From: Ideonella paludis
GTDB taxonomy: Bacteria > Pseudomonadota > Gammaproteobacteria > Burkholderiales > Burkholderiaceae_C
Length of the DNA: 64,000 nucleotides
Direction of reading: 5' to 3'
Assembly: GCF_018069865.1 (NCBI RefSeq)
Contig: NZ_JAGQDG010000008.1
Coordinates: 124,001 to 188,000 of the forward strand
Shown: piece after piece, positions 1-64,000 of the stretch
How positions within the stretch are numbered: the stretch's first letter is position 1
How the letters are laid out: the number at the start of each line of letters is the position of its first letter
Position numbers and translations under genes: made by a program
The notes under the pieces: model-generated
Told to the model about the DNA's origin: nothing
What the model saw: only the letters and a program-made list of their open reading frames with translations
Databases searched by the model: none

Positions 1-921
1 GCCTTCATGCTGTTCCAGTATGTGGGCGATCCAGTCACCAACCTGTTGGGCCAAGATGCCACGCCCGAACAGCGAGAGCAACTTCGGCGTGATCTGGGTT
101 TGGATCAGCACTTTGTGGTTCAGTTTGCGAGCTTTGTCAGCAATGCTGTCCAGGGCGAGTTTGGGCTGAGCCTGCGCCAAGGGCGCAAAGTCTCGACCTT
201 GATCGCAGAGCGCTTCCCTGCAACCTTGGAGTTGGCAGCGGCAGCGGCCTTGATTGCCTTGGTGGTCGGCATTCCATTTGGTGTCTATGCGGCTCTGAAG
301 CGGGGCAATTGGCTCTCGCAGTTGCTGATGGGCTTGTCGCTGTTGGGCGTGTCTCTGCCCACCTTTCTCATCGGTATTTTGTTGATCTTGGTGTTTGCCG
401 TCTGGCTGACCTGGCTGCCCAGCTTCGGGCGTGGCGATGTGGTGAACCTGAGTGCCAATTGGACGACGGGTCTGCTCACCGCCGATGGATGGAAGCATCT
501 TTTGCTGCCCGCCATCACTTTGTCGGTGTATCAGTTGGCATTGATCATGCGGCTGGTACGTGCAGAGATGCTGGAGGTTTTGCGGGCGGACTACATCAAG
601 TTCGCTCGGGCACGCGGCTTGAGCAATCGGGTCGTCTACTTCGGCCATGCCTTGAAGAACACATTGGTGCCGGTGATGACCATCACGGGCTTGCAGTTGG
701 GTGGCTTGATTGCCTTTGCCATCATCACCGAGACGGTGTTTCAGTGGCCGGGCATGGGCTTGTTGTTCATCCAGGCGGTGCAGTTTGCAGACATCCCTGT
801 GATGGCCGCTTACCTGTGCCTCATCTCACTGATCTTTGTGCTGATCAATTTGGTGGTCGACTTGCTTTACTTCGCGGTCGACCCGCGCTTGCGCGTCGAG
901 CGCTCCGCAGCAGGCCATTGA
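1..921 (+). CDS. dppB: Peptide-type ABC transporter permease, DppB/OppB family (5' truncated)
   Basis: Inner-membrane permease of a binding-protein-dependent dipeptide/oligopeptide importer. The reading frame is open to the window edge. The visible N-terminus (GDPVTNLLG followed by QREQLRRDLGLD) matches the part of DppB just after its first membrane helix, so about 20-30 residues and the true start lie to the left. Several hydrophobic segments follow, then the EAA-type loop (YIKFARARGLSNRVVYFGHALKN) that contacts the ATPase. It heads a run dppB-dppC-dppD-dppF on the same strand. Dipeptide, glutathione or nickel specificity cannot be told from the permease, and the binding protein is outside the window. 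Confidence 0.9.
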   Translation, partial: AFMLFQYVGDPVTNLLGQDATPEQREQLRRDLGLDQHFVVQFASFVSNAVQGEFGLSLRQGRKVSTLIAERFPATLELAAAAALIALVVGIPFGVYAALKRGNWLSQLLMGLSLLGVSLPTFLIGILLILVFAVWLTWLPSFGRGDVVNLSANWTTGLLTADGWKHLLLPAITLSVYQLALIMRLVRAEMLEVLRADYIKFARARGLSNRVVYFGHALKNTLVPVMTITGLQLGGLIAFAIITETVFQWPGMGLLFIQAVQFADIPVMAAYLCLISLIFVLINLVVDLLYFAVDPRLRVERSAAGH

Positions 922-988
922 GCATCTGCTACCTCACCTCATTTCGGATCGCCCTCCGGCTGTCCCGTCTTCACCTCATACCTCTGCC

Positions 989-1930
989 ATGACCATCTCA
1001 CCATCCGCTGAGGCGGCTCCGCCAGGTGCCTTGGCTCGCTTTTTCGCAGGCGATGTTTGGTACAGCTTTTGCCGCTCTCCGGTGGCCATCGTGTCCGCGC
1101 TCATTGCGGGCATTTGTGTCATTTGCGCTGTGGGCGCGCCCTGGATCGCGCCACACAACCCGTTTGATCTGGCCACCTTAGACCTTTCGGACGCCCGCCT
1201 GCCACCCGCCTGGGAGGCCGATGGCAAGACCAAGTATTTGCTCGGGACGGACGACCAAGGGCGCGACATTTTGTCGGCCCTGATGTACGGGGCTCGCATC
1301 TCCTTGTTCGTCGGCTTGGCCGCCGTGGCGCTGTCCGTGACGATTGGGGTGTGCCTGGGCTTGCTCTCCGGCTTTGTGGGCGGCAAGACCGATGCTTTCA
1401 TCATGCGTGTCTGCGACGTGATGCTGTCCTTCCCGGCCATCTTGGTGGCCTTGCTGATTGACGGTGTGGGTCGGGCGCTGTTTCCCAATGCGCACGACAC
1501 ATTGGCTTTCACGGTGTTGGTCTTGGCAATCGCCCTGACAGGGTGGGTGAAGTACGCGCGCACCGTCCGCGGCTCGACCATGGTGGAGCGCAATAAAGAG
1601 TACGTGCAGGCGGCGCGCGTGATCGGCGTGGCGCCAGCCCGCATCATGTTGCGTCACGTGCTGCCCAATGTGTTGGGCCCCGTGCTGGTGCTGGCCACCA
1701 TCGATGTGGCCGCAGCGGTCATCATCGAGGCGACCTTGTCGTTTCTGGGTGTGGGCGTGCCACCCACCAGCCCCTCGCTGGGTACCTTGATTCGAGTCGG
1801 AAATGACTTTCTGTTCTCTGGCGAATGGTGGATCACCGTCTTCCCTGGGGGCATGTTGATGTTGATTGCCTTGAGCGTAAACCTGCTGGGTGACTGGCTG
1901 CGTGACGCCTTGAACCCCCGCCTGAGGTAA
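989..1930 (+). CDS. dppC: Peptide-type ABC transporter permease, DppC/OppC family
   Basis: Second inner-membrane permease of the importer, 313 residues, normal for DppC. After a cytoplasmic N-terminus there is a first membrane segment near residues 30-50, then the periplasmic stretch with LLGTDDQGRDILSALMYGAR, a hallmark of the DppC/OppC family. The EAA loop (EYVQAARVIGVAPARIMLRH) sits near residue 205 and the protein ends NPRLR, as is usual. It starts 67 bases after the dppB-like gene and ends 5 bases before the first ATPase gene, consistent with one transcript. Confidence 0.93.
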   Translation: MTISPSAEAAPPGALARFFAGDVWYSFCRSPVAIVSALIAGICVICAVGAPWIAPHNPFDLATLDLSDARLPPAWEADGKTKYLLGTDDQGRDILSALMYGARISLFVGLAAVALSVTIGVCLGLLSGFVGGKTDAFIMRVCDVMLSFPAILVALLIDGVGRALFPNAHDTLAFTVLVLAIALTGWVKYARTVRGSTMVERNKEYVQAARVIGVAPARIMLRHVLPNVLGPVLVLATIDVAAAVIIEATLSFLGVGVPPTSPSLGTLIRVGNDFLFSGEWWITVFPGGMLMLIALSVNLLGDWLRDALNPRLR

Positions 1931-1935
1931 GTGCC

Positions 1936-2916
1936 ATGACTGCGTTACTGGAAGTGAAGCACCTGCGGGTGGAGTTCCCCACGCGCCATGGCACCTTGCT
2001 GGCCCTAGATGACGTCTCTTTTGACATCGCGCCGGGCGAAATCCTGGGGGTGGTGGGTGAGTCGGGTGCGGGCAAGTCCCTGACTGGGGCCGCCATCATT
2101 GGCCTGCTGGAGCCACCTGGCCGAGTAGCCGACGGTGAGATTCGTCTCGATGGTCGTCGTATCGACAACCTGCCTTATGACGAGATGCGCAAGATTCGTG
2201 GTCGTCACATTGGCGCTATTTTTCAAGATCCGCTGACCTCACTCAATCCGCTCTATACGGTGGGGCGGCAGTTGATCGAGACCATTCAGACGCATTTGCC
2301 GCTGTCGGCCAGCGAGGCCCGCGAGCGTGCCATCGACCTGCTGCGCCAAACCGGCATACCCGCCCCCGAGGCGCGGGTAGACCAATTCCCCCATCAGTTC
2401 TCCGGCGGAATGCGCCAGCGGGTGGTGATAGCGCTGGCGCTGGCCGCTGAGCCACGCTTGATCGTGGCTGACGAGCCGACCACTGCTTTGGATGTGTCCA
2501 TTCAGGCGCAGATCATTGCGCTGTTGCGTCGCCTGGCCAAAGACAAGGGTGCGGCCGTGATGCTGGTGACCCACGACATGGGCGTGATTGCCGAGACTTG
2601 CGACCGCGTGGCAGTGATGTATGCCGGCCGTGTGGTTGAGGTCGGGCCGGTGCAGGCCGTCATCCACCATCCTGCTCACCCTTATACCCAAGGGCTGATG
2701 GGCTCTATTCCGGCCATGGATGACGACCGCGAGCGATTGCTCCAGATCGATGGCGCGATGCCCCGCCTGAATGCGATTCCCTCAGGTTGCGCTTTCAATC
2801 CACGCTGCGAAAAGGTGTTTCAGCGTTGCTGCGAAGAGCGTCCGAATCTCATGTCCGCAGGAGCGACCCAGGCTGCTTGCTGGCTTAACGAAAATAATCA
2901 GGAAGTCGCGTCATGA
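1936..2916 (+). CDS. dppD: Peptide ABC transporter ATP-binding protein, DppD/OppD family
   Basis: Cytoplasmic ATPase powering the dipeptide-type importer. Walker A GESGAGKS lies near residue 40, the signature SGGMRQRV near 155 and Walker [13 protein letters not shown] about 20 residues later. The C-terminal oligopeptide extension has the Cys-containing GCAFNPRC motif near residue 280, which in this family can hold an Fe-S cluster. Length 326 is typical. Its last codon overlaps the start of the next ATPase gene by four bases (ATGA), which suggests translational coupling. Confidence 0.94.
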
Positions 2917-3905
2917 CAGCATTGGTCGAGGTCAAAGGCCTGAGCAAGGTGTTTGACGTGTCAGCGCCTTGGTTGAACCGTGTGGTGGAGGGCAAGCCTC
3001 GCCAGTTTGTCCACGCCGTAGATGGCGTGAGTTTCGAGATTGAGCGTGGCAAGACATTGGCGCTGGTCGGCGAGTCGGGCTGCGGCAAGAGCACTGTGGC
3101 TCGTCTGCTCGTGGGCTTGTATGGGCCGACGGCTGGTGAGGTGCGCTTTGATGGCGAGGACACCGCCGCGGTGCTGAAGTCCCCACGAGCACGGGCGTTG
3201 CGCAAACGCATGCAGATGATCTTCCAAGATCCGTATGCCAGCCTGAATCCCCGTTGGCGCGTGCGTGACATCGTGGGGGAGCCTTTGCGCGAGCATGGCT
3301 TGATCAGCGACGCGGGCGGCATTGAAGACAAGGTGGCGGACCTTCTTCAATCGGTGGGCTTGGCTGCTGCTGATGTGCAGAAGTTTCCGCATCAGTTTTC
3401 GGGTGGACAGCGTCAGCGCATCTCCATTGCCCGCGCGCTGGCCACCCAGCCTGAGTTCTTGGTCTGCGACGAGCCGACTTCGGCGCTCGATGTCTCGGTG
3501 CAGGCGCAAGTCTTGAACATCATGAAAGACTTGCAGCGCGAACGGGGTCTGACTTACTTGTTCATCTCCCACAACTTGGCTGTCGTTCGCCATGTGGCCG
3601 ATGAAGTCGGTGTGATGTACTTGGGGCGTTTGGTTGAGCAGGCGCCGAAGCGGCAGTTGTTTGAGGCGCCGCGCCACCCCTACACGCGCATGTTGCTGGA
3701 TGCCATTCCCGACATTCAAATGACGGGGCGGGCGCGCACGCCGGTGCAAGGGGAAGTGCCCAATCCGCTCAATCCGCCCACGGGATGCGCCTTTCACCCA
3801 CGCTGCCCCCACGCCAATGCGCGGTGCTCCTCGGAGCGTCCAGAGCTTCGCACCATCGGCGGCATTCGCGTGTCTTGCCACGCTGTCGAAGAAGGGCGCC
3901 TTTGA
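2913..3905 (+). CDS. dppF: Peptide ABC transporter ATP-binding protein, DppF/OppF family
   Basis: Second ATPase of the heterodimer, 330 residues. Walker A is GESGCGKST, the signature is [15 protein letters not shown] and Walker B is [16 protein letters not shown]-terminal [11 protein letters not shown] Cys motif follows. The DppF subfamily is favoured because it lies last in the operon and has the N-terminal insertion [16 protein letters not shown] between the first strand and Walker A. The operon appears to end here: the next gene is on the opposite strand, and no T-rich terminator is visible downstream. Confidence 0.93.
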
Positions 3906-3992
3906 ACGTGTTGCCGCAGGCTTCTACCCACCGTTAGCGCTGTGTGTGCTTGGCGACAAGCACTCAAGCCTCACTGAGAGGCCGCTGGGGCA

Positions 3993-4220
3993 TCAGCGTG
4001 CAGGGGCCGCTGATGCGGCCGATGCTGGTGATGCTGACGGGGTGGGGGCGGGCATCACCAGCGGCCCGCGTTGCCCACACGCTTGCAAGAGACCGACCAA
4101 CAGGCCTACCGCCGCCACCCGGCTCCACAGCCGTGCCGGGCGCGGCCGGCACTGGAAGCCCCCGTTCGGTAAGGGGCTGTGCGAGGGCACCACTACACTT
4201 CGGCTTTGATCGATATGCAT
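3993..4220 (-). CDS. lptM: LptM-like small lipoprotein (YifL family)
   Basis: Small outer-membrane lipoprotein. LptM in E. coli assists assembly of the LptD/LptE lipopolysaccharide translocon. The family signature is present: a hydrophobic stretch (AAVGLLVGLLQAC) ending in the lipid-modified Cys, followed at once by GQRGPLVMP. The remaining tail is Pro/Ala/Ser rich. The start is uncertain. The ATG at 4220 gives a long N-terminus; GTG codons at 4190 and 4118 are alternatives, but the last would remove the Arg-rich n-region. It is divergent from cyaY, as in many proteobacteria. The lysA/dapF genes that usually follow lptM are missing, and dppF lies downstream instead. Confidence 0.75.
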   Translation of the reverse strand: MHIDQSRSVVVPSHSPLPNGGFQCRPRPARLWSRVAAVGLLVGLLQACGQRGPLVMPAPTPSASPASAASAAPAR

Positions 4221-4238
4221 TGCCGGATTCTACTGACC

Positions 4239-4598
4239 ATGACCACGCCTGAATTGAGTGACGCCGACTATCAGCGATACGCCCATGCGACCTTGTCCGC
4301 CGTTGAAAAGCAGTGCGATGCCTGGCTCGATCAAGATGTGATTGATGTGGACACGCACCGCAGCGGTGGCTTGCTGGAATTGGCCTTTCCCAATGGCAGC
4401 AAAATCATTCTCAACACACAGCCGCCTCTGAAGGAGCTGTGGCTGGCCGCACGTGGCGGAGGTTTTCACTTCCGTTGGAGTGAGGGTCAGTGGGTGGACA
4501 CCCGAGATGGGCAAGGTTTGATGCATTGCCTGTCGCACCACGCCAGTCAGCAAGCCGGCATGCCTTTGCGCTTTGCAATGGATGCGACCGCCGCCTAA
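4239..4598 (+). CDS. cyaY: Iron-sulfur cluster assembly protein CyaY (frataxin)
   Basis: Frataxin homologue of 119 residues. In bacteria it binds iron and modulates the cysteine desulfurase in Fe-S assembly. The acidic N-terminal helix (ELSDADYQRYAHATLSAVEKQ) is followed by the frataxin sheet with WLAARGGGFHFRW and the C-terminal helix. An upstream in-frame ATG at 4179 would add 20 unconserved residues and run into the lptM promoter region, so the ATG at 4239 is preferred. It converges on mrcA, with a 78-base gap that holds a short hairpin. Confidence 0.92.
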   Translation: MTTPELSDADYQRYAHATLSAVEKQCDAWLDQDVIDVDTHRSGGLLELAFPNGSKIILNTQPPLKELWLAARGGGFHFRWSEGQWVDTRDGQGLMHCLSHHASQQAGMPLRFAMDATAA

Positions 4599-4645
4599 GG
4601 ACGCAGTTACTGAGCTGCCAACCAGCGTGGCTGCTTCGACCAGGG

Positions 4646-4665
4646 GCAAGCCCGACGAGGCTTGC
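4646..4665. terminator. Hairpin between convergent cyaY and mrcA
   Basis: Perfect 7-base inverted repeat (GCAAGCC / GGCTTGC) around a 6-base loop in the gap between the two convergent genes. No T-run follows on either strand, so if it terminates transcription it is weak or acts only as a 3'-end stem. The call rests on position and symmetry alone. Confidence 0.3.
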
Positions 4666-4676
4666 ATCCGCCAGAC

Positions 4677-7046
4677 TCAGCGGAAGAGATCAAGAATGCT
4701 CTTCTTTTCCTCATCAGACGGTGCCTGAGGCACTGCGGCGGCATCCTCCAAGCCCACGCTGCTCACACCTCTGCCGGGGCTGTACTCCTCGTAGTACCAC
4801 TCTCCACCGACATTCACTACGCCCTCGGCCGGCGTCATCTCTACGATGGGTGTGTTTTTCAGCGCATGGCTCATGAAGTCGATCCACACCGGCAGCGACA
4901 GGCCGCCACCGGTTTCGCGATCACCCAGCTTGCGTGGGTTGTCGTAGCCGATCCAGACAATCGCTGCCAATGAGGGGTGGTAGCCCGCGAACCAAGCGTC
5001 CATCGAGTCATTGGTCGTACCCGTTTTGCCGAATACATCATTGCGCTTGAGTGTGGCTTGAGCGCGCGCAGCGGTGCCGGAGCGGGTGACCTCTTGCAAG
5101 AGGCTGCTCATCACAAAGGCATTGCGTGCATCGATCACGCGCTGGCTCTCATCTGGCGGCGCAAAGCTGGCCTCATGAAGCGGCTTGCCGCGGCTGTCGG
5201 TAATGCGGGCGATCAAGACGGGGTTGACGCGGTAGCCGCCGTTAGCAAACACCGCGTAACCCGTCGCCATTTGCATCGGAGTGACCGAGCCAGCGCCCAG
5301 CGCCATGGTCAAGTAGGGGTCATGCTTGTCGCGGTCGAACCCAAAGCGAGCGATCCAGTCACGAGCCGGATTAACGCCCACGGCCTGCAACACGCGGATC
5401 GAGACCATGTTCTTGGACTTGGCGAGGGCGCGTCGCAAAGACATGGGCCCGTCAAAGTGACCGTCATAGTTTTTGGGCTCCCAGGGTTGGCTGCCTGTGC
5501 TGCCAGCGTCAAAGAACAAGGGCGCGTCGTTAACCACGGTGGCCGGTGTAAAACCCTTTTCTAATGCAGCAGAGTAGATAAAGGGCTTGAAGCTGGAGCC
5601 GGGTTGTCGCCAGGCTTGGGTGACGTGGTTGAACTTGTTCTTGGCAAAGTCAAATCCGCCCACCAAGGCGCGAATGGCACCCGTCTGCGGTTCAACCGCG
5701 ACAAATGCACCTTCGACCTCTGGCTGCTGGGTAATGAACCAATCACCCTTCGCATTCTTGATGACTCGAATGACTGCGCCGCGCCGGATTTGTATCTTGG
5801 GGTCTGCGTTGGCACTCAAGCCAGATGTTGCAGCCTTCAATCCGTCGCCCGTCATGGTCACTTGCTCGCCGGAGGGGAGGGCTGCGACGACTTTGCGCGG
5901 GGAGGCTTCCAACACCAGCGCCGCCTTCAATTCATCGTTGTCAGGATGCTCGGCCAGAACCTCCGCAATGCGCTGATCCAAAGCCTTGCTATCGGCGGGC
6001 AGCGCGGCATAAGCCGACGGACCGCGATAGGCCTGCCGGCGCTCGTAATCCATCAGGCCCTTGCGGAGCGCCCGGTAGGCGGCCATTTGATCGCCAGAGT
6101 TGACGGTCAAGTAAACCTGAAGCCCCCGCGTGTAGGTTTCTGCGCCGTACTGGCCGAACACCAGTTGACGCGCGGCCTCGGCCACGTACTCAGCGTGCAC
6201 AGGGACGTTGGTCGGCTCTTTGTACTTCAAGACTTCCGCTTTGGCTTGAGCATGTTGCTCTGGGCTGATGAAGCGGTTCTCCAGCATCCGATCGATGATG
6301 TATTGCTGCCTCAGCGTGGCACGCTTAGGGTTGGCGATCGGGTTATAGGCTGAAGGCGCTTTCGGCAGGCCAGCCAACATGGCTGCTTCGGCAATCGAGA
6401 TATCTTTAAGAGGTTTTCCAAAATAAATCTCGCTGGCCGCCGCAAAGCCATGAGCTCTCTGACCCAGATAGATCTGGTTCATGTAGAGCTCCAAAATCTG
6501 TGGCTTTGTCAGTTGGCTTTCGATTTTCAAGGCCAACAAGACTTCATAAAGCTTTCGGGTGACCGTCTTTTCCGTGGACAGGTAAAAGTTTCGCGCCACC
6601 TGCATGGTGATCGTCGATGCGCCTTGACTTCCCATGGACCCAAACTGTGCGACGCCCGCGCGGATCACGCCCAAGTAGTCGACACCGCTGTGTTCATAGA
6701 AGCGGGAGTCCTCAATGGACAAGACCGCCTCTTGCATGACTTTGGGAATCTCATGAATGGGAGTAAAGCGACGGCGTTCGTCCCCGTACTCGCCTAACAG
6801 CAAGCCGTCTGCGGAATAGATGCGCAAGGGCAGCTTCGGCTGATAGTCTGTGACAGAGCTGAGTTCGGGCAGGTTGGGATACGCCACTGCCAAAGCCAAG
6901 CCTGCGCAAATAATCACCATCACCACCAGGGCCAGCGCAAGGCCGAGGAGTCTCCCCATAAACCTCAGGAGGTGTCCAAACAGCCCAAGGGCGGGACCCT
7001 CGCGGCGAGGTGAAGTGGCTTCTTGTTCTGAATCGATGGCGCTCAT
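4677..7046 (-). CDS. mrcA: Penicillin-binding protein 1A, bifunctional peptidoglycan synthase
   Basis: Class A PBP of 789 residues that polymerises glycan strands and cross-links peptides at the inner membrane. A short cytoplasmic tail and one membrane helix (about residues 30-55) precede the glycosyltransferase domain, where the catalytic Glu is in EDSRFYEH and a second motif reads GASTITMQVARN. An insert domain rich in beta structure follows, as in Gram-negative PBP1A. The transpeptidase domain has the nucleophile motif GSSFKPF, then SKN and KTGTTN. The gene is divergent from pilM across 272 bases, the usual gamma/betaproteobacterial arrangement. The start ATG lies 24 bases downstream of a perfect TATAAT. 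Confidence 0.96.
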   Translation of the reverse strand: MSAIDSEQEATSPRREGPALGLFGHLLRFMGRLLGLALALVVMVIICAGLALAVAYPNLPELSSVTDYQPKLPLRIYSADGLLLGEYGDERRRFTPIHEIPKVMQEAVLSIEDSRFYEHSGVDYLGVIRAGVAQFGSMGSQGASTITMQVARNFYLSTEKTVTRKLYEVLLALKIESQLTKPQILELYMNQIYLGQRAHGFAAASEIYFGKPLKDISIAEAAMLAGLPKAPSAYNPIANPKRATLRQQYIIDRMLENRFISPEQHAQAKAEVLKYKEPTNVPVHAEYVAEAARQLVFGQYGAETYTRGLQVYLTVNSGDQMAAYRALRKGLMDYERRQAYRGPSAYAALPADSKALDQRIAEVLAEHPDNDELKAALVLEASPRKVVAALPSGEQVTMTGDGLKAATSGLSANADPKIQIRRGAVIRVIKNAKGDWFITQQPEVEGAFVAVEPQTGAIRALVGGFDFAKNKFNHVTQAWRQPGSSFKPFIYSAALEKGFTPATVVNDAPLFFDAGSTGSQPWEPKNYDGHFDGPMSLRRALAKSKNMVSIRVLQAVGVNPARDWIARFGFDRDKHDPYLTMALGAGSVTPMQMATGYAVFANGGYRVNPVLIARITDSRGKPLHEASFAPPDESQRVIDARNAFVMSSLLQEVTRSGTAARAQATLKRNDVFGKTGTTNDSMDAWFAGYHPSLAAIVWIGYDNPRKLGDRETGGGLSLPVWIDFMSHALKNTPIVEMTPAEGVVNVGGEWYYEEYSPGRGVSSVGLEDAAAVPQAPSDEEKKSILDLFR

Positions 7047-7069
7047 GGGGACCTTGGCGGGTGTGCCTG

Positions 7070-7075
7070 ATTATA
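7070..7075 (-). promoter_or_regulatory. -10 box of the mrcA promoter
   Basis: The minus strand reads TATAAT here, an exact sigma70 -10 hexamer, 24 bases upstream of the mrcA start. No good -35 hexamer is visible 16-18 bases further up, where the sequence is GC-rich. The promoter may be weak, or may depend on an activator or an upstream element. The pilM operon promoter must lie in the same 272-base gap, but I could not place it with confidence. Confidence 0.45.
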
Positions 7076-7318
7076 GGAAGCGCCATTCAGCCCGGCCGAT
7101 AGGCTGTGATGCATTTCGCAAAGTCCGCACTCCCGTTGTGGAACTTGGTGCAACCTCTTGTAACCTGAGGCTCTTCTCAAGCCAATGCGTGTTTGAATGA
7201 CAACGGCAAAGACGGAAGGACCCCTGTATTTCAGTGGTCTCTCAATGGTCTTGCTGATACGATTGAAGTGATTTCTTAACTTGCGTCGCGCTTCGCGGCG
7301 TCTTTGGAGCCTTGTCGC

Positions 7319-8398
7319 GTGGGTTTTCTTGATCGCCTGCTAGGCCGTGGACATCCTCAGATGATCGGGTTGGACATCAGCTCCTCCAGCGTCAAGCTGG
7401 TGGAGTTGAGTCGATCTGCCTCTGGGGAGATGGTGCTTGAGCGTTTGGCCAGTGAACCCTTTGAGAAGGGGTGGATCGTCGACGGCCAAATTGAGAAATT
7501 TGACGAGGTCGCCGATGCGGTCCGCCGAGTCGTCAGCCGAAGCGGAACGCGCACCCGGCAAGTGGTCATGGCGATGCCTCAATCGGCCGTTATCACCAAG
7601 AAAATCGTGCTTCCTGACGGCTTGCGGGAAGAGGAAATGGAGATGCAGGTGGAGTCAGAAGCCCACCAATACATTCCGTTTTCGCTGGACGAAGTGAGTC
7701 TAGATTTCTGTGTCATCGGCCCCAACGCCACCTCTCCTGGCGATGTCGATGTCTTGATCGCAGCCTCCAGAAAAGACCGCGTCCAGGATCGCCAAGGTCT
7801 GGCTGAAGCGGCTGGTTTGACGCCAACGGTGTTGGACATTGAGTCGCACGCCTCTCGTCTGGCCATTGGGCGCATCATTGCGGCTCTACCCGAACAGGGG
7901 AAAGACGCTCTTGTGGCGCTGTTTGAAATCGGTGCCGACACCACCAGCCTCAAAGTGTTGCGCGAAGACGAGATGCTCTACGATCGCGACCAGTCTTTCG
8001 GCGGCTCTCAACTGACGCAATTGATTTCTCGCCAATACGGTTTTTCGTACGAAGAGGCCGAGCAAAAGAAAATCAGCGGTGATTTGCCAGAGGATTACGA
8101 AGTCACGCTGCTCACACCTTTTGTGGATAGTTTGGCGCACGAGATTGGTCGTGCGCTGCAATACTTTTTCACCAGTACGCCGCACCACAAGGTTCACTAT
8201 GTGATGCTGGCGGGTGGCGCCGCATCCATGCCGGGTCTGCGGGAGAAGGTGAAGGAGGTTACTGGTTTTGCCTCCAAAGTGGTCAATCCCTTTGAAAATA
8301 TGAAGCTGGGCTCTTCGGTTCGAGAAGCCAAGCTGCGCCGTGAGGCTCCGTCTTATCTGACGGCCTGCGGACTGGCCATGCGGAGATTTGTGCAGTGA
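7319..8398 (+). CDS. pilM: Type IV pilus assembly protein PilM
   Basis: Cytoplasmic actin-like (FtsA fold) protein that binds the N-terminal tail of PilN and couples the pilus motor to the envelope alignment complex. The nucleotide-binding motif IGLDISSSSVKLVELS is near the N-terminus and an LAGGAASMPGL motif near the C-terminus. A GTG start at 7319 is chosen: a GGAG lies 9 bases upstream and the product then starts VGFLDRLLGR, as in other PilM proteins. A TTG at 7304 would add five residues but would overlap that ribosome site. It is the first gene of pilMNOPQ and its stop overlaps the GTG of pilN. Confidence 0.95.
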   Translation: MGFLDRLLGRGHPQMIGLDISSSSVKLVELSRSASGEMVLERLASEPFEKGWIVDGQIEKFDEVADAVRRVVSRSGTRTRQVVMAMPQSAVITKKIVLPDGLREEEMEMQVESEAHQYIPFSLDEVSLDFCVIGPNATSPGDVDVLIAASRKDRVQDRQGLAEAAGLTPTVLDIESHASRLAIGRIIAALPEQGKDALVALFEIGADTTSLKVLREDEMLYDRDQSFGGSQLTQLISRQYGFSYEEAEQKKISGDLPEDYEVTLLTPFVDSLAHEIGRALQYFFTSTPHHKVHYVMLAGGAASMPGLREKVKEVTGFASKVVNPFENMKLGSSVREAKLRREAPSYLTACGLAMRRFVQ

Positions 8399-9015
8399 TT
8401 TTGATCAACCTGCTTCCCCATAGAGAAGTCAAACGGCAAGAACGCAAGCGTGCGTTCTTTTCAGCTTTGGCGCTGGCCGGTTTGGTGGGCATGGCGTTAG
8501 TGGTGGTGTGGTATGCGGTTATTCAACAGCTCTCATCGTCCCAGCAGGCCAGAAACCGGTTTCTTTCTGCAGAGATAAAAACCCTGGATGCTCAAATCAA
8601 AGACATTGCTTCTTTAAAGAGCGATATTGACGGTTTGAAGGCCAGGCAACAGGCGGTTGAAGATTTGCAGACTGACCGAAACGTTCCTGTGTACCTGATG
8701 AACGAGTTGGTGAAACAGACACCGGAGGGTGTTTATCTCACCTCGATCAGGCAGGCGGACAACATTGTCACGGTCACGGGGATGTCCCAGACCAACGAAC
8801 GCGTGTCCGAGATGCTGCGCAATACTGCCTACAACTCGGCTTGGTTGGAGCGCCCAGAGCTGATTGAGATTAAGGCGGCACCGACTCAAGGCCGCGACCC
8901 CAGAAGGCTGTTTGACTTTTCCATGCGCTTGACGATCAAGCGTCCGCAATCGATCCTTGGGGCCGCCAGTGGCGCATCTGCACCCAAGAATCCGGCGACC
9001 GGCAAGGGAGCCTGA
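8395..9015 (+). CDS. pilN: Type IV pilus assembly protein PilN
   Basis: Bitopic inner-membrane protein. The N-terminal ILINLLPHRE is the conserved PilM-binding motif (INLLP). One membrane helix follows at about residues 22-45, then a periplasmic coiled coil and a ferredoxin-like domain that dimerises with PilO. The GTG start overlaps the pilM stop (GTGA). Length 206 is normal. The tail after residue 185 is Ala/Ser rich and probably disordered. Confidence 0.94.
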   Translation: MILINLLPHREVKRQERKRAFFSALALAGLVGMALVVVWYAVIQQLSSSQQARNRFLSAEIKTLDAQIKDIASLKSDIDGLKARQQAVEDLQTDRNVPVYLMNELVKQTPEGVYLTSIRQADNIVTVTGMSQTNERVSEMLRNTAYNSAWLERPELIEIKAAPTQGRDPRRLFDFSMRLTIKRPQSILGAASGASAPKNPATGKGA

Positions 9016-9023
9016 GGCGAGTC

Positions 9024-9707
9024 ATGGCAACAAAATCTTCTAAATTGAATATTGACTTGGGCGCCTCGCTTGAAGGGCTGTCAGCGCAATTCAGGGAACT
9101 CAATCCGCGCGAGCCCGGCCAGTGGCCCTTGATTCCAAAGGTTGCTGCCTGGGTTGCAACGGCATTGGCCGTCTTGTTTGTGGGTTGGATTTTGGTGCTC
9201 AGTGATGCAGACGCCGAATTGCAAGCCGAATTGGATCGTGAGCCAGCCCTCAAGGCGGACTACAAGAACAAGCTTGCTCAAGCCATCAATCTCAGCGAAT
9301 TGACAAAGCAAAAGCAGCAGGTTCAAGAGTACGTGACCCAACTGGAGCGCCAATTGCCCGGCAAAGCGGAAATGGACGCTCTGCTTTCCGATATCAACCA
9401 GGCGGGATTGGGGCGAGGGCTCCAATTCGAGTCTTTCAAGCCTGGGCAAGTGGTCATCAAAGACTACTACGCTGAATTGCCGATTGCTATCAAAGTGACC
9501 GGAAAGTACCACGATGTCGGGGCTTTCGCGGGCGACATCGCCAATTTGTCGCGGATTGTCACGCTGCACAATCTCGTCGTCGTGCCGGCCACCAAGGATG
9601 CTTCAGGCGGTGCCTTGTCGATGGAGGCGATGGCTCGTACTTACCGATACCTCGACCCCGCAGAAGTGGCCGAGGTGAAGCGCAATGCAGTGAAGGCTAA
9701 GCCATGA
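9024..9707 (+). CDS. pilO: Type IV pilus assembly protein PilO
   Basis: Partner of PilN in the inner-membrane alignment complex, 227 residues. The N-terminal cytoplasmic segment has the conserved stretch FRELNPREPGQWPLIPK. It is followed by a membrane helix (about residues 42-62), a coiled coil (LTKQKQQVQEYVTQLERQLP) and the ferredoxin-like fold with DYYAELPIAIKVTGKYHD. It starts 8 bases after pilN and overlaps pilP by four bases. Confidence 0.95.
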   Translation: MATKSSKLNIDLGASLEGLSAQFRELNPREPGQWPLIPKVAAWVATALAVLFVGWILVLSDADAELQAELDREPALKADYKNKLAQAINLSELTKQKQQVQEYVTQLERQLPGKAEMDALLSDINQAGLGRGLQFESFKPGQVVIKDYYAELPIAIKVTGKYHDVGAFAGDIANLSRIVTLHNLVVVPATKDASGGALSMEAMARTYRYLDPAEVAEVKRNAVKAKP

Positions 9708-10234
9708 TGCGCGCACTGAAGATAAGTTTGATTTCTCTGGCGGCCGTCTTGGCGGCTTGCAGTGGCGAACAACAAGAACTGCAGCAATGGCTCGACCAAG
9801 AAAAGGCGTCCTCTAAGCCCAGTGTGCAGCCCATTGCGGCGCCCAAGAAATTCGTTCCTGAGCCCTACTTGGTGGCCGGAGAGATTGATCCCTTCAGCAA
9901 TCAAAAGTTGAGTGCCGGAGCGAAGTTGGATCAACGTCAATCCAGCAGCTTGCTCGAAAGTGAAATGCGTCGCAGGAAGGATCCTTTAGAGGCTTATCCC
10001 TTGGACAGCATGACCATGGTCGGCAGTGTGGTGAAGCAAGGCAGACCTCATGCCTTGGTCAAGGTTGAAAACCTGCTCTATTACGTGAAGCAGGGTGAGT
10101 ATTTAGGCCAGAACTATGGCCGAGTCACGAAGATCGGGGAAACCGATCTCACGCTACGAGAGATTGTGCAGGACTCGGCAGGTGAGTGGATCGAGCGCAC
10201 AAGCACCCTCCAACTTCAGGAGAATGCGCGATGA
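9704..10234 (+). CDS. pilP: Type IV pilus inner-membrane lipoprotein PilP
   Basis: Lipoprotein that links the PilN/PilO dimer to the secretin PilQ. Signal peptide and lipobox (AAVLAAC) place the lipidated Cys at residue 19. A flexible stretch follows, then the conserved EPYLVAGEIDPFSNQKL and the beta-sandwich with SMTMVGSVVKQGRPHALVKV. Either of two adjacent ATG codons (9704, 9707) could start it; the first overlaps pilO as ATGA. Length 176 is typical. The stop overlaps the pilQ start. Confidence 0.95.
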   Translation: MMRALKISLISLAAVLAACSGEQQELQQWLDQEKASSKPSVQPIAAPKKFVPEPYLVAGEIDPFSNQKLSAGAKLDQRQSSSLLESEMRRRKDPLEAYPLDSMTMVGSVVKQGRPHALVKVENLLYYVKQGEYLGQNYGRVTKIGETDLTLREIVQDSAGEWIERTSTLQLQENAR

Positions 10235-12411
10235 ATAACGGGTTGGAGTTTCACAAGATGCGGAGTTGGCAAACGGGCGTTCTGGCCCTCACTTTGGGCA
10301 TGATCACACCCGTGTGTGTGATGGCTCAAAACACCATTCGGTCGATCACGGGTGCTCAGCAGTCCAGTGGCGAGGTGGTGCGCATTGAGATGAGTGAGGC
10401 GCTTTCGGCTCTGCCGGCGGGCTTTGCCGTTCAATCTCCACCTCGGGTAGCGATTGACCTCCCTGGTGTCGTGAACGGCTTGGGGCGCGGCTCTGTCGAT
10501 CTCAACCAAGGAAATGTACGCAGCGTCAATGTGGCTAGCGCTGGTGAGCGGACGCGCTTGGTCTTGAATTTGCGTCAGGCATCTGGCTATCGCACAGAGA
10601 TTCAAGGCAATATGTTGGTGGTGCTGCTGGAGCAGGCTGCCTCAGCAGGCGCGGCAGCGCCGGCAATCGCTTCGACCTCAACGTCAACGTTTGCTCCGTC
10701 GCAAAACGTAGATCAGCAGGCCATTCGTGACATCGACTTCCGCCGTGGCCCGGACGGTGCGGGACGTGTCATTGTGGGCTTGGGCAGTTCCCAAGTTGGC
10801 GTTGACCTGAAGCAGCAAGGCCAGAACTTGGTGGTCGAGTTTCAGCGCTCGAATCTCCCAGAAAAGCTCCGTCGTCGTCTGGATGTGTCGGACTTCGGCT
10901 CGCCGGTCCAGACTGTTTCCACCACGCAAAGTGGTGACCGCGTCCGCATGATTGTGGAGCCTCGCGGTGCGTGGGAGCACAGCGCTTATCAGACTGATAA
11001 CCAATTCGTGTTGGAAGTTCGCCCGGTCCGCATGGATCCCAACAAGGTGACGCAAGGCGCTGGCTATCAAGGTGAGAAGCTGTCGCTGAATTTCCAGAAC
11101 ATCGAAGTTCGGTCCCTGTTGCAAGTCGTGGCTGATTTCACCAACTTCAATGTGGTGACAAGCGACTCTGTCACGGGCAATGTGACGCTGCGCCTGAAGG
11201 ATGTCCCTTGGGATCAGGCTCTCGACATCATTCTTCAAGCCAAGGGCTTGGGCATGCGCAAGTCAGGCAATGTGCTGTGGATTGCGCCCAAGGAAGAATT
11301 GGCGACGAAAGAACAGGTTGACCTCGAGGCCAAGAAGAAGATCTCTGACCTCGAGCCTGTTCGGACCCAATCCTTCCAGCTCAACTATTCCAAAGCAGAA
11401 GACGTGGGCAAGGCCTTGATGGGGCAGAGCAGCGCGGGTGGCGCTGGTTTGGGCAACTCTGCGGTGCGCATCCTCTCTCCGCGTGGCTCGGTGCTGGCTG
11501 AATCTCGGACCAACCAATTGTTTGTGTCCGACATCCCCGCCAAGCTTGAAGAGGTGGCCATGATGGTCAGCAAGATTGACGTGCCCGTGCGTCAGGTGCT
11601 GATTGAGGCCCGGATTGTTGAGGCTGACGATACGTTCGGCCGCTCATTGGGCGTGAAGCTGGGTTCCTCTGACTTCCGCGGCTTGCGTGGTGGCGTGCCA
11701 GGCTACGGCTTAGGTGGCGGCAACAACGTCACCATTGGCGGCAACTACAACGCTGTGGGCGGTCAGACCTTGCAGGTCAAGTCCTCGGACTTCCTCTACA
11801 ACGACACTCAGTTCGTCAATATGCCTGCTTCAGGTGGTGCCTATTCGTCGGCTTCTCCTGCGACCTTCGCTCTGTCGCTGTTTAGCGCAACGGCTAACCG
11901 TTTCCTGAACTTGGAGTTGTCAGCGCTCGAAGCCGACAACAAGGGCAAGATTGTCTCCAGCCCGCGTGTCGTCACCGCAGACCAAGTCAAAGCCGTGATC
12001 GAGCAGGGTGAAGAGTTGCCTTACCAGGTTGCCACCTCTAGCGGCGCCACATCGATTCAGTTCAAGAAGGCCAGTTTGAAGCTGGAGGTTACGCCCCAGA
12101 TCACGCCTGAAGGAAATGTGATTCTCGATGTGGACATCAACAAGGACAGTCGTGGCGTGTCAACGGCCGCTGGTCCTGCCATTAACACCAAGCACGTGAA
12201 AACTCAGGTGCTTGTCGAGAATGGCGGTACGGTCGTCATCGGTGGTATCTACACCCAAGATGAGAGTACCGAAGTCACCAAGGTGCCGCTCCTGGGTGAC
12301 ATTCCTTATGTGGGCAATTTGTTCAAGAGCACCATCCGCAGCGATCGTCGCAACGAATTGCTGGTCTTCCTGACCCCCAAAGTCGTCACGGATCGCTCGT
12401 CCGCGCGCTGA
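10231..12411 (+). CDS. pilQ: Type IV pilus secretin PilQ
   Basis: Outer-membrane secretin channel through which the pilus passes, 726 residues. A signal peptide ends near residue 33 (VCVMAQ). Two AMIN domains follow (peptidoglycan binding, about residues 35-145 and 165-270), then the secretin/TonB short N-terminal domain (LSLNFQNIEVRSLLQVV), an N1 domain and the secretin barrel beginning VRQVLIEARIVEADD. It ends with VPLLGDIPYVGNLFKS and a hydrophobic strand. The start at 10231 is chosen over an upstream in-frame ATG because of the ATGA overlap with pilP and the AGGAG nearby. Confidence 0.96.
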   Translation: MNNGLEFHKMRSWQTGVLALTLGMITPVCVMAQNTIRSITGAQQSSGEVVRIEMSEALSALPAGFAVQSPPRVAIDLPGVVNGLGRGSVDLNQGNVRSVNVASAGERTRLVLNLRQASGYRTEIQGNMLVVLLEQAASAGAAAPAIASTSTSTFAPSQNVDQQAIRDIDFRRGPDGAGRVIVGLGSSQVGVDLKQQGQNLVVEFQRSNLPEKLRRRLDVSDFGSPVQTVSTTQSGDRVRMIVEPRGAWEHSAYQTDNQFVLEVRPVRMDPNKVTQGAGYQGEKLSLNFQNIEVRSLLQVVADFTNFNVVTSDSVTGNVTLRLKDVPWDQALDIILQAKGLGMRKSGNVLWIAPKEELATKEQVDLEAKKKISDLEPVRTQSFQLNYSKAEDVGKALMGQSSAGGAGLGNSAVRILSPRGSVLAESRTNQLFVSDIPAKLEEVAMMVSKIDVPVRQVLIEARIVEADDTFGRSLGVKLGSSDFRGLRGGVPGYGLGGGNNVTIGGNYNAVGGQTLQVKSSDFLYNDTQFVNMPASGGAYSSASPATFALSLFSATANRFLNLELSALEADNKGKIVSSPRVVTADQVKAVIEQGEELPYQVATSSGATSIQFKKASLKLEVTPQITPEGNVILDVDINKDSRGVSTAAGPAINTKHVKTQVLVENGGTVVIGGIYTQDESTEVTKVPLLGDIPYVGNLFKSTIRSDRRNELLVFLTPKVVTDRSSAR

Positions 12412-12436
12412 ATAAAAGAACCCCAGGAGTAGAGAA

Positions 12437-15400
12437 ATGATTCGTTCGTTATGGGGCGTGGTCCTCGGCTTGATGGTGGCGTTGCTCACGGCCTGCGGCG
12501 GCGGTGGCAGTGACGCTGGTGATTGTGTGATCGGCTGCTCCGGCGACGGTGGTAGCACGGCAAAAGTCAGCGAGTTGCGCATCGCTTTATCGTCCAACAC
12601 CATCGACCTGACGTCGCCTTCGCCGGTCACCGTCACAGTGACGGCTGTCAACGCGGCCAATCAGGCCGTGGCCGATGCGCTGGTGACGGTCTCGGTCGAT
12701 CAAGAGGGCAACATTTTGGCGGGCGCGTCCAAGACGGACGCCTCCGGTGTCTTGACGGCTACTTTGAATGCTGGCACCAACAAGTCTGTGCGCGTGATGA
12801 CCATCACCGCAGTCAGCGGCACTGTCAGCAAGCAAGCCTCAGTGGCTGTTGTTGAAGGTGGCCCCTCCTCGCCAGTCAGTGATCTGCGCGTCGCACTCAG
12901 CAGCGCCTCCATTGACGCCAGCGCTCCGGCTCCCGTCGCTGTGACGGTAACGGCTGTCAATGCATCCAATCAAGTGGTTTCCAACGCGCCGGTGACGCTG
13001 AGCGTTGCCAATGGAGGCTTGATCACGGCCGCTGCCGCCAAAACCGATGGCTCCGGCATCCTCACGGGCAACCTTGAGTTGGGCGACAACCGTGCAGTGC
13101 GGACTATGACCGTGACGGCCATCAGTGGCGCTATCGCCAAGAGTGCGGTGGTTTCGGTGGTTGAAGGTTCTCCCTCGGCGGCCGTGGCTGAGCTGCGTGT
13201 GACCGCTGCAACTTCCACGATTTCGAACAAGGCGCCAGCGCCTGTTGAAGTCACTGTGCAAGCGGTCAATGCCAACAATCTTCCAGTGTCCGGAGCGCCG
13301 GTGACGGTGCGGGCGGACCAAGGGGGGGTTGTGACGGCGGGGGCGGCCACCACAAGTGCGGCCGGTACTTTGACAGTGACTCTGGGCATGGGTTCAAACA
13401 CCACACCTCGGGTGATCACTTTGACGGCCACCAGCGGCACAAAGACCGGTACCGGCACCGTCACCGTTGTGGATGGCTTCAGCGCTGGCACTGCTTCTGT
13501 AGCGGTGGCGCTCAGCAGCACTACGGTCTCGAATGCCGCACCGTCCACCATCAGCGTCACTCTGTTGGATGCCAAGGGTGTGGCGGTTCCGAATGCGGTG
13601 GTGACGTTCAGCAGCGAAAAGGGCTTGGGCCGATTCAATGCCAACAGCGCTTTGACCGACGCATCTGGCAAAGCCCAAGTTCAGCTGAGCCCAGCGACTT
13701 CCACCACCGCGGGCGCTGATTACGTGCTGGCTAGCGCGCAGGTTAACGGTGTGGACGTCTCTGCCAAGGCTGGCTTCTCCGTCATCGCCATTCCTATCCA
13801 GATTCAGTCCCTCACGAGTGACTCACCGGCGGGCATTGGCCCTTACGGCCAGACCAATATCGATGTGGTTTTGTCTGGAACATTGCCTGGTGTGCCCGTC
13901 ACCCTTCAAGCGGTGTCCCAGTGTGCGGCAACTGGCAAGGCCACTTTGCTGCCAGCCCTGCTCACCACGTCCATTGGAAGCGGGTCCTTCGTGCTGAAGG
14001 ACAACCAGTGCGGTGTGAACTCGAATAACGACACGGTGACGATCTCTGTGGTGGGCTCCACTGAGTCCAAATCGATCCAGATACCGATTGGCAAGCCTGC
14101 GGCATCCAGCTTGGCCTATGTCTCCGCGTCGCCCTCAGTGATCTACCTGAAAGGCTCCGGATTTGCTGAGTCTTCGACGGTGACCTTCCAGGTGCGTGAC
14201 AGCTCCGGTAACCCGCTGCCCAATGTGCCGGTCACGCTGAGCTTGGTGAATGCGACGGGCGGTGTGACGCTGGAAGGAGCAGGGATACCTCGCAACAGCG
14301 ACAGCAACGGTCAGGTGTCTGGCCGTGTGGTGGCCGGGACGGTACCTACCCCCGTGCGTGTGCGTGCTGAACTGAGCAGCAACACCAGCGTGAATACCGT
14401 ATCGAGCGGCCTCAGCATCGCAGTGGGACTTCCAGCCCAGCAGAACTTCTCTCTGGCACAGAGGACGATCAATATCGAAGGCTGGAACTACGACGGCACG
14501 ACCAACAGCTACACCATCATCGCTTCTGATCGGCTCGGTAATCCAGTGCCAGACGACACGGCCATTAACTTCGTCACTGAAGGTGGCGGCCAAATTGCGT
14601 CTCAAGCCTTTACGAAGTCTGTTCAAGGTCTGTCCAGCGCGACGGCCACCTTCCAATCGTCTGAACCACGGCCTGCGGATGGTCGAATTACCGTCTTGGC
14701 TTATGCCCTGGGCGAAGAGTCCTTCCTCGACCTGAATGGCAACAACGTCTGGGACGGTGGTAGCAGCGCAGAACCCTTCCAAGATCTAGGCGATCTCTTT
14801 ATCAGCCGGCGTTTCGTCACCACCTATGACTCTGCGGTCGACCAAACCATCAGCTTCGCCAACTCGACAGAAAACTGCGTGCTGAATACCAACCCCCTGC
14901 TGCCGAGCAACGCCTCGATCCCGTCCATTGGTACGCGCTGCGACAAGACATTGGGTCGAAACTTTGTGCGCCGTGCGACGGAAACCATCCTGTCGACCTC
15001 GTCGCCTGAGGTCTACATCTTCCGTGGCGGCGTCGGCAATCCGCTGGGCTTAGCTGGCACGCTTGATAGTAGCTGCGCTACTCGATCTATCGTGTCGTCC
15101 AGCGACGGCGTCACTACCTCCACCTTCTATCGGGTGAACACCGGCATCTTCTCAGCCGCAGGCGCCATGACCCTGCTTTTGGCTGATAGCAACCCCAACC
15201 GCTTGAACCCCATGCCAGCTGGTACAGAGGTTTCTGTGACCGCCACGGATGGTTTGTCGGTCAAGGTCTTGGGTGGCACGCCGGTGGTTAGTACATCGGA
15301 TGCAACGGCCATTGGTATCTCTGTTGGGTTCGACCAAACGACAACGGCTGGCACGGTGTTTGTCACCACGAAGACGCCCAAGGGTGTGACAACCAGCGTC

Positions 15401-15448
15401 CCCGTTCCCGTGTTCAAGGACGCCGCCCTCACGCAGTGCGCTCGGTAA
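12437..15448 (+). CDS. Large Ig-like repeat lipoprotein
   Basis: Predicted outer-membrane lipoprotein of 1003 residues. The signal peptide ends at lipobox LLTAC (Cys20), followed by a GGGGS linker. Four tandem Ig-like (Big_1/invasin-type) repeats of about 100 residues occupy residues 43-450. Repeats 1-3 share the pattern VTVTAVNA..N..V..A.VT, T..SG.LT and a closing VVEG. Further Ig-like segments follow (VTFQVRDSSGNPLPNVPVTL), then an acidic DLNGNNVWDGG loop like a Ca2+ site and a C-terminal beta-rich part with several Cys. It starts 25 bases after pilQ and its last 13 bases overlap aroK. No enzymatic motif is visible. A surface adhesin or pilus-associated role is inference from architecture and position. 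Confidence 0.85.
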   Translation: MIRSLWGVVLGLMVALLTACGGGGSDAGDCVIGCSGDGGSTAKVSELRIALSSNTIDLTSPSPVTVTVTAVNAANQAVADALVTVSVDQEGNILAGASKTDASGVLTATLNAGTNKSVRVMTITAVSGTVSKQASVAVVEGGPSSPVSDLRVALSSASIDASAPAPVAVTVTAVNASNQVVSNAPVTLSVANGGLITAAAAKTDGSGILTGNLELGDNRAVRTMTVTAISGAIAKSAVVSVVEGSPSAAVAELRVTAATSTISNKAPAPVEVTVQAVNANNLPVSGAPVTVRADQGGVVTAGAATTSAAGTLTVTLGMGSNTTPRVITLTATSGTKTGTGTVTVVDGFSAGTASVAVALSSTTVSNAAPSTISVTLLDAKGVAVPNAVVTFSSEKGLGRFNANSALTDASGKAQVQLSPATSTTAGADYVLASAQVNGVDVSAKAGFSVIAIPIQIQSLTSDSPAGIGPYGQTNIDVVLSGTLPGVPVTLQAVSQCAATGKATLLPALLTTSIGSGSFVLKDNQCGVNSNNDTVTISVVGSTESKSIQIPIGKPAASSLAYVSASPSVIYLKGSGFAESSTVTFQVRDSSGNPLPNVPVTLSLVNATGGVTLEGAGIPRNSDSNGQVSGRVVAGTVPTPVRVRAELSSNTSVNTVSSGLSIAVGLPAQQNFSLAQRTINIEGWNYDGTTNSYTIIASDRLGNPVPDDTAINFVTEGGGQIASQAFTKSVQGLSSATATFQSSEPRPADGRITVLAYALGEESFLDLNGNNVWDGGSSAEPFQDLGDLFISRRFVTTYDSAVDQTISFANSTENCVLNTNPLLPSNASIPSIGTRCDKTLGRNFVRRATETILSTSSPEVYIFRGGVGNPLGLAGTLDSSCATRSIVSSSDGVTTSTFYRVNTGIFSAAGAMTLLLADSNPNRLNPMPAGTEVSVTATDGLSVKVLGGTPVVSTSDATAIGISVGFDQTTTAGTVFVTTKTPKGVTTSVPVPVFKDAALTQCAR
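12563..13792 (+). repeat. Four tandem Ig-domain coding repeats
   Basis: In-gene tandem repeats starting near 12563, 12863, 13172 and 13481. The spacing is 300, 309 and 309 bases (100-103 codons). Repeats 1 to 3 are clearly similar in protein sequence, and each runs from a strand like ELRIALSS to a closing VVEG or VVDG. Repeat 4 is more diverged. DNA identity is lower than protein similarity, so these look like old duplications rather than a recently expanded array. Confidence 0.7.
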
Positions 15449-16002
15449 TCTCCCTGGTCGGCATGCCCGGCTGCGGCAAGTCCACTGTCGGGAGACAGTT
15501 GGCTCGCTCATTGGGCCTGCGCTTTCTGGACTCAGACTCGGAAATCGAGTCTGAGCTCGGAGAGAGCATCCGAAGCTTCTTCGACCGAGAGGGTGAAGAG
15601 GCTTTTCGGCTTGTGGAGGAGCGGGTCATTGCTCGACTCACCGCTGGTGGAGGCCTGATGCTCGCGACAGGTGGGGGCGCGGTGTTGCGTCCTGCCAATC
15701 GCCAAGCGCTGCGGGCTGCCGGCAATCATGTGATCTATCTGCGCAGCACTCCCGAAGAGCTGATGCGCCGCTTGCGCCACGACACTAAGCGGCCACTGTT
15801 GCAGGTCGCGGACCCGCTGAAGCGTTTGCGCGATCTCTATGCGCAGCGAGATCCGTTTTATCGCGAGGCGGCTGAGTTTGTCATCGACACAGGGCGCCAC
15901 TCCCTAGCGACCTTGGTCAATCTGATCGCCATGCAGGTGGAGATGGCGGGATGGCTGGATTCAGCAAGCTCCTCAGAGCCCAGCCTAGGCCAAAGCGGCT
16001 GA
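15436..16002 (+). CDS. aroK: Shikimate kinase
   Basis: Phosphorylates shikimate at the 3-OH with ATP, the fifth step of chorismate synthesis. The P-loop GMPGCGKST is at residues 9-17. It is followed by the shikimate-binding LDSDSEIE (Asp) and FFDREGEEAFR motifs, the GGG motif (LATGGGAVL) and the lid region RPLLQVADP. It starts at GTG 15436, inside the last codons of the Ig-repeat gene, so translation may be coupled to it. The order pilQ-aroK-aroB is usual, except for the inserted Ig gene. Length 188. Confidence 0.95.
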   Translation: MRSVISLVGMPGCGKSTVGRQLARSLGLRFLDSDSEIESELGESIRSFFDREGEEAFRLVEERVIARLTAGGGLMLATGGGAVLRPANRQALRAAGNHVIYLRSTPEELMRRLRHDTKRPLLQVADPLKRLRDLYAQRDPFYREAAEFVIDTGRHSLATLVNLIAMQVEMAGWLDSASSSEPSLGQSG

Positions 16003-16039
16003 AAGCCTTGGGCCAAATTGGCGACATACACTTGTCGCC

Positions 16040-17146
16040 ATGTCGCAAGCCTCACTCCCCTTCGAAGACGTCCGCATCGAGCTGGGCGAACGCAGCTACA
16101 CCGTGCGCGTCGGCGCACAGCTTCTCGATGACCCACAGACATGGCAGGGGCTGCCCCGCGCCAAGTCCGCCGTCATCGTGACCAACACCACGGTTGGGCC
16201 ACTGTATGCCCAGCGATTGGTGGACCAACTCCAAGCCCATTACGCCGCCGTTCATGTCGTCACGCTGCCTGACGGCGAAGCCCACAAAGATTGGCAGACG
16301 CTGCAACTGATCTTTGATGCCCTGCTGCGTGAAGAGTGCGACCGCAAGACCGTGCTGTTTGCGCTGGGGGGCGGGGTGATCGGCGACATGACTGGCTTTG
16401 CCGCAGCTTGCTATATGCGGGGCGTGCCCTTTGTGCAGGTGCCCACCACGCTGCTGGCGCAAGTAGACTCGTCAGTGGGGGGCAAGACAGCGGTGAATCA
16501 CCCCTTGGGCAAGAACATGATCGGCTCCTTCTATCAGCCCGAGCGTGTGGTGTGCGACCTGTCTTTGCTGGCTTCATTGCCACAGAGAGAGGTGGCCGCC
16601 GGCCTTGCTGAAGTGATCAAGTACGGGCCAATTTTTGATACGTCGTTCCTCAGCTGGTTAGACGCTCACATGGAAGACTTGGTGGCGCGTGACCTGGCTG
16701 CATTGCGTCATGCGGTCGTGCGCTCCTGCCAAATCAAGGCCGAAGTGGTGGGTCAAGATGAGCGCGAGTCGGGTCTGCGCGCCATTCTGAACTTCGGCCA
16801 CACCTTTGGCCACGCCATTGAGGCCGGCATGGGCTATGGCGTCTGGCTGCACGGGGAGGCGGTGGGCTGCGGCATGGTCATGGCGGCGGAGTTGTCGCGC
16901 GCATTGGGGATCCTGGAGGCGAGTGACGTCAACCGCATGAGAGCCTTGATCCAGCGCGCTGGCTTGCCGGTGGTTGGGCCAGCGTGGCCCGCGCAGGACT
17001 ACCTGCGGCATATGCGCGTGGACAAAAAAGCTGAAAACGGCGCGATCCGCTTTGTGGTCCTGGAAGGATTGGGTAAAGCTGTGATGCGCGCTGCTGACGA
17101 TGAAACCGTCAGCCAGGTGTTGGCGCGAACCTGTGCGCCTCTCTGA
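16040..17146 (+). CDS. aroB: 3-dehydroquinate synthase
   Basis: NAD+- and metal-dependent conversion of DAHP to 3-dehydroquinate, second step of the shikimate pathway. Visible motifs are the NAD-binding GGGVIGDMTGFAAA, the substrate/metal region QVPTTLLAQVDSSVGGKTAVNH, KNMIGSFYQP, the metal ligand Glu in GLAEVIKYG and the metal His residues in NFGHTFGHAIE and WLHGEAVGCGM. Length 368 is standard. It lies 37 bases after aroK on the same strand. Confidence 0.96.
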   Translation: MSQASLPFEDVRIELGERSYTVRVGAQLLDDPQTWQGLPRAKSAVIVTNTTVGPLYAQRLVDQLQAHYAAVHVVTLPDGEAHKDWQTLQLIFDALLREECDRKTVLFALGGGVIGDMTGFAAACYMRGVPFVQVPTTLLAQVDSSVGGKTAVNHPLGKNMIGSFYQPERVVCDLSLLASLPQREVAAGLAEVIKYGPIFDTSFLSWLDAHMEDLVARDLAALRHAVVRSCQIKAEVVGQDERESGLRAILNFGHTFGHAIEAGMGYGVWLHGEAVGCGMVMAAELSRALGILEASDVNRMRALIQRAGLPVVGPAWPAQDYLRHMRVDKKAENGAIRFVVLEGLGKAVMRAADDETVSQVLARTCAPL

Positions 17147-17159
17147 CGCCAGCAAGCCG

Positions 17160-18326
17160 ATGCAGACGGTGCCCCACGCAGCGCCCCTTGCCGCTTGGGC
17201 TTCGGCGCCCGCCTCCTCTCGGGGGCGTCGCATCGCTGAACCAGATGCACCCACCCGCAATGCGTTCCAGCGTGATCGCGACCGCATCATCCACAGCTCC
17301 GCGTTCAGGCGCTTGGTCTACAAGACCCAAGTTTTTTTGAACCATGAGGGCGACCTTTTCAGAACCCGCCTCACGCACTCTTTGGAAGTGGCTCAATTAG
17401 GCCGCTCAGTCGCACGTTGTTTGGGCTTGAACGAGGACCTGGTGGAGGCCATTGCGCTGGCGCACGACCTTGGCCACACACCTTTCGGTCATGCAGGGCA
17501 AGATGCTCTGAATGACTGCATGGCCCAGCATGGTGGCTTTGAGCACAATCTGCAGAGCTTGCGTGTTGTGGACAGCCTTGAGAAGCGATATCCCCTCTGG
17601 GATGGACTCAACCTGTGCTTTGAAACGCGCGAAGGCATTTTGAAACGCTGCCCGCTCGCTTTGGCGCAGCAGCTTGAACTCAAAGAACCCGACGGCGTTG
17701 GCCGTCGCTTTCTGGATGGCACACAGCCCAGCCTAGAGGCACAACTCACCAACCTCGCGGATGAAGTGGCTTACAACGCCCATGACGCCGACGACGGTGT
17801 GCGTTCAGGCCTGCTGGACCTCCAACAGCTGCGTGAGGTGCCCCTGCTGCAGCACACCTGGGACGAAGTGGAGCGCGACCACCCTGGCCTCAGCCGCCAG
17901 CAGCCGCGACGCTTGCTCGCCGAGATCATTCGCCGTGTGCTGTCAGAACAAATCTACGACTTGATCGCAGAAACCCAAGCACGGTTGGGCAGCAACCAGC
18001 CCGCTGATGCCTGGGCGGCCCGTCGTCTGCCCAGCCAGATCGGTTTCAGTGAGGCCATGCGAGCGCGCAACACAGAATTGAAGCGCTTCCTCTTCAAGTC
18101 ACTCTACCGCCACCCCAAAGTCATGGAAACCACGGCGGCGGCCAAACAGGCGTTGACTGAGCTGTTTGCGGTCTATGCCAACGATCCGGCGTTGATGCCC
18201 GAAGAATTTCAAAAACCAAACTCCGACCTCCGCGGCGTGGCAGATTACATCGCGGGCATGACGGACCGCTTCGCCATCCGTGAGCATCGGCGCCTGACCG
18301 GTCGCGACCTGCTCCCAGGCGCTTGA
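17160..18326 (+). CDS. dgt: dGTPase-like HD-domain deoxynucleotide triphosphohydrolase
   Basis: Member of the dGTPase family, which removes triphosphate from deoxynucleoside triphosphates. Visible motifs are RIIHSSAFRRLVYKTQVF, then the HD metal site: THSLEVAQ supplies the first His and ALAHDLGHTPFGHAG the HD pair and following His residues. LNLCFETREGILKR and DEVAYNAHD complete the core. A start at 17160 gives 388 residues. The first 35 residues are Ala/Ser/Pro rich and unconserved, so the true start could be slightly later. It follows aroB by 13 bases. Confidence 0.88.
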   Translation: MQTVPHAAPLAAWASAPASSRGRRIAEPDAPTRNAFQRDRDRIIHSSAFRRLVYKTQVFLNHEGDLFRTRLTHSLEVAQLGRSVARCLGLNEDLVEAIALAHDLGHTPFGHAGQDALNDCMAQHGGFEHNLQSLRVVDSLEKRYPLWDGLNLCFETREGILKRCPLALAQQLELKEPDGVGRRFLDGTQPSLEAQLTNLADEVAYNAHDADDGVRSGLLDLQQLREVPLLQHTWDEVERDHPGLSRQQPRRLLAEIIRRVLSEQIYDLIAETQARLGSNQPADAWAARRLPSQIGFSEAMRARNTELKRFLFKSLYRHPKVMETTAAAKQALTELFAVYANDPALMPEEFQKPNSDLRGVADYIAGMTDRFAIREHRRLTGRDLLPGA

Positions 18327-18332
18327 GACACC

Positions 18333-19031
18333 ATGGCGCGCCAAGCCCGGATCAGCCTCGCCCATGAGCCGCACTTGGTGGCACAGCGCGGTCATGGCTT
18401 GGCGCCGGTGTTTCACGACAGTGAGGACGCCGCACGCTACATCGCCGATCTGCGTGAGGCCTGTCGGCAGCATCAGGTGCTTCTACATGCCTACGCGCTG
18501 ACGCCGGGGCAGGCGCTGCTGTTGCTGACGCCGTCTACCGACACAGCGCTGGGCCGCGCCATGCAAACACTCGGCCGCCGCTATGTCGCCTGGTACAACC
18601 AGCGCCACCAGCGCCGTGGCACGCCCTGGGAGGGTCGCTTTCGGTCGGCGCTTGTTGAGCAGCCTGCTGAAGTCCTCAGCGTGCTTCGCTACGTCGAAGC
18701 CGCCGCTGGTTTGCATGCCCCCCACGACCCCAGCGACTTGGCGACGGGACCGATCTGGAGCAGTCTGGACCACCACCTGGGCCGCCAAACCCACCCGGCG
18801 GTCACCTCCCATGCCGCCTTTTGGTCCCTGGGCAACACCCCCTTCGAGCGCGAAGCCGCCTACAAACAGTGGTGGGATCAAGGCCCTAGCGACCGTGAGC
18901 TCAGGCGCATCGAGGCTGCCCTTCTGGGGGGGCGCCCGCTCGGTGGGCCGGAATTCGAGCAGCGCGTCGCCCAGCAGCTGGCCCGCTCCGTCACGCCCCG
19001 CCCCAGGGGGCGGCCACGCAAGACCGCCTAG
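18333..19031 (+). CDS. Transposase-derived protein (REP-associated tyrosine transposase family), HUH motif lost
   Basis: Related to the IS200-like / RAYT Y1 transposases. The family framework is recognisable: HLVAQRGHGLAPVFHDSEDAARYI, then LLHAYALTP, then AMQTLGRRYVAWYNQRHQRRGTPWEGRFRSALVE, then LSVLRYVEAAAG. The catalytic HUH motif normally found after LM (NHVH-type) reads PGQALLLL here, so neither metal-binding His is present. The candidate catalytic Tyr in LRYVE remains. The tail PRPRGRPRKTA is AT-hook-like. The frame is intact and sits six bases after dgt, suggesting a retained non-transposing function, perhaps DNA binding. Which Tyr would be catalytic is inference. Confidence 0.75.
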   Translation: MARQARISLAHEPHLVAQRGHGLAPVFHDSEDAARYIADLREACRQHQVLLHAYALTPGQALLLLTPSTDTALGRAMQTLGRRYVAWYNQRHQRRGTPWEGRFRSALVEQPAEVLSVLRYVEAAAGLHAPHDPSDLATGPIWSSLDHHLGRQTHPAVTSHAAFWSLGNTPFEREAAYKQWWDQGPSDRELRRIEAALLGGRPLGGPEFEQRVAQQLARSVTPRPRGRPRKTA

Positions 19032-19112
19032 AGCACTGACATGGGGCTTTGGGGCACCAAGCTGAACCACTCTGTCCCCAAATAAATGGCGCGACCTGTT
19101 GTCTATCGAATA

Positions 19113-19128
19113 AATTGACTCTGACCCT
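19113..19128. repeat. RAYT-type repeat motif upstream of gltB
   Basis: The sequence AATTGACTCTGACCCT resembles the AATTGACTCTGACCCC-type motif I recall near REP-associated transposase genes in betaproteobacteria. It lies about 80 bases downstream of the transposase-derived gene, in the 172-base gap before gltB. The gap also holds a near-palindrome around 19052-19068 and AT-rich sequence that may include the gltB promoter. Related motifs occur at 54866-54881 and, more weakly, near 36611. Confidence 0.4.
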
Positions 19129-19203
19129 ATTTGTTAGTTCTTGAGCTGTCTCCGGGTTTGGCCTAATCTCGCGGCATCCCTAGCTCTGATCAAGGAATGC
19201 GCC

Positions 19204-23943
<4,740 letters not shown>

Positions 23944-23972
23944 CCCCTTCAGAGATTGAAAGTAGAGCCATC

Positions 23973-25439
<1,467 letters not shown>

Positions 25440-25449
25440 AGATGAGTGA

Positions 25450-25479
25450 GCCTGGGCGGCGTGGGAACGTTGCCCAGGC
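25450..25479 (+). terminator. Hairpin downstream of gltD
   Basis: A perfect 8-base inverted repeat (GCCTGGGC / GCCCAGGC) with a 14-base loop begins 11 bases after the gltD stop. No T-run follows, so it may stabilise the gltBD messenger or act as a weak or Rho-assisted terminator. Confidence 0.4.
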
Positions 25480-25556
25480 GTGTCTCCACAATGCTTCGCG
25501 GAAAATTCACGGGGGCTTGTGGCGGATTTGTCTCACTCAAACGCGGGGAGGGATCC

Positions 25557-25589
25557 GCTAACCCTGCATGAGACAATGCAAGGGTTAGC
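25557..25589. promoter_or_regulatory. Imperfect palindrome just upstream of mlaF
   Basis: GCTAACCCTGCAT and ATGCAAGGGTTAGC form a 13/14-base inverted repeat with one extra base and a 6-base centre. The right arm ends 10 bases before the ATG chosen for mlaF. It could be an operator for a dimeric regulator or a leader hairpin that hides the mlaF ribosome site. If translation started at the alternative ATG 25576, this would fall inside the coding sequence. Confidence 0.4.
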
Positions 25590-25599
25590 CCTGAATCCC

Positions 25600-26406
25600 A
25601 TGTCCCAGACTCTCATCGAATTCGACCACGTCACCTTTGGTTATGACGCCAGCCGCACGATCCTCAACGATGTGTCCTTGAGCTTTCGTCGTGGCCAGTT
25701 GACGGCTATTTTGGGGGGGTCTGGCTGCGGCAAGACCACCTTGCTGCGTCTCATCGGTGGGGTGTATGCGGCCAACCAGGGTCGGGTGGTGTTTGACGGC
25801 GAGCTCATCGACCCGCGTAACAAAGCCCAGCTCTATCGCATTCGACGCCGCCTGGGCATGCTGTTCCAGTTCGGCGCCTTGTTCACCGACCTCACGGTGT
25901 TTGAGAACGTTGCCTTCCCCCTGAGGGAGCATACCGATCTGCCGGAGTCTCTGATCCGCGACATCGTGCTGATGAAGCTCAATGCGGTGGGTTTGCGGGG
26001 CGCGGCGCCGCTGCGCATCAGCCAAGTCTCGGGCGGTATGGCGCGTCGCATTGCCCTGGCCCGCGCGTCGGTGATGGACCCTGAAGTCATCATGTATGAC
26101 GAGCCCTTTGCTGGCTTGGACCCGATCTCCATGGGCATCACGGCCAACCTCATTCGCAAGCTGAATGACACGACGGGCGCCACCTCGCTGATGGTCTCGC
26201 ACGACGTGCAGGAGTGCTTTGCGATTGCCGACTACGCTTACCTGATGTCCTCGGGCGGCAAGGTCGTGGCGCATGGCACGCCTGATCAACTGGCCGCTTC
26301 TACCGACCCCGAGGTGCGTCAGTTCATTCGCGGTGAGCCTGATGGCCCGGTGCGCTTCCACTACCCCGCGCCGCCCATGGCGCAAGACTTGGGAGTGCTC
26401 GGCTGA
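25600..26406 (+). CDS. mlaF: Phospholipid ABC transporter ATP-binding protein MlaF
   Basis: Cytoplasmic ATPase of the Mla system, which moves phospholipids between the inner and outer membrane. 268 residues from this ATG. Walker A is GGSGCGKTT, the signature [14 protein letters not shown] and Walker [14 protein letters not shown]. The signature SGGM and the following [14 protein letters not shown] are typical of MlaF. Upstream in-frame ATGs (25480, 25576) would add residues overlapping a palindrome and lacking similarity to the family. It overlaps mlaE by one base (TGATG). Confidence 0.94.
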
Positions 26407-27197
26407 TGACTCCCATCCATTCGGGCGTGGCCTCCATGGGCGCCGTCGTGTTGCGCTGGTTGCAAGCCTTGGGCCACGCGGCATTTTTCTTCGCGGACTT
26501 GCTGCGCCATACGCCACAGGCACTCAAGCGCTTTGGTTTGGTGGTGGCGCAGGTCCATGCCATTGGCAACCGCTCGCTGCTCATCATCGTGGCCTCGGGC
26601 ATGGCCGTCGGTTTTGTGCTGGCCCTGCAGATGTATTACGCATTGGTCACCTACGGTGCGGCGGAGTCTCTCGGCCTCATCGTGAACCTCGCGCTGGTCC
26701 GAGAGTTGGGCCCCGTCGTCACCGCCCTGCTGTTTGCGGGCCGCGCGGGCACCTCCCTGACGGCTGAGATCGGCTTGATGAAGGCCGGCGAGCAATTGGC
26801 CGCGATGGAGTTGATGGCCATTGATCCGCGTGCCCGGGTGTTGGCGCCGCGTTTCATTGGCGGCGTGATCTCGATGCCGATCTTGGCCGTCTTGTTTTCG
26901 GCCGTGGGCATTCTCGGGGCCTACGTGGTCGCGGTCTGGCTCATTGGGGTTGATTCGGGCAACTTCTGGTCCATCATGCAGTCGCGGGTGGATGTTTGGC
27001 GCGATGTGGGCAACGGTGTTGTCAAATCGTTTGTGTTTGGGGTGATCTGTACGGTGGTGGCCTTGTACCAAGGCTACGAGACACAGGCTACTCCGGAAGG
27101 CGTGGCGCATGCCACCACCCGCACGGTGGTGACAGCTTCGTTGGGCGTTTTGGCCATGGACTTTGTCCTGACAGCCATGATGTTCGCCACGCCGTGA
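26406..27197 (+). CDS. mlaE: Phospholipid ABC transporter permease MlaE
   Basis: Integral membrane permease, 263 residues, with about five to six hydrophobic segments. MlaE-family stretches are visible: AIGNRSLLIIVASGMAVGFVLALQMYYALVTYGA, then ALVRELGPVVTALLFAGRAGTSLTAEIGLMKAGEQLAAMELM (the coupling region), then PRFIGGVISMPIL and YQGYETQATPEGVAHATTRTVV. It is the second gene of mlaFEDACB. Confidence 0.95.
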   Translation: MTPIHSGVASMGAVVLRWLQALGHAAFFFADLLRHTPQALKRFGLVVAQVHAIGNRSLLIIVASGMAVGFVLALQMYYALVTYGAAESLGLIVNLALVRELGPVVTALLFAGRAGTSLTAEIGLMKAGEQLAAMELMAIDPRARVLAPRFIGGVISMPILAVLFSAVGILGAYVVAVWLIGVDSGNFWSIMQSRVDVWRDVGNGVVKSFVFGVICTVVALYQGYETQATPEGVAHATTRTVVTASLGVLAMDFVLTAMMFATP

Positions 27198-27209
27198 TGG
27201 GGAGATGGA

Positions 27210-27698
27210 ATGATGAACAAGAAACGTGTTGAAGTGTTGGTGGGCCTGTTTGTGCTGCTGGGCCTGTCGGCGATGGTGTTCTTGGCGCTGAAAGCGGCCA
27301 ACTTGGGCGCCTTCACCTCCTCGGGTGACACCTACACCTTGTCGGCCAAGTTCGACAATATCGGTGGCCTCAAGGCGCGCGCGCCGGTGCGCTCCGCCGG
27401 TGTGACGGTCGGCCGTGTCAAGAGCATCGCCCTCGACCCCAAAACCTATCAAGGATTGGTGGTGATGGAGATTCAAAAGGGCATCGAGTTTCCCAAGGAT
27501 TCTTCAGCCAAGATCCTGACTTCGGGTTTGCTGGGCGACCAGTACGTGGGCCTGGAGCCCGGTGGCGATGAAAAGGTCTTCGTCGCTGGGGATGTCGTTC
27601 GGCAAACACAATCGGCCGTCGTGTTGGAGAACCTCATTGGGCAGTTACTGTTCAACAAGGCCTCTGACGCAGGCTCGCAGCAAGAAGGTGGCAAGTGA
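27210..27698 (+). CDS. mlaD: Phospholipid transport protein MlaD (MCE domain)
   Basis: Membrane-anchored MCE protein that forms the hexameric periplasmic ring of the MlaFEDB complex. 162 residues. An N-terminal helix VEVLVGLFVLLGLSAMVFLALKAAN precedes a single MCE domain with YTLSAKFDNIGGLKARAPVRSAGVTVGRV and ILTSGLLGDQYVGLEPGG. Either of two adjacent ATGs (27210 or 27213) may be used; a GGGGAG lies upstream. The stop overlaps the mlaA start. Confidence 0.94.
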   Translation: MMNKKRVEVLVGLFVLLGLSAMVFLALKAANLGAFTSSGDTYTLSAKFDNIGGLKARAPVRSAGVTVGRVKSIALDPKTYQGLVVMEIQKGIEFPKDSSAKILTSGLLGDQYVGLEPGGDEKVFVAGDVVRQTQSAVVLENLIGQLLFNKASDAGSQQEGGK

Positions 27699-28438
27699 TG
27701 CAAGGCGCATTCAAGTCCGGCCTGTGTGCCCTGGCTTTGGCACTGTCGGCCCTGCCTGCACTGGCCCAAAGTTCACGCACCACGGGCTCGCCCGCTGACC
27801 CCTGGGAAGGCTTTAATCGGGCGGTCTACAACGTCAATGACGCGCTGGATGCCGCACTGTTGAAGCCTGTCGCCAAGGGCTACCAAAACACAGTGCCGGA
27901 CCCTGCGCGCGAGGGCGTCAAGAATTTTTTCGGCAACCTGGGTGATGTCTGGTCGACCGTGAACCTGCTGCTGCAGGGCAAGGTGGTCGAGTCCGCACGC
28001 ATGACCTTGCGTGTGGCCAGCAACACAATCTTCGGCTTGGGCGGGGTGCTCGACCCTGCCACTGAGTTCGGCCTGGAGCGTCACTCCGAAGACTTCGGCC
28101 AGACCTTGGGCTTTTGGGGCGTGCCCCCCGGCCCTTACGTGGTGCTGCCCCTCTTGGGCCCATCGACCCTGCGTGACACCGCAGCGCTGCCGGTGGACTT
28201 CAAAGGGGGCGGCCTGAACTTTGTCAACGACACCGGCGCTGTGGTGACACTCTCAGGTCTGCGTGTGGTCAGCACCCGAGCGGGCTTGTTGAGTGCTGAA
28301 CGCGTGCTGGCCGATGTCGCCTTGGACAAATACAGCTTTTTGCGCGATGCCTATCTGGCCCGCCGTCGCAGCTTGGTCTATGACGGCAACCCGCCCGAAG
28401 AGCCGGCTGACGCAGAGCCCGCCAGCGCTGCGCAGTAA
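27698..28438 (+). CDS. mlaA: Outer-membrane phospholipid-removal protein MlaA (VacJ family)
   Basis: MlaA extracts misplaced phospholipids from the outer leaflet of the outer membrane and passes them to MlaC. Family motifs are DPWEGFNRAVYNVNDALDAALLKPVAKGY, VKNFFGNLGDVWSTVNLLLQGK and FGQTLGFWGVPPGPYVVLPLLGPSTLRDTA. Most MlaA proteins are lipoproteins, but this signal peptide (ALALALSALPALAQ) ends in an ALA site with no Cys. The only nearby Cys, residue 10, precedes the hydrophobic core. The ATG at 27698 overlaps the mlaD stop, with a GTG three bases earlier as alternative. A 122-base gap separates it from mlaC. Confidence 0.92.
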   Translation: MQGAFKSGLCALALALSALPALAQSSRTTGSPADPWEGFNRAVYNVNDALDAALLKPVAKGYQNTVPDPAREGVKNFFGNLGDVWSTVNLLLQGKVVESARMTLRVASNTIFGLGGVLDPATEFGLERHSEDFGQTLGFWGVPPGPYVVLPLLGPSTLRDTAALPVDFKGGGLNFVNDTGAVVTLSGLRVVSTRAGLLSAERVLADVALDKYSFLRDAYLARRRSLVYDGNPPEEPADAEPASAAQ

Positions 28439-28560
28439 GCCTTTTGACCAAGACGTAAAACTTTACCGAGCTGGCGGGTGAACCCAAGCCAGCGTCGAAA
28501 CGTTGTCCTCCATACCCTGAGCATTGTGCTGAGGGTGTGCCATTCAAGGAAAGAAACATC

Positions 28561-29199
28561 ATGTTTGCTCAATCCCTGTACCGCTCTTTGGCTGTGACCA
28601 CGGTAGCCGTGGCGGCTTATGTGGTGCCCGCTGTGAGCCAAGCGCAGGTGGTGGCCCCTGACGCGCTGATCAAGCAAATTTCCAGCGAAGTGATCGATGT
28701 CGTCAAATCTGACAAGGCCATTCAAGGCGGCGACATCGGCAAGATCATTGCCTTGGTCGACACCAAGGTCATGCCCCATGTCAACTTTCAGCGCATGACC
28801 TCTCTGTCGGTGGGCCGTCACTGGCGTGCCGCCACGCCCGAGCAGCAAAAGCGTTTGCAAGACGAATTCAAAGTGCTGCTCGTGCGCACCTATGCCGGTG
28901 CGCTGACCCAAGTGAAAGACCAAACCGTCCAGCTCAAGCCTTACCGGGCTGCTGCTGAAGACACCGAAGTCGTCGTGCGCACGGAAGTCAAAGGCAAGGG
29001 CGAGCCGATTCAGCTCGACTACCGCCTGGAGAAAACCGACGGTGGCTGGAAGATCTATGACGTGAATGTCTTGGGTGTCTGGCTGGTCGAGCAGTACAAA
29101 GGCAGCTTCAATCAAGAAATCGGTGCCACGGGCATTGATGGCTTGATCAAAAAGCTGGCAGACCGCAACAAGGCCGCTTCGTCGGCAGCCAAGGGCTGA
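28561..29199 (+). CDS. mlaC: Periplasmic phospholipid carrier MlaC
   Basis: Soluble periplasmic shuttle between MlaA and the MlaFEDB complex. Signal peptide residues 1-30 end VVPAVSQAQ. The body has VDTKVMPHVNFQRMTSLSVGRHWR, PEQQKRLQDEFKVLLVRTYAGAL and YRLEKTDGGWKIYDVNVLGVWLVEQYKGSF, all typical of MlaC/Ttg2D. 212 residues. The ATG at 28561 follows a GGAAAG; an earlier in-frame ATG (28537) would add eight polar residues before the signal. Confidence 0.95.
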   Translation: MFAQSLYRSLAVTTVAVAAYVVPAVSQAQVVAPDALIKQISSEVIDVVKSDKAIQGGDIGKIIALVDTKVMPHVNFQRMTSLSVGRHWRAATPEQQKRLQDEFKVLLVRTYAGALTQVKDQTVQLKPYRAAAEDTEVVVRTEVKGKGEPIQLDYRLEKTDGGWKIYDVNVLGVWLVEQYKGSFNQEIGATGIDGLIKKLADRNKAASSAAKG

Positions 29200-29203
29200 C
29201 CCC

Positions 29204-29488
29204 ATGATCGCGCTGCCCAGCCACTTGACTCTTCGCGAGGCCAACGCGGTCTTGCGCAGCGTGCTGCCGTCGATTGCGCAGGCAGCCGAGCCCACAGTCA
29301 CGGTGGATGCGGCAGCGTTGACGCACATTGATTCCGCCGCCTTGGCGGTGCTGCTGGAGTGCAAACGCCACGCGCAGTCGCATCAGCGGGAGCTGGTGGT
29401 GGTGAACGTACCTGCGCGCTTGCAAGAGTTGGCCAAGCTCTACGGCGTGGATGACATGCTGGGCATGAGCCCAGCCGCCACTCACTGA
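29204..29488 (+). CDS. mlaB: STAS-domain protein MlaB
   Basis: Small cytoplasmic STAS protein, 94 residues, that binds MlaF and supports its activity. The core reads VTVDAAALTHIDSAALAVLLECKRHAQSHQREL, with the conserved DSAAL loop. It starts four bases after mlaC and ends the operon. Its last 7 bases overlap the end of the convergent hexR, leaving no room for an ordinary terminator between them. Confidence 0.9.
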   Translation: MIALPSHLTLREANAVLRSVLPSIAQAAEPTVTVDAAALTHIDSAALAVLLECKRHAQSHQRELVVVNVPARLQELAKLYGVDDMLGMSPAATH

Positions 29489-30357
29489 TCGTCTTGCGCC
29501 TGGGCGTAACGCCGAGAGCGCAGGTTGCGTTTGATCTCTTGCAAAGCCGGGCGCATCTGTGGCCCCAGGCGCAGGGCGACACCAGTGGTCAAGATGTCGA
29601 TGATCATCAGGTGCAGCATGCGCGACACCATGGGGCTGTAGCGGTCGTAGTCCTCAGGGTGGTCGGCCGCCAGCAATATCTGATTGTGGTTTTGGGCCAA
29701 TTGCGCCAGCGGTGAGCCCGAGGCCGTGATGATGATCAGCGTGGCGCCTTTGCGCTGCGCAATCTCCGCCACATCCATCAGGTCTTTGCTGCGGCCTGAG
29801 TTGCTGATGACCACGGCGCAATCGCCATGCTGCAGCATGGTGGCCGCCATCACCTGCACATGCCCGTCGCTGTGGGCGGCGGTGCGCACGCCCAAGCGGA
29901 AGAACTTGTGCTGCGCGTCTTGGGCCACGATGCCGGAGTTGCCCACCCCAAAAAACTCAATGCGCTTGCCTTGCTGGCCCGCTTCGGCCAGTGCCACCAG
30001 CGCCCGCTCAAAAGCATGGCCGGCCGCGTCATTGCGGTACTTCAGCAGCGCAGACACCGCGTTATCAATGACCTTGACGATCAGGTCGCCGGGCTTGTCG
30101 TCCTCGTCCACCGAGCGGTGCACAAAGGGCACGCCTTCGTTGACCGTGCCCGCCAGCTTGAGCTTGAAATCGGCTAGGCCGTCATAGCCCACGCTGCGGC
30201 AAAAGCGCACCACCGTGGGCTTGCTGACATGCGCCCGCTCCGAGAGCTCGCTCACCGGCAGCGAGGCAAAAGCCCGAGGGTCCAGCAACACCAGCTTGGC
30301 CACACGCTGCTCGGCTGGCGGCAGGGCGGGGATGGAGGCGCGGATACGGTCGAGCAT
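29482..30357 (-). CDS. hexR: HexR-type transcriptional regulator (RpiR family)
   Basis: Repressor/activator of central sugar metabolism that senses 2-keto-3-deoxy-6-phosphogluconate in characterised relatives. 291 residues. N-terminal RpiR helix-turn-helix domain (residues 1-77; HVSKPTVVRFCRSVGYDGLADFKLKLA) and C-terminal SIS sugar-isomerase-like domain (GVGNSGIVAQDAQHKF, VVISNSGRSKDLMDVAEIA). It lies 47 bases downstream of zwf on the same strand, and a HexR-type operator sits upstream of zwf, so autoregulation through the zwf promoter is likely. Confidence 0.9.
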   Translation of the reverse strand: MLDRIRASIPALPPAEQRVAKLVLLDPRAFASLPVSELSERAHVSKPTVVRFCRSVGYDGLADFKLKLAGTVNEGVPFVHRSVDEDDKPGDLIVKVIDNAVSALLKYRNDAAGHAFERALVALAEAGQQGKRIEFFGVGNSGIVAQDAQHKFFRLGVRTAAHSDGHVQVMAATMLQHGDCAVVISNSGRSKDLMDVAEIAQRKGATLIIITASGSPLAQLAQNHNQILLAADHPEDYDRYSPMVSRMLHLMIIDILTTGVALRLGPQMRPALQEIKRNLRSRRYAQAQDDQ

Positions 30358-30404
30358 GGTGGTGTCTTGAAGATGCGTGGTGGCCAGAGCTTAGGTGAAA
30401 GAGC

Positions 30405-31850
30405 TTACTCTTCCTCGGCCCAGGCAAAACCATCGCGCGCCACCAGCGCACTGGCGGCCGGCGGGCCCCAGCTACCGGCGGCATAGGTTTTCAGGTCGCC
30501 GCTGTCTTGAGCCCAAGCATCCAGAATAGGCTCCACCCAGCGCCAAGCCTGCTCTTGCTCATCGCTGCGCACGAACAGATTCAGGCGCCCGGCAATCGCA
30601 TCCAAGAGCAAACGCTCATACGCCCCCACGCGCTCGGAGGGGAAGGCTTTGTCGAAGTCCAAGTCCAGCGATACCGTGGTCAGCGACTCACCATGGCTGT
30701 TGCCCTTGGCGGCCAAGAGTTGCAACTCCAGCCCGTCCTCTGGCTGCAGCTTGATGATCAGCTTATTGGCCCGTGAGCCGCCGGCAAAAATGGGGTGCGG
30801 CACCGGCCGGAAGTTCACCACGATCTGGGCGTCGCGCGCGGCCAAGCGCTTGCCTGTGCGCAGGTAAAACGGCACGCCGGCCCAGCGCCAGTTCTGCACC
30901 TCGGTGCGGATGGCGACAAAGGTCTCGCAGGCGCTGCCCGCGGGCACCTTGACCTCCTCCAGATAGCCCGGTACGGCCTTGCCATCCACCGTGCCGGCGC
31001 GGTATTGCCCACGCACCACATCGCGGCTGATGTGGGTGGCCGTGAAGGGCTTGAGCGACTTCAGGACCTTGAGTTTTTCATCGCGAATCGCGTCGGCGTC
31101 CGACGACGATGGCGGCTCCATCGCAATCATGGTCAGCAGTTGCAGCGCATGGTTTTGAATCATGTCGCGCAGCGCGCCGGTGCGGTCGTAAAAATCACCC
31201 CGCGTGCCCACGCCCAGGCCTTCGGCCAAGGTGATCTGAATATTGGCGATGCTCTCGCGCCGCCACAGGGGCTCAAACAGGGCGTTACCAAAGCGCAGTG
31301 CCATCAGGTTCTGCACCGAGGGCTTGCCCAAATAGTGGTCGATGCGGAAGGCTTGCTCTTCGCGGAAGACCGAACGCACCACACGGTTGATCTCCTTGGC
31401 GCTGGCTAGGTCGTGGCCCAGCGGCTTCTCCAGCACCACACGCACCTTGCTGTCGTTCAGCCCGGCGGCGCCGAGCTGCTCGCAGATCACCGGGAAGAGG
31501 TGCGGGCTGGTGGCCAGGTAGAGCACCACGGTTTCAGCGCCGCGCTCGTCCAACCAGGCCTTCAGGCCTTGGTAGTCGGTGGGCTGAGAGAGGTCCATGC
31601 GGCGGTAATGCAGCAGGGCGGCGAACTGGGCAAACTCCTCGTCGCTGGGGCGCTTGGACGAATCCACTTCCGAGAAGCGCTCTTGGATGAAGGCGCGGTA
31701 CTGCTCATCTGTCCGATCATCACGGGCCACCGCCAAGATACGGCCGCCGGGCGGCAGCTTGCCGTGGCGGAAGGCTTGGAACAGTGCGGGCATCAGCTTG
31801 CGCCAGGTCAGGTCGCCCGTGCCGCCGAAAAAAACCAGATCAAAAGCCAT
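30405..31850 (-). CDS. zwf: Glucose-6-phosphate 1-dehydrogenase
   Basis: Oxidises glucose-6-phosphate to 6-phosphogluconolactone, feeding the oxidative pentose phosphate and Entner-Doudoroff routes. The nucleotide-binding motif FFGGTGDLTWRKLMPALF is at the N-terminus, the active-site motif FRIDHYLGKPSVQNL near residue 190 and EKPLGHD before it. 481 residues from the ATG at 31850. The open frame extends upstream to 32036, but those residues are unlike the family and would cross the HexR operator. First gene of a probable zwf-hexR unit. Confidence 0.96.
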   Translation of the reverse strand: MAFDLVFFGGTGDLTWRKLMPALFQAFRHGKLPPGGRILAVARDDRTDEQYRAFIQERFSEVDSSKRPSDEEFAQFAALLHYRRMDLSQPTDYQGLKAWLDERGAETVVLYLATSPHLFPVICEQLGAAGLNDSKVRVVLEKPLGHDLASAKEINRVVRSVFREEQAFRIDHYLGKPSVQNLMALRFGNALFEPLWRRESIANIQITLAEGLGVGTRGDFYDRTGALRDMIQNHALQLLTMIAMEPPSSSDADAIRDEKLKVLKSLKPFTATHISRDVVRGQYRAGTVDGKAVPGYLEEVKVPAGSACETFVAIRTEVQNWRWAGVPFYLRTGKRLAARDAQIVVNFRPVPHPIFAGGSRANKLIIKLQPEDGLELQLLAAKGNSHGESLTTVSLDLDFDKAFPSERVGAYERLLLDAIAGRLNLFVRSDEQEQAWRWVEPILDAWAQDSGDLKTYAAGSWGPPAASALVARDGFAWAEEE

Positions 31851-31878
31851 GGTCGTGATGATGTTGCCGTTGAAGATG

Positions 31879-31893
31879 TGTAATAAAATTACG
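31879..31893. promoter_or_regulatory. HexR operator between zwf and tal
   Basis: TGTAATAAAATTACG matches the published HexR consensus (TGTAATTAAATTACA type) at 13 of 15 positions and keeps the TGTAAT / ATTAC dyad. It lies 28 bases upstream of the zwf start in the 199-base gap between divergent zwf and tal. It is well placed to repress zwf-hexR and could also affect tal-pgi. The hexR gene itself is the next gene of the zwf unit. Confidence 0.8.
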
Positions 31894-32049
31894 GGCTGGA
31901 TGATGCATGAGTTTCTTGTGGCGGTCAACAGGCCCCAGCCTTCCCTGAAGGCGGTGGGGGCGTCGGCGGCGCTGGCATCATTCTGGTTTTCACGCTGCAC
32001 CAGGCGCGCCTTTCGCAGCACGACCGTCCACCCCACCCAGGCCTAGCCC

Positions 32050-33000
32050 ATGAACCAACTCGACCAACTCAAGGCTCACACCATCGTTGTGGCCGACACC
32101 GGCAACTTCAAGCAGATGGCGCAGTTTGCGCCCCGTGACGCCACCACCAACCCGTCACTGATCCTGAAGGCGGTGCAGCAGCCGGATTACGCGCCCTTGC
32201 TGACCGACACCGTGGCGGCCCACCGCGGCGCGGCGCTGGATGAAATCGTCGACCAGGTGTTGGTGCGCTTTGGCCTGGAGATCCTCAAAGTGGTCCCCGG
32301 CCGCGTCTCCACCGAAGTCGACGCACGCTTGTCTTTTGACACCGCCGCCACCGTGGCCCGCGCCCGTCGCCTGATGGCGCTCTATGAGGCCGCAGGCATT
32401 GGCCGCGACCGCGTGCTGATCAAGATCGCATCCACCTGGGAAGGCATCCAAGCGGCTGCCGAGCTGGAGCGCGAAGGCATCCACTGCAACCTGACCTTGC
32501 TGTTCTCGTTTGCCCAGGCTGTGGCCTGTGGTGACGCCAAGGTTCAACTGATCTCGCCCTTCGTGGGCCGCATCTACGACTGGTACAAAAAACAGGCCGG
32601 CGCCCAGTGGGACGAAGCGGCCATGGCCGGTGCCAACGACCCTGGCGTGAAGTCCGTGGCCAGCATCTACAACTTCTACAAAAAGCATGGCATCGCCACC
32701 GAGGTGATGGGGGCGAGCTTCCGCAATGTCGGGCAGATCGTGGCCCTGGCTGGTTGCGACCTGTTGACCATCAGCCCCGACCTGCTGGCCGCCTTGCAAG
32801 CCACAGACGCACCGCTGGCACCCGCCTTGAGCGCCCAAGCCGCGCAGGCCATGAACATTCCCGCCTTGAGCTTGGATGAAAAGGCTTTCCGCTGGGCCAT
32901 GAACGAAGACGCCATGGCCACCGAAAAGCTGGCTGAAGGCATCCGCTTGTTCGCCGTTGACGCGGGCAAGCTCGACAAACTGATCGCAGAAAGCAAGTGA
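32050..33000 (+). CDS. tal: Transaldolase (TalB type)
   Basis: Transfers a dihydroxyacetone unit between sugar phosphates in the non-oxidative pentose phosphate pathway. 316 residues. DATTNPSLI lies near the N-terminus, the Schiff-base Lys in [16 protein letters not shown] near residue 131, and [15 protein letters not shown] further on. It starts the divergent half of the HexR-controlled locus and lies one base upstream of pgi. Confidence 0.96.
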
Positions 33001-33001
33001 C

Positions 33002-34627
33002 ATGAGCCAAGCAGTGGGGGGAGTGGCCTGGACGGCCCTGGCAGGGCATTACGAGGCCCATGGGCGTGAGCTGAAGCTCCAAGAGCGCTTCGCCAGTGAT
33101 GCGGCGCGCTTCGAGCGCTTCAGCTTGCAAGCGCCCGAGGTGTTTGCCGACCTGTCCAAAAACCTGTGGGACGAACACACCCGCCGCCTGCTGCTGGAGC
33201 TGGCCCAAGAGGCCGACCTGCCCGCCCATCGCGAGGCCCTGTTCACCGGCCAGCCCATCAACAGCACAGAGGGCCGCGCGGTGCTGCACACCGCCTTGCG
33301 CGCCCCGCGTGGTGCTGCACCCTTCTGCGACGATGTGCATGCCGTGCTGGACGCCTTGCTGGCCTATGCCGACACCGTGCGCGCCGAGGCCGACGCCGGG
33401 CGCATCACCGATGTGGTGAACATCGGCATCGGCGGCTCTGACCTCGGCCCTGCCATGGCCACCATCGCGCTGCAACCTTGGCAGCACCGGGCATTGAGAC
33501 TGCACTTCGTCAGCAATGTGGACGGGCATGACATCGCCCCACTTCTGGCCCGCTTGGACGCGCGCAAGACCCTGTTCATCATCGCCTCCAAGACCTTCAC
33601 CACCCAGGAGACCATGGCGAACGCCCAGGCGGCCCGCGCATGGTTCTTGGCCCAAGGCGGTGTGGACACCGCTCGCCACTTTGTCGGCGTGACCACCAAC
33701 CTCAAGGCCGCTGCCGACTTTGGCATCACGCAGACCTTCGGGTTTTGGGATTGGGTGGGCGGCCGCTACTCGCTGTGGAGCGCCATTGGCCTGCCATTGG
33801 CCATCGCCATTGGCCCACAAGCCTTCCGCGAGTTTTTGGCCGGCGCCCACGCCATGGACGAGCACTTCCGCCACGCCCCATTGGCCCAAAACCTGCCGGT
33901 GCAATTGGGCCTGCTGGATGTCTGGTACCGCAACTTCCATGGCTTTGCCAGCCGCTCGGTCGCGCCTTACCACCAAGGCCTGCGCCGCTTTGCCGCCTAT
34001 CTGCAGCAGTTGGAGATGGAATCTAACGGCAAATGTGTGGATCAAGGTGGCGCGCCGCTCACCGTGGCCACCAGCCCGGTGGTTTGGGGCGAGGCCGGCA
34101 CCAATGGCCAACATGCCTACTTCCAGATGCTGCACCAGGGCACGGACGTGATCCCGGTGGACTTCATCGCCGTCAAAACCCCCACCCACACCCGCTACGA
34201 GCTGCCCGAGGCCGTGCGCACCCCACTGGCCGACCAGCACACCAAACTGCTGGCCAACTGCCTGGCCCAAAGCCAGGCCCTGATGCAGGGCAAGACTGCC
34301 GCCGAGGCCTTGGGCGAAAAGGCTCCCACCGCGTCGCCCGACCTGGCGCCCGAGGTGCTGGCCCGCCACCGCAGCTTCCCCGGCAACCGGCCCAGCACCA
34401 CCTTGCTGTTGGAGGCGCTCACCCCACGCGCCCTGGGCGCCTTGATTGCCCTGCACGAGCACCGCGTCTTCACCAGCGGCGTGGTCTGGGGCATCAACAG
34501 CTTTGACCAATGGGGCGTGGAGCTGGGCAAGGCCTTGTGCAACCAACTCTTGCCGCGCTTGGCTTCCGGGGATGTGACGGGTTTGGATGCTTCCACCGCC
34601 GGCCTGCTGGCCAAGGTGCGCGCATGA
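33002..34627 (+). CDS. pgi: Glucose-6-phosphate isomerase
   Basis: Interconverts glucose-6-phosphate and fructose-6-phosphate. 541 residues. Signature motifs are IGIGGSDLGPAM, the sugar-phosphate site SKTFTTQETM, the active-site region ESNGKCVDQ and GEAGTNGQHAYFQMLHQG, and a C-terminal GINSFDQWGVELGK with the catalytic Lys. It overlaps the following HAD gene by four bases (ATGA). Confidence 0.96.
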   Translation: MSQAVGGVAWTALAGHYEAHGRELKLQERFASDAARFERFSLQAPEVFADLSKNLWDEHTRRLLLELAQEADLPAHREALFTGQPINSTEGRAVLHTALRAPRGAAPFCDDVHAVLDALLAYADTVRAEADAGRITDVVNIGIGGSDLGPAMATIALQPWQHRALRLHFVSNVDGHDIAPLLARLDARKTLFIIASKTFTTQETMANAQAARAWFLAQGGVDTARHFVGVTTNLKAAADFGITQTFGFWDWVGGRYSLWSAIGLPLAIAIGPQAFREFLAGAHAMDEHFRHAPLAQNLPVQLGLLDVWYRNFHGFASRSVAPYHQGLRRFAAYLQQLEMESNGKCVDQGGAPLTVATSPVVWGEAGTNGQHAYFQMLHQGTDVIPVDFIAVKTPTHTRYELPEAVRTPLADQHTKLLANCLAQSQALMQGKTAAEALGEKAPTASPDLAPEVLARHRSFPGNRPSTTLLLEALTPRALGALIALHEHRVFTSGVVWGINSFDQWGVELGKALCNQLLPRLASGDVTGLDASTAGLLAKVRA

Positions 34628-35277
34628 GCACGATGAGCGCCGCACAACGCCCCGTGGTGTTCGACTTTGGCGCCGTGGTCTTCCGCTGGCGGCCCATTGA
34701 TTTGATGATGCGCGTGCTGCCCACACGCGCCACCACGCCAGCGCTGGCCCAACACTGGGCGAAAGAAGTCTTCCAAGACTTCAAGGGCGACTGGGGCTTG
34801 TTTGACGCCGGGCAGATCGAAGTGGCACCCCTGTGCCAACGCATCGCGGCCCGTACCGGCCTGAGCCCTGAAGACGTCCATGCCGTGGTGCTGGGTGTGG
34901 CGGAGGAACTGCAGCCCATGCCCGAGACCTTGGCCGTCATGCGCGCGCTGCACGCGGCGGGCCACCCCATCTACTTTCTCTCCAATATGCCCAAGCCCCT
35001 GGCCGACCATCTGGAGCAACACCACCCCCAGGTGTTTGGGCTGATGAGCGACGGCGTGTTCTCGGGCCGCGTGGGCCTGATCAAACCCGACCCCGCCATC
35101 TTTGCACTGACCTTGGCGCAGTTTGGCTGGAGCACCGAGCAGGCCGCCCAAGGCCTGTTCATCGACGACCACCCGGCCAATGTGGCGGCGTCTATGGAGG
35201 CCGGCCTGCCGGCGCTGCGCTTCACCACTGCCGAGCAATTGCGCAGCGACCTGCAGGGCTTGGGCTTCGCGGTCTGA
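34624..35277 (+). CDS. HAD-family phosphatase, YihX-like
   Basis: HAD hydrolase, 217 residues. Motif I reads FDFGAVVF: the nucleophile Asp is present, but the usual second Asp is Gly, a DxG pattern also found in E. coli YihX (alpha-D-glucose-1-phosphatase). Motif II is in YFLSNMPKP, motif III in GLIKPDPAIF and motif IV in LFIDDHPANV. The cap is a small helical domain. Translation is coupled to pgi, so a sugar-phosphate substrate, perhaps glucose-1-phosphate, is a reasonable inference. Confidence 0.8.
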   Translation: MSTMSAAQRPVVFDFGAVVFRWRPIDLMMRVLPTRATTPALAQHWAKEVFQDFKGDWGLFDAGQIEVAPLCQRIAARTGLSPEDVHAVVLGVAEELQPMPETLAVMRALHAAGHPIYFLSNMPKPLADHLEQHHPQVFGLMSDGVFSGRVGLIKPDPAIFALTLAQFGWSTEQAAQGLFIDDHPANVAASMEAGLPALRFTTAEQLRSDLQGLGFAV

Positions 35278-35289
35278 GTGCCACTTTGC

Positions 35290-35312
35290 GCTGCGTCAAA
35301 GCTAGACGCAGC
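35290..35312 (+). terminator. Hairpin after the tal-pgi-HAD unit
   Basis: Perfect 8-base inverted repeat GCTGCGTC / GACGCAGC with a 7-base loop, starting 12 bases after the HAD stop. The following bases (ACTCTGAAAG) are not T-rich, so an intrinsic terminator is possible but weak. Confidence 0.4.
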
Positions 35313-35328
35313 ACTCTGAAAGTCAGCT

Positions 35329-35357
35329 CTTGAAGTTTGCGGAGGCGACCTCTATCT
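35329..35357 (+). promoter_or_regulatory. Possible heat-shock (sigma32) promoter of hsp20
   Basis: A perfect CTTGAA -35 element is followed after 14 bases by CCTCTATCT, a partial match to the CCCCAT-type -10 of sigma32. It lies about 60 bases before the small heat-shock gene, where such a promoter is expected. The -10 match is weak. Confidence 0.45.
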
Positions 35358-35416
35358 GAGTGTCATGCGACCCAGCGTGGTCGTCTTTCTCTCACCGCCA
35401 GCTTCAAGGAGTTGCC

Positions 35417-35845
35417 ATGAACGTCATTGCTTCCCGCACCGGTTTGTTGGACGAGTTCCTGCGTGACATCGCAGGCCCTGCTTTCTTTGTGCGCCCTCTG
35501 CACGGCGAGGCCCTGCCCGCCACCATCAAGATCGATGTCTCTGAAGACGCCGAGGGCTACACCTTGCACGCCGAGCTGCCGGGTGTGAACAAGCACGACA
35601 TCCATGTCGACATCGACGGCCCCGTGGTCAACCTCAAGGCTGAAATCAAGCAGCAAGACCGCCAGACCGAAGCAGGGCGCGTGCTGCGGGCCGAGCGCTA
35701 TTACGGTGCCCTGTCGCGCAGCCTGCAACTGCCGGTGGACATCGACCGCGACGCCGCCCAGGCCCGCTACGACAACGGTGTCCTCACCCTGACGCTGCCC
35801 AAGAAGCGCCCGGATACCTCGTCCAAGCGCATCACCATCAACTAA
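35417..35845 (+). CDS. Hsp20 / alpha-crystallin family small heat-shock protein
   Basis: ATP-independent holdase chaperone, 142 residues. The N-terminal arm is short. The alpha-crystallin domain starts near residue 38 (ATIKIDVSEDAEGYTLHAELPGVNKHDIHVDID) and ends with DNGVLTLTLPKKR, followed by a short tail with ITIN. The ATG at 35417 has an AAGGAG six bases upstream; an in-frame ATG at 35360 lacks one. A candidate sigma32 promoter precedes it and a hairpin follows. Confidence 0.93.
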   Translation: MNVIASRTGLLDEFLRDIAGPAFFVRPLHGEALPATIKIDVSEDAEGYTLHAELPGVNKHDIHVDIDGPVVNLKAEIKQQDRQTEAGRVLRAERYYGALSRSLQLPVDIDRDAAQARYDNGVLTLTLPKKRPDTSSKRITIN

Positions 35846-35862
35846 GCAGTGGTGGTGGAGGC

Positions 35863-35884
35863 GGTAGGCCCTCCCGGGCCTGCC
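35863..35884. terminator. Bidirectional hairpin between hsp20 and the flavodoxin gene
   Basis: GGTAGGCCC / GGGCCTGCC form a 9-base stem with one G-T pair around a 4-base loop, in the 61-base gap between two convergent genes. No T-run is present on either side. Confidence 0.4.
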
Positions 35885-35906
35885 GTCTCAATGCTGCGTG
35901 ATGTGC

Positions 35907-36461
35907 TTAGCGCGCCGCCGTCACCGCGGCCAAGCGCTGGCCAAAAGCCTTGGCCGTGGCAATGTCGCCGGCCACCATCTCGTCGGCAGAAGCGTCGGCC
36001 GGCGTGCTGGTCATCAGGCCCGCGAACGAGGCCACATAGTTGATGTCGTCGCGCGTTGAAGCCTTGCGATTGCTGGGCATCAGGCCCATGCCCACCCACA
36101 GGCCGCCATGCTGCATGGCCAGGGTCATGAGGTAATGCAGGGTGGAATGCTTGTCGCCGTTCATCGAGGCCGAGTTGGTGAAGCCCGCAAACAGCTTGTC
36201 CTTCCAAGCCTGGGTAAACCAGGCCTTGGACGAGGCATCTGCAAACTTCTTGAACTGCCAGCTCACGCTGCCCATATAGGTCGGCGAGCCCATCACAATG
36301 GTCTTGGCGGCATTCAACTGCTCCCAGCCGCCTTCGGGCACATTGCCCTCAGCATCAATGGCCAGCAGGCTGGCCGCAGCCCCTGCGCCTTCGGCAATGG
36401 CTTGAGCAACTTTGGCGGTGTGGCCGTAGCCACTGTGAAACACGATGACGATGGAAGACAT
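35907..36461 (-). CDS. Flavodoxin-family / NADPH-dependent FMN reductase, WrbA-like
   Basis: FMN-binding flavodoxin-fold protein, 184 residues. The phosphate loop is VFHSGYGHTAKVAQAIAEGA at the N-terminus. GSPTYMGSVSWQFKKFADAS and FTNSASMNGDKHSTLHYLMTLAMQHGGLWVGMG match the WrbA-type NAD(P)H:quinone oxidoreductase pattern, although the protein is shorter and more divergent than WrbA. It stands alone and converges on hsp20. A 14-base palindrome lies just upstream. Confidence 0.82.
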   Translation of the reverse strand: MSSIVIVFHSGYGHTAKVAQAIAEGAGAAASLLAIDAEGNVPEGGWEQLNAAKTIVMGSPTYMGSVSWQFKKFADASSKAWFTQAWKDKLFAGFTNSASMNGDKHSTLHYLMTLAMQHGGLWVGMGLMPSNRKASTRDDINYVASFAGLMTSTPADASADEMVAGDIATAKAFGQRLAAVTAAR

Positions 36462-36487
36462 GGCAAACCTTTGTGGGTAGAGGAGCG

Positions 36488-36501
36488 AAGCACAAGTGCT
36501 T
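36488..36501. promoter_or_regulatory. Palindrome upstream of the flavodoxin gene
   Basis: AAGCAC-AA-GTGCTT is a perfect 6-base dyad with a 2-base centre, 27-40 bases before the flavodoxin start. Position and symmetry suggest an operator. No regulator gene is adjacent. Confidence 0.3.
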
Positions 36502-36658
36502 AAACGAGGGGGTCAACAGCCAAGCTCCGTGAGCCTAGCCTGAGCCTACATTCTTGTTCCTGTGATTGCCCACCGTGTGCAAAGCCGTTTGATGCCATCG
36601 TTGCAATGGGTTGAATGCTGACCCCACTGCGCGTTGCCTCCTGGAGTGAATAGGTGCC

Positions 36659-36934
36659 CTACTCGCGACCGGGCCAACGGCCTTTGCGCCATTCATTGAG
36701 ATACGCGGTGGCCTGATCCTCACTGATTTCGTCATCTTCTGGGTCGAAGTCGCCCTTCAGCCACAAATTCAACAGTGGCCTTACCTCTGCCTCGGCATCC
36801 GACCAGGCCCCCGTTCTTTTGGCTCGCCATAGCCTACTGGTGCTGAAGTACTCCGTCGCAACTGCGTCACTGCGATAGACCTAGCGGGGTATGCCAGTGG
36901 CGTAATCGACGACGTAATACTTTTATTCACTCAT
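36659..36934 (-). pseudogene. Decayed small gene with two in-frame stops
   Basis: A 92-codon minus-strand frame begins at ATG 36934 and ends at TAG 36659-36661. It is interrupted by TAA at codon 4 (36923-36925) and TAG at codon 18 (36881-36883). Between the stops it reads KYYVVDYATGIPR. After them comes a protein-like stretch with VATEYFSTSRLWRAKRTG, AEAEVRPLLNLWLKGDF and a terminal EWRKGRWPGRE, rich in acidic and aromatic residues as in real small proteins. I do not recognise the family. The rest of 36462-37214 holds the flavodoxin promoter region, a possible RAYT-type motif near 36611 and a long inverted repeat, and no convincing gene. Confidence 0.5.
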
Positions 36935-37099
36935 GAGCTTCGCCTGAGCTGCAAGCATCTCTGTCAAGCAGACGGTCAACTGCTAGAGTTTGCCTCGGCT
37001 GTGTTGACCAATCTGGGCATGGACTGTTTCGGCAGCACGCCGCCCAGTGCGTCAACTCCTGTGCAGCATAGTCAAACAAAGAGTCAACCTGCAGAGGGG

Positions 37100-37173
37100 C
37101 TTGGGGGCGTGATGCAGCGAAGTTAAGAAGGAGGCCGGAGGCCGGGTGACATGAGCGGAATCACGCCCCCGAG
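37100..37173. repeat. Long inverted repeat
   Basis: The arms CTTGGGGGCGTGAT and ATCACGCCCCCGAG pair over 14 bases (one G-T) and enclose 46 bases that contain a smaller GGCCGGAGGCCGG element. It lies about 40 bases downstream of the end of the M20 gene (37215), so it could be a 3' stem-loop for that gene, but it is larger than ordinary terminators and has no T-run. A dispersed repeat or a mobile-element remnant is another possibility. Confidence 0.5.
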
Positions 37174-37214
37174 ACCCACTGCACGCACTAACGGTTGCTG
37201 GAAGCCCCCCAGCC

Positions 37215-38423
37215 TCACCCCTTCGCCAAATACTTCTCCACCAACTTCACCCACAGCGACCCGCCCAGCGGGATCAAGTCGTCGTTGAAGTCGTAGTGCG
37301 GGTTGTGCAGGTTGCAGGGGCCTAAATGGGCGGCGTCGTGGCCCAGGCTGTAGGCGGCGCGGTGGGCGCCGTCGCCGTTGCCGATCACAAAGTAGGCGCC
37401 GGGTTTGGCTTGCAAGAAGTAGCTGAAGTCTTCGGCGCCCATGGTGGGCTCAAACTCGTGGGTGTGGGCGGGGCCTACCAAGTCTTGCATCACGCTGCGC
37501 ACAAAGTCGGCTTCGGCGTGGTGGTTGATGGTGGGCGGGTAGTTGCGGTGGAACTCAAAGTTCACCGTGGCGCCAAAGGCGGCTCCAGTGTGCTGGGCGA
37601 TGTCGCGCATGCGCTGCTCGACCATGTCCAACACCTCGACGGTGAAGGTGCGCACCGTGCCCTGGATCTCGCAGGTGTCGGGCACCACATTGGTGGCCTC
37701 GCCAGTGTGGATCATGGTCACCGAGATGACGGCCGCATCGGTGGGCTTTTTGTTGCGGGTGACGATGGTCTGAAAGGCCTGCACCATTTGGCAAGCCACG
37801 GGCACCGGGTCGATGCCGTTGTGGGGCAGGGCGGCGTGGGAGCCCTTGCCGGTGATGGTGATCTTGAACTCATTGCTGGACGCCATGGCCGGGCCGCGGC
37901 AAACGGCAAAGTCGCCAGCGGCCATGCCGGGCCAGTTGTGCATGCCAAAGATCGCATCCATGGGGAAGCGCTCGAAGAGGCCGTCTTTGATCATCTCGCG
38001 CGCGCCGCCACCGCCTTCTTCGGCGGGCTGGAAGACGAGGTACACGGTGCCGTCAAAGTCGCGGTGCTGGGCCAGGTGTTTGGCGGCGGCCAGCAGCATG
38101 GCGGTGTGGCCGTCGTGGCCGCAGGCGTGCATCTTGCCCGGGTGCTTGCTGGCATGGGCAAAGGTGTTGAACTCGGTCATGGGCAGGGCGTCCATGTCGG
38201 CGCGCAAGCCCACCGCGCGGGCGCTGGTGCCGGCCTTGATGATGCCCACCACGCCGGTAGTGCCCAGGCCGCGGTGCACCTCAATGCCCCAGCTTTGCAA
38301 CTGCTGGGCCACCACATCGGCGGTGCGTACCTCTTGGAAGCACAGCTCAGGGTGCGCATGGATGTCGCGTCGGATGGCGGAGATGTCGGCCGCCGAGGCG
38401 ACGATGTTGTCAATGAGTTTCAT
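37215..38423 (-). CDS. M20-family metal-dependent amidohydrolase (hippurate hydrolase / aminoacylase type)
   Basis: Cytoplasmic dinuclear-metal peptidase-fold enzyme that splits N-acyl amino acids or related amides. 402 residues. Metal and catalytic motifs are GLRADMDALPM, GKMHACGHDGHTAMLL, FQPAEEGGGGAREMIKDG (general-base Glu pair) and GAEDFSYFL near the C-terminus. The dimerisation domain begins at KITITGKGSHAALPH. Substrate cannot be assigned. An amino-acid-type binding protein is encoded about 100 bases upstream on the same strand. Confidence 0.9.
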   Translation of the reverse strand: MKLIDNIVASAADISAIRRDIHAHPELCFQEVRTADVVAQQLQSWGIEVHRGLGTTGVVGIIKAGTSARAVGLRADMDALPMTEFNTFAHASKHPGKMHACGHDGHTAMLLAAAKHLAQHRDFDGTVYLVFQPAEEGGGGAREMIKDGLFERFPMDAIFGMHNWPGMAAGDFAVCRGPAMASSNEFKITITGKGSHAALPHNGIDPVPVACQMVQAFQTIVTRNKKPTDAAVISVTMIHTGEATNVVPDTCEIQGTVRTFTVEVLDMVEQRMRDIAQHTGAAFGATVNFEFHRNYPPTINHHAEADFVRSVMQDLVGPAHTHEFEPTMGAEDFSYFLQAKPGAYFVIGNGDGAHRAAYSLGHDAAHLGPCNLHNPHYDFNDDLIPLGGSLWVKLVEKYLAKG

Positions 38424-38525
38424 CGGGCTGTCCCAAAGTACATGCGCCGCATCTTAGTGCGGCGCCTGCGGCCCTGCCAGCCGCAGGGATTGGGGTTGCC
38501 CCGGGGGCGGGGCTCGCGCTCCGGC

Positions 38526-39665
38526 CTAACGGCGCACGCCGCCGTCTTCCGTCAGCATGGAGACTTCCACAAAGCGCGAGGCCACATGGTTGGTGCGGCT
38601 GAAGTTGACCGCAAAGCCGCCAAAGTTGACGTTGCTCATGGACTCCAAGCCACCAATCAGGCCATCGCGGCTCAGGCTGCGTGAGCGGCGCAGGCCTTCC
38701 ACAAACACCTTGGCCGCCAAATAACCTTCCATGCTGGAGTAGTTGGGCTTGGCGTCGGCCCCAGCGGCCTTCACGGCGTCCAGGTACTCGCGCGTGATTT
38801 GCATACTCTGGGTGTAGGGGTAGGGCATGACCTGGCTGACCAGCACGCCGCGCGCCTCACGGCCCAGTTCATCCGCCAGCGCTTGGGTGCCCACAAACGA
38901 CACGTTGAAAAAGGTGCCGCCATAGCCGGCTTTGCGGGCCTCCCGAATGAAGGCTGCACAGCTCTTATAGGCCGAGATCTGCACCACAGCATCGGGCCGG
39001 GCCGCCACAATGGTTTTGACGGCGGCGGCCACATCAGTGCTGTTGCGCTCCACCGTGCCGATGGCCACAGGCTCCAGCCTTTGGGCCTTCAAGGCTTTGG
39101 TGACACCATCCAAGCCCGCTTGGCCGTAGCTGTCGTTCTGCCTAAAGACGGCAATCTTGTTCAGGCCCAAGGCGGTGAGCTGCTTGACGATCAGCCCTGT
39201 CTCGTCGTCATAGGACGCCCGCAGATGGAACACATTGCGAGAAAACGGCTCACGCAAGCCCATCGCGCCTGTGAAAGGCCCGAAGAAGGGAATGCGTGCA
39301 TCGTTGATGAGCGGCAGGGCTGCCAGAGCGGTCGGCGTTCCCACATAGCCGAACAGGGCGAACACGTTGTCGTTGATGAACTTGTCGGTGTTGGCCTTGC
39401 AGCGGGCGGGGTCATAGCCGTCGTCCAGCGTGCGCAGCTCAATGGTGGCGCCGTTGACCCCACCACTGGCATTGACTTGGTCAAAGCACAGCCGAGCGCC
39501 GCGGTTCATTTGCAAACCCAGTTGCGCAGCAGGGCCGGAAAATGCGGCTGACTGGCCGAGGATGAGGCGCCCGTCGCGTTGCGCAAAACTGGGCAGGGAG
39601 GTGGCCGCGGCACCGAGGGCGGCCAAGCGCTGCAAGGCAGCGCGGCGAGGAACGTTACAGCTCAT
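38526..39665 (-). CDS. ABC transporter substrate-binding protein, branched-chain amino acid (LivK) type
   Basis: Periplasmic binding protein, 379 residues. An N-terminal signal peptide with paired Arg (VPRRAALQRLAALGAAA) ends near SFAQ; the pair could mark a Tat substrate. The Peripla_BP_6 fold is shown by LGQSAAFSGPAAQLGLQMNRGARLCFDQVNASGGVNG and by LTALGLNKIAVFRQNDSYGQAGLDG. No permease or ATPase of the Liv type is nearby, so it is an orphan here. It lies upstream of the M20 gene on the same strand and may deliver an N-acyl amino acid; that is inference. Confidence 0.85.
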   Translation of the reverse strand: MSCNVPRRAALQRLAALGAAATSLPSFAQRDGRLILGQSAAFSGPAAQLGLQMNRGARLCFDQVNASGGVNGATIELRTLDDGYDPARCKANTDKFINDNVFALFGYVGTPTALAALPLINDARIPFFGPFTGAMGLREPFSRNVFHLRASYDDETGLIVKQLTALGLNKIAVFRQNDSYGQAGLDGVTKALKAQRLEPVAIGTVERNSTDVAAAVKTIVAARPDAVVQISAYKSCAAFIREARKAGYGGTFFNVSFVGTQALADELGREARGVLVSQVMPYPYTQSMQITREYLDAVKAAGADAKPNYSSMEGYLAAKVFVEGLRRSRSLSRDGLIGGLESMSNVNFGGFAVNFSRTNHVASRFVEVSMLTEDGGVRR

Positions 39666-39827
39666 GGTCCTGCTATTTTCTTGTCATGCCAAGCGGAAGC
39701 CACAGCGGCTTCAACATCAGAAGGTGAAAGCACGATCTGCGCCTAGACCGCGATTCTTGCAAAAAACCTAAGCTCTGGGAAAGAGTGTTTTCTATAAGGT
39801 GATGAGCCACATCAAGCCTATGACATC

Positions 39828-41903
39828 ATGAGCGACATGACATCCAGCCCCACTCAACGGCTTGTACGGGCCGCCTGCCCCCATGATTGCCCGGACACGT
39901 GCGCCATGAAGGTCACGGTGGAGGGCGAGCAGATCATCCGCATCCAAGGTGATGCCGACCACCCGACGACGCACGGGGCCTTATGCACCAAAGTTGCGCG
40001 TTACGCCGAACGGGTGAATCACCCCGAGCGGGTGTTGACACCCCTGCGCCGCGTCGGCCCCAAAGGCAGCGGCCAGTTTGCGGCCATCAGCTGGGACGAG
40101 GCCCTGGACGAGGTCACCAGCCGCCTGGGTGCCATTGCCGAGCGCAACCCTGAGGCCATCCTGCCCTACAGCTATGCCGGCACCATGGGCTTGGTGCAGG
40201 GCGAGAGCATGGCGGCGCGCTTTTTCCATAAGCTCGGCGCGTCCTTGCTGAACCGCACCATTTGCGCCTCTGCCGGTGGCGAGGGCTTGCAGCAAACCTA
40301 TGGCGGCAAAGTGGGCATGCATGTCGAGCACTTCACCGAAAGCCGCCTGATCCTGATCTGGGGCAGCAACTCGATTGCGTCGAATCTGCACTTCTGGACC
40401 TTCGCCCAGGCCGCCAAGCGCGCCGGTGCCAAGCTGATCGCCATCGACCCGCGCCACACCGAAACCGCCCAAAAATGCCACCAGCACATTGCCTTGCTGC
40501 CGGGCACCGACGGTGCGCTGGCGCTGGGCCTGATGCATGAGCTCATCGTCAACGACTGGCTGGACCACGACTACCTGGCCCAGCATGTCGAGGGCTGGCC
40601 AGCTTTGCGTGAGCGCGCCTTGCTGTGGCCGCCTGAGCGGGTGGCCAAGGTCTGCGGCATCACGGCGGATGAAGTCCGTGGCTTGGCCCGCGACTACGGC
40701 ACCACAGCCCCCGCCGCCATCCGGCTCAACTACGGCATGCAGCGCGTGCGCGGCGGCGGCAATGCCACCCGCCTGATTGCGCTGCTGCCCTGTTTGGTGG
40801 GGGCGTGGCGCCACAAGGCGGGGGGCCTGTTGATGAGCGCCTCGGGCTGGTTCAAGCCGGTGCGCAACGATGCCTGGCTGCAGCGGCCGGACTTGCTGGG
40901 CCAGCGCCGGCCACGCACGTTGAACATGAGCACCGTGGGCCAAGACCTGCTGCGTGAGTCCTCGCCCGACTTCGGCCCGAAGATTGAGGCCCTGGTGGTC
41001 TACAACAGCAACCCGGTGGCAGTGGCGCCGCAGTCCCGCCAAGTGGTGGCGGGCTTTGCGCGCGAAGACCTGTTCACCGTGGTGCTGGAGCACTTTTTGA
41101 CGGACACCGCCGACCATGCCGACATCGTGCTGCCCGCCACCATGCAACTGGAGCATTGGGACGCGCACACCAGCTACGGCCACACCTATGCCTTGGTGAA
41201 CGAGCCAGCCGTGCCTCCGCGCGGCGAGGCCCGCTCCAACTGCGAGATCTTCCGCCAACTGGCGGCGCGCCTGGGCTTTGCCGAGCCGTGTTTTACCGAC
41301 AGCGACGAGGCCTTGGCCGCACAGGCCTTCACCGACGCCGTGCCCTTTGACACCCTGCGTCGCGACGGCTGGGTCAAGCTGCCGCTGCCCGACGCGCCCT
41401 TCGCCCAGGGCGGCTTCCCCACGCCCAATGGCAAGGCCTGGGCCATGGGGCCGGGGGTGCCGCTGCCCGACCATGTGCCCAACTACGAAAGCGTGGTGTC
41501 GGCGCCTGCCCTGGCGCAGCGCTTTCCGCTGGCCATGATCTCGCCGCCGGCGCGCAACTTTCTCAACTCCACCTTCGTCAACGTCAAGAGCTTGCGCGAC
41601 ATCGAAGCCGAGCCGGTGCTGGAGATGCATGCCGACGACGCTGCCCAGCGCGGCATTGCCGATGGCGACATGGTGCGCGTCTTCAATGACCGCGGTGACT
41701 ACCACTGCGTGGCTCGCATCAACCAGCGAGCCCGAGCAGGCGTGGTCAACGGCCTGGGCATTTGGTGGCGCAAGCTGGGCGTGAACCGCACCAATGTCAA
41801 TGAAGTGACGCACCAGCAACTGACCGACCTGGGCCAGGCCCCCAGCTTCTACGACTGCTTGGTCGAGGTGGCACCGCTGGCGGCCGCTCAAGCTCGGGCC
41901 TGA
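39828..41903 (+). CDS. Molybdopterin-dependent oxidoreductase (bis-MGD, 4Fe-4S)
   Basis: Large DMSO-reductase-family enzyme, 691 residues. The N-terminal 4Fe-4S motif has Cys17, Cys21 and Cys25 (CPHDCPDTC) and Cys53 (GALCTK). Three molybdopterin segments follow: NRTICASAGGEG, LILIWGSNSIASNLHFW with IAIDPRHTETA, and the C-terminal domain with SPPARNFLNSTF and MHADDAAQRGIADGDMVRVFNDRG. No Tat signal is present, so it is probably cytoplasmic. No electron-transfer subunit or chaperone gene is next to it. The substrate is unknown. The start may instead be the ATG at 39837. Confidence 0.88.
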   Translation: MSDMTSSPTQRLVRAACPHDCPDTCAMKVTVEGEQIIRIQGDADHPTTHGALCTKVARYAERVNHPERVLTPLRRVGPKGSGQFAAISWDEALDEVTSRLGAIAERNPEAILPYSYAGTMGLVQGESMAARFFHKLGASLLNRTICASAGGEGLQQTYGGKVGMHVEHFTESRLILIWGSNSIASNLHFWTFAQAAKRAGAKLIAIDPRHTETAQKCHQHIALLPGTDGALALGLMHELIVNDWLDHDYLAQHVEGWPALRERALLWPPERVAKVCGITADEVRGLARDYGTTAPAAIRLNYGMQRVRGGGNATRLIALLPCLVGAWRHKAGGLLMSASGWFKPVRNDAWLQRPDLLGQRRPRTLNMSTVGQDLLRESSPDFGPKIEALVVYNSNPVAVAPQSRQVVAGFAREDLFTVVLEHFLTDTADHADIVLPATMQLEHWDAHTSYGHTYALVNEPAVPPRGEARSNCEIFRQLAARLGFAEPCFTDSDEALAAQAFTDAVPFDTLRRDGWVKLPLPDAPFAQGGFPTPNGKAWAMGPGVPLPDHVPNYESVVSAPALAQRFPLAMISPPARNFLNSTFVNVKSLRDIEAEPVLEMHADDAAQRGIADGDMVRVFNDRGDYHCVARINQRARAGVVNGLGIWWRKLGVNRTNVNEVTHQQLTDLGQAPSFYDCLVEVAPLAAAQARA

Positions 41904-41908
41904 CGGAC

Positions 41909-43015
41909 ATGCGTTTGAGACGATGGCTGCTGGCGCTGCCCCTGGGGGGGGTGGTGTTGGCGCTGTTGGCCGCCACCACGCTGTGCCTGACCAGCGGCTG
42001 CAGCAGTGTGGGCTATCTGGCGCAATCAGCCACCGGCCATCTGGCCTTGGTGGGGGCGGCCAAGCCCGTGCCGGAATGGCTGGCCGATGAACAAACCCCC
42101 GCTGCACTGAAGCAGCGCTTAGCCCAGAGCCAAGAGATGCGGGCCTTTGCGGTGAGCGAGCTGAAGCTGCCCGACAACGACAGCTACCGCCGCTATGCCG
42201 ACCTGAAACGCCCCGCAGCCGTCTGGAATGTGGTGGCCGCGCCCGAGCTCTCGCTGACGCTCAAGACTTGGTGCTTCCCGGTGGTGGGCTGTGTGAGCTA
42301 TCGCGGCTACTTCGACGAGGCGGCAGCCCAAGCCGAGGCGGCGGCTCTTCGCGCGCAGGGCTGGGAGGCCAGCGTCTACCCGGTGCCTGCCTACTCAACG
42401 CTGGGAATGAGCGATTGGCTTGGGGGCGACCCCTTGCTCAACACCTTCATTCAGTGGCCTGAGGCTGAGCTCGCTCGGATGATTTTTCATGAACTGTCGC
42501 ACCAAGTCGTGTTCATCAAAGGCGACACCACCTTTAATGAATCCTATGCGACGGCCGTCGAGCGCTTAGGCGGCGAGCGTTGGCTGCAGCAGCACGGCTC
42601 GGCCGACGCTTTAGCGCGGCACCGCGCGCTGGATGAGCGGCGCGCCGACATGCGTGCGCTGACAGCCAAGACACGCGCACGCTTGCAAGCGCTCTACAGC
42701 GGGCCAGACAGCGACGCCATCAAGCGCGAGCGCAAGGCCGCTGTGATGACCGAGATGCGAGCCGAGTTTGAACAACTCAAGCGCGAGCGCTGGGGTGGGT
42801 TTGCCGGTTACGATGCCTTCTTTGCACGCGCCAACAACGCCACGCTGGGCATGCAAGCCGCCTACCTTCAGTGGGTGCCCGCCTTTGAGGCCTTGTTTGC
42901 GAAAGAGGGGCGCGACTTTGCGCGCTTTCACGCGGCGGTGGCGCGTTTGGGGGCACTGACGCCCGCCGAACGCGAAGCGGCTTTGAAAGCCTTGAGCCCT
43001 ACCGACAATTTTTGA
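41909..43015 (+). CDS. Putative aminopeptidase lipoprotein (PF10023-type)
   Basis: Predicted envelope zinc peptidase, 368 residues. The signal anchor ends at lipobox-like LTSGC (Cys31). The conserved segment CSSVGYLAQSATGHLALV follows. The zinc site HELSH with downstream NESYA lies near residue 195, preceded by YSTLGMSDWLGGDPLLNTFI. These match the uncharacterised proteobacterial family annotated as predicted aminopeptidase. It starts five bases after the molybdoenzyme gene, though no functional link is evident. Confidence 0.85.
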   Translation: MRLRRWLLALPLGGVVLALLAATTLCLTSGCSSVGYLAQSATGHLALVGAAKPVPEWLADEQTPAALKQRLAQSQEMRAFAVSELKLPDNDSYRRYADLKRPAAVWNVVAAPELSLTLKTWCFPVVGCVSYRGYFDEAAAQAEAAALRAQGWEASVYPVPAYSTLGMSDWLGGDPLLNTFIQWPEAELARMIFHELSHQVVFIKGDTTFNESYATAVERLGGERWLQQHGSADALARHRALDERRADMRALTAKTRARLQALYSGPDSDAIKRERKAAVMTEMRAEFEQLKRERWGGFAGYDAFFARANNATLGMQAAYLQWVPAFEALFAKEGRDFARFHAAVARLGALTPAEREAALKALSPTDNF

Positions 43016-43033
43016 GACAGAAAGAACAAGCTG

Positions 43034-43348
43034 ATGTCAGACATCAACGTCCGTAAAGAACACACGCTGGGCCTGGCCAAAGCCCGCAAGGTGGCCATGA
43101 AGTGGGCCGAACATGCCGAGGCCAAGCTTGACCTGGAATGCACCATGCTCGAAGGGGAGACCAGTGACACGCTGGAGTTCAAACGCTCTGGCGTGACGGG
43201 CCAGATGATTGTGGCGGGCGACCACTTCGAGATCACCGCCAAGCTGGGCTTCTTGTTCAAGGCCTTTGCCGGCCAGTTTGAGGCCGAGACCCGCAAGCAG
43301 TTGGACGAGGCCGTGGCCAAGGCTGAGGCCAAAGCCAAGAAGGCCTGA
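43034..43348 (+). CDS. Polyhydroxyalkanoic acid system family protein
   Basis: Small soluble protein, 104 residues, of the family annotated as PHA granule-region protein (PF09650). Typical features are the N-terminal DINVRKEHTLGLAKARKVAMKWAE, the central FKRSGVTGQMIVAGDHFEITAKLGFLFKAF and a helical Lys/Ala-rich C-terminus. Its role is not well defined; members are often found with PHA synthesis genes. Here it is next to acyl-CoA-binding protein and wax ester synthase genes, which suggests a storage-lipid setting. Confidence 0.8.
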   Translation: MSDINVRKEHTLGLAKARKVAMKWAEHAEAKLDLECTMLEGETSDTLEFKRSGVTGQMIVAGDHFEITAKLGFLFKAFAGQFEAETRKQLDEAVAKAEAKAKKA

Positions 43349-43367
43349 AGCGCCGCACCCAAGAAAA

Positions 43368-43398
43368 ACCCGGCCGTCTGCAAAGCATCAGGCCGGGT
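43368..43398 (-). terminator. Rho-independent terminator for the acyl-CoA-binding protein gene
   Basis: ACCCGGCC / GGCCGGGT form an 8-base GC-rich stem. Read on the minus strand the stem is followed by TTTTTCTT, the classic intrinsic terminator form, about 40 bases after the stop of the 84-residue gene. On the plus strand no T-run follows, so it serves the upstream PHA-type gene less well. Confidence 0.75.
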
Positions 43399-43436
43399 CT
43401 TGCGCTGGGAGCTGCGGGCGCAGCGGCAGCCGGGGC

Positions 43437-43691
43437 TTATTTCAGGGACTCGATCAGGTCGATGTATTCCTGCATCGCCTCGTCGCTGCTCTTGCCCTTG
43501 AGGCCGTCCCAAGCGTCATATTTGGCGCGGCCCACCATGTCGGTGAACCCAGGGCGCTTGCCTTCCACATCGCCCGCCGTGGCTTGCTTGTAGAGCGCAT
43601 AGATCTGCAACAAGGTCATGTTGTCCGGCTTCTCGGGCAACTGCTTGCTTTCAGCAACGGCGGTTTCGAACTGGGCTTTCAAGTCGGCCAT
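43437..43691 (-). CDS. Acyl-CoA-binding protein
   Basis: Complete ACBP of 84 residues, a four-helix protein that binds long-chain acyl-CoA in the cytoplasm. The diagnostic core is present: LLQIYALYKQATAGDV, then RPGFTDMVGRAKYDAWDGLKG, then SSDEAMQEYI. Lys and Tyr residues that contact CoA in known ACBPs are conserved. A strong terminator follows. It is divergent from the wax ester synthase gene, which would use the same acyl-CoA pool. Confidence 0.93.
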   Translation of the reverse strand: MADLKAQFETAVAESKQLPEKPDNMTLLQIYALYKQATAGDVEGKRPGFTDMVGRAKYDAWDGLKGKSSDEAMQEYIDLIESLK

Positions 43692-43798
43692 GGGTGTCTC
43701 CTGATCGAGTGAGATGGGTGAAAGTCTGGCTTGACGCTCGCGATCTTAACCAGCATCGTCCGAGACAGAAGAACTTGCGTTAGAGGAATGACTCCACC

Positions 43799-45232
43799 AT
43801 GGCTGGCCCTTTGATTGAACGTATGTCGCGGGTCGATACCGCATGGCTGCGCATGGACACGCCTGCCAACCTCATGATGATTGTGGGGGTATGGCTGATT
43901 GAGCCGACCTTGTCGGTGGCCGAGGCGCGTTTGCGCGTGGCCGAGCGCCTGTTGCAGTACGACCGCTTCCGCCAAAAGGTGGTGGAAGACGCGGTGGGCG
44001 CGCAGTGGGTGGAAGACACCCACTTTGACATCGACGCTCATGTGGTGCCCGAGACCCTGGAGCCGCAGGCGGGCCAAACGCCCCTTGATGCGCTCAAAGA
44101 CAGAGTGGCCGACCTCTCAGCCACGCCGCTCGATATGCGCCGGCCACTGTGGCAGATTCACTTGGTCGAAAACTTGGAAGACGGCCGCAGCGCGCTGGTG
44201 GTGCGGGTGCACCACTGCATCGCCGATGGCATTGCGCTCATCTCGGTGATGCTCTCCATCACCGATGGCGGCAAAGCGCCGCCCAAACGCAAGCGCCGTC
44301 AGGCCGAGGGCGCTGAGCATGATTGGCTGGGCGAAGCCCTGATCAAGCCCATGGCCGACCTGACCATCAAGGCGATTGGCTTGACCGGGGGAGGTATGGC
44401 CAAGTCGGTCGAGCTGATGGCCAACCCCGGCCAGCCCATGGTCGAGGGCCTGGAGGCCGCGCGAGTGGGCATGCAGGTCATCAACGACGCTGCCTCACTG
44501 GCCTTGATGCCTGACGACTCGCCCACCAGCCTCAAAGGCAAGGCCACGCCGGGCAAGCGCGTGGCCTGGGGCGAGCCGCTGCCGCTGGACGAGGTCAAGG
44601 CGGTAGGCCAGGCCCTGGGCGCGTCCATCAATGATGTGCTGCTGACCTGTGTGGCGGGGGCCATTGGTGAGTACCTGCGCGCCCGCGGCGAAGACCCGTC
44701 GGGCAAAGAGATCCGCGCCATGGTGCCCGTCAACCTGCGCCCGCTAGAGCAGGCCTGGAAGCTGGGCAACCGCTTTGGCTTGGTGCCCTTGGTGCTGCCT
44801 GTGGGCATCGCCAACCCGGTCGCGCGCCTGGAAGCCGTGCGTGCCCGCATGAACGAGCTGAAGGGCGGCTACCAGCCCGTGCTGGCCTTTGCGCTGCTGG
44901 CCGTGGCCGGCTTGCTGATCAAGCCGGTGCAGGCCTCGCTGCTCAACATGTTTGCCAAGAAGGCGACAGCGGTGATGACCAATGTGCCGGGGCCCAAAGA
45001 CCCGCTGCAGTTCTGCGGCCGCACCGTCAAACAAGTGATGTTTTGGGTGCCGCAAAGCGGCGACATCGGCATGGGCGTGAGCATCCTCAGCTATGCCGGT
45101 GGCGTGCAGTTCGGCCTGATCACCGACGATGTGCTGTGCCCCGAGCCCGATGCCATCATCGCGGGCTTCAGGCCCGAGTTTGAGAAGCTGCTGACGCTGG
45201 CGCTGATGCTGCCCTGGGGCCGTTCAGAGTAA
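43799..45232 (+). CDS. Wax ester synthase / acyl-CoA:diacylglycerol acyltransferase
   Basis: WS/DGAT-family enzyme, 477 residues, that esterifies fatty alcohols or diacylglycerol with acyl-CoA. The catalytic motif HHxxxDG is present as VRVHHCIADGIALI near residue 140. The N-terminal RMSRVDTAWLRMDTPANLMMIVG and the C-terminal TNVPGPKDPLQFCGR and SYAGGVQFGLITD are family hallmarks. The gene indicates capacity for neutral-lipid storage. It overlaps the convergent GNAT gene by nine bases. Confidence 0.93.
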   Translation: MAGPLIERMSRVDTAWLRMDTPANLMMIVGVWLIEPTLSVAEARLRVAERLLQYDRFRQKVVEDAVGAQWVEDTHFDIDAHVVPETLEPQAGQTPLDALKDRVADLSATPLDMRRPLWQIHLVENLEDGRSALVVRVHHCIADGIALISVMLSITDGGKAPPKRKRRQAEGAEHDWLGEALIKPMADLTIKAIGLTGGGMAKSVELMANPGQPMVEGLEAARVGMQVINDAASLALMPDDSPTSLKGKATPGKRVAWGEPLPLDEVKAVGQALGASINDVLLTCVAGAIGEYLRARGEDPSGKEIRAMVPVNLRPLEQAWKLGNRFGLVPLVLPVGIANPVARLEAVRARMNELKGGYQPVLAFALLAVAGLLIKPVQASLLNMFAKKATAVMTNVPGPKDPLQFCGRTVKQVMFWVPQSGDIGMGVSILSYAGGVQFGLITDDVLCPEPDAIIAGFRPEFEKLLTLALMLPWGRSE

Positions 45233-45715
45233 CTCAACCTTGAGGTAGTGCGCGCCCGGAATCGGGTTGAAGTAATAGGGCGCCACTTCCTCAAAACCCA
45301 GCGAGGTATAGAGCTCGCGCGCGGCTTCCATGTCGTCGAGGGTGTCGAGCAGCATGCACGAGTAGCCCTCTTGGCTGGCCCGGTCGATCAGGGCTTGCGC
45401 CAAGGCGCGCCCCAAGCCAAAACGCCTGAAGGCTCGGCGCACAAACAAGCGCTTCATCTCGCAGGCATTGGCGTAGTCGGCATCCGGCAGCGGCCTGAAG
45501 GCACCGCAGCCGGCCAGCGCGCCATCTACCCAGGCCAAGAGCAAGCAGCCACCGGGCGCGGCATAGTCACCGGGCAGTGCGGCCAGCTCTTGCTCGAAGT
45601 TCTGGAAGCACAGGTCCACCGCCAAGCTGCTGGCGTACTCGCGAAAAATCTCTCGAACCGCCTCTATCGCCTCGGGCGACTCAGCGGGCAGCAGTTCTAT
45701 CTGGGGGGCGGGCAT
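45224..45715 (-). CDS. GNAT-family N-acetyltransferase
   Basis: Single-domain acetyl-CoA-dependent acyltransferase, 163 residues. Motif A is visible as MKRLFVRRAFRRFGLGRALAQALIDRA with the pyrophosphate loop RRFGLG, then CMLLDTLDDMEAARELYTSLGFEEV as motif B. The closest annotation type is a GNAT with an N-terminal SPEAIEAVREIFREYASSL. Substrate unknown. Confidence 0.87.
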   Translation of the reverse strand: MPAPQIELLPAESPEAIEAVREIFREYASSLAVDLCFQNFEQELAALPGDYAAPGGCLLLAWVDGALAGCGAFRPLPDADYANACEMKRLFVRRAFRRFGLGRALAQALIDRASQEGYSCMLLDTLDDMEAARELYTSLGFEEVAPYYFNPIPGAHYLKVELL

Positions 45716-45751
45716 GGCGAGGGTCGTGGGCGCAATGCGGGCAAGTCTACT

Positions 45752-46438
45752 TCAGCCGCCTTGCGCCAACACCCAAGCGCCCCCTGCCGCACAGGCCAAG
45801 AACAAGGCCAGGGCCAAGCCACGTTGGGCCAGGCCATCGGCGCTGGCCGGGGTGTCTGCTGGGTGCGTTGCATCGCCGGTGATCATGGGGGTGACCAGGT
45901 TTTGGCCTTTGCGCTTGTACCAAGCAATGGCAGCCACGTGCAGGACCACCAGCCCGATCAAGATCAGCTTGCCCCAGCCTTTGTGCCAACTGGTGGCCAG
46001 GCTGCTGGTGGCACCACTGACGAAAGCGACCAGGGGGCCGGTGAAGGCAATCTCATCATCCGACACCAAGCCAGTGGCCACCTGCACCAGCAGCACCGTC
46101 AACAGGGCCAGCACCGACAGCGCGCCCAGCGGGTTGTGGCCCACATGCACATGCTCATCCGGTGTACTGGCGCCGCGCAAGTAACGCAGCAGCGCAGCGG
46201 GGCTGCGCACAAAGCTGGCAAAACGGGACCAGCGCCCGCCCACCACGCCCCACAGCAAGCGAAACACCAGCAAACAACCCACGCCCACACCCAAGCGGGC
46301 ATGCCAGACCATGGCGTTGCCCCCCACATTGCCGGTGATGACCAGGCCCACCACGCCCACCACCAACAGCCAGTGGAAGAGGCGCGTGGGCAAGTCCCAA
46401 ACGCGGGTGGGGACGAGAGGGGTGGGTGGCGTTGACAT
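45752..46438 (-). CDS. Cytochrome b561-type membrane protein
   Basis: Di-haem b-type cytochrome, 228 residues, with about four to five membrane helices. The N-terminus VPTRVWDLPTRLFHWLLVVGVVGLVITGNVGG is characteristic of prokaryotic cytochrome b561 / hydrogenase-type b subunits. Candidate haem His residues are in LFHWLL, VWHARLG and LVVLHVAAIAWYK. Start ATG 46438. It is divergent from a cytochrome c' gene, a common pairing in betaproteobacteria that suggests electron transfer from the membrane to the periplasmic cytochrome. Confidence 0.88.
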   Translation of the reverse strand: MSTPPTPLVPTRVWDLPTRLFHWLLVVGVVGLVITGNVGGNAMVWHARLGVGVGCLLVFRLLWGVVGGRWSRFASFVRSPAALLRYLRGASTPDEHVHVGHNPLGALSVLALLTVLLVQVATGLVSDDEIAFTGPLVAFVSGATSSLATSWHKGWGKLILIGLVVLHVAAIAWYKRKGQNLVTPMITGDATHPADTPASADGLAQRGLALALFLACAAGGAWVLAQGG

Positions 46439-46639
46439 GGGGCGACTCAAAAAAATGGTGATGTCTTGCAACGATAACGCAGGCCGCCGGAACACACCGA
46501 GGATCTCTCATGAAGTTCTTGAGCGACGCCCTGCGACTTTTCAAATGCGTACACTCGGACGCGCGCAGGTGCTCTTTCGGGCATGCAGCGTGCACGGATG
46601 GACCCGAGGCCCCTGGCCCTCATTTTTCGGAGGATGTTT

Positions 46640-47092
46640 ATGAAGCGTTTTACTTTGGCCGCCACCGCGGTGCTGACACTGGCCGCCGCCTTTCCCGCAG
46701 CAGCTCAGTTCCAAAAGCCTGAAGATGCCATCAAGTACCGCAAGGCCGCCTTCACGGTGATGGCCAACCACTTTGCGCGCATTGGCGCTATGGCCAACGG
46801 CAAGGCGGCCTTTGACGCCCGCGCCGCTCAGATCAATGCGGAGATCGTCAACAACATGGCCGCCCTGCCTTGGGCCGGCTTCATTGACGGCACCGCCAGC
46901 GGCGACACCCGTGCCAAGCCCGAGGTCTGGAGCAAGGCCGATGAGTACAAGGCCAGTGCTTTGAAGATGCAAGAAGAAGTCGCCAAGCTCAACGCAGCGG
47001 CCAAGACGGGCAATCTGGATCAGATCAAGGCAGCCTTCGGTGGCGCCGCCAAGACCTGCAAGGCTTGCCACGACGACTTCCGCAAGGAATAA
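46640..47092 (+). CDS. Cytochrome c' (class II c-type cytochrome)
   Basis: Periplasmic four-helix haem protein, 150 residues. Signal peptide MKRFTLAATAVLTLAAAFPAAAQ; mature part begins FQKPEDAIKYRKAAFTVMANHFARIGAMANG. The haem-binding CKACH is near the C-terminus (residues 140-144), as in class II cytochromes. Cytochromes c' can bind NO. The ATG at 46640 is chosen because a GGAGG lies seven to eight bases upstream; in-frame ATGs further up lack one. A strong terminator follows. Confidence 0.93.
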   Translation: MKRFTLAATAVLTLAAAFPAAAQFQKPEDAIKYRKAAFTVMANHFARIGAMANGKAAFDARAAQINAEIVNNMAALPWAGFIDGTASGDTRAKPEVWSKADEYKASALKMQEEVAKLNAAAKTGNLDQIKAAFGGAAKTCKACHDDFRKE

Positions 47093-47143
47093 GCCAAGCC
47101 GTAGGCTGGCGTGCGGGGGCAAGCCCTCGCAGCCGGTAAGGCC

Positions 47144-47180
47144 AAGCCCACTGTTCAGCGCATGCTGCAGTGGGCTTTTT
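47144..47180 (+). terminator. Rho-independent terminator of the cytochrome c' gene
   Basis: AAGCCCACTG / CAGTGGGCTT gives a 10-base stem followed by TTT and then CG. It starts about 50 bases after the cytochrome c' stop and lies before the convergent AP2-like gene. A second, smaller hairpin (GCGGGGGC / GCCCTCGC) precedes it near 47113-47130. Confidence 0.8.
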
Positions 47181-47192
47181 CGTGGGCGCTGA

Positions 47193-47726
47193 TCAGCGCT
47201 TGAGTTGACGCTTCAGATCCAAGGCCCCGGCCTTGGCGGCGGCCAACTCCGCCTTTTTGTACACCCGCTCTGCTTTCTCACGCAGGGCCACCGCTTTGTC
47301 CAGGGCTTGCTGGAACTTCTCCACGGTATAGGTGTTCTCGGTGGCGATGTAGACGCTCTTGCGCTGTGAGGCTTGGCCAAAGCGCGGCAAGAGCACCGAC
47401 AAGCTGCAATCCCGCACCGTGCCGCCCTTGCGCAAGCGCACCACCGGACCGGAGATCCCTACGGGCAGGTCATTGCGTTTGTGTTTGCTGGGCGCACGCT
47501 GCAAGCGCGACGCGGGAGGGGTGTTGCGGATGCGCTTTTGAAGCTCATCCATGGCCAAGTTCAAAGCCTTTTCTGCACCACTGCCATCGGCGGTATGGTC
47601 TGAAAAGAGCTTGGTCCCTGCATAGCGCAACTGCCATCCATGGGTACTGCGGTGGTCAATGCGTTGAATGCCTTGCGGCACTTGAAAACGCTGGCCGCTG
47701 AAAATCACGACCTCTCTGAATCTCAT
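47193..47726 (-). CDS. AP2/ERF-like domain protein
   Basis: Predicted protein of 177 residues. The N-terminal half, PQGIQRIDHRSTHGWQLRYAG with KLFSD, resembles the bacterial AP2 (plant ERF-like) DNA-binding fold, where GI.RID...THGW is the first strand pair. The second half, GISGPVVRLRKGGTVRDCSLSVLLPRFG, has a similar beta arrangement, followed by a Lys/Ala-rich coiled tail (VALREKAERVYKKAELAAAKAG). Family assignment is from memory of bacterial AP2 proteins and is moderate. It lies 90 bases beyond the PhzF gene and is probably a separate unit. Confidence 0.6.
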   Translation of the reverse strand: MRFREVVIFSGQRFQVPQGIQRIDHRSTHGWQLRYAGTKLFSDHTADGSGAEKALNLAMDELQKRIRNTPPASRLQRAPSKHKRNDLPVGISGPVVRLRKGGTVRDCSLSVLLPRFGQASQRKSVYIATENTYTVEKFQQALDKAVALREKAERVYKKAELAAAKAGALDLKRQLKR

Positions 47727-47816
47727 GAGACTCCTCGATACTGCTTGATGAATCTCCCCGGGGCGGAAGTGTAGGGCAGCTTGAGACTCTCGTGAGCGAG
47801 ACGTTGCAAAGATGCG

Positions 47817-48659
47817 CTAGTGGTTTCCCAGAATGACGGTGCCGCTGATGCAGGCTGCAATGTGCCCGCCGATCCAAATGTCTTGCACGTCAGCTTGCAC
47901 ATAGACCCGGCCCTGTCGCCCCATGCATGTGCCTTGCGATACCCGGTATTGCGCCGGCGCTTGGCCGCTGCCGATCAGCCATTGCGCCAAGCTCGCATTC
48001 AGGCTGCCTGTCACCGGGTCTTCGGGCACGCCCAATTCCGGCACAAAGGCCCGAACCTCAAACTGGCAGTCAGACCCCTCTGGGTAAGCGCCGACAACGC
48101 CCAAGTTGAGCCCCTGCAGTGCTGCGAAATTGGGTTTGAGTGCCAACACCGCCTGGGCCGAGGCCAGCTTGGCCGCCAGCCAGCCCGGGCCGTTGTCCAC
48201 CCATTCCAGGGCCAGCAGATCGGCATCTGCCACACCCAGCACGGTACACACTTGCGGGCGCAGGCTCGCGTCTGCCGGGCCGCTGCGCCGCAGGGGCGGG
48301 GCCGCAAAGGCCAGGCGCGTGCCATCGCGCTTGACGCGCACCAAGCCCACCCCGCACTGCTGCACCACTTGGCCCGGCTTCTTGGCCAAGCCGCCGGCCG
48401 CCAACCAGGCATAGCAACTGCCCAGGGTGGGGTGGCCGGCAAAAGGCAGCTCGCCGCCGGGGGTAAAGATGCGCACCCGGTAGTCCGCTTGCTCGTCGGT
48501 GGGCTGCAGCAAGAAGGTGGTTTCGCTGAGGTTGGTCCAGCGCGCAAAGGCGGCCATCTCGGCCTCGCTCAGGCCGTCGGCGTCATGCACAACCGCCAAG
48601 GCATTGCCCAGGGTCGGGGTGGAGGTGAAGACATCCAACTGGCTGAAGCGGCGCAACAT
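47817..48659 (-). CDS. PhzF-family isomerase/epimerase
   Basis: Diaminopimelate-epimerase-fold protein of the PhzF family, 280 residues. QLDVFTSTPTLGNALAVVHDADGL at the N-terminus, the catalytic Glu in TNLSETTFLL near residue 46, TPGGELPFAGHPTLGSCYAWL, and in the C-terminal lobe FVPELGVPEDPVTGSLNASLAQWL are all family hallmarks. Substrate unknown. The true start is ATG 48659; the frame is open further up inside the aminotransferase gene. Last gene of a five-gene unit, 14 bases after the aminotransferase. Confidence 0.9.
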   Translation of the reverse strand: MLRRFSQLDVFTSTPTLGNALAVVHDADGLSEAEMAAFARWTNLSETTFLLQPTDEQADYRVRIFTPGGELPFAGHPTLGSCYAWLAAGGLAKKPGQVVQQCGVGLVRVKRDGTRLAFAAPPLRRSGPADASLRPQVCTVLGVADADLLALEWVDNGPGWLAAKLASAQAVLALKPNFAALQGLNLGVVGAYPEGSDCQFEVRAFVPELGVPEDPVTGSLNASLAQWLIGSGQAPAQYRVSQGTCMGRQGRVYVQADVQDIWIGGHIAACISGTVILGNH

Positions 48660-48673
48660 CTGGGGCCTCCGGT

Positions 48674-49894
48674 TCAGGGCGTGGTGGGGCTGGGGGTTTC
48701 GTTCAAGTGGCGCTTGAGCACCCCGCCCAGCAGCGCCACAGCGGCCTCGATCTCGGCCGGGGGCAAGGTCACAAACGACAGGCGCAGGGTGCGGGTGTCG
48801 GCATGGTCGGCATAGAAGGCCTCGCCCGGCACATAGGCCACACCGGCCTTCACCGCCTCGGGCAGCAAATGGTAGGCATGGCAGCCGGCGGGCAGGCGGA
48901 TCCAGAAGAACATGCCGCCCTCGGGTGCCACCCATTCGCTGCCTTCAGGCAGATGGACCTTCAGCGCGGCGGCCATGGCGTCGCGCTGGGCCTTGTAGCG
49001 TGCGCGCACGGTGGGCACATGCTGGTCCAAGAAGCCATTGCGGATGACCTCATAGACCACGCGCTGGTTGAAGCCCGGTGTGTGCAAATCGGCCGCTTGC
49101 TTGGCTTGCAGCAGCTTGGGGCACAGCGCGGGCGGTGCTACCACAAAGCCCAGGCGCAAGCCCGGTGCCAGCACCTTGGAGAAAGAGCCCAGGTAGATGG
49201 TGCCTTCGGGCCAGCGTGAGGCCAGCGAGGCGGGCGGCGGCTGGTCAAACCACAGGTCGCCATAAGGGTTGTCTTCCAGCAGCGGCACATTGGCAGCCTG
49301 GGCGGCAGCCACCACGGCCTGGCGGCGAGCCTCGGGCATCACCCGGCTGCTGGGGTTTTGGAAATTGGGCAGCACATACAAAAAGCGGGTGCCGGGCGCC
49401 ACGCGGGGCAGGGCTTCAATGGCCTCAGGGCGCGGGCCTTGGGCGTCGCTGTCCACGCTCACAAAATGCGGCTCGTAAGGGGCGAAGGCTTGCAGCGCCC
49501 CGAGATAGGTGGGGGCCTCCACGGCCACGGGGCTGCTTCCGTCAATCAGCAGCTTGCCCACCAAATCCAGGCCTTGTTGCGAGCCGGTGGTGATCAGCAC
49601 CTGGTTGGCGTCCACCGTTTGGCCTTGGCCGCGCAGCATGGCGGCCACCCACTCGCGCAGCGGGCCAAAGCCCTCGCTGGCGGCATATTGCAGGGCCTCG
49701 CGCGGGGTGTCGGTGAGCACCTTGGCGGTGGCTTCACGCATGGCTTCGATGGGAAAGGTGTCGGGCGAGGGCAGGCCGCCGGCCAGCGAGCGGATGCCCG
49801 GCTGCTCGGTCACCTTCAGGATCTCGCGGATGATGGACGGGTTCATGCGCGCCGCACGGTGCGCTTGGGTCCACAGCGGGGTGCTTGTCTTCAT
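48674..49894 (-). CDS. PLP-dependent aminotransferase, class I/II (2-aminoadipate transaminase-like)
   Basis: Fold-type I aminotransferase, 406 residues. The family pattern includes AARMNPSIIREILKVTEQPGIRSLAGGLPSPDTFP, the PLP Asn region PNFQNPSSRVM, the Tyr/Asp in EDNPYGDLW and the Schiff-base Lys in YLGSFSKVLAPGLRLGFV. This looks like the LysN / aromatic 2-aminoadipate group of broad-range enzymes. It overlaps the racemase gene by four bases and precedes the PhzF gene, so it probably acts on an amino acid handled by those enzymes. Confidence 0.9.
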   Translation of the reverse strand: MKTSTPLWTQAHRAARMNPSIIREILKVTEQPGIRSLAGGLPSPDTFPIEAMREATAKVLTDTPREALQYAASEGFGPLREWVAAMLRGQGQTVDANQVLITTGSQQGLDLVGKLLIDGSSPVAVEAPTYLGALQAFAPYEPHFVSVDSDAQGPRPEAIEALPRVAPGTRFLYVLPNFQNPSSRVMPEARRQAVVAAAQAANVPLLEDNPYGDLWFDQPPPASLASRWPEGTIYLGSFSKVLAPGLRLGFVVAPPALCPKLLQAKQAADLHTPGFNQRVVYEVIRNGFLDQHVPTVRARYKAQRDAMAAALKVHLPEGSEWVAPEGGMFFWIRLPAGCHAYHLLPEAVKAGVAYVPGEAFYADHADTRTLRLSFVTLPPAEIEAAVALLGGVLKRHLNETPSPTTP

Positions 49895-50598
49895 GGGGTG
49901 TCTCCAGTAATCCAGTCCACCGCAGCCTGGGCGTGTAAGGCGGTGGTGTCAAACAAGGGCACAGGCCAAGCGCCTGCTGCCGGGTCAATGAGCAAGGAAA
50001 TCTCGGTGCAGGCCAGCACGACCGCGTCACAGCCTCGGTCTGCCAACTGGCTGATGACCTGACGATAGCGCTGACGCGAGGCGTCCACCAAGCGGCCTTG
50101 GCAAAGTTCTTCAAAAATAATGCGGTGGACCTCGTCGCGGTCTGCCGCGTCGGGCACCTCGCAGCGCAGCTCAAAGTGCTGCTCCAGGTGCTGGCGCAAG
50201 AAGGCGTCTTCCATGGTGAAGCGCGTGCCCAGCAGCCCCACCCGTCGCCGTCCGGCCGCGTGCAAGGCCCGGCCTGTGGCATCGCCAATGTGCAGCAGTG
50301 GCAGGTGGCTGTACTGCTGGATGATCGGGGCCACCTTGTGCATGGTGTTGGTGGCGATCAGCAAGCCCTGGGCTCCGGCGCGCTCCAGCCCTGCCGCAGC
50401 CTGTCCCAGCAATTTGCCGGCATCCTCCCAGCGGGCTTCGCGCTGAAGCTCGGCCACCTCAGCAAAGTTGACGCTGTGCAGCTGCAGCGGCGCACTGGCC
50501 AGCCCGCCTTCGCGTTGCGCCACGCCTTGGTTGATCAAGCGGTAGTAGACGCAGGTGGACTCCCAGCTCATGCCGCCCAGCACGCCCAGCCGCTTCAT
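49891..50598 (-). CDS. Aspartate/glutamate racemase-family protein, YgeA-like
   Basis: PLP-independent amino-acid racemase, 235 residues. MKRLGVLGGMSWESTCVYYRLIN is the family N-terminus. The two active-site positions are Thr in IATNTMHKV and Cys in VLACTEISLL. The Thr-for-Cys change matches E. coli YgeA, reported as a racemase acting mainly from L to D. It is flanked by exporter and aminotransferase genes with four-base overlaps on both sides. Confidence 0.9.
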   Translation of the reverse strand: MKRLGVLGGMSWESTCVYYRLINQGVAQREGGLASAPLQLHSVNFAEVAELQREARWEDAGKLLGQAAAGLERAGAQGLLIATNTMHKVAPIIQQYSHLPLLHIGDATGRALHAAGRRRVGLLGTRFTMEDAFLRQHLEQHFELRCEVPDAADRDEVHRIIFEELCQGRLVDASRQRYRQVISQLADRGCDAVVLACTEISLLIDPAAGAWPVPLFDTTALHAQAAVDWITGDTP

Positions 50599-51515
50599 GA
50601 GTCTTTCCTTGCAGCGGAGGGCGCACCCACCGGCATGCGCTTGCCCACCAGCACCACGCCAATGATGGCCAGCGAGAACGCCACCGTGCTGGCCTGCAGC
50701 GGCTCACCGAGCACCGGCACGGCCAGGAGCAGGGCCGCAAACGGCTGGATCAATTGCACCTGGCTGACGCGCAGCGTGCCGCCCAAGGCCAAGCCCCGGT
50801 ACCAGGCAAAAAAGCCCAGCCACATCGAGAACACGGTGACATAGGCAAAGCCGCCCCAGGCCGCGGCGGACGCAGGGGCGGTGGGCCAAGTCCACAGCGC
50901 GGCGGGCAGCGTCAGCGGCAAGCTCAGCACCAGCACCCAGCAGATCACATGCTCGGCCGGCCAGGTGGCGGAGAGCTTGGCGCCTGCCACATAGCCGATG
51001 GACGCACTCAAGATGGCCAGCAGCAGCCAGCCATCGGCCTGCACCATCTGGCCACCGCCCTCGTGCAGTGCAAAAGCCATCACCAGCCCGCAGCCCAGCA
51101 CCGCGCAGGCCCAAAAGCCCAGGCTGGCGCGCTGGCCTAAAGCCCACGCCGCCACAGCGGCCGTGCCCAGCGGCAAGATGCCCGTGACCACGGCGGCGTG
51201 CATGGAGGGCACCTCACGCAAGGCCAAGGCCAAGAACAGCGGAAAGCCCAGCACCGTGCCCAGGGCGCTGATGCCAAACAGCGGCCACTCGGACGGCTGC
51301 GGTCGGCGCGCGTGGGTGAGCCACAGATAGGCCAAGCTCAACAGCCCCGCACCCGCCGCCCGGCCTGCCGTGACGAAGAGCGGCGGCAGTTGCGGGGCCT
51401 CCACGGGGCCGACGGCCAGCCGAGTCATGGGCAGGGTCAATGCAAAGATCAGCACGCCCAAGGTGCCCAGCCACAGGCCGCGGGCTTGATGCTCAGTCGG
51501 GTGCCCGTCCTTCAT
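50595..51515 (-). CDS. EamA/DMT-family transporter (RhaT/YdcZ-like exporter)
   Basis: Ten-helix drug/metabolite transporter with two EamA repeats, 306 residues. The first repeat begins LGTLGVLIFALTLPMTRLAV, the second after the central loop near MVQADGWLLLAILSASIGYVAGAKL, with FAYVTVFSMWLGFFAWYRGLALGGTLRVSQVQLIQPFAALLLAVPVLGEPL typical of EamA repeat 2. The frame is open far upstream, but ATG 51515 overlaps the LysE stop (ATGA) and matches the family start. Likely an amino-acid or metabolite exporter. Confidence 0.9.
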   Translation of the reverse strand: MKDGHPTEHQARGLWLGTLGVLIFALTLPMTRLAVGPVEAPQLPPLFVTAGRAAGAGLLSLAYLWLTHARRPQPSEWPLFGISALGTVLGFPLFLALALREVPSMHAAVVTGILPLGTAAVAAWALGQRASLGFWACAVLGCGLVMAFALHEGGGQMVQADGWLLLAILSASIGYVAGAKLSATWPAEHVICWVLVLSLPLTLPAALWTWPTAPASAAAWGGFAYVTVFSMWLGFFAWYRGLALGGTLRVSQVQLIQPFAALLLAVPVLGEPLQASTVAFSLAIIGVVLVGKRMPVGAPSAARKDS

Positions 51516-52120
51516 CGCAGCACCATCCACACCGCAGTCGCCGCCAGTACCAGGGCCATGCATCGGTTGAACCACATCAGCCGCTGTCCGTGTTGCAGCC
51601 AAGGCCGCAGCGCCGCGCCCAGCAGCGCATAGCTGAAATTGCTGGCAAAGGCATAGGCCGCCATCAATGGCAGCACCATGGCCAGGCGCTCGGCCACCGG
51701 CCCCGGCGTGACCCAGCCCTGCACCACCAGCAGCGCGGCCATCCAGGCCTTGATGTTCACGAACTGCAACGCCACGCCTTGGGCAAAGCCCACGTTCAGG
51801 CGATCGGCCTGCACCTCGCTCAAGGTGGCGGTGTGCCCCAGCTTCCAGGCCATCCACAACAGATAGGCCACGCCGGCCCCCGTCAGCCCCGTGCGCCAGG
51901 CGGGGGCGGCCTGCAAGAGCGTGCCCACGCCCGCACTGCAGGCCAGCACCAGCATCACCCAGCCCAGCGGCACCGCCATGCAAAAGGGCAGCGCAGCTTT
52001 CAGGCCCCGGTTGGCGGCCAAGGCGGCCGACAGGGTGGTGTTGGGCCCCGGGGTGAAGGCAATGGCCGTGGCCAGCGCCAAAAGCGCCAGCAGGTCGGAC
52101 AAAGGCATGAAGGGGAACAT
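51512..52120 (-). CDS. LysE-family amino acid exporter
   Basis: Six-helix LysE/RhtB translocator, 202 residues. FTPGPNTTLSAALAANRGLKAALPFCMAVPLG is the family signature after the first helix, and VGFAQGVALQFVNIKAWMAALLVVQGWV the second. ATG 52120 is chosen, with ATG 52108 and an upstream frame as alternatives; no strong ribosome site is visible. First gene of the unit, divergent from the MocR regulator with the operator between them. Confidence 0.88.
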   Translation of the reverse strand: MFPFMPLSDLLALLALATAIAFTPGPNTTLSAALAANRGLKAALPFCMAVPLGWVMLVLACSAGVGTLLQAAPAWRTGLTGAGVAYLLWMAWKLGHTATLSEVQADRLNVGFAQGVALQFVNIKAWMAALLVVQGWVTPGPVAERLAMVLPLMAAYAFASNFSYALLGAALRPWLQHGQRLMWFNRCMALVLAATAVWMVLR

Positions 52121-52144
52121 CTGGACAGTGTAGGCAGCGTGCCG

Positions 52145-52192
52145 GTACAGTGGCAATACAGATTGACCGCGCAAATGCGGCATCTGTATTGC
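52145..52192. promoter_or_regulatory. Operator for the MocR-type regulator
   Basis: A perfect 11-base inverted repeat GCAATACAGAT (52153-52163) / ATCTGTATTGC (52182-52192) lies in the gap between divergent lysE and mocR genes. An additional direct repeat, GTACAG at 52145 and ATACAG at 52156, is spaced 11 bases, one helical turn. MocR proteins commonly bind such direct plus inverted ATACAG-type half sites. It overlaps the expected promoters of both units. Confidence 0.7.
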
Positions 52193-52221
52193 TCACCCCA
52201 TCAGCACAGAACGGAGGCCTC

Positions 52222-53673
52222 ATGGCCGCGCGCGAGATCGACAGCCCGCTTTGGGTCGAGCCCCTGGAGGCCGCTCCGGCCCTGTCACGCAGCAGCGCCG
52301 CCACCCTGACCGAGCAGTTGGCCCAGCGCTTCACTCAGCGCATTCGCCAGCGCTTGATGGCGCCGGGCACGCGCCTGCCCTCGGTGCGTGAGTGCGCCAA
52401 ACGCCATGGCGTGAGCCCGCACACCGTGGTGGCCGCCTATGACCAACTGCTGGCTCAGGGGCTGATCGAGGCGCGCCTGAAGCGCGGCTTTTTTGTGCGT
52501 GAACTGGCCGCGCCGGTGGCTGAAGGCCGCCATCACACCGCGGTGACCCTGGCCGCGCCGTTGGATGCCACCGCGCTGATCCGCGGCATGTTCCATGGCA
52601 TGGGCGGCAAGCCCGCGCCGGGCTTGGGCACCTTGCCGCCCGATTGGCTGGACCTGCCTCTGCTCAACAGTGCCTTACGCAAAGTGCTGGCCCAGGGCGA
52701 CCCGGACATCGTCTTGCAATACGGCCACCCCTCGGGCGACACCCGGCTGCGCGAGGCCCTGGCCCAGCGCCTGCAAGACTTTGGCGTGCGCGCCTCGCCG
52801 CAGCAGATCGTCACCGCCACCGGCGCCACGCATGCGCTGGACATCATCTCGCGCACCTTGCTGCGCCCGGGTGACGCGGTGCTGGTGGACGAGCCCGCCT
52901 GGGCGGTGGAATACGCGCGCCTGACTCAACTGGGTATTCGCCTGCTGCCCGTGCCACGCGGGGCTGAAGGGCCGGACCTGGACGTGATGGCCACCCTGGC
53001 CCGCGAACACCAGCCGCGCTTTTATGTGACGGTGCCAGTGCTGCACAACCCCACCGGCAACTCGCTGACGCCACGTGCCGCGCACCAGATCTTGACCCTG
53101 GCGCAACAGCATGATTTCTACATCGTTGAAGACGACACCTATGCCCATCTGGCCCCCGCCCACCTGCCGCGCATGGCCGCGCTGGATGGCCTGCAGCGCA
53201 CGCTCTATGTGTCGGGCTTCTCCAAGATCTTGACCCCCAGTTGGCGCGTCGGCTTTGTGGCGGCCCCGCTGCACCTGGTGGAGCGCTTGGTGGATGTGAA
53301 GCTGCTGTCCACCCTCACCACCCCGGCCGTGCTGGAGCAAGCCATTGCCCTGTGCCTGACCCAAGGCAGCCTGCGCCGCCATGCCGAGCGCGTGACCGCC
53401 CGCCTTGACGCCGCCCGCCAGCGCACTGTGCGGCTGGCGCAGGCCCATGGCTGCGACTTTGTCACCCCGCCCCAAGGCCTGTTCGGCTGGCTCGACACCC
53501 ACTGCGATACCGACGCCCTGGCTCAGCTCATGGTGGACGACGGCTGGCTGCTGGCACCGGGCCATCTCTTCATGTCCAGCCGCCAGCCCAGCACGCTGAT
53601 GCGCATCAACTTCGCGACCTGCCAAGACGCCAGCTTTTGGCGGGCTTTTGACGCGGCGAGGCAGCGGCTGTAG
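52222..53673 (+). CDS. MocR-type transcriptional regulator (GntR HTH fused to aminotransferase)
   Basis: Regulator of 483 residues. N-terminal GntR winged helix (about residues 30-100: LAQRFTQRIRQRLMAPGTRLPSVRECAKRHGVSPHTVVAAYDQL) and C-terminal fold-type I aminotransferase-like domain. PLP-site residues are kept: the Asn loop VLHNPTGNSLTP, EDDTYAHL, and Lys in YVSGFSKILTPSWRVGFV. ATG 52222 has a GGAGG five bases upstream. It is divergent from the five-gene amino-acid unit and is the probable regulator of that unit, sensing PLP or an amino-acid adduct. Confidence 0.93.
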   Translation: MAAREIDSPLWVEPLEAAPALSRSSAATLTEQLAQRFTQRIRQRLMAPGTRLPSVRECAKRHGVSPHTVVAAYDQLLAQGLIEARLKRGFFVRELAAPVAEGRHHTAVTLAAPLDATALIRGMFHGMGGKPAPGLGTLPPDWLDLPLLNSALRKVLAQGDPDIVLQYGHPSGDTRLREALAQRLQDFGVRASPQQIVTATGATHALDIISRTLLRPGDAVLVDEPAWAVEYARLTQLGIRLLPVPRGAEGPDLDVMATLAREHQPRFYVTVPVLHNPTGNSLTPRAAHQILTLAQQHDFYIVEDDTYAHLAPAHLPRMAALDGLQRTLYVSGFSKILTPSWRVGFVAAPLHLVERLVDVKLLSTLTTPAVLEQAIALCLTQGSLRRHAERVTARLDAARQRTVRLAQAHGCDFVTPPQGLFGWLDTHCDTDALAQLMVDDGWLLAPGHLFMSSRQPSTLMRINFATCQDASFWRAFDAARQRL

Positions 53674-53688
53674 GCCGCCCACGGCCGC

Positions 53689-54759
53689 TCAATGCGGCTT
53701 GCGGATAAAGGCCACGATGAGGGTGATCACGGTCAACGGCACCACAAAGCTCATCATCACGGCCGAGAACTGACCCAGCGCGGCGTGCTGCTGTGCTGAC
53801 AAGATCAAGTAGGTGGCATAGGCCACGTAATACAACACAAACAGGCCGCCTTCCCAGCGGGCAATCTCCCGGCCTGTCATGAAGATGGGCAAGCAGGCCA
53901 GCGCCACGGCGAGCATCACCCAGTAGTCAAAGTTCAACAGCGCCGACGACACCACCAAGCCTGCGTCGCCAGACGCCAATGCCGACAAGCCCACGCAGCC
54001 CAGGATGTTGAAGGTGTTGCTGCCCACGACATTGCCCACGGCAATGTCACGCTCGCCCTTGAAAGCGGCGGTCAGGGACGCCGCCACCTCGGGCATCGAG
54101 GTGCCCGCTGCAACGATGGTCAAGCCAATCACCAAGTCGCTGACGCCCATGGCTTTGGCAAACGCCACCGACGCCGTCACCAGCCACTGCGAGCCCAGCA
54201 CCAAGGCGGCCAGCCCCAGCACGATCAGCAGCATCTGCGCTGGCAGCTTGCTGTCCCAGGCCCCAGGCGCGGCCGGGGCCAGCTCTTGCTCAAACTCCGC
54301 TTGGGCGGCCTGGCCCTCTTGGCGGGATTGGCGCACCAAGAACACGGTGTAGGCCAGCAGCGAGCCAAACAACAGAGCGCCCTCGGCAAAGGACACCCGG
54401 CCATCGAGCGACAGGGCCAAGAGCAGCACACTGGCGCCGATCATGATGGGCACCTCTTGGCGGATCAACTGCACATTGACGACCAGGGGCACGATGAGTG
54501 CACTGACGCCCAGGATGAACAACACGTTGAAGATGTTGCTGCCCACCACATTGCCAATGGCCAGGTCGGTCTTGCCGTCCAAGACCGCGCCCACGGAGAC
54601 CGCCATCTCGGGCGCGCTGGTGCCAAAGGCGACGATGGTCAACCCCACCACCAGGGGCGAAATGCCAAAGCTGAGAGCGAGCTTGGAGGCGCCGCGGACC
54701 AGCAGATTGGCCCCAACAATCAGGCCCACCAGGCCCGCGACAAAGAGCAAGATGTTCAT
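53689..54759 (-). CDS. Ca2+/cation antiporter (CaCA family, YrbG-like)
   Basis: Inner-membrane sodium/calcium-type exchanger, 356 residues and about ten helices. The two inverted alpha repeats are clear: GTSAPEMAVSVGAVL with GNVVGSNIFNVLF, and GTSMPEVAASLTAAF with GNVVGSNTFNILG. The central cytoplasmic loop is short and acidic (EGQAAQAEFEQEL). Gene order suggests it stands alone; its promoter must lie in the 110-base gap before the iclR stop. Confidence 0.94.
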   Translation of the reverse strand: MNILLFVAGLVGLIVGANLLVRGASKLALSFGISPLVVGLTIVAFGTSAPEMAVSVGAVLDGKTDLAIGNVVGSNIFNVLFILGVSALIVPLVVNVQLIRQEVPIMIGASVLLLALSLDGRVSFAEGALLFGSLLAYTVFLVRQSRQEGQAAQAEFEQELAPAAPGAWDSKLPAQMLLIVLGLAALVLGSQWLVTASVAFAKAMGVSDLVIGLTIVAAGTSMPEVAASLTAAFKGERDIAVGNVVGSNTFNILGCVGLSALASGDAGLVVSSALLNFDYWVMLAVALACLPIFMTGREIARWEGGLFVLYYVAYATYLILSAQQHAALGQFSAVMMSFVVPLTVITLIVAFIRKPH

Positions 54760-54865
54760 AGTGGCGAGACTCTTCTAAAGAACAGAAGCCCGATCCCTTG
54801 CCGCGCATAGATAGCGGCGTTGTGGGCGTGTCTGACAGCATAACGCTGAGATAAAGACAGAGTTC

Positions 54866-54881
54866 GGGGTCAGGCTGAATT
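54866..54881. repeat. RAYT-type repeat motif at the 3' end of the iclR gene
   Basis: GGGGTCAGGCTGAATT here resembles, on the opposite strand, AATTGACTCTGACCCT at 19113. It overlaps the stop codon of the IclR gene and ends that protein with PNSA, so a small mobile repeat may have landed on the original 3' end. A third, weaker look-alike (TTGAATGCTGACCCC) is near 36611. Confidence 0.35.
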
Positions 54882-55607
54882 GGGTGGATGACCCCACTCG
54901 CCACCACCCAGGCTGTGCGACAGACCTTGAGCGGCGGCCAAGGTGGCAGCTTCCAAGCCCGGCCCCCAGCGGGTGCTGGGCAGCGTCAAGGTCAAGGCGC
55001 CCAGCAATTCGCCCGCTGGACCAAAGACGGGCGCAGAAATGCCGCTCAGGCCGTCGATGCGGTCCCCATGCAGCGTGGCGACCCCCGCAGCACGGATGTC
55101 GGCATAAAGCTTGCCGCGCTGGCCCGAGAAAGCCAGCAGCACGCGGCCGCCTGCGCCTTGGTTCAGGGGCAGCAGGTCGCCAGCGCGGACATGGTCGCGC
55201 AGCGGGTGGGGGGAATCCACGCGGTAGAGGCACAGGCGCTGCTCGCCTTGGCGCACATGGAAGGCGGCGCTCTCTTGGGTGCGGGCGACCAGGTCGTTCA
55301 GTACGGGCATGACCTGGTCTTGCAGCGAAAAGCTGGCGGTGTAGTGGCGGTGCAAGCGCGCCACGGCGGCCCCCAAGCGATAGCCCTGGTTGCCTTTGCT
55401 CAGCAGGCCTGCATGCTCCAGTGAAGCGATCAGCCGCAGGGCGGTGCTTTTGTAGAGGCCCGTGCGCTGGGCCAGGGTCGTCAAGCTCAGTTCCGACTCG
55501 CCTTGCTCAAAGGCCAGCAGCAGCGTGAGTGCGCGGTCCACGGCGGCCACGCCGCCGGGTGCGGCGTGCTGGTCGGCCAAAGAGGGGGCTGAGGATGGGC
55601 GAGGCAT
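54870..55607 (-). CDS. IclR-family transcriptional regulator
   Basis: 245 residues. N-terminal winged helix-turn-helix near residues 18-80 (LSLTTLAQRTGLYKSTALRLIASLEHAGLL) and C-terminal effector domain (TASFSLQDQVMPVLNDLVARTQESAAFHVRQGEQRLCLYRVDS, then GAGGRVLLAF and GLSGISAPVFGPAGELLGALTLTLP). ATG 55607 is preferred; a GTG at 55637 would lie within about ten bases of an AT-rich -10-like sequence. Divergent from the HMG-CoA lyase-like gene, which it probably controls. Confidence 0.9.
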   Translation of the reverse strand: MPRPSSAPSLADQHAAPGGVAAVDRALTLLLAFEQGESELSLTTLAQRTGLYKSTALRLIASLEHAGLLSKGNQGYRLGAAVARLHRHYTASFSLQDQVMPVLNDLVARTQESAAFHVRQGEQRLCLYRVDSPHPLRDHVRAGDLLPLNQGAGGRVLLAFSGQRGKLYADIRAAGVATLHGDRIDGLSGISAPVFGPAGELLGALTLTLPSTRWGPGLEAATLAAAQGLSHSLGGGEWGHPPNSA

Positions 55608-55650
55608 GGCGGTTTGACGGAGTGTGGGTGTTGCCACGATAATATCAAAA

Positions 55651-55678
55651 GATAGAACGCAGTTCCATTAGATAGAAC
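55651..55678. promoter_or_regulatory. IclR operator between iclR and the lyase gene
   Basis: GAAC-GCA-GTTC (55655-55665) is a perfect dyad, extended by one half-site copy: GATAGAAC occurs at 55651-55658 and again at 55671-55678, 20 bases apart. IclR regulators generally bind short palindromes of this kind in divergent promoters. Confidence 0.55.
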
Positions 55679-55699
55679 ATGTTATGGATGCATACCAAG

Positions 55700-56632
55700 A
55701 TGAGCCAGGTACAGATCAGTGAAGTCGGGCCGCGCGATGGCTTGCAGAGCGTGAAGGCCATCATGCCCACGGCGCACAAGCTCGCCTGGGTGGACGCGCT
55801 GGTGGCCGCGGGGGTCAGCGAAGTGGAGGTCGGCTCTTTTGTGCCGGCCCGCTTGCTGCCGCAAATGGCCGATGTGGCCGATGTGGTGGCGCATGCCCGC
55901 CGCCATGCCGGCTTACGCGTGTTGGCGCTGGTGCCCAATCTGCGCGGGGCGCAGGCCGCGGCGCAGGCGGGTGCGCACAAGGTCAGCGTGCCGGTGTCGG
56001 CCAGCGAGGCCCACTCCCTGGCCAATGTGCGCAAGACGCGTGCGCAAATGCTGGAGGAAGTGCGCAGCCTCGCGGCGTGGCGGGCGGAGCACGCGCCGCA
56101 CATGGGGCTGGAGGTGGGCATGTCCACGGCGTTTGGCTGCACCTTGCAAGGCGCTGTTCCTGAGGACGAGGTCATTGCCTTGGCCGAGCAGCTCGTGGCC
56201 GCCGGTGTGGATGAGGTGGGCCTGTCGGACACCTCGGGCATGGCCAACCCGGCGCAGGTGCGGCGCTTGTTCACCCGCTTGCGCCAGGCTTTGGGTGAGC
56301 GCGCGGGCGCAGCCCACTTGCACAACACCCGAGGTTTGGGCCTGGCCAACTGCCTGGCCGCCTATGAGGCCGGTGTGCGCACCTTTGATGCCAGCCAGGG
56401 CGGCTTGGGCGGCTGCCCCTATGCGCCAGGTGCCTCGGGCAATGTGGTGACCGAAGACTTGGTCTTCATGTTCGAGGCCATGGGTGTCAGCACAGGCATT
56501 GACCTCCCCCGGCTGCTGGCCGCCCGCGAGGCTCTGCGCGCGGGACTCCCCGAGGAGCCGCTTTACGGCATGGTGGCCGACGCCGGCCTGCCCAAAGGAT
56601 TCACAGACACCAAAGGGGCTACACATGGCTGA
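55700..56632 (+). CDS. Hydroxymethylglutaryl-CoA lyase-like enzyme
   Basis: HMGL-like TIM-barrel lyase, 310 residues. The substrate motif EVGPRDGLQ is at the N-terminus, VGLSDTSGMANP in the middle and the C-terminal signature GGLGGCPYAPGASGNVVTED carries the catalytic Cys. In leucine degradation the family splits HMG-CoA to acetyl-CoA and acetoacetate. The ATG at 55700 (MSQVQISEVGPRDG) fits the family; earlier in-frame ATGs at 55679 and 55688 overlap the operator. The last eight bases overlap the CoA transferase gene. The exact substrate is uncertain. Confidence 0.85.
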   Translation: MSQVQISEVGPRDGLQSVKAIMPTAHKLAWVDALVAAGVSEVEVGSFVPARLLPQMADVADVVAHARRHAGLRVLALVPNLRGAQAAAQAGAHKVSVPVSASEAHSLANVRKTRAQMLEEVRSLAAWRAEHAPHMGLEVGMSTAFGCTLQGAVPEDEVIALAEQLVAAGVDEVGLSDTSGMANPAQVRRLFTRLRQALGERAGAAHLHNTRGLGLANCLAAYEAGVRTFDASQGGLGGCPYAPGASGNVVTEDLVFMFEAMGVSTGIDLPRLLAAREALRAGLPEEPLYGMVADAGLPKGFTDTKGATHG

Positions 56633-57800
56633 CATGCCTTACAGCGATATCAGGGTGGTGGAGTTCACCCACATGGTCATGGGCCCGGCTTGCGGCATGG
56701 TGCTGGGCGACTTGGGGGCCGAGGTCATCAAGGTCGAGCCGCTGGAGGGCGACAGCACGCGGGAGCTGCTGGGCTCGGGCGCGGGCTTTTTTGCCATGTT
56801 CAACCGCAACAAAAAGAGCTTGTCGGTCAATGTCAAAGACCCGCGGGGCCTCGAGGTGGTGCGCAAGCTGGCTGCCACGGCGGATGTTTTCAGCGAGAAC
56901 TTTCGCGCTGGCACCATGGACAAGCTGGGGCTGGGCTATGAGGCGCTGAAGGCCTTGAACCCGCGCCTCATTTACGTCACCCACAAGGGTTTTTTGCCGG
57001 GGCCCTATGAGCACCGCACGGCGCTGGACGAGGTGGTGCAGATGATGGGGGGCCTGGCCTACATGACCGGCCCGGTGGGCCAGCCCCTGCGGGCGGGCAG
57101 CAGTGTGAACGACATCATGGGCGGCATTTTTGGCGCCATGGGCGCGATGGCCGCGCTCAAGAGCCGCGAGGCCACGGGCCTTGGCCAGTTGGTGCAAAGC
57201 GCCTTGTTTGAGAACAATGTGCTGCTGGTGGCCCAGCACATGATGCAGTTCGCGGTGACTGGCCAGGCCGCCAACCCCATGCCGGCGCGCATCAGCGCCT
57301 GGGCGGTCTATGACGTGTTCACCGTCAAAGATGGCGAGCAAATTTTTCTGGCCGTGGTCAGTGACAAGCAATGGGCGCTGTTCTGTGACGCCTTCGACTT
57401 GGCGGACTTGAAGGCGGATACGCGCCTCGCCAGCAACAACCTGCGGGTGCAGGCGCGCGACTGGCTGATGCCGCTGCTGCGGGAGCGCTTGCGAGACATT
57501 CCGGCGCAGCACCTGGCTCAAGTCTTCGAGCGCGAGGGCTTGCCCTATGCGCCCATCACCAAACCGCATGAACTGCTGGACGACCCGCACCTGCTGGCCT
57601 CTGGCGGGCTGGCCCCGATCACCTTGCCGGGCGGCCAGGAAACCCGCACGCCCCTCTTGCCCCTGACCCTGGACGGCCAGCGCCCACCGCTGCGGCTGAA
57701 CCCACCAGCGCTGGGCCAGCACACGGCGGAAGTGCTGAACGGCCTGGGTTACAGCGATGGTGAGCTGCAAGACCTGATGCGCGCCGGGGTCGTGGCCTAA
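56625..57800 (+). CDS. CaiB/BaiF family III CoA transferase
   Basis: CoA-transferase of 391 residues. The N-terminal IRVVEFTHMVMGPACGMVLGDLGAEVIKVEP is the family signature, followed by NRNKKSLSVNVKDPRG. The catalytic Asp is likely the one in SSVNDIMGGIFGAMGAMAAL. The start at 56625 is within the lyase gene's last codons. Coupling to an HMG-CoA-lyase-like gene suggests it loads CoA on to a dicarboxylate such as hydroxymethylglutarate for the lyase to cleave, as mammalian SUGCT does; this is inference. Confidence 0.9.
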   Translation: MADMPYSDIRVVEFTHMVMGPACGMVLGDLGAEVIKVEPLEGDSTRELLGSGAGFFAMFNRNKKSLSVNVKDPRGLEVVRKLAATADVFSENFRAGTMDKLGLGYEALKALNPRLIYVTHKGFLPGPYEHRTALDEVVQMMGGLAYMTGPVGQPLRAGSSVNDIMGGIFGAMGAMAALKSREATGLGQLVQSALFENNVLLVAQHMMQFAVTGQAANPMPARISAWAVYDVFTVKDGEQIFLAVVSDKQWALFCDAFDLADLKADTRLASNNLRVQARDWLMPLLRERLRDIPAQHLAQVFEREGLPYAPITKPHELLDDPHLLASGGLAPITLPGGQETRTPLLPLTLDGQRPPLRLNPPALGQHTAEVLNGLGYSDGELQDLMRAGVVA

Positions 57801-57835
57801 GGCTATGCTTGCGGGATCAACAGTCAGGAGATCCC

Positions 57836-58528
57836 ATGGGACAGACCGTTCAATTCAAGCGCCCCGACGGCCAGACCGTGTCAGGGTATTTGGCCGAGCC
57901 GGCGCAAGCCGCTGGTGCGCCCGCCATCGTCGTCATCCAAGAGTGGTGGGGTTTGAATGCACAGATCCGTGGCGTGGCGGATAGGCTGGCGCAGGCGGGC
58001 TTGCGCGCCCTGGTGCCGGACCTGTACCGGGGCCAAGCCACCGTGGAGGCTGAAGAAGCCCACCATCTGATGAACGGCCTGAACTTTGGCGACGCGGCCA
58101 GCCAAGACATCCGCGGTGCGGTGCAGTTCTTGAAGCAAGCCTCAGCCAAGGTCGGCATCACCGGCTTTTGCATGGGCGGTGCGCTCACCGTGCTGGCGCT
58201 GGGCGCCACGCCCGAGGCCGATGCGGGCGTGGTTTGGTATGGCTATCCGCCGCTGGAGTTTGTGAATGCTGGTGCCATCAAAGCGCCGGTGCTGGCGCAC
58301 TGGGCGGAGCAAGACGCCTTCTTTGCACCAGAGGGTGTCAAGGCGCTCGGACAGGCCTTTCAAGAAGCAGGGGTGACGCACCAGTTTCACCACTACCTGG
58401 CGCACCATGCGTTTGCCAACGAAACGGCGCAAGGCGCGTCAAGGTTGCCGCAAACCCAGTACGACGCCGCGTGGGCGCAAGTGGCGTGGGACCGCACGCT
58501 GCGCTTCCTCGGCCAGCATCTGGGCTGA
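57836..58528 (+). CDS. Dienelactone hydrolase family protein
   Basis: Alpha/beta hydrolase, 230 residues. The nucleophile elbow is GFCMGG with Cys, as in dienelactone hydrolases, the oxyanion region AIVVIQEWWGLNAQIRGVADRLA at residues 28-50 and the catalytic His in HHAFANET near the C-terminus. An AGGAG lies six bases before the ATG. It follows the CoA transferase by 35 bases and may belong to the same transcript; its substrate is not evident. Confidence 0.92.
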   Translation: MGQTVQFKRPDGQTVSGYLAEPAQAAGAPAIVVIQEWWGLNAQIRGVADRLAQAGLRALVPDLYRGQATVEAEEAHHLMNGLNFGDAASQDIRGAVQFLKQASAKVGITGFCMGGALTVLALGATPEADAGVVWYGYPPLEFVNAGAIKAPVLAHWAEQDAFFAPEGVKALGQAFQEAGVTHQFHHYLAHHAFANETAQGASRLPQTQYDAAWAQVAWDRTLRFLGQHLG

Positions 58529-58537
58529 CCGGATCGC

Positions 58538-59896
58538 TTACTTGGCCGTTAAGTCCATGCGCAGCCCGCCGGGCTGCATCAAGGGCGCATCGGGCTCCAG
58601 GGTCTCCGCCGGCGCAGCCGCCAAGGCGTCGGCGGCATTGCGCACAATGCGCGGGCTGATGATGACCACGGTCTCGGTCACGCTGGCCACGTCCTCGCTG
58701 GACGAGAAGAACTTGCCCACGCCCGGCACCTCACGCAGCAGCGGCACACCGCTGTTGCGGCGGGTCACATTGCGCTTGATCAGCCCGCCAATGAAGATGC
58801 TCTGGCCGTCTTCACACAGCAGTTGGGTGGTCACCTCGGTGCTCTTCTTTGACGGAATGCCCAGCGTGATGGTCGCCGAGCTGACCTCTGGGTGAATTTG
58901 CATCAACACCCGGCCTTGTTGGTCGACGGAGGGCGTGACCTTGAGGATCACCCCGGTGTCCAGGAACTGAATGCTTTCGCTGGTGACCTGGTTGGTGGTG
59001 GTGGTCACCTTGTAGCCGATGCGATCGCCAATGACGGCCGAGGCTTGCTGGTTCTCCAGCGCCAAGAGCCTGGGCGTGGACAAGGTTTGCACGCGGCCGT
59101 TGGCCGACAAGGCCGACAAATAGACGTTCAGGTTGTCATTGACCAGGTTGAAGAACAAGCCGGCGGAGGCCTTGTTGGCCAAGCCCTGCGTGCCCAGCTT
59201 CGATGTGCCGCCGCTGCCAAAGACACGCGACCAGTCGACGCCGAAAGTCTCGTTCTTGTCCAGCGTGATCTCCAAGATCCGCGCTTCAATCAGGATTTGC
59301 TTGGGCTCTGCGTCCAACTCTTTGAGCAGGGCCTCGACCCGGCCCATGAACTCGGGCTGGTCTTCCACCAGCAACAGGTTGCGCTCGATCAGCGGGGTGA
59401 TCTTGCCGTTGCGCGAGAGGTGCTTGGCCAGCAGCTCGGCCACCTGCTTGGGGTTGGAGTACTGCACCTTGAAGGAGCGCACCACCGTGCCGCCGGCCAC
59501 CGAGTTGGCGCCCAGGTCTTTGCGGTCAACGATGAAATAGGTGCCGTTGCGGTACTCGGCCGCATAGCCGGCGGCCTCGGCCACCGACTGAATGGCCTGG
59601 GGTATGGCCATGTCATAGAGGTTGATAGAGACTTGGCCTTCGACGCCTTTGCTCAACACGATGTTGAGCCGCTCTTGGCGGGACAGCATGTCGAAGACTT
59701 CGCGCAGCGCCATGTCTTGCAGCTTGAGCGTGACCTTGCCGGTCTGGGGCGTGGTGGGGCTCTCGGCCGCCGCTTTGCCGCGCGCCTTGCTGCGGGCCTG
59801 TGCATGGGGCCAAGCCAGGGCCAATAACAGCACGGCGGCCATCGCCCATCGCCAGGCGAGGTGCAGTCGGGGCTCGGAAGTGCGCGTGAAGATCAT
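58538..59896 (-). CDS. mshL: MSH-like type IV pilus secretin (MshL/PilQ-like)
   Basis: Outer-membrane secretin of a second type IV pilus system, 452 residues, shorter than PilQ and without AMIN domains. Signal peptide ends near residue 35 (PHAQA). The STN domain (KVTLKLQDMALREVFDMLSRQERLNIVLSKGVEG), an N1 domain (VRSFKVQYSNPKQVAELLAKHLS) and the secretin core (PKQILIEARILEITLDKNETFGVDW, SVTPMQ-like region replaced by VILKVTPSVD) follow, ending VPLLREVPGVGKFFSS. It is last in the cluster visible here and overlaps the MshJK gene by four bases. MshL proteins are often lipoproteins, but no lipobox is seen. Confidence 0.85.
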   Translation of the reverse strand: MIFTRTSEPRLHLAWRWAMAAVLLLALAWPHAQARSKARGKAAAESPTTPQTGKVTLKLQDMALREVFDMLSRQERLNIVLSKGVEGQVSINLYDMAIPQAIQSVAEAAGYAAEYRNGTYFIVDRKDLGANSVAGGTVVRSFKVQYSNPKQVAELLAKHLSRNGKITPLIERNLLLVEDQPEFMGRVEALLKELDAEPKQILIEARILEITLDKNETFGVDWSRVFGSGGTSKLGTQGLANKASAGLFFNLVNDNLNVYLSALSANGRVQTLSTPRLLALENQQASAVIGDRIGYKVTTTTNQVTSESIQFLDTGVILKVTPSVDQQGRVLMQIHPEVSSATITLGIPSKKSTEVTTQLLCEDGQSIFIGGLIKRNVTRRNSGVPLLREVPGVGKFFSSSEDVASVTETVVIISPRIVRNAADALAAAPAETLEPDAPLMQPGGLRMDLTAK

Positions 59897-60702
59897 GGTG
59901 AGGCGGGCGTGTCCAACACGGCCGTGACATGACGGCCTTGCTTGACGAAGAGTGCCCGGTCTTCACGCACCGCTATCAGTCGATATCCCTGGATCAGACC
60001 GCCTATTTCGACCACTTGGTCGCCGACCACCACCATGGAGCGCGGACCAGCGGCCACCAAGGCGCGCAGCTTGGGTGGCGTGTCCACCACCGCGTCGCTG
60101 AGGGGCCCTGAGGTGCGGCTGCTGCCGAAGGGGTCATGGCGGGGTGGGGCAGGCAGCGGCGCGCTGGCTGGAGCGTTAGGGCTGGGCACGGCGTCCAGGC
60201 GCACGCTCAAGCCTCCGTCAGGCTGCACCTGGGCCGCCCAGCGTATCGGCCGCAAGGGCATGTCCAAGCTGGCCAGGCTGTGCTGGACCGCCAGCACATC
60301 GGCATAGCGGCCCTTCAGCGCCAGGCTGATGCGAGGCAGGCCGCCACTGACCTCGGTGGCGGTCAAGGCCTCCACGCTGACATGGTGTTGCTGGGCCGTG
60401 CGCTGCAAGGCGCTGCGCCAGGCGCCCAGGCGTTCGGGCTGGTGCGCAGTCTTCATGGCGTCAGCCTGGGCCTTCAGCTCGGCCAAGCTGCGACGGGCGT
60501 CGGCAAGGTCCGCACTCAGGTCGGGTGCCACCATCTGGGCTTGGCTTTGGCGTTCGGCTTGGGCTTTGCGCCATTGTTGCCACGGGCCGCGCAGGCCCAG
60601 CAGCCAGATCTCCAGCAGCACAAACAGCAGCAGGGCACTCAGCAAGGCCCAGCGTGCTTTGCTGTCCAGGCTGGCCCAGCGCTGGCTGAACTGCTGCATC
60701 AT
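59893..60702 (-). CDS. Fused PilO-like / PilP-like (MshJ-MshK) pilus protein
   Basis: 269 residues combining two alignment-complex parts. Residues 1-170: a membrane helix (about 18-38, LLSALLLFVLLEIWLLGL), a coiled coil rich in Ala/Gln (AQAERQSQAQ, LADARRSLAELKAQAD) and a PilO-like ferredoxin fold (VSGGLPRISLALKGRYADVLAVQHSLASLDMPLRPIRW). A Pro-rich linker (SPNAPASAPLPAPPRHDPF) leads to a PilP/MshK-like beta domain (LRALVAAGPRSMVVVGDQVVEIGGLIQGYRLIAV). In other systems these are separate proteins. Overlaps its neighbours by four bases on each side. Confidence 0.7.
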   Translation of the reverse strand: MMQQFSQRWASLDSKARWALLSALLLFVLLEIWLLGLRGPWQQWRKAQAERQSQAQMVAPDLSADLADARRSLAELKAQADAMKTAHQPERLGAWRSALQRTAQQHHVSVEALTATEVSGGLPRISLALKGRYADVLAVQHSLASLDMPLRPIRWAAQVQPDGGLSVRLDAVPSPNAPASAPLPAPPRHDPFGSSRTSGPLSDAVVDTPPKLRALVAAGPRSMVVVGDQVVEIGGLIQGYRLIAVREDRALFVKQGRHVTAVLDTPASP

Positions 60703-61301
60703 GGCCGCTCTCCTGGCAATGCGGCCGAGGCTGCGGACGCTGCTGATGCCGCCGAAGCGGGGGAGGCGCTGACGCGCAGCAGCAGCTCGAAGCGTTGCTC
60801 GCCATGGACTTCGGGCTTGACGCTCAAGAGTTGCACCTGGCTGACTGGCGCGTGGCCTTGCAAGAGGGTGACGGTGCGCCCCAGCGTGGCCTCGTCGGCC
60901 GCCTGGCCCTGCAGCGTCAAGCGTGCGGTGGTGTCGGCGGTGGGCTCCAAGCTGGCGCTGGAGAGGCGCAAGCCGGCCTCGGGCAGCGCGGCCAACACGC
61001 CGGGCAGCAGTGCCAGCGGCGCGGAGTTGTGGGCGTCAGCAGCAGGGCCTTCGAGGGCGCGCGCTTGCGCGATCAAGGTCTGTAGCTGTGTCAGCTCATT
61101 GCGCTGAGCGCGGGCTTTGTCTTGCTGGGGCTGCCATTGCGCCTTCCAGGCGCGCTCCTGGGCCAAGCCGCGCTCTATCCAGAGCCGGGCGCCCACGGTC
61201 GCAAAGACGAGCAGGCCGATACCCAGCCACCACAGGCGGCGGCGCTGTTGCTGAACGCGCCGCTGCCGATAGGCCGCAGGGATCAGATCCATCTCATGCA
61301 T
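60699..61301 (-). CDS. PilN-like protein of the second pilus system
   Basis: 200 residues. The N-terminal DLIPAAYRQRR stands for the INLLP-type PilM-binding motif. A membrane helix (LWWLGIGLLVFATVGARL) and a coiled coil with AQRNELTQLQTLIAQARAL follow, then a small domain with LRLSSASLEPTADTTARLTLQGQA. The C-terminal 20 residues are Ala/Ser-rich. Starts at ATG 61301 within the PilM-like gene's end; a second ATG is at 61292. Confidence 0.72.
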   Translation of the reverse strand: MHEMDLIPAAYRQRRVQQQRRRLWWLGIGLLVFATVGARLWIERGLAQERAWKAQWQPQQDKARAQRNELTQLQTLIAQARALEGPAADAHNSAPLALLPGVLAALPEAGLRLSSASLEPTADTTARLTLQGQAADEATLGRTVTLLQGHAPVSQVQLLSVKPEVHGEQRFELLLRVSASPASAASAASAASAALPGERP

Positions 61302-62403
61302 GGCTGCTCCACCCGCGCAAGGCCAAGCCCGTGGCCACGGCCACGCTGGCAATCGGTTCTAAAGCCTCCCGCTCCAACGGGCTCAGCGCCGACTCAAATG
61401 TGGTGAAGGGGTCCATCACCTTGACCGGCAAGGACAGGCGCTTTTGCAGCAATTGGTCTACGCCGGGATAGCGGCTGACGCTGCCGCACAAGTACACCTG
61501 GTCGATCCCCTGCCCGCGGCTGCGCGAGGCGGTGTAGACCAAGGTCCGGTTGATCTCACTGACCAACAAGCCCAGCTCGGGCTGCAGCACTTCGATCAGG
61601 GCTTGCGTGAATTCGTCGTCATTGGCTTGGTCCTCGAGCAAGCCCATCTTCAGCAGCAGGCGCTGGGCGGTGTCGGGGTCCAGTTCCAGCGCACGGGTCA
61701 GGCGGGCCAGCAGCACGGACTCTGCAAAGGCGATCTCGCGGTCCAGGACCAGGCGCCGGCCCCAGATCACACTGACGTGGCTGCGCAGGCGCCCAAAGTT
61801 GATCAGCAGGGCATGGGGGTAATGGTCAGGGCTGCTCCCTTGGTTGGAATAGCCTGTCAAGCGGGCCAGGGCGACCGGGCCGACCTCCAGGGCCACGGGC
61901 TCCAGATCGGCCGCTTCCAGGTGGGCCAGGTGGGCATCCACGGACTCCGGCTTGGCCACTGCGACCAGAGCTTCCCGCTGGCTGTCAGCCGCATGGCTGC
62001 GGATGGGCACGTAGTCCATCACCATCTGTGCGGCCTCACCTTGCAGCCGTGACAGCACCGCTTGAGCGACGGCGGCATCCATGTCTTCAGGGGTGGGCCC
62101 GACGCTCACCGGAAAGATGCGCACCTCGTCAGCAGGCAGGCAACTCACCACCTGCCGGCCGCTGAAACCATGCTGGTTCAGGCCCGCCTGCAGCCACTCA
62201 CGCCAGGCCTCCTTGCGGCTCAGCAGCTCGTCTCGGCTGCAGGGGTAGGGCAGGTGGGCCGCGGCCACCAAGCGGGGGCCTTGCTGTCCTTGCTCGAACT
62301 GCACCAGCCGCAGGCCTTCTTGGCCCAGCTCCAGGCCGATGGGCGCGGCTTGCCAACGCTTGGCCTGCGCCCAGGACGGAAGGGTGAAGGAGGGAAGTTT
62401 CAT
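61294..62403 (-). CDS. PilM-like protein of the second pilus system (MshI-like)
   Basis: 369 residues with the actin-like fold of PilM and MshI. IGLELGQEGLRLVQFEQG is the first phosphate-binding strand. PLPAD-like ADEVRIFPVSV, VVSCLPADEV and the C-terminal VYLCGSVSRYPGVDQLLQKRL match the family pattern around the nucleotide pocket, and LLINFGRLRSHVSVIWG is the second strand pair. Starts at ATG 62403. Gene order (PilM-, PilN-, PilO/P-like, secretin) supports the call. Confidence 0.78.
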   Translation of the reverse strand: MKLPSFTLPSWAQAKRWQAAPIGLELGQEGLRLVQFEQGQQGPRLVAAAHLPYPCSRDELLSRKEAWREWLQAGLNQHGFSGRQVVSCLPADEVRIFPVSVGPTPEDMDAAVAQAVLSRLQGEAAQMVMDYVPIRSHAADSQREALVAVAKPESVDAHLAHLEAADLEPVALEVGPVALARLTGYSNQGSSPDHYPHALLINFGRLRSHVSVIWGRRLVLDREIAFAESVLLARLTRALELDPDTAQRLLLKMGLLEDQANDDEFTQALIEVLQPELGLLVSEINRTLVYTASRSRGQGIDQVYLCGSVSRYPGVDQLLQKRLSLPVKVMDPFTTFESALSPLEREALEPIASVAVATGLALRGWSSHA

Positions 62404-62501
62404 GCGAGCGTGTGGCGGGTGAGCACAGCGGCGGGGCAAGGCCAAACCTCGCCTGCAGGGCCGCTCTCCGTCATTTCGGCCGCTCAGCGGCAGACTTGAC
62501 G

Positions 62502-63974
62502 CTACTCATACTCAATGGTCAGCGCTGGCGGTGCCGTCAGGGATTCACGGCTGCCGAAAACCAGCGTGTTGGCCTCGGTGTTGGGCACGCGAATCAGCAC
62601 GCCATAGTTGATGTTCGGGTTTGCCACCCAGTCGTTGACCCAATCCTTGGCGTCGAACTCCACCACCGTTCCTGCCTTGGAGTCCTTGGGCAGCGTCTTT
62701 GTGCTTGGCTGAAGCGGCGTGAAAACGCCGGCCCCCGCGAAAAACCAGTTGTCCGATGCAGTTCGCTTCGTCCAGGTGACGACGCTTTCTTCCCAGGCGC
62801 TTTCATTGCGGCGCGCATAGAGATCCACGGCACGCGGTGTCGGGGTGTCGCCCGCCAGCCCCTCAAAGGTCAGCCGCAAAGTGGCGGACTTGATGGTCTT
62901 GTTGGCGGCAATGCTGCTGGTGTCGAACAACATCACCAGGCGCAGCTCCTTGGCGCTGTTGAGCGCCCTGAGCGTATTGGAGGCGCCATCATTCAAGGTG
63001 GGTGAGGCCTCCGACAAGGTCGCGTCGGCCGCGGGCACCAGGGTTAGCTGCTGCTGCGGCAAGGTCCAGCCGCAGGGCGGGTGAAAGCTCACCGTCAAGC
63101 GGGGGCGCAGGGCTGGGGTCGGGTAGTCGCGGCTGGCCAGGCTCAGTGACTGCATTTTGGTGCCGCGCAACAGCACGCCTTGATTGGGCCAGCGCCCCTT
63201 GACCCAGCCGTCGACCAGCTCCGTCAGGGGCCAGTTCATCCAACCCAAGCCAAGGGTTTGCGCCGAGACAATGATGCCAGGGTGGGCATCTCCTGCGCTT
63301 TGCACCCAGGCGTTGGTGCCGTCCCGGCTTCGGGCGGTGGCTTGCTCGGTCCAGTCACTTTGAATCCGATGCGCATTGACCGAGCCGCTGCCTTGCAGCT
63401 CAGTGATGCGCGCGCTCAGCAGTGCGGTGCTGATGTGGCTGCCTGCGGGGATGCTTTGGAGGCCGAAGGCCAGCAGAGCCTCATGCGCGCCGGGCTGCAC
63501 GCTCAAGGTGGGGGCGGTCGGCTCGGGGCTGTTGACGCCAAGCTTCAGGCTGGTATCCAGCCCCTCAGGCTCTGCCTGCAGCACCAGGGTTTGGGGCGTG
63601 GCGCGATGCATGACCACCTTTTTGCGTTTCAGCACCACACGGGCAGTCCCAAAGCGGCCCTCTGAGGTGATGTCCAAGGGGCTGCCGTCTTTTTCGGAGG
63701 CAAAGGCGCTGTAGCTGGCGCCGTCGAAATTCGTATCCGTGATCGGCTTGTCTGCCACCGGATAGTTGCCATTGCAAGCTGCGACATGGGCTTCATGCAC
63801 CACGCGGTGCAGGCCGGCCTCCGCCGCCGCGCGGGCCTTGTGCCAGTCTGCGTGCCGCGCCTCGCCTGCCAGGCTGAGGTGGCTTTCGCGCAGCGTCAGG
63901 TACGCAGCGCCCGCCACCATCGACAGCAAGAGCAGCACCGGCAGCAACAAGAAGCCATGGGCGCGCCGCTTCAT
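62502..63974 (-). CDS. Pilin-like (PilX/MshP-type) protein with two DNRLRE domains
   Basis: 490 residues. The N-terminus MKRRAHGFLLLPVLLLLSMV resembles PilX-type class III signals, with Gly7-Phe8 before a hydrophobic stretch, but lacks the Glu at +5. A helix (SHLSLAGEARHADWHKARAAAEAGLHRV) follows, as in PilX. The rest holds two DNRLRE-type beta domains: about residues 120-300 (ALLSARITEL, HRIQSDWTEQ, PRLTVSF) and 310-490 (KSATLRLTFEGL, ESAWEESVVTWTKR, PPALTIEYE). These domains occur in cell-surface and adhesin-like proteins. The 97-base gap to the MshI-like gene breaks the otherwise overlapping order. Confidence 0.7.
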   Translation of the reverse strand: MKRRAHGFLLLPVLLLLSMVAGAAYLTLRESHLSLAGEARHADWHKARAAAEAGLHRVVHEAHVAACNGNYPVADKPITDTNFDGASYSAFASEKDGSPLDITSEGRFGTARVVLKRKKVVMHRATPQTLVLQAEPEGLDTSLKLGVNSPEPTAPTLSVQPGAHEALLAFGLQSIPAGSHISTALLSARITELQGSGSVNAHRIQSDWTEQATARSRDGTNAWVQSAGDAHPGIIVSAQTLGLGWMNWPLTELVDGWVKGRWPNQGVLLRGTKMQSLSLASRDYPTPALRPRLTVSFHPPCGWTLPQQQLTLVPAADATLSEASPTLNDGASNTLRALNSAKELRLVMLFDTSSIAANKTIKSATLRLTFEGLAGDTPTPRAVDLYARRNESAWEESVVTWTKRTASDNWFFAGAGVFTPLQPSTKTLPKDSKAGTVVEFDAKDWVNDWVANPNINYGVLIRVPNTEANTLVFGSRESLTAPPALTIEYE

Positions 63975-64000
63975 TCCAGCAGGCCTTTCATGCGAATGGC
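63971..64000 (-). CDS. C-terminal end of an upstream gene in the second pilus cluster (partial)
   Basis: The minus strand is open from the right edge and reads AIRMKGLLE then TGA, the stop overlapping the ATG of the DNRLRE gene (ATGA). The overlap is the same style of coupling seen through this cluster. Only nine residues are visible, so the product cannot be identified; a prepilin-like protein is likely by position. Confidence 0.5.
   Translation of the reverse strand, partial: AIRMKGLLE

Follow-up and report, generated by a model that had tools for sequence, protein, structure and literature searches.

A candidate MocR-controlled amino-acid overflow or detoxification operon with an aminotransferase-PhzF core in Ideonella paludis

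What do two exporters, a racemase, an aminotransferase and a PhzF-family isomerase accomplish together when their genes face a MocR-type regulator? This question is raised by a locus in the window, a 64,000-nucleotide stretch of the Ideonella paludis genome (contig NZ_JAGQDG010000008.1). The earlier note, made from the sequence of the window, proposed that these genes either make and export an unusual, possibly D-, amino acid or control the overflow of a specific one. In this study, overflow control proved the better of the two options, and we prefer to read the locus as an operon for amino-acid overflow or detoxification, confined to this single locus and controlled by MocR, with a probability of roughly 0.5.

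The presence of five genes and a facing MocR regulator is borne out by the open reading frames and the Pfam matches (Table 1). ORF coordinates likewise place the 4-base overlaps described earlier at the LysE/EamA (51512-51515), EamA/racemase (50595-50598) and racemase/aminotransferase (49891-49894) joints, followed by a 14-base gap between the aminotransferase and PhzF genes (48660-48673). The perfect 11-base dyad noted between the divergent genes was also found, its arms (boxes 1 and 2 in Table 1) being 100% complementary with 18 nt between them. The starts assigned mechanically to the LysE and MocR ORFs (52183 and 52150) lie inside or across this dyad, and homology together with promoter geometry favours starts at 52120 and 52222, respectively; the MocR start was set there because of homology and because 52150 falls within the predicted operator.

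Table 1. Features of the MocR-linked locus, in window coordinates
Feature	Coordinates	Strand	Remarks
PhzF-family isomerase	47817..48659	-	core enzyme; Pfam PhzC-PhzF 197.5 bits
LysN/KAT II-type PLP aminotransferase	48674..49894	-	core enzyme; Pfam Aminotran_1_2 98.9 bits
YgeA-like amino-acid racemase	49891..50598	-	optional member; Pfam Asp_Glu_race 145.7 bits
EamA-family (DMT) exporter	50595..51515	-	Pfam EamA 95.1 bits, two stretches
LysE-family exporter	51512..52120	-	Pfam LysE 45.8 bits; start from promoter geometry, predicted leaderless
Predicted -10 element	52127..52132	-	TACACT; 10 nt past box 3
Operator box 3 (predicted)	52143..52151	-	ACTGTACCG; direct repeat of box 2, 11-bp pitch
Operator box 2 (predicted)	52153..52163	-	dyad arm; core TCTGTATTG at 52154-52162
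Operator box 1 (predicted)	52182..52192	-	dyad arm; inverted half, CAATACAG on operon strand
MocR-subfamily regulator	52222..53673	+	divergent from operon; Pfam GntR 51 bits and Aminotran_1_2 109.9 bits (scored on longer ORF from 52150)

Eighty named loci were gathered via the aminotransferase, which by construction is present in all of them (80/80). PhzF occurs in 74 of these loci, MocR in 69 (directly divergent in 61), EamA in 66 and LysE in 53. These relatives support the view of a single MocR-linked unit with conserved gene order and of amino-acid chemistry plus export as a frequent part. They do not support the five genes as a set: in the co-occurrence check that the earlier note proposed, all five are together in only 4/80 loci and follow the window's order in three, one of which is a near sibling. 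Nor are two exporters essential: LysE and EamA are both absent from 11/80 loci, in which MocR, the aminotransferase and PhzF are retained, and therefore export cannot be the defining step. The most constant pair is PhzF and the aminotransferase, which share one close-spaced run in 74/80 loci. Judged by gene content, the core is thus MocR, the aminotransferase and PhzF, usually accompanied by exporters. MocR was not found in 11 loci, of which five start at a contig end (L102, L111, L115, L120 and L155) and six show no match in 2.3 kb or more of upstream sequence (L103, L106, L131, L138, L139 and L156). Furthermore, ten distant aminotransferase relatives (37-44% identity, L068-L077) have no PhzF, EamA or racemase near the gene, and one of them (L074) matches LysE weakly (30%) and has a second match of aminotransferase type; we therefore take the cluster to be a trait of the Burkholderiales. 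Among 200 sampled genomes of this order, 17, the present one counted, gave a match at E <= 1e-100, and 15 stretches from this sample contained a MocR match in seven and PhzF in three, nearer than 400 bp in two.

The constancy of the enzyme pair, also in the 11 loci that lack both exporters, argues for a rival explanation, namely a pathway that breaks down or makes one particular amino-acid derivative: the aminotransferase and PhzF would be its two enzymes, and the exporters would serve only to relieve by-products. Similarly, branched-chain-type ABC uptake genes (named by sequence, not by family search) lie between the aminotransferase and PhzF genes in four loci, an arrangement that fits catabolism better than overflow, and the weaker profile matches of the aminotransferase include biosynthetic enzymes (MppQ and GntC/VioD type). 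However, these profile matches are all far under their cut-offs, the genes swapped into the cluster are mostly of detoxification or stress types, and beyond the two enzymes there is no constant pathway-like set. We regard such a pathway as possible, if rather doubtful.

The swapped-in genes themselves bear on the overflow reading. In relatives, these modular extras are GST-like, glyoxalase-like (PF13468), AlaX-like (tRNA_SAD/AlaX-type), GNAT acetyltransferase and PRK06110-type threonine dehydratase genes, the last scoring 524 bits against a cut-off of 317, and a RidA-like (YjgF/RidA-type) gene joins the cluster in more distant families; RidA-like, TDH, AlaX, VOC and GST genes are patchily distributed. 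This amino-acid stress theme supports overflow control, as do the intact active sites of the aminotransferase, PhzF, MocR and the racemase. Taken together, the extras hint weakly at a small hydroxy amino acid, and our guess is a substrate of the homoserine/threonine/serine class. The hint comes from relatives, because in the genome of the window itself no PRK06110 dehydratase comes close (33% identity at best, within a 579-codon frame) and there is no AlaX apart from a match in a 916-codon frame. The exporters name no substrate either. The best NCBIfam match of the LysE protein is the cysteine/O-acetylserine transporter EamB, at 58.6 bits against a cut-off of 193, while LeuE, RhtB/C and LysE proper reach 41.5, 35.9 and 26.6 bits against 165, 184 and 214, respectively. 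A specific exporter assignment was therefore rejected, both LysE and EamA being far under the specific NCBIfam cut-offs.

For the aminotransferase, the closest solved chains are 1x0m, PH0207 (3aov) and the Thermus 2-aminoadipate transaminase (2egy), at 317 to 313 bits over nearly the full length. K240, R23 and R371 are present in 72/72 aligned named rows. R23 is the equivalent of Arg23 of Thermus LysN, which reads the side-chain carboxylate. Judged by eye, the likeness of the protein to Thermus LysN, Pyrococcus PH0207 and human KAT II is about 40% at most, a level from which the substrate is not predictable. The PhzF protein matches TIGR00654 at 192.1 bits (cut-off 76.2), and its E46, H76, D214 and S219 are present in 67/67 aligned named rows. 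These residues align with E45, H74, D208 and S213 of phenazine PhzF, given as catalytic in the consulted part of PMC5524880. Its closest solved chain is yeast YHI9 (1ym5) rather than PhzF. A phenazine pathway was rejected, as Pfam identified no further enzyme of phenazine synthesis in the six window proteins. In MocR, the 507-residue ORF carries GntR (53-116) and Aminotran_1_2 (177-495) domains, both above the Pfam cut-offs, which is the architecture of the MocR subfamily. The PLP-lysine-type K335 (FSKIL) occurs in 60/60 named rows having a letter there, and PLP binding is predicted. The conservation rows (72 for the aminotransferase, 67 for PhzF and 62 for MocR) leave out 11 loci without scripted orientation, the full numbers being 80, 74 and 69.

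The racemase matches TIGR00035 at 177.4 bits (cut-off 93.1) and aligns over its full length with E. coli YgeA (EcL-DER; PDB 5hqt/5ell) at 262.8 bits for 5hqt. It shares Thr83 and Cys197, which, from YgeA structure work, we take to be the catalytic pair of YgeA; among the racemases of seven relatives, T83 is kept in six and C197 in all seven. Yet it scores 291.4 bits against PRK10200 (YgeA), under the equivalog cut-off of 417, and is thus a relative not filed as YgeA itself. In the parts consulted of two reports, homoserine is a substrate of E. coli YgeA, and cells that lose the enzyme show a growth defect that Met/Thr/Ile rescue (PMC8142540, PMC12838360); these findings also count in favour of the overflow reading. 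The retained residues, together with the 4-base translational overlaps of the racemase gene with both neighbours, are consistent with the suggestion in the earlier note of a system that produces or scavenges a D-amino acid, such as D-homoserine. Moreover, among 12 other genomes with a racemase match, the gene lies beside the aminotransferase in five. In the other seven, however, it is located elsewhere or occurs where the aminotransferase is lacking, and of the 10 other genomes with a strong match (E <= 1e-60), only 5 have it next to the aminotransferase. The racemase is present in 7/80 named loci, with at least five gains or losses on the aminotransferase tree (8/84 rows), and the operator and core genes are unchanged where it is missing. 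Because the racemase is rare and often unlinked, the cluster does not centre on a D-amino-acid pathway; such a pathway was rejected as the core, the racemase being optional, and we consider a D-amino-acid system a very unlikely account of the locus.

The dyad, as judged from related gaps, is two boxes of a predicted three-box operator with one inverted and two direct boxes, the latter 11 bp apart. Box 3 (52143-52151) was absent from the earlier description of the dyad. Boxes 2 and 3 are present in 70/70 MocR-operon gaps compared, with TGTA of box 2 and TGT of box 3 invariant in all 70. Boxes 1 and 2 have the usual spacing of 20-21 nt in 68/70 gaps, and in the other two (L124 and L143) the extracted stretch ends at box 1. 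At this spacing, a score of at least 21 was reached in 68/70 gaps versus 1/700 dinucleotide shuffles. A loose three-box pattern was found in 65 of 81 loci (the window plus the 80), always in the MocR-operon gap and nowhere else in their 1,239,781 scanned bases, an occurrence beyond chance. With a loose pattern, the window's own genome gave one match (reversed-pattern control, 0), and on the strength of this single site a wider regulon there was rejected. A stricter pattern matched in 6/299 genomes of the phylum, the present one counted: three belong to the family, one from another family (G091) has its match adjoining the cluster's relative, and the remaining two are G351 and G489.

A TANANT element follows box 3 by 10 or 11 nt in 68/70 loci, and in 44 of these 68 an ATG lies 6-8 bases past the -10-like box; in the window, the LysE ATG is 6 nt past the predicted -10. 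This spacing predicts leaderless starts. In 13 of the 44 loci, the ATG opens a mini-ORF of 8-26 codons, which in all 13 ends as ATGA over the exporter start; such mini-ORFs occur in some Hydrogenophaga, Ramlibacter and other relatives.

As reported by Suvorova and Rodionov in 2016, in the part of the article consulted (PMC5320631), PdxQ regulons contain DMT or LysE transporters, aminotransferases, RimI acetyltransferase, a GloA-family lyase and COG384, which is PhzF; a PhzF-DMT link was predicted with its function left open, and RidA in MocR regulons was noted together with damage to PLP enzymes. The locus might accordingly belong to a vitamin B6/PLP-homeostasis regulon of the PdxQ type, whose described members match much of the cluster: LysE, EamA, the aminotransferase and PhzF are in the window, and GNAT and glyoxalase-like genes are in relatives. 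However, the PLP genes that name the regulon (pdxO, pdxO2 and pdxH) are missing from the families that recur in the runs, and no PLP-metabolism gene was found among those families or, by Pfam, among the six window proteins; we think this assignment unlikely. Both the PdxQ and the unnamed PhzF/DMT regulons share with the cluster MocR, a DMT and/or LysE exporter, an aminotransferase, PhzF and, in places, acetyltransferase and glyoxalase-family genes. The predicted operator, a multi-box site holding TGT with direct and inverted repeats, is of MocR type and falls into the commonest motif class there, two direct boxes plus one inverted. In contrast, the racemase goes unmentioned in this context in the main text as consulted, and the recurrent families of the runs here include no PLP-metabolism gene. 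The cluster is similar to the MocR regulons predicted in 2016 and is possibly the same regulog as one of them (PMC5320631). In the openly licensed literature, a search for MocR together with PhzF gave one paper and one for MocR together with EamA gave none, which does not imply absence in print.

Returning to the overflow or detoxification operon, its basis is the gene content, conserved linkage, operator and catalytic residues, from which we infer the ligand, the sign of regulation, the direction of transport, the reactions and the substrate. MocR would carry PLP, sense the amino acid as a PLP adduct and bind the three-box operator. Since boxes 2 and 3 coincide in position with the -35 region and spacer predicted for the operon, we propose that MocR represses the promoter (activation being the less likely alternative) until the amino acid builds up. 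LysE and EamA would then expel the amino acid, while the LysN-type aminotransferase would turn what remains into its 2-oxo acid and PhzF would isomerise a substrate or product of that step. In the window's lineage, the YgeA-type racemase may interconvert L and D forms, and relatives carry different enzymes, for disposal or damage control, in this position. A more elaborate version, which we hold improbable, is a leaderless MocR-switched safety valve on an unrecognised aminotransferase-PhzF reaction pair: with the operator over the core promoter, transcription would begin at the exporter's own ATG, and 70S ribosomes would start on the exporter once MocR lets go. In some relatives the start would have moved to the ATGA-coupled mini-ORF, possibly encoding a loading or sensing peptide, and the racemase variant would extend the valve to D-homoserine-like isomers.

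To our knowledge, no function has been assigned to the MocR regulons in which PhzF accompanies amino-acid exporters since these were predicted in 2016, and we know of no ligand for most MocR regulators. The cluster offers a sharp test case: just one operator is predicted, the promoter is compact, the two constant enzymes have intact active sites, and single enzymes are gained or lost in natural variants. The predicted leaderless starts, along with the mini-ORFs coupled to them, are a side observation that lends itself to direct testing. Finally, should the substrate turn out to be homoserine, threonine or another amino acid of industrial use, the exporters and the regulator would be useful as biosensor parts.

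All five minus-strand genes proposed in the earlier note (LysE, EamA, Asp/Glu racemase, class I/II aminotransferase and PhzF) were confirmed by ORFs and Pfam, as was the MocR-type regulator facing them on the plus strand. ORF coordinates reproduce the three 4-base overlaps and the single 14-base gap at the joints, and the perfect 11-base dyad is present, with arms at 52153-52163 and 52182-52192. The proposal that the five genes form one set was not supported. The complete set occurs in just 4 of 80 loci (best 80 of 129), in three of them (L078, L080 and L103) in the window's order.

These loci come from a single scan of named genomes, which returned 129 aminotransferase relatives. The best 80, the set analyzed, carry the names Ideonella, Roseateles, Mitsuaria, Rhizobacter, Rubrivivax, Rhodoferax, Hydrogenophaga, Acidovorax-type and similar, or unplaced Burkholderiales. 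Judged by the aminotransferase, the nearest named relative is Ideonella sp. MAG2, with 98% identity. Within up to 8 kb either side of the aminotransferase, in this set chosen through that gene, dominated by one family and not made up of independent events, PhzF occurs in 74 loci, MocR in 69, EamA in 66 and LysE in 53. GST-like genes are present in 47 loci, threonine dehydratase genes in 40, glyoxalase-like genes in 29 and AlaX-like genes in 23, against 7 loci with the racemase. A stricter count of the same loci, confined to the run around the aminotransferase with gaps below 250 bp, gave PhzF 74, EamA 57, LysE 45, GST 41, dehydratase 28, glyoxalase-like 26, AlaX 8 and racemase 6. MocR is directly divergent in 61 of these 80, and 11 of them contain no exporter. 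On the aminotransferase tree (84 rows), the EamA label needs at least three changes and the PhzF label at least four.

The window aminotransferase gene (48674-49894) shares 91.6% DNA and 98% protein identity with that of L038, a sibling locus on the same contig as L078, while the other five cluster genes share 79.6-86.8% DNA identity with the sibling; either local recombination or stronger constraint may account for the higher value. Tandem second PhzF copies lie in the cluster mainly in Rhodoferax/Curvibacter and Paracidovorax/Acidovorax loci (L108-L143), and other loci in that range carry a second LysE-type gene inside it. Downstream of PhzF, a 177-aa ORF (47193-47726, minus strand) has 98% protein identity to the sibling genome and no Pfam match. 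A GNAT acetyltransferase lies at 45224-45715 (minus strand); 27 of the best 80 of 129 loci have relatives of it on the downstream side of the cluster.

The racemase is an extra to the cluster. Among 60 genomes, the window's own counted, 40 contain an aminotransferase match at E <= 1e-60 and 13 a racemase match at E <= 1e-30; in 5 of the 12 other genomes with a racemase match the two genes adjoin. On the aminotransferase tree, where 8 of 84 rows carry the racemase, its label requires at least five changes. Racemase and dehydratase co-occur in one of the 84 (L149); given such numbers, this may reflect descent instead of replacement. The protein aligns end to end with Escherichia coli YgeA and retains the Thr83/Cys197 pair. 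Excerpts of PMC8142540 and PMC12838360 describe YgeA as a slow, broad racemase with homoserine among its good substrates, whose loss impairs growth unless Met, Thr or Ile is supplied.

The closest solved structures to the aminotransferase are 1x0m, PH0207 and Thermus LysN, and all 72 aligned rows share K240, R23 and R371. The window PhzF retains residues aligned with E45, H74, D208 and S213 of phenazine PhzF; however, its closest solved chain is yeast YHI9. A rival reading, that the aminotransferase and PhzF form a true pathway, is kept but is, in our view, unlikely.

The additional genes were assigned by profile: PRK06110 threonine dehydratase (524 bits, cut-off 317), DHCW cupin, PF13468 glyoxalase-like, GST, GNAT, DUF2917, YjgF/RidA-type and tRNA_SAD. 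RidA-like genes adjoin the aminotransferase in six other-family loci (L067, L162, L163, L164, L166 and L167). Between aminotransferase and PhzF, L081, L082, L085 and L122 carry a four-gene set that, judged from its sequences, resembles a branched-chain ABC transporter for amino-acid uptake. In the window's own 4.8-Mb genome, the best dehydratase match has just 33% identity and the AlaX-domain match sits in a 916-codon frame. Taken together, the genes point to efflux, transamination, dehydration, racemisation, tRNA editing and the clearing of reactive products, activities that appear to have the disposal of an amino acid in common. On this ground we favor an overflow/detoxification operon, in line with the overflow option of the earlier note, over its D-amino-acid option, at roughly even odds (about 0.5). 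Our best guess at the substrate, weakly held, is a small hydroxy amino acid.

The operator was surveyed in 70 MocR-operon gaps (the window and 69 loci) by best-scoring placement, giving one inverted box followed by two direct boxes spaced 11 bp from each other. All 70 carry TGTA in box 2 and TGT in box 3; the distance from box 1 measures 20 or 21 in 68 gaps, and the remaining two, as extracted, end at box 1. Because placement was selected by score, two controls matter. Scored in the same way, 68 of the 70 real gaps attain at least 21 vs 1 of 700 dinucleotide shuffles. Moreover, a fixed loose pattern matches 65 of 81 loci, always in the MocR-operon gap, and has no match elsewhere in 1.24 Mb; the window's genome has one match. 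Where scores were read in related families, L160 and L161 keep a similar operator-like site (24), L162 (23), L163 (20) and L167 (21) have weaker or rearranged sites, and L170 scores 17. Operator-like matches outside the Burkholderiales lie at G351:C52:15297-15338 and G489:C218:5009-5053.

A TANANT hexamer starts 10 nt (38 loci) or 11 nt (30) past box 3 in 68 of 70 gaps. In 44 of these 68, an ATG follows 6 (15), 7 (28) or 8 nt (1) beyond it, a spacing found in 945 of 14,000 tries at random positions in the same gaps. This spacing predicts leaderless transcripts. The first gene is an exporter in all 44; such an ATG is found in none of 11 aminotransferase-first loci and is absent also from 13 exporter-first loci. 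It starts the exporter in frame in 31 of the 44 and a mini-ORF of 8-26 codons in 13, whose stop overlaps the in-frame exporter start as ATGA in every case; 10 of the 13 have Gln at the fourth residue (M-x-x-Q; our count). An additional 29 loci of relatives included 23 with the operator pattern, three of which duplicate named loci exactly. The hexamer is present in 17 of the 20 non-duplicates, and in 8 of these 17 the ATG lies at 6-8 nt, beginning an exporter-length frame in 8 of 8 and a mini-ORF in none. Boxes 2 and 3 occupy the position of the -35 and spacer, which would suit a repressor role for MocR, although MocR might instead activate.

Predicted start features of the window operon and loci with mini-ORFs
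Feature	Location	Strand	Basis
Predicted -10 TACACT	window 52127-52132	-	hexamer past box 3
Predicted leaderless ATG of window	52118-52120	-	spacing from predicted -10
Mini-ORF loci	L117, L123, L128, L136, L140, L142, L147, L149, L151, L152, L153, L154, L079		

Two direct boxes and one inverted box, as in the window, constitute the commonest MocR motif class in section 9 of Suvorova and Rodionov (PMC5320631). Excerpts of that paper also predict that PhzF and DMT exporters belong to certain MocR regulons, and its PdxQ group carries a gene list similar to that of the window cluster. PLP homeostasis as the function is, in our estimate, quite improbable. The openly licensed literature searched yielded no other paper on MocR with PhzF or EamA. 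As far as the excerpts of PMC5320631 extend, the cluster is a new, better resolved version of the MocR regulon type predicted there, and is thus new as a variant, not as a type.
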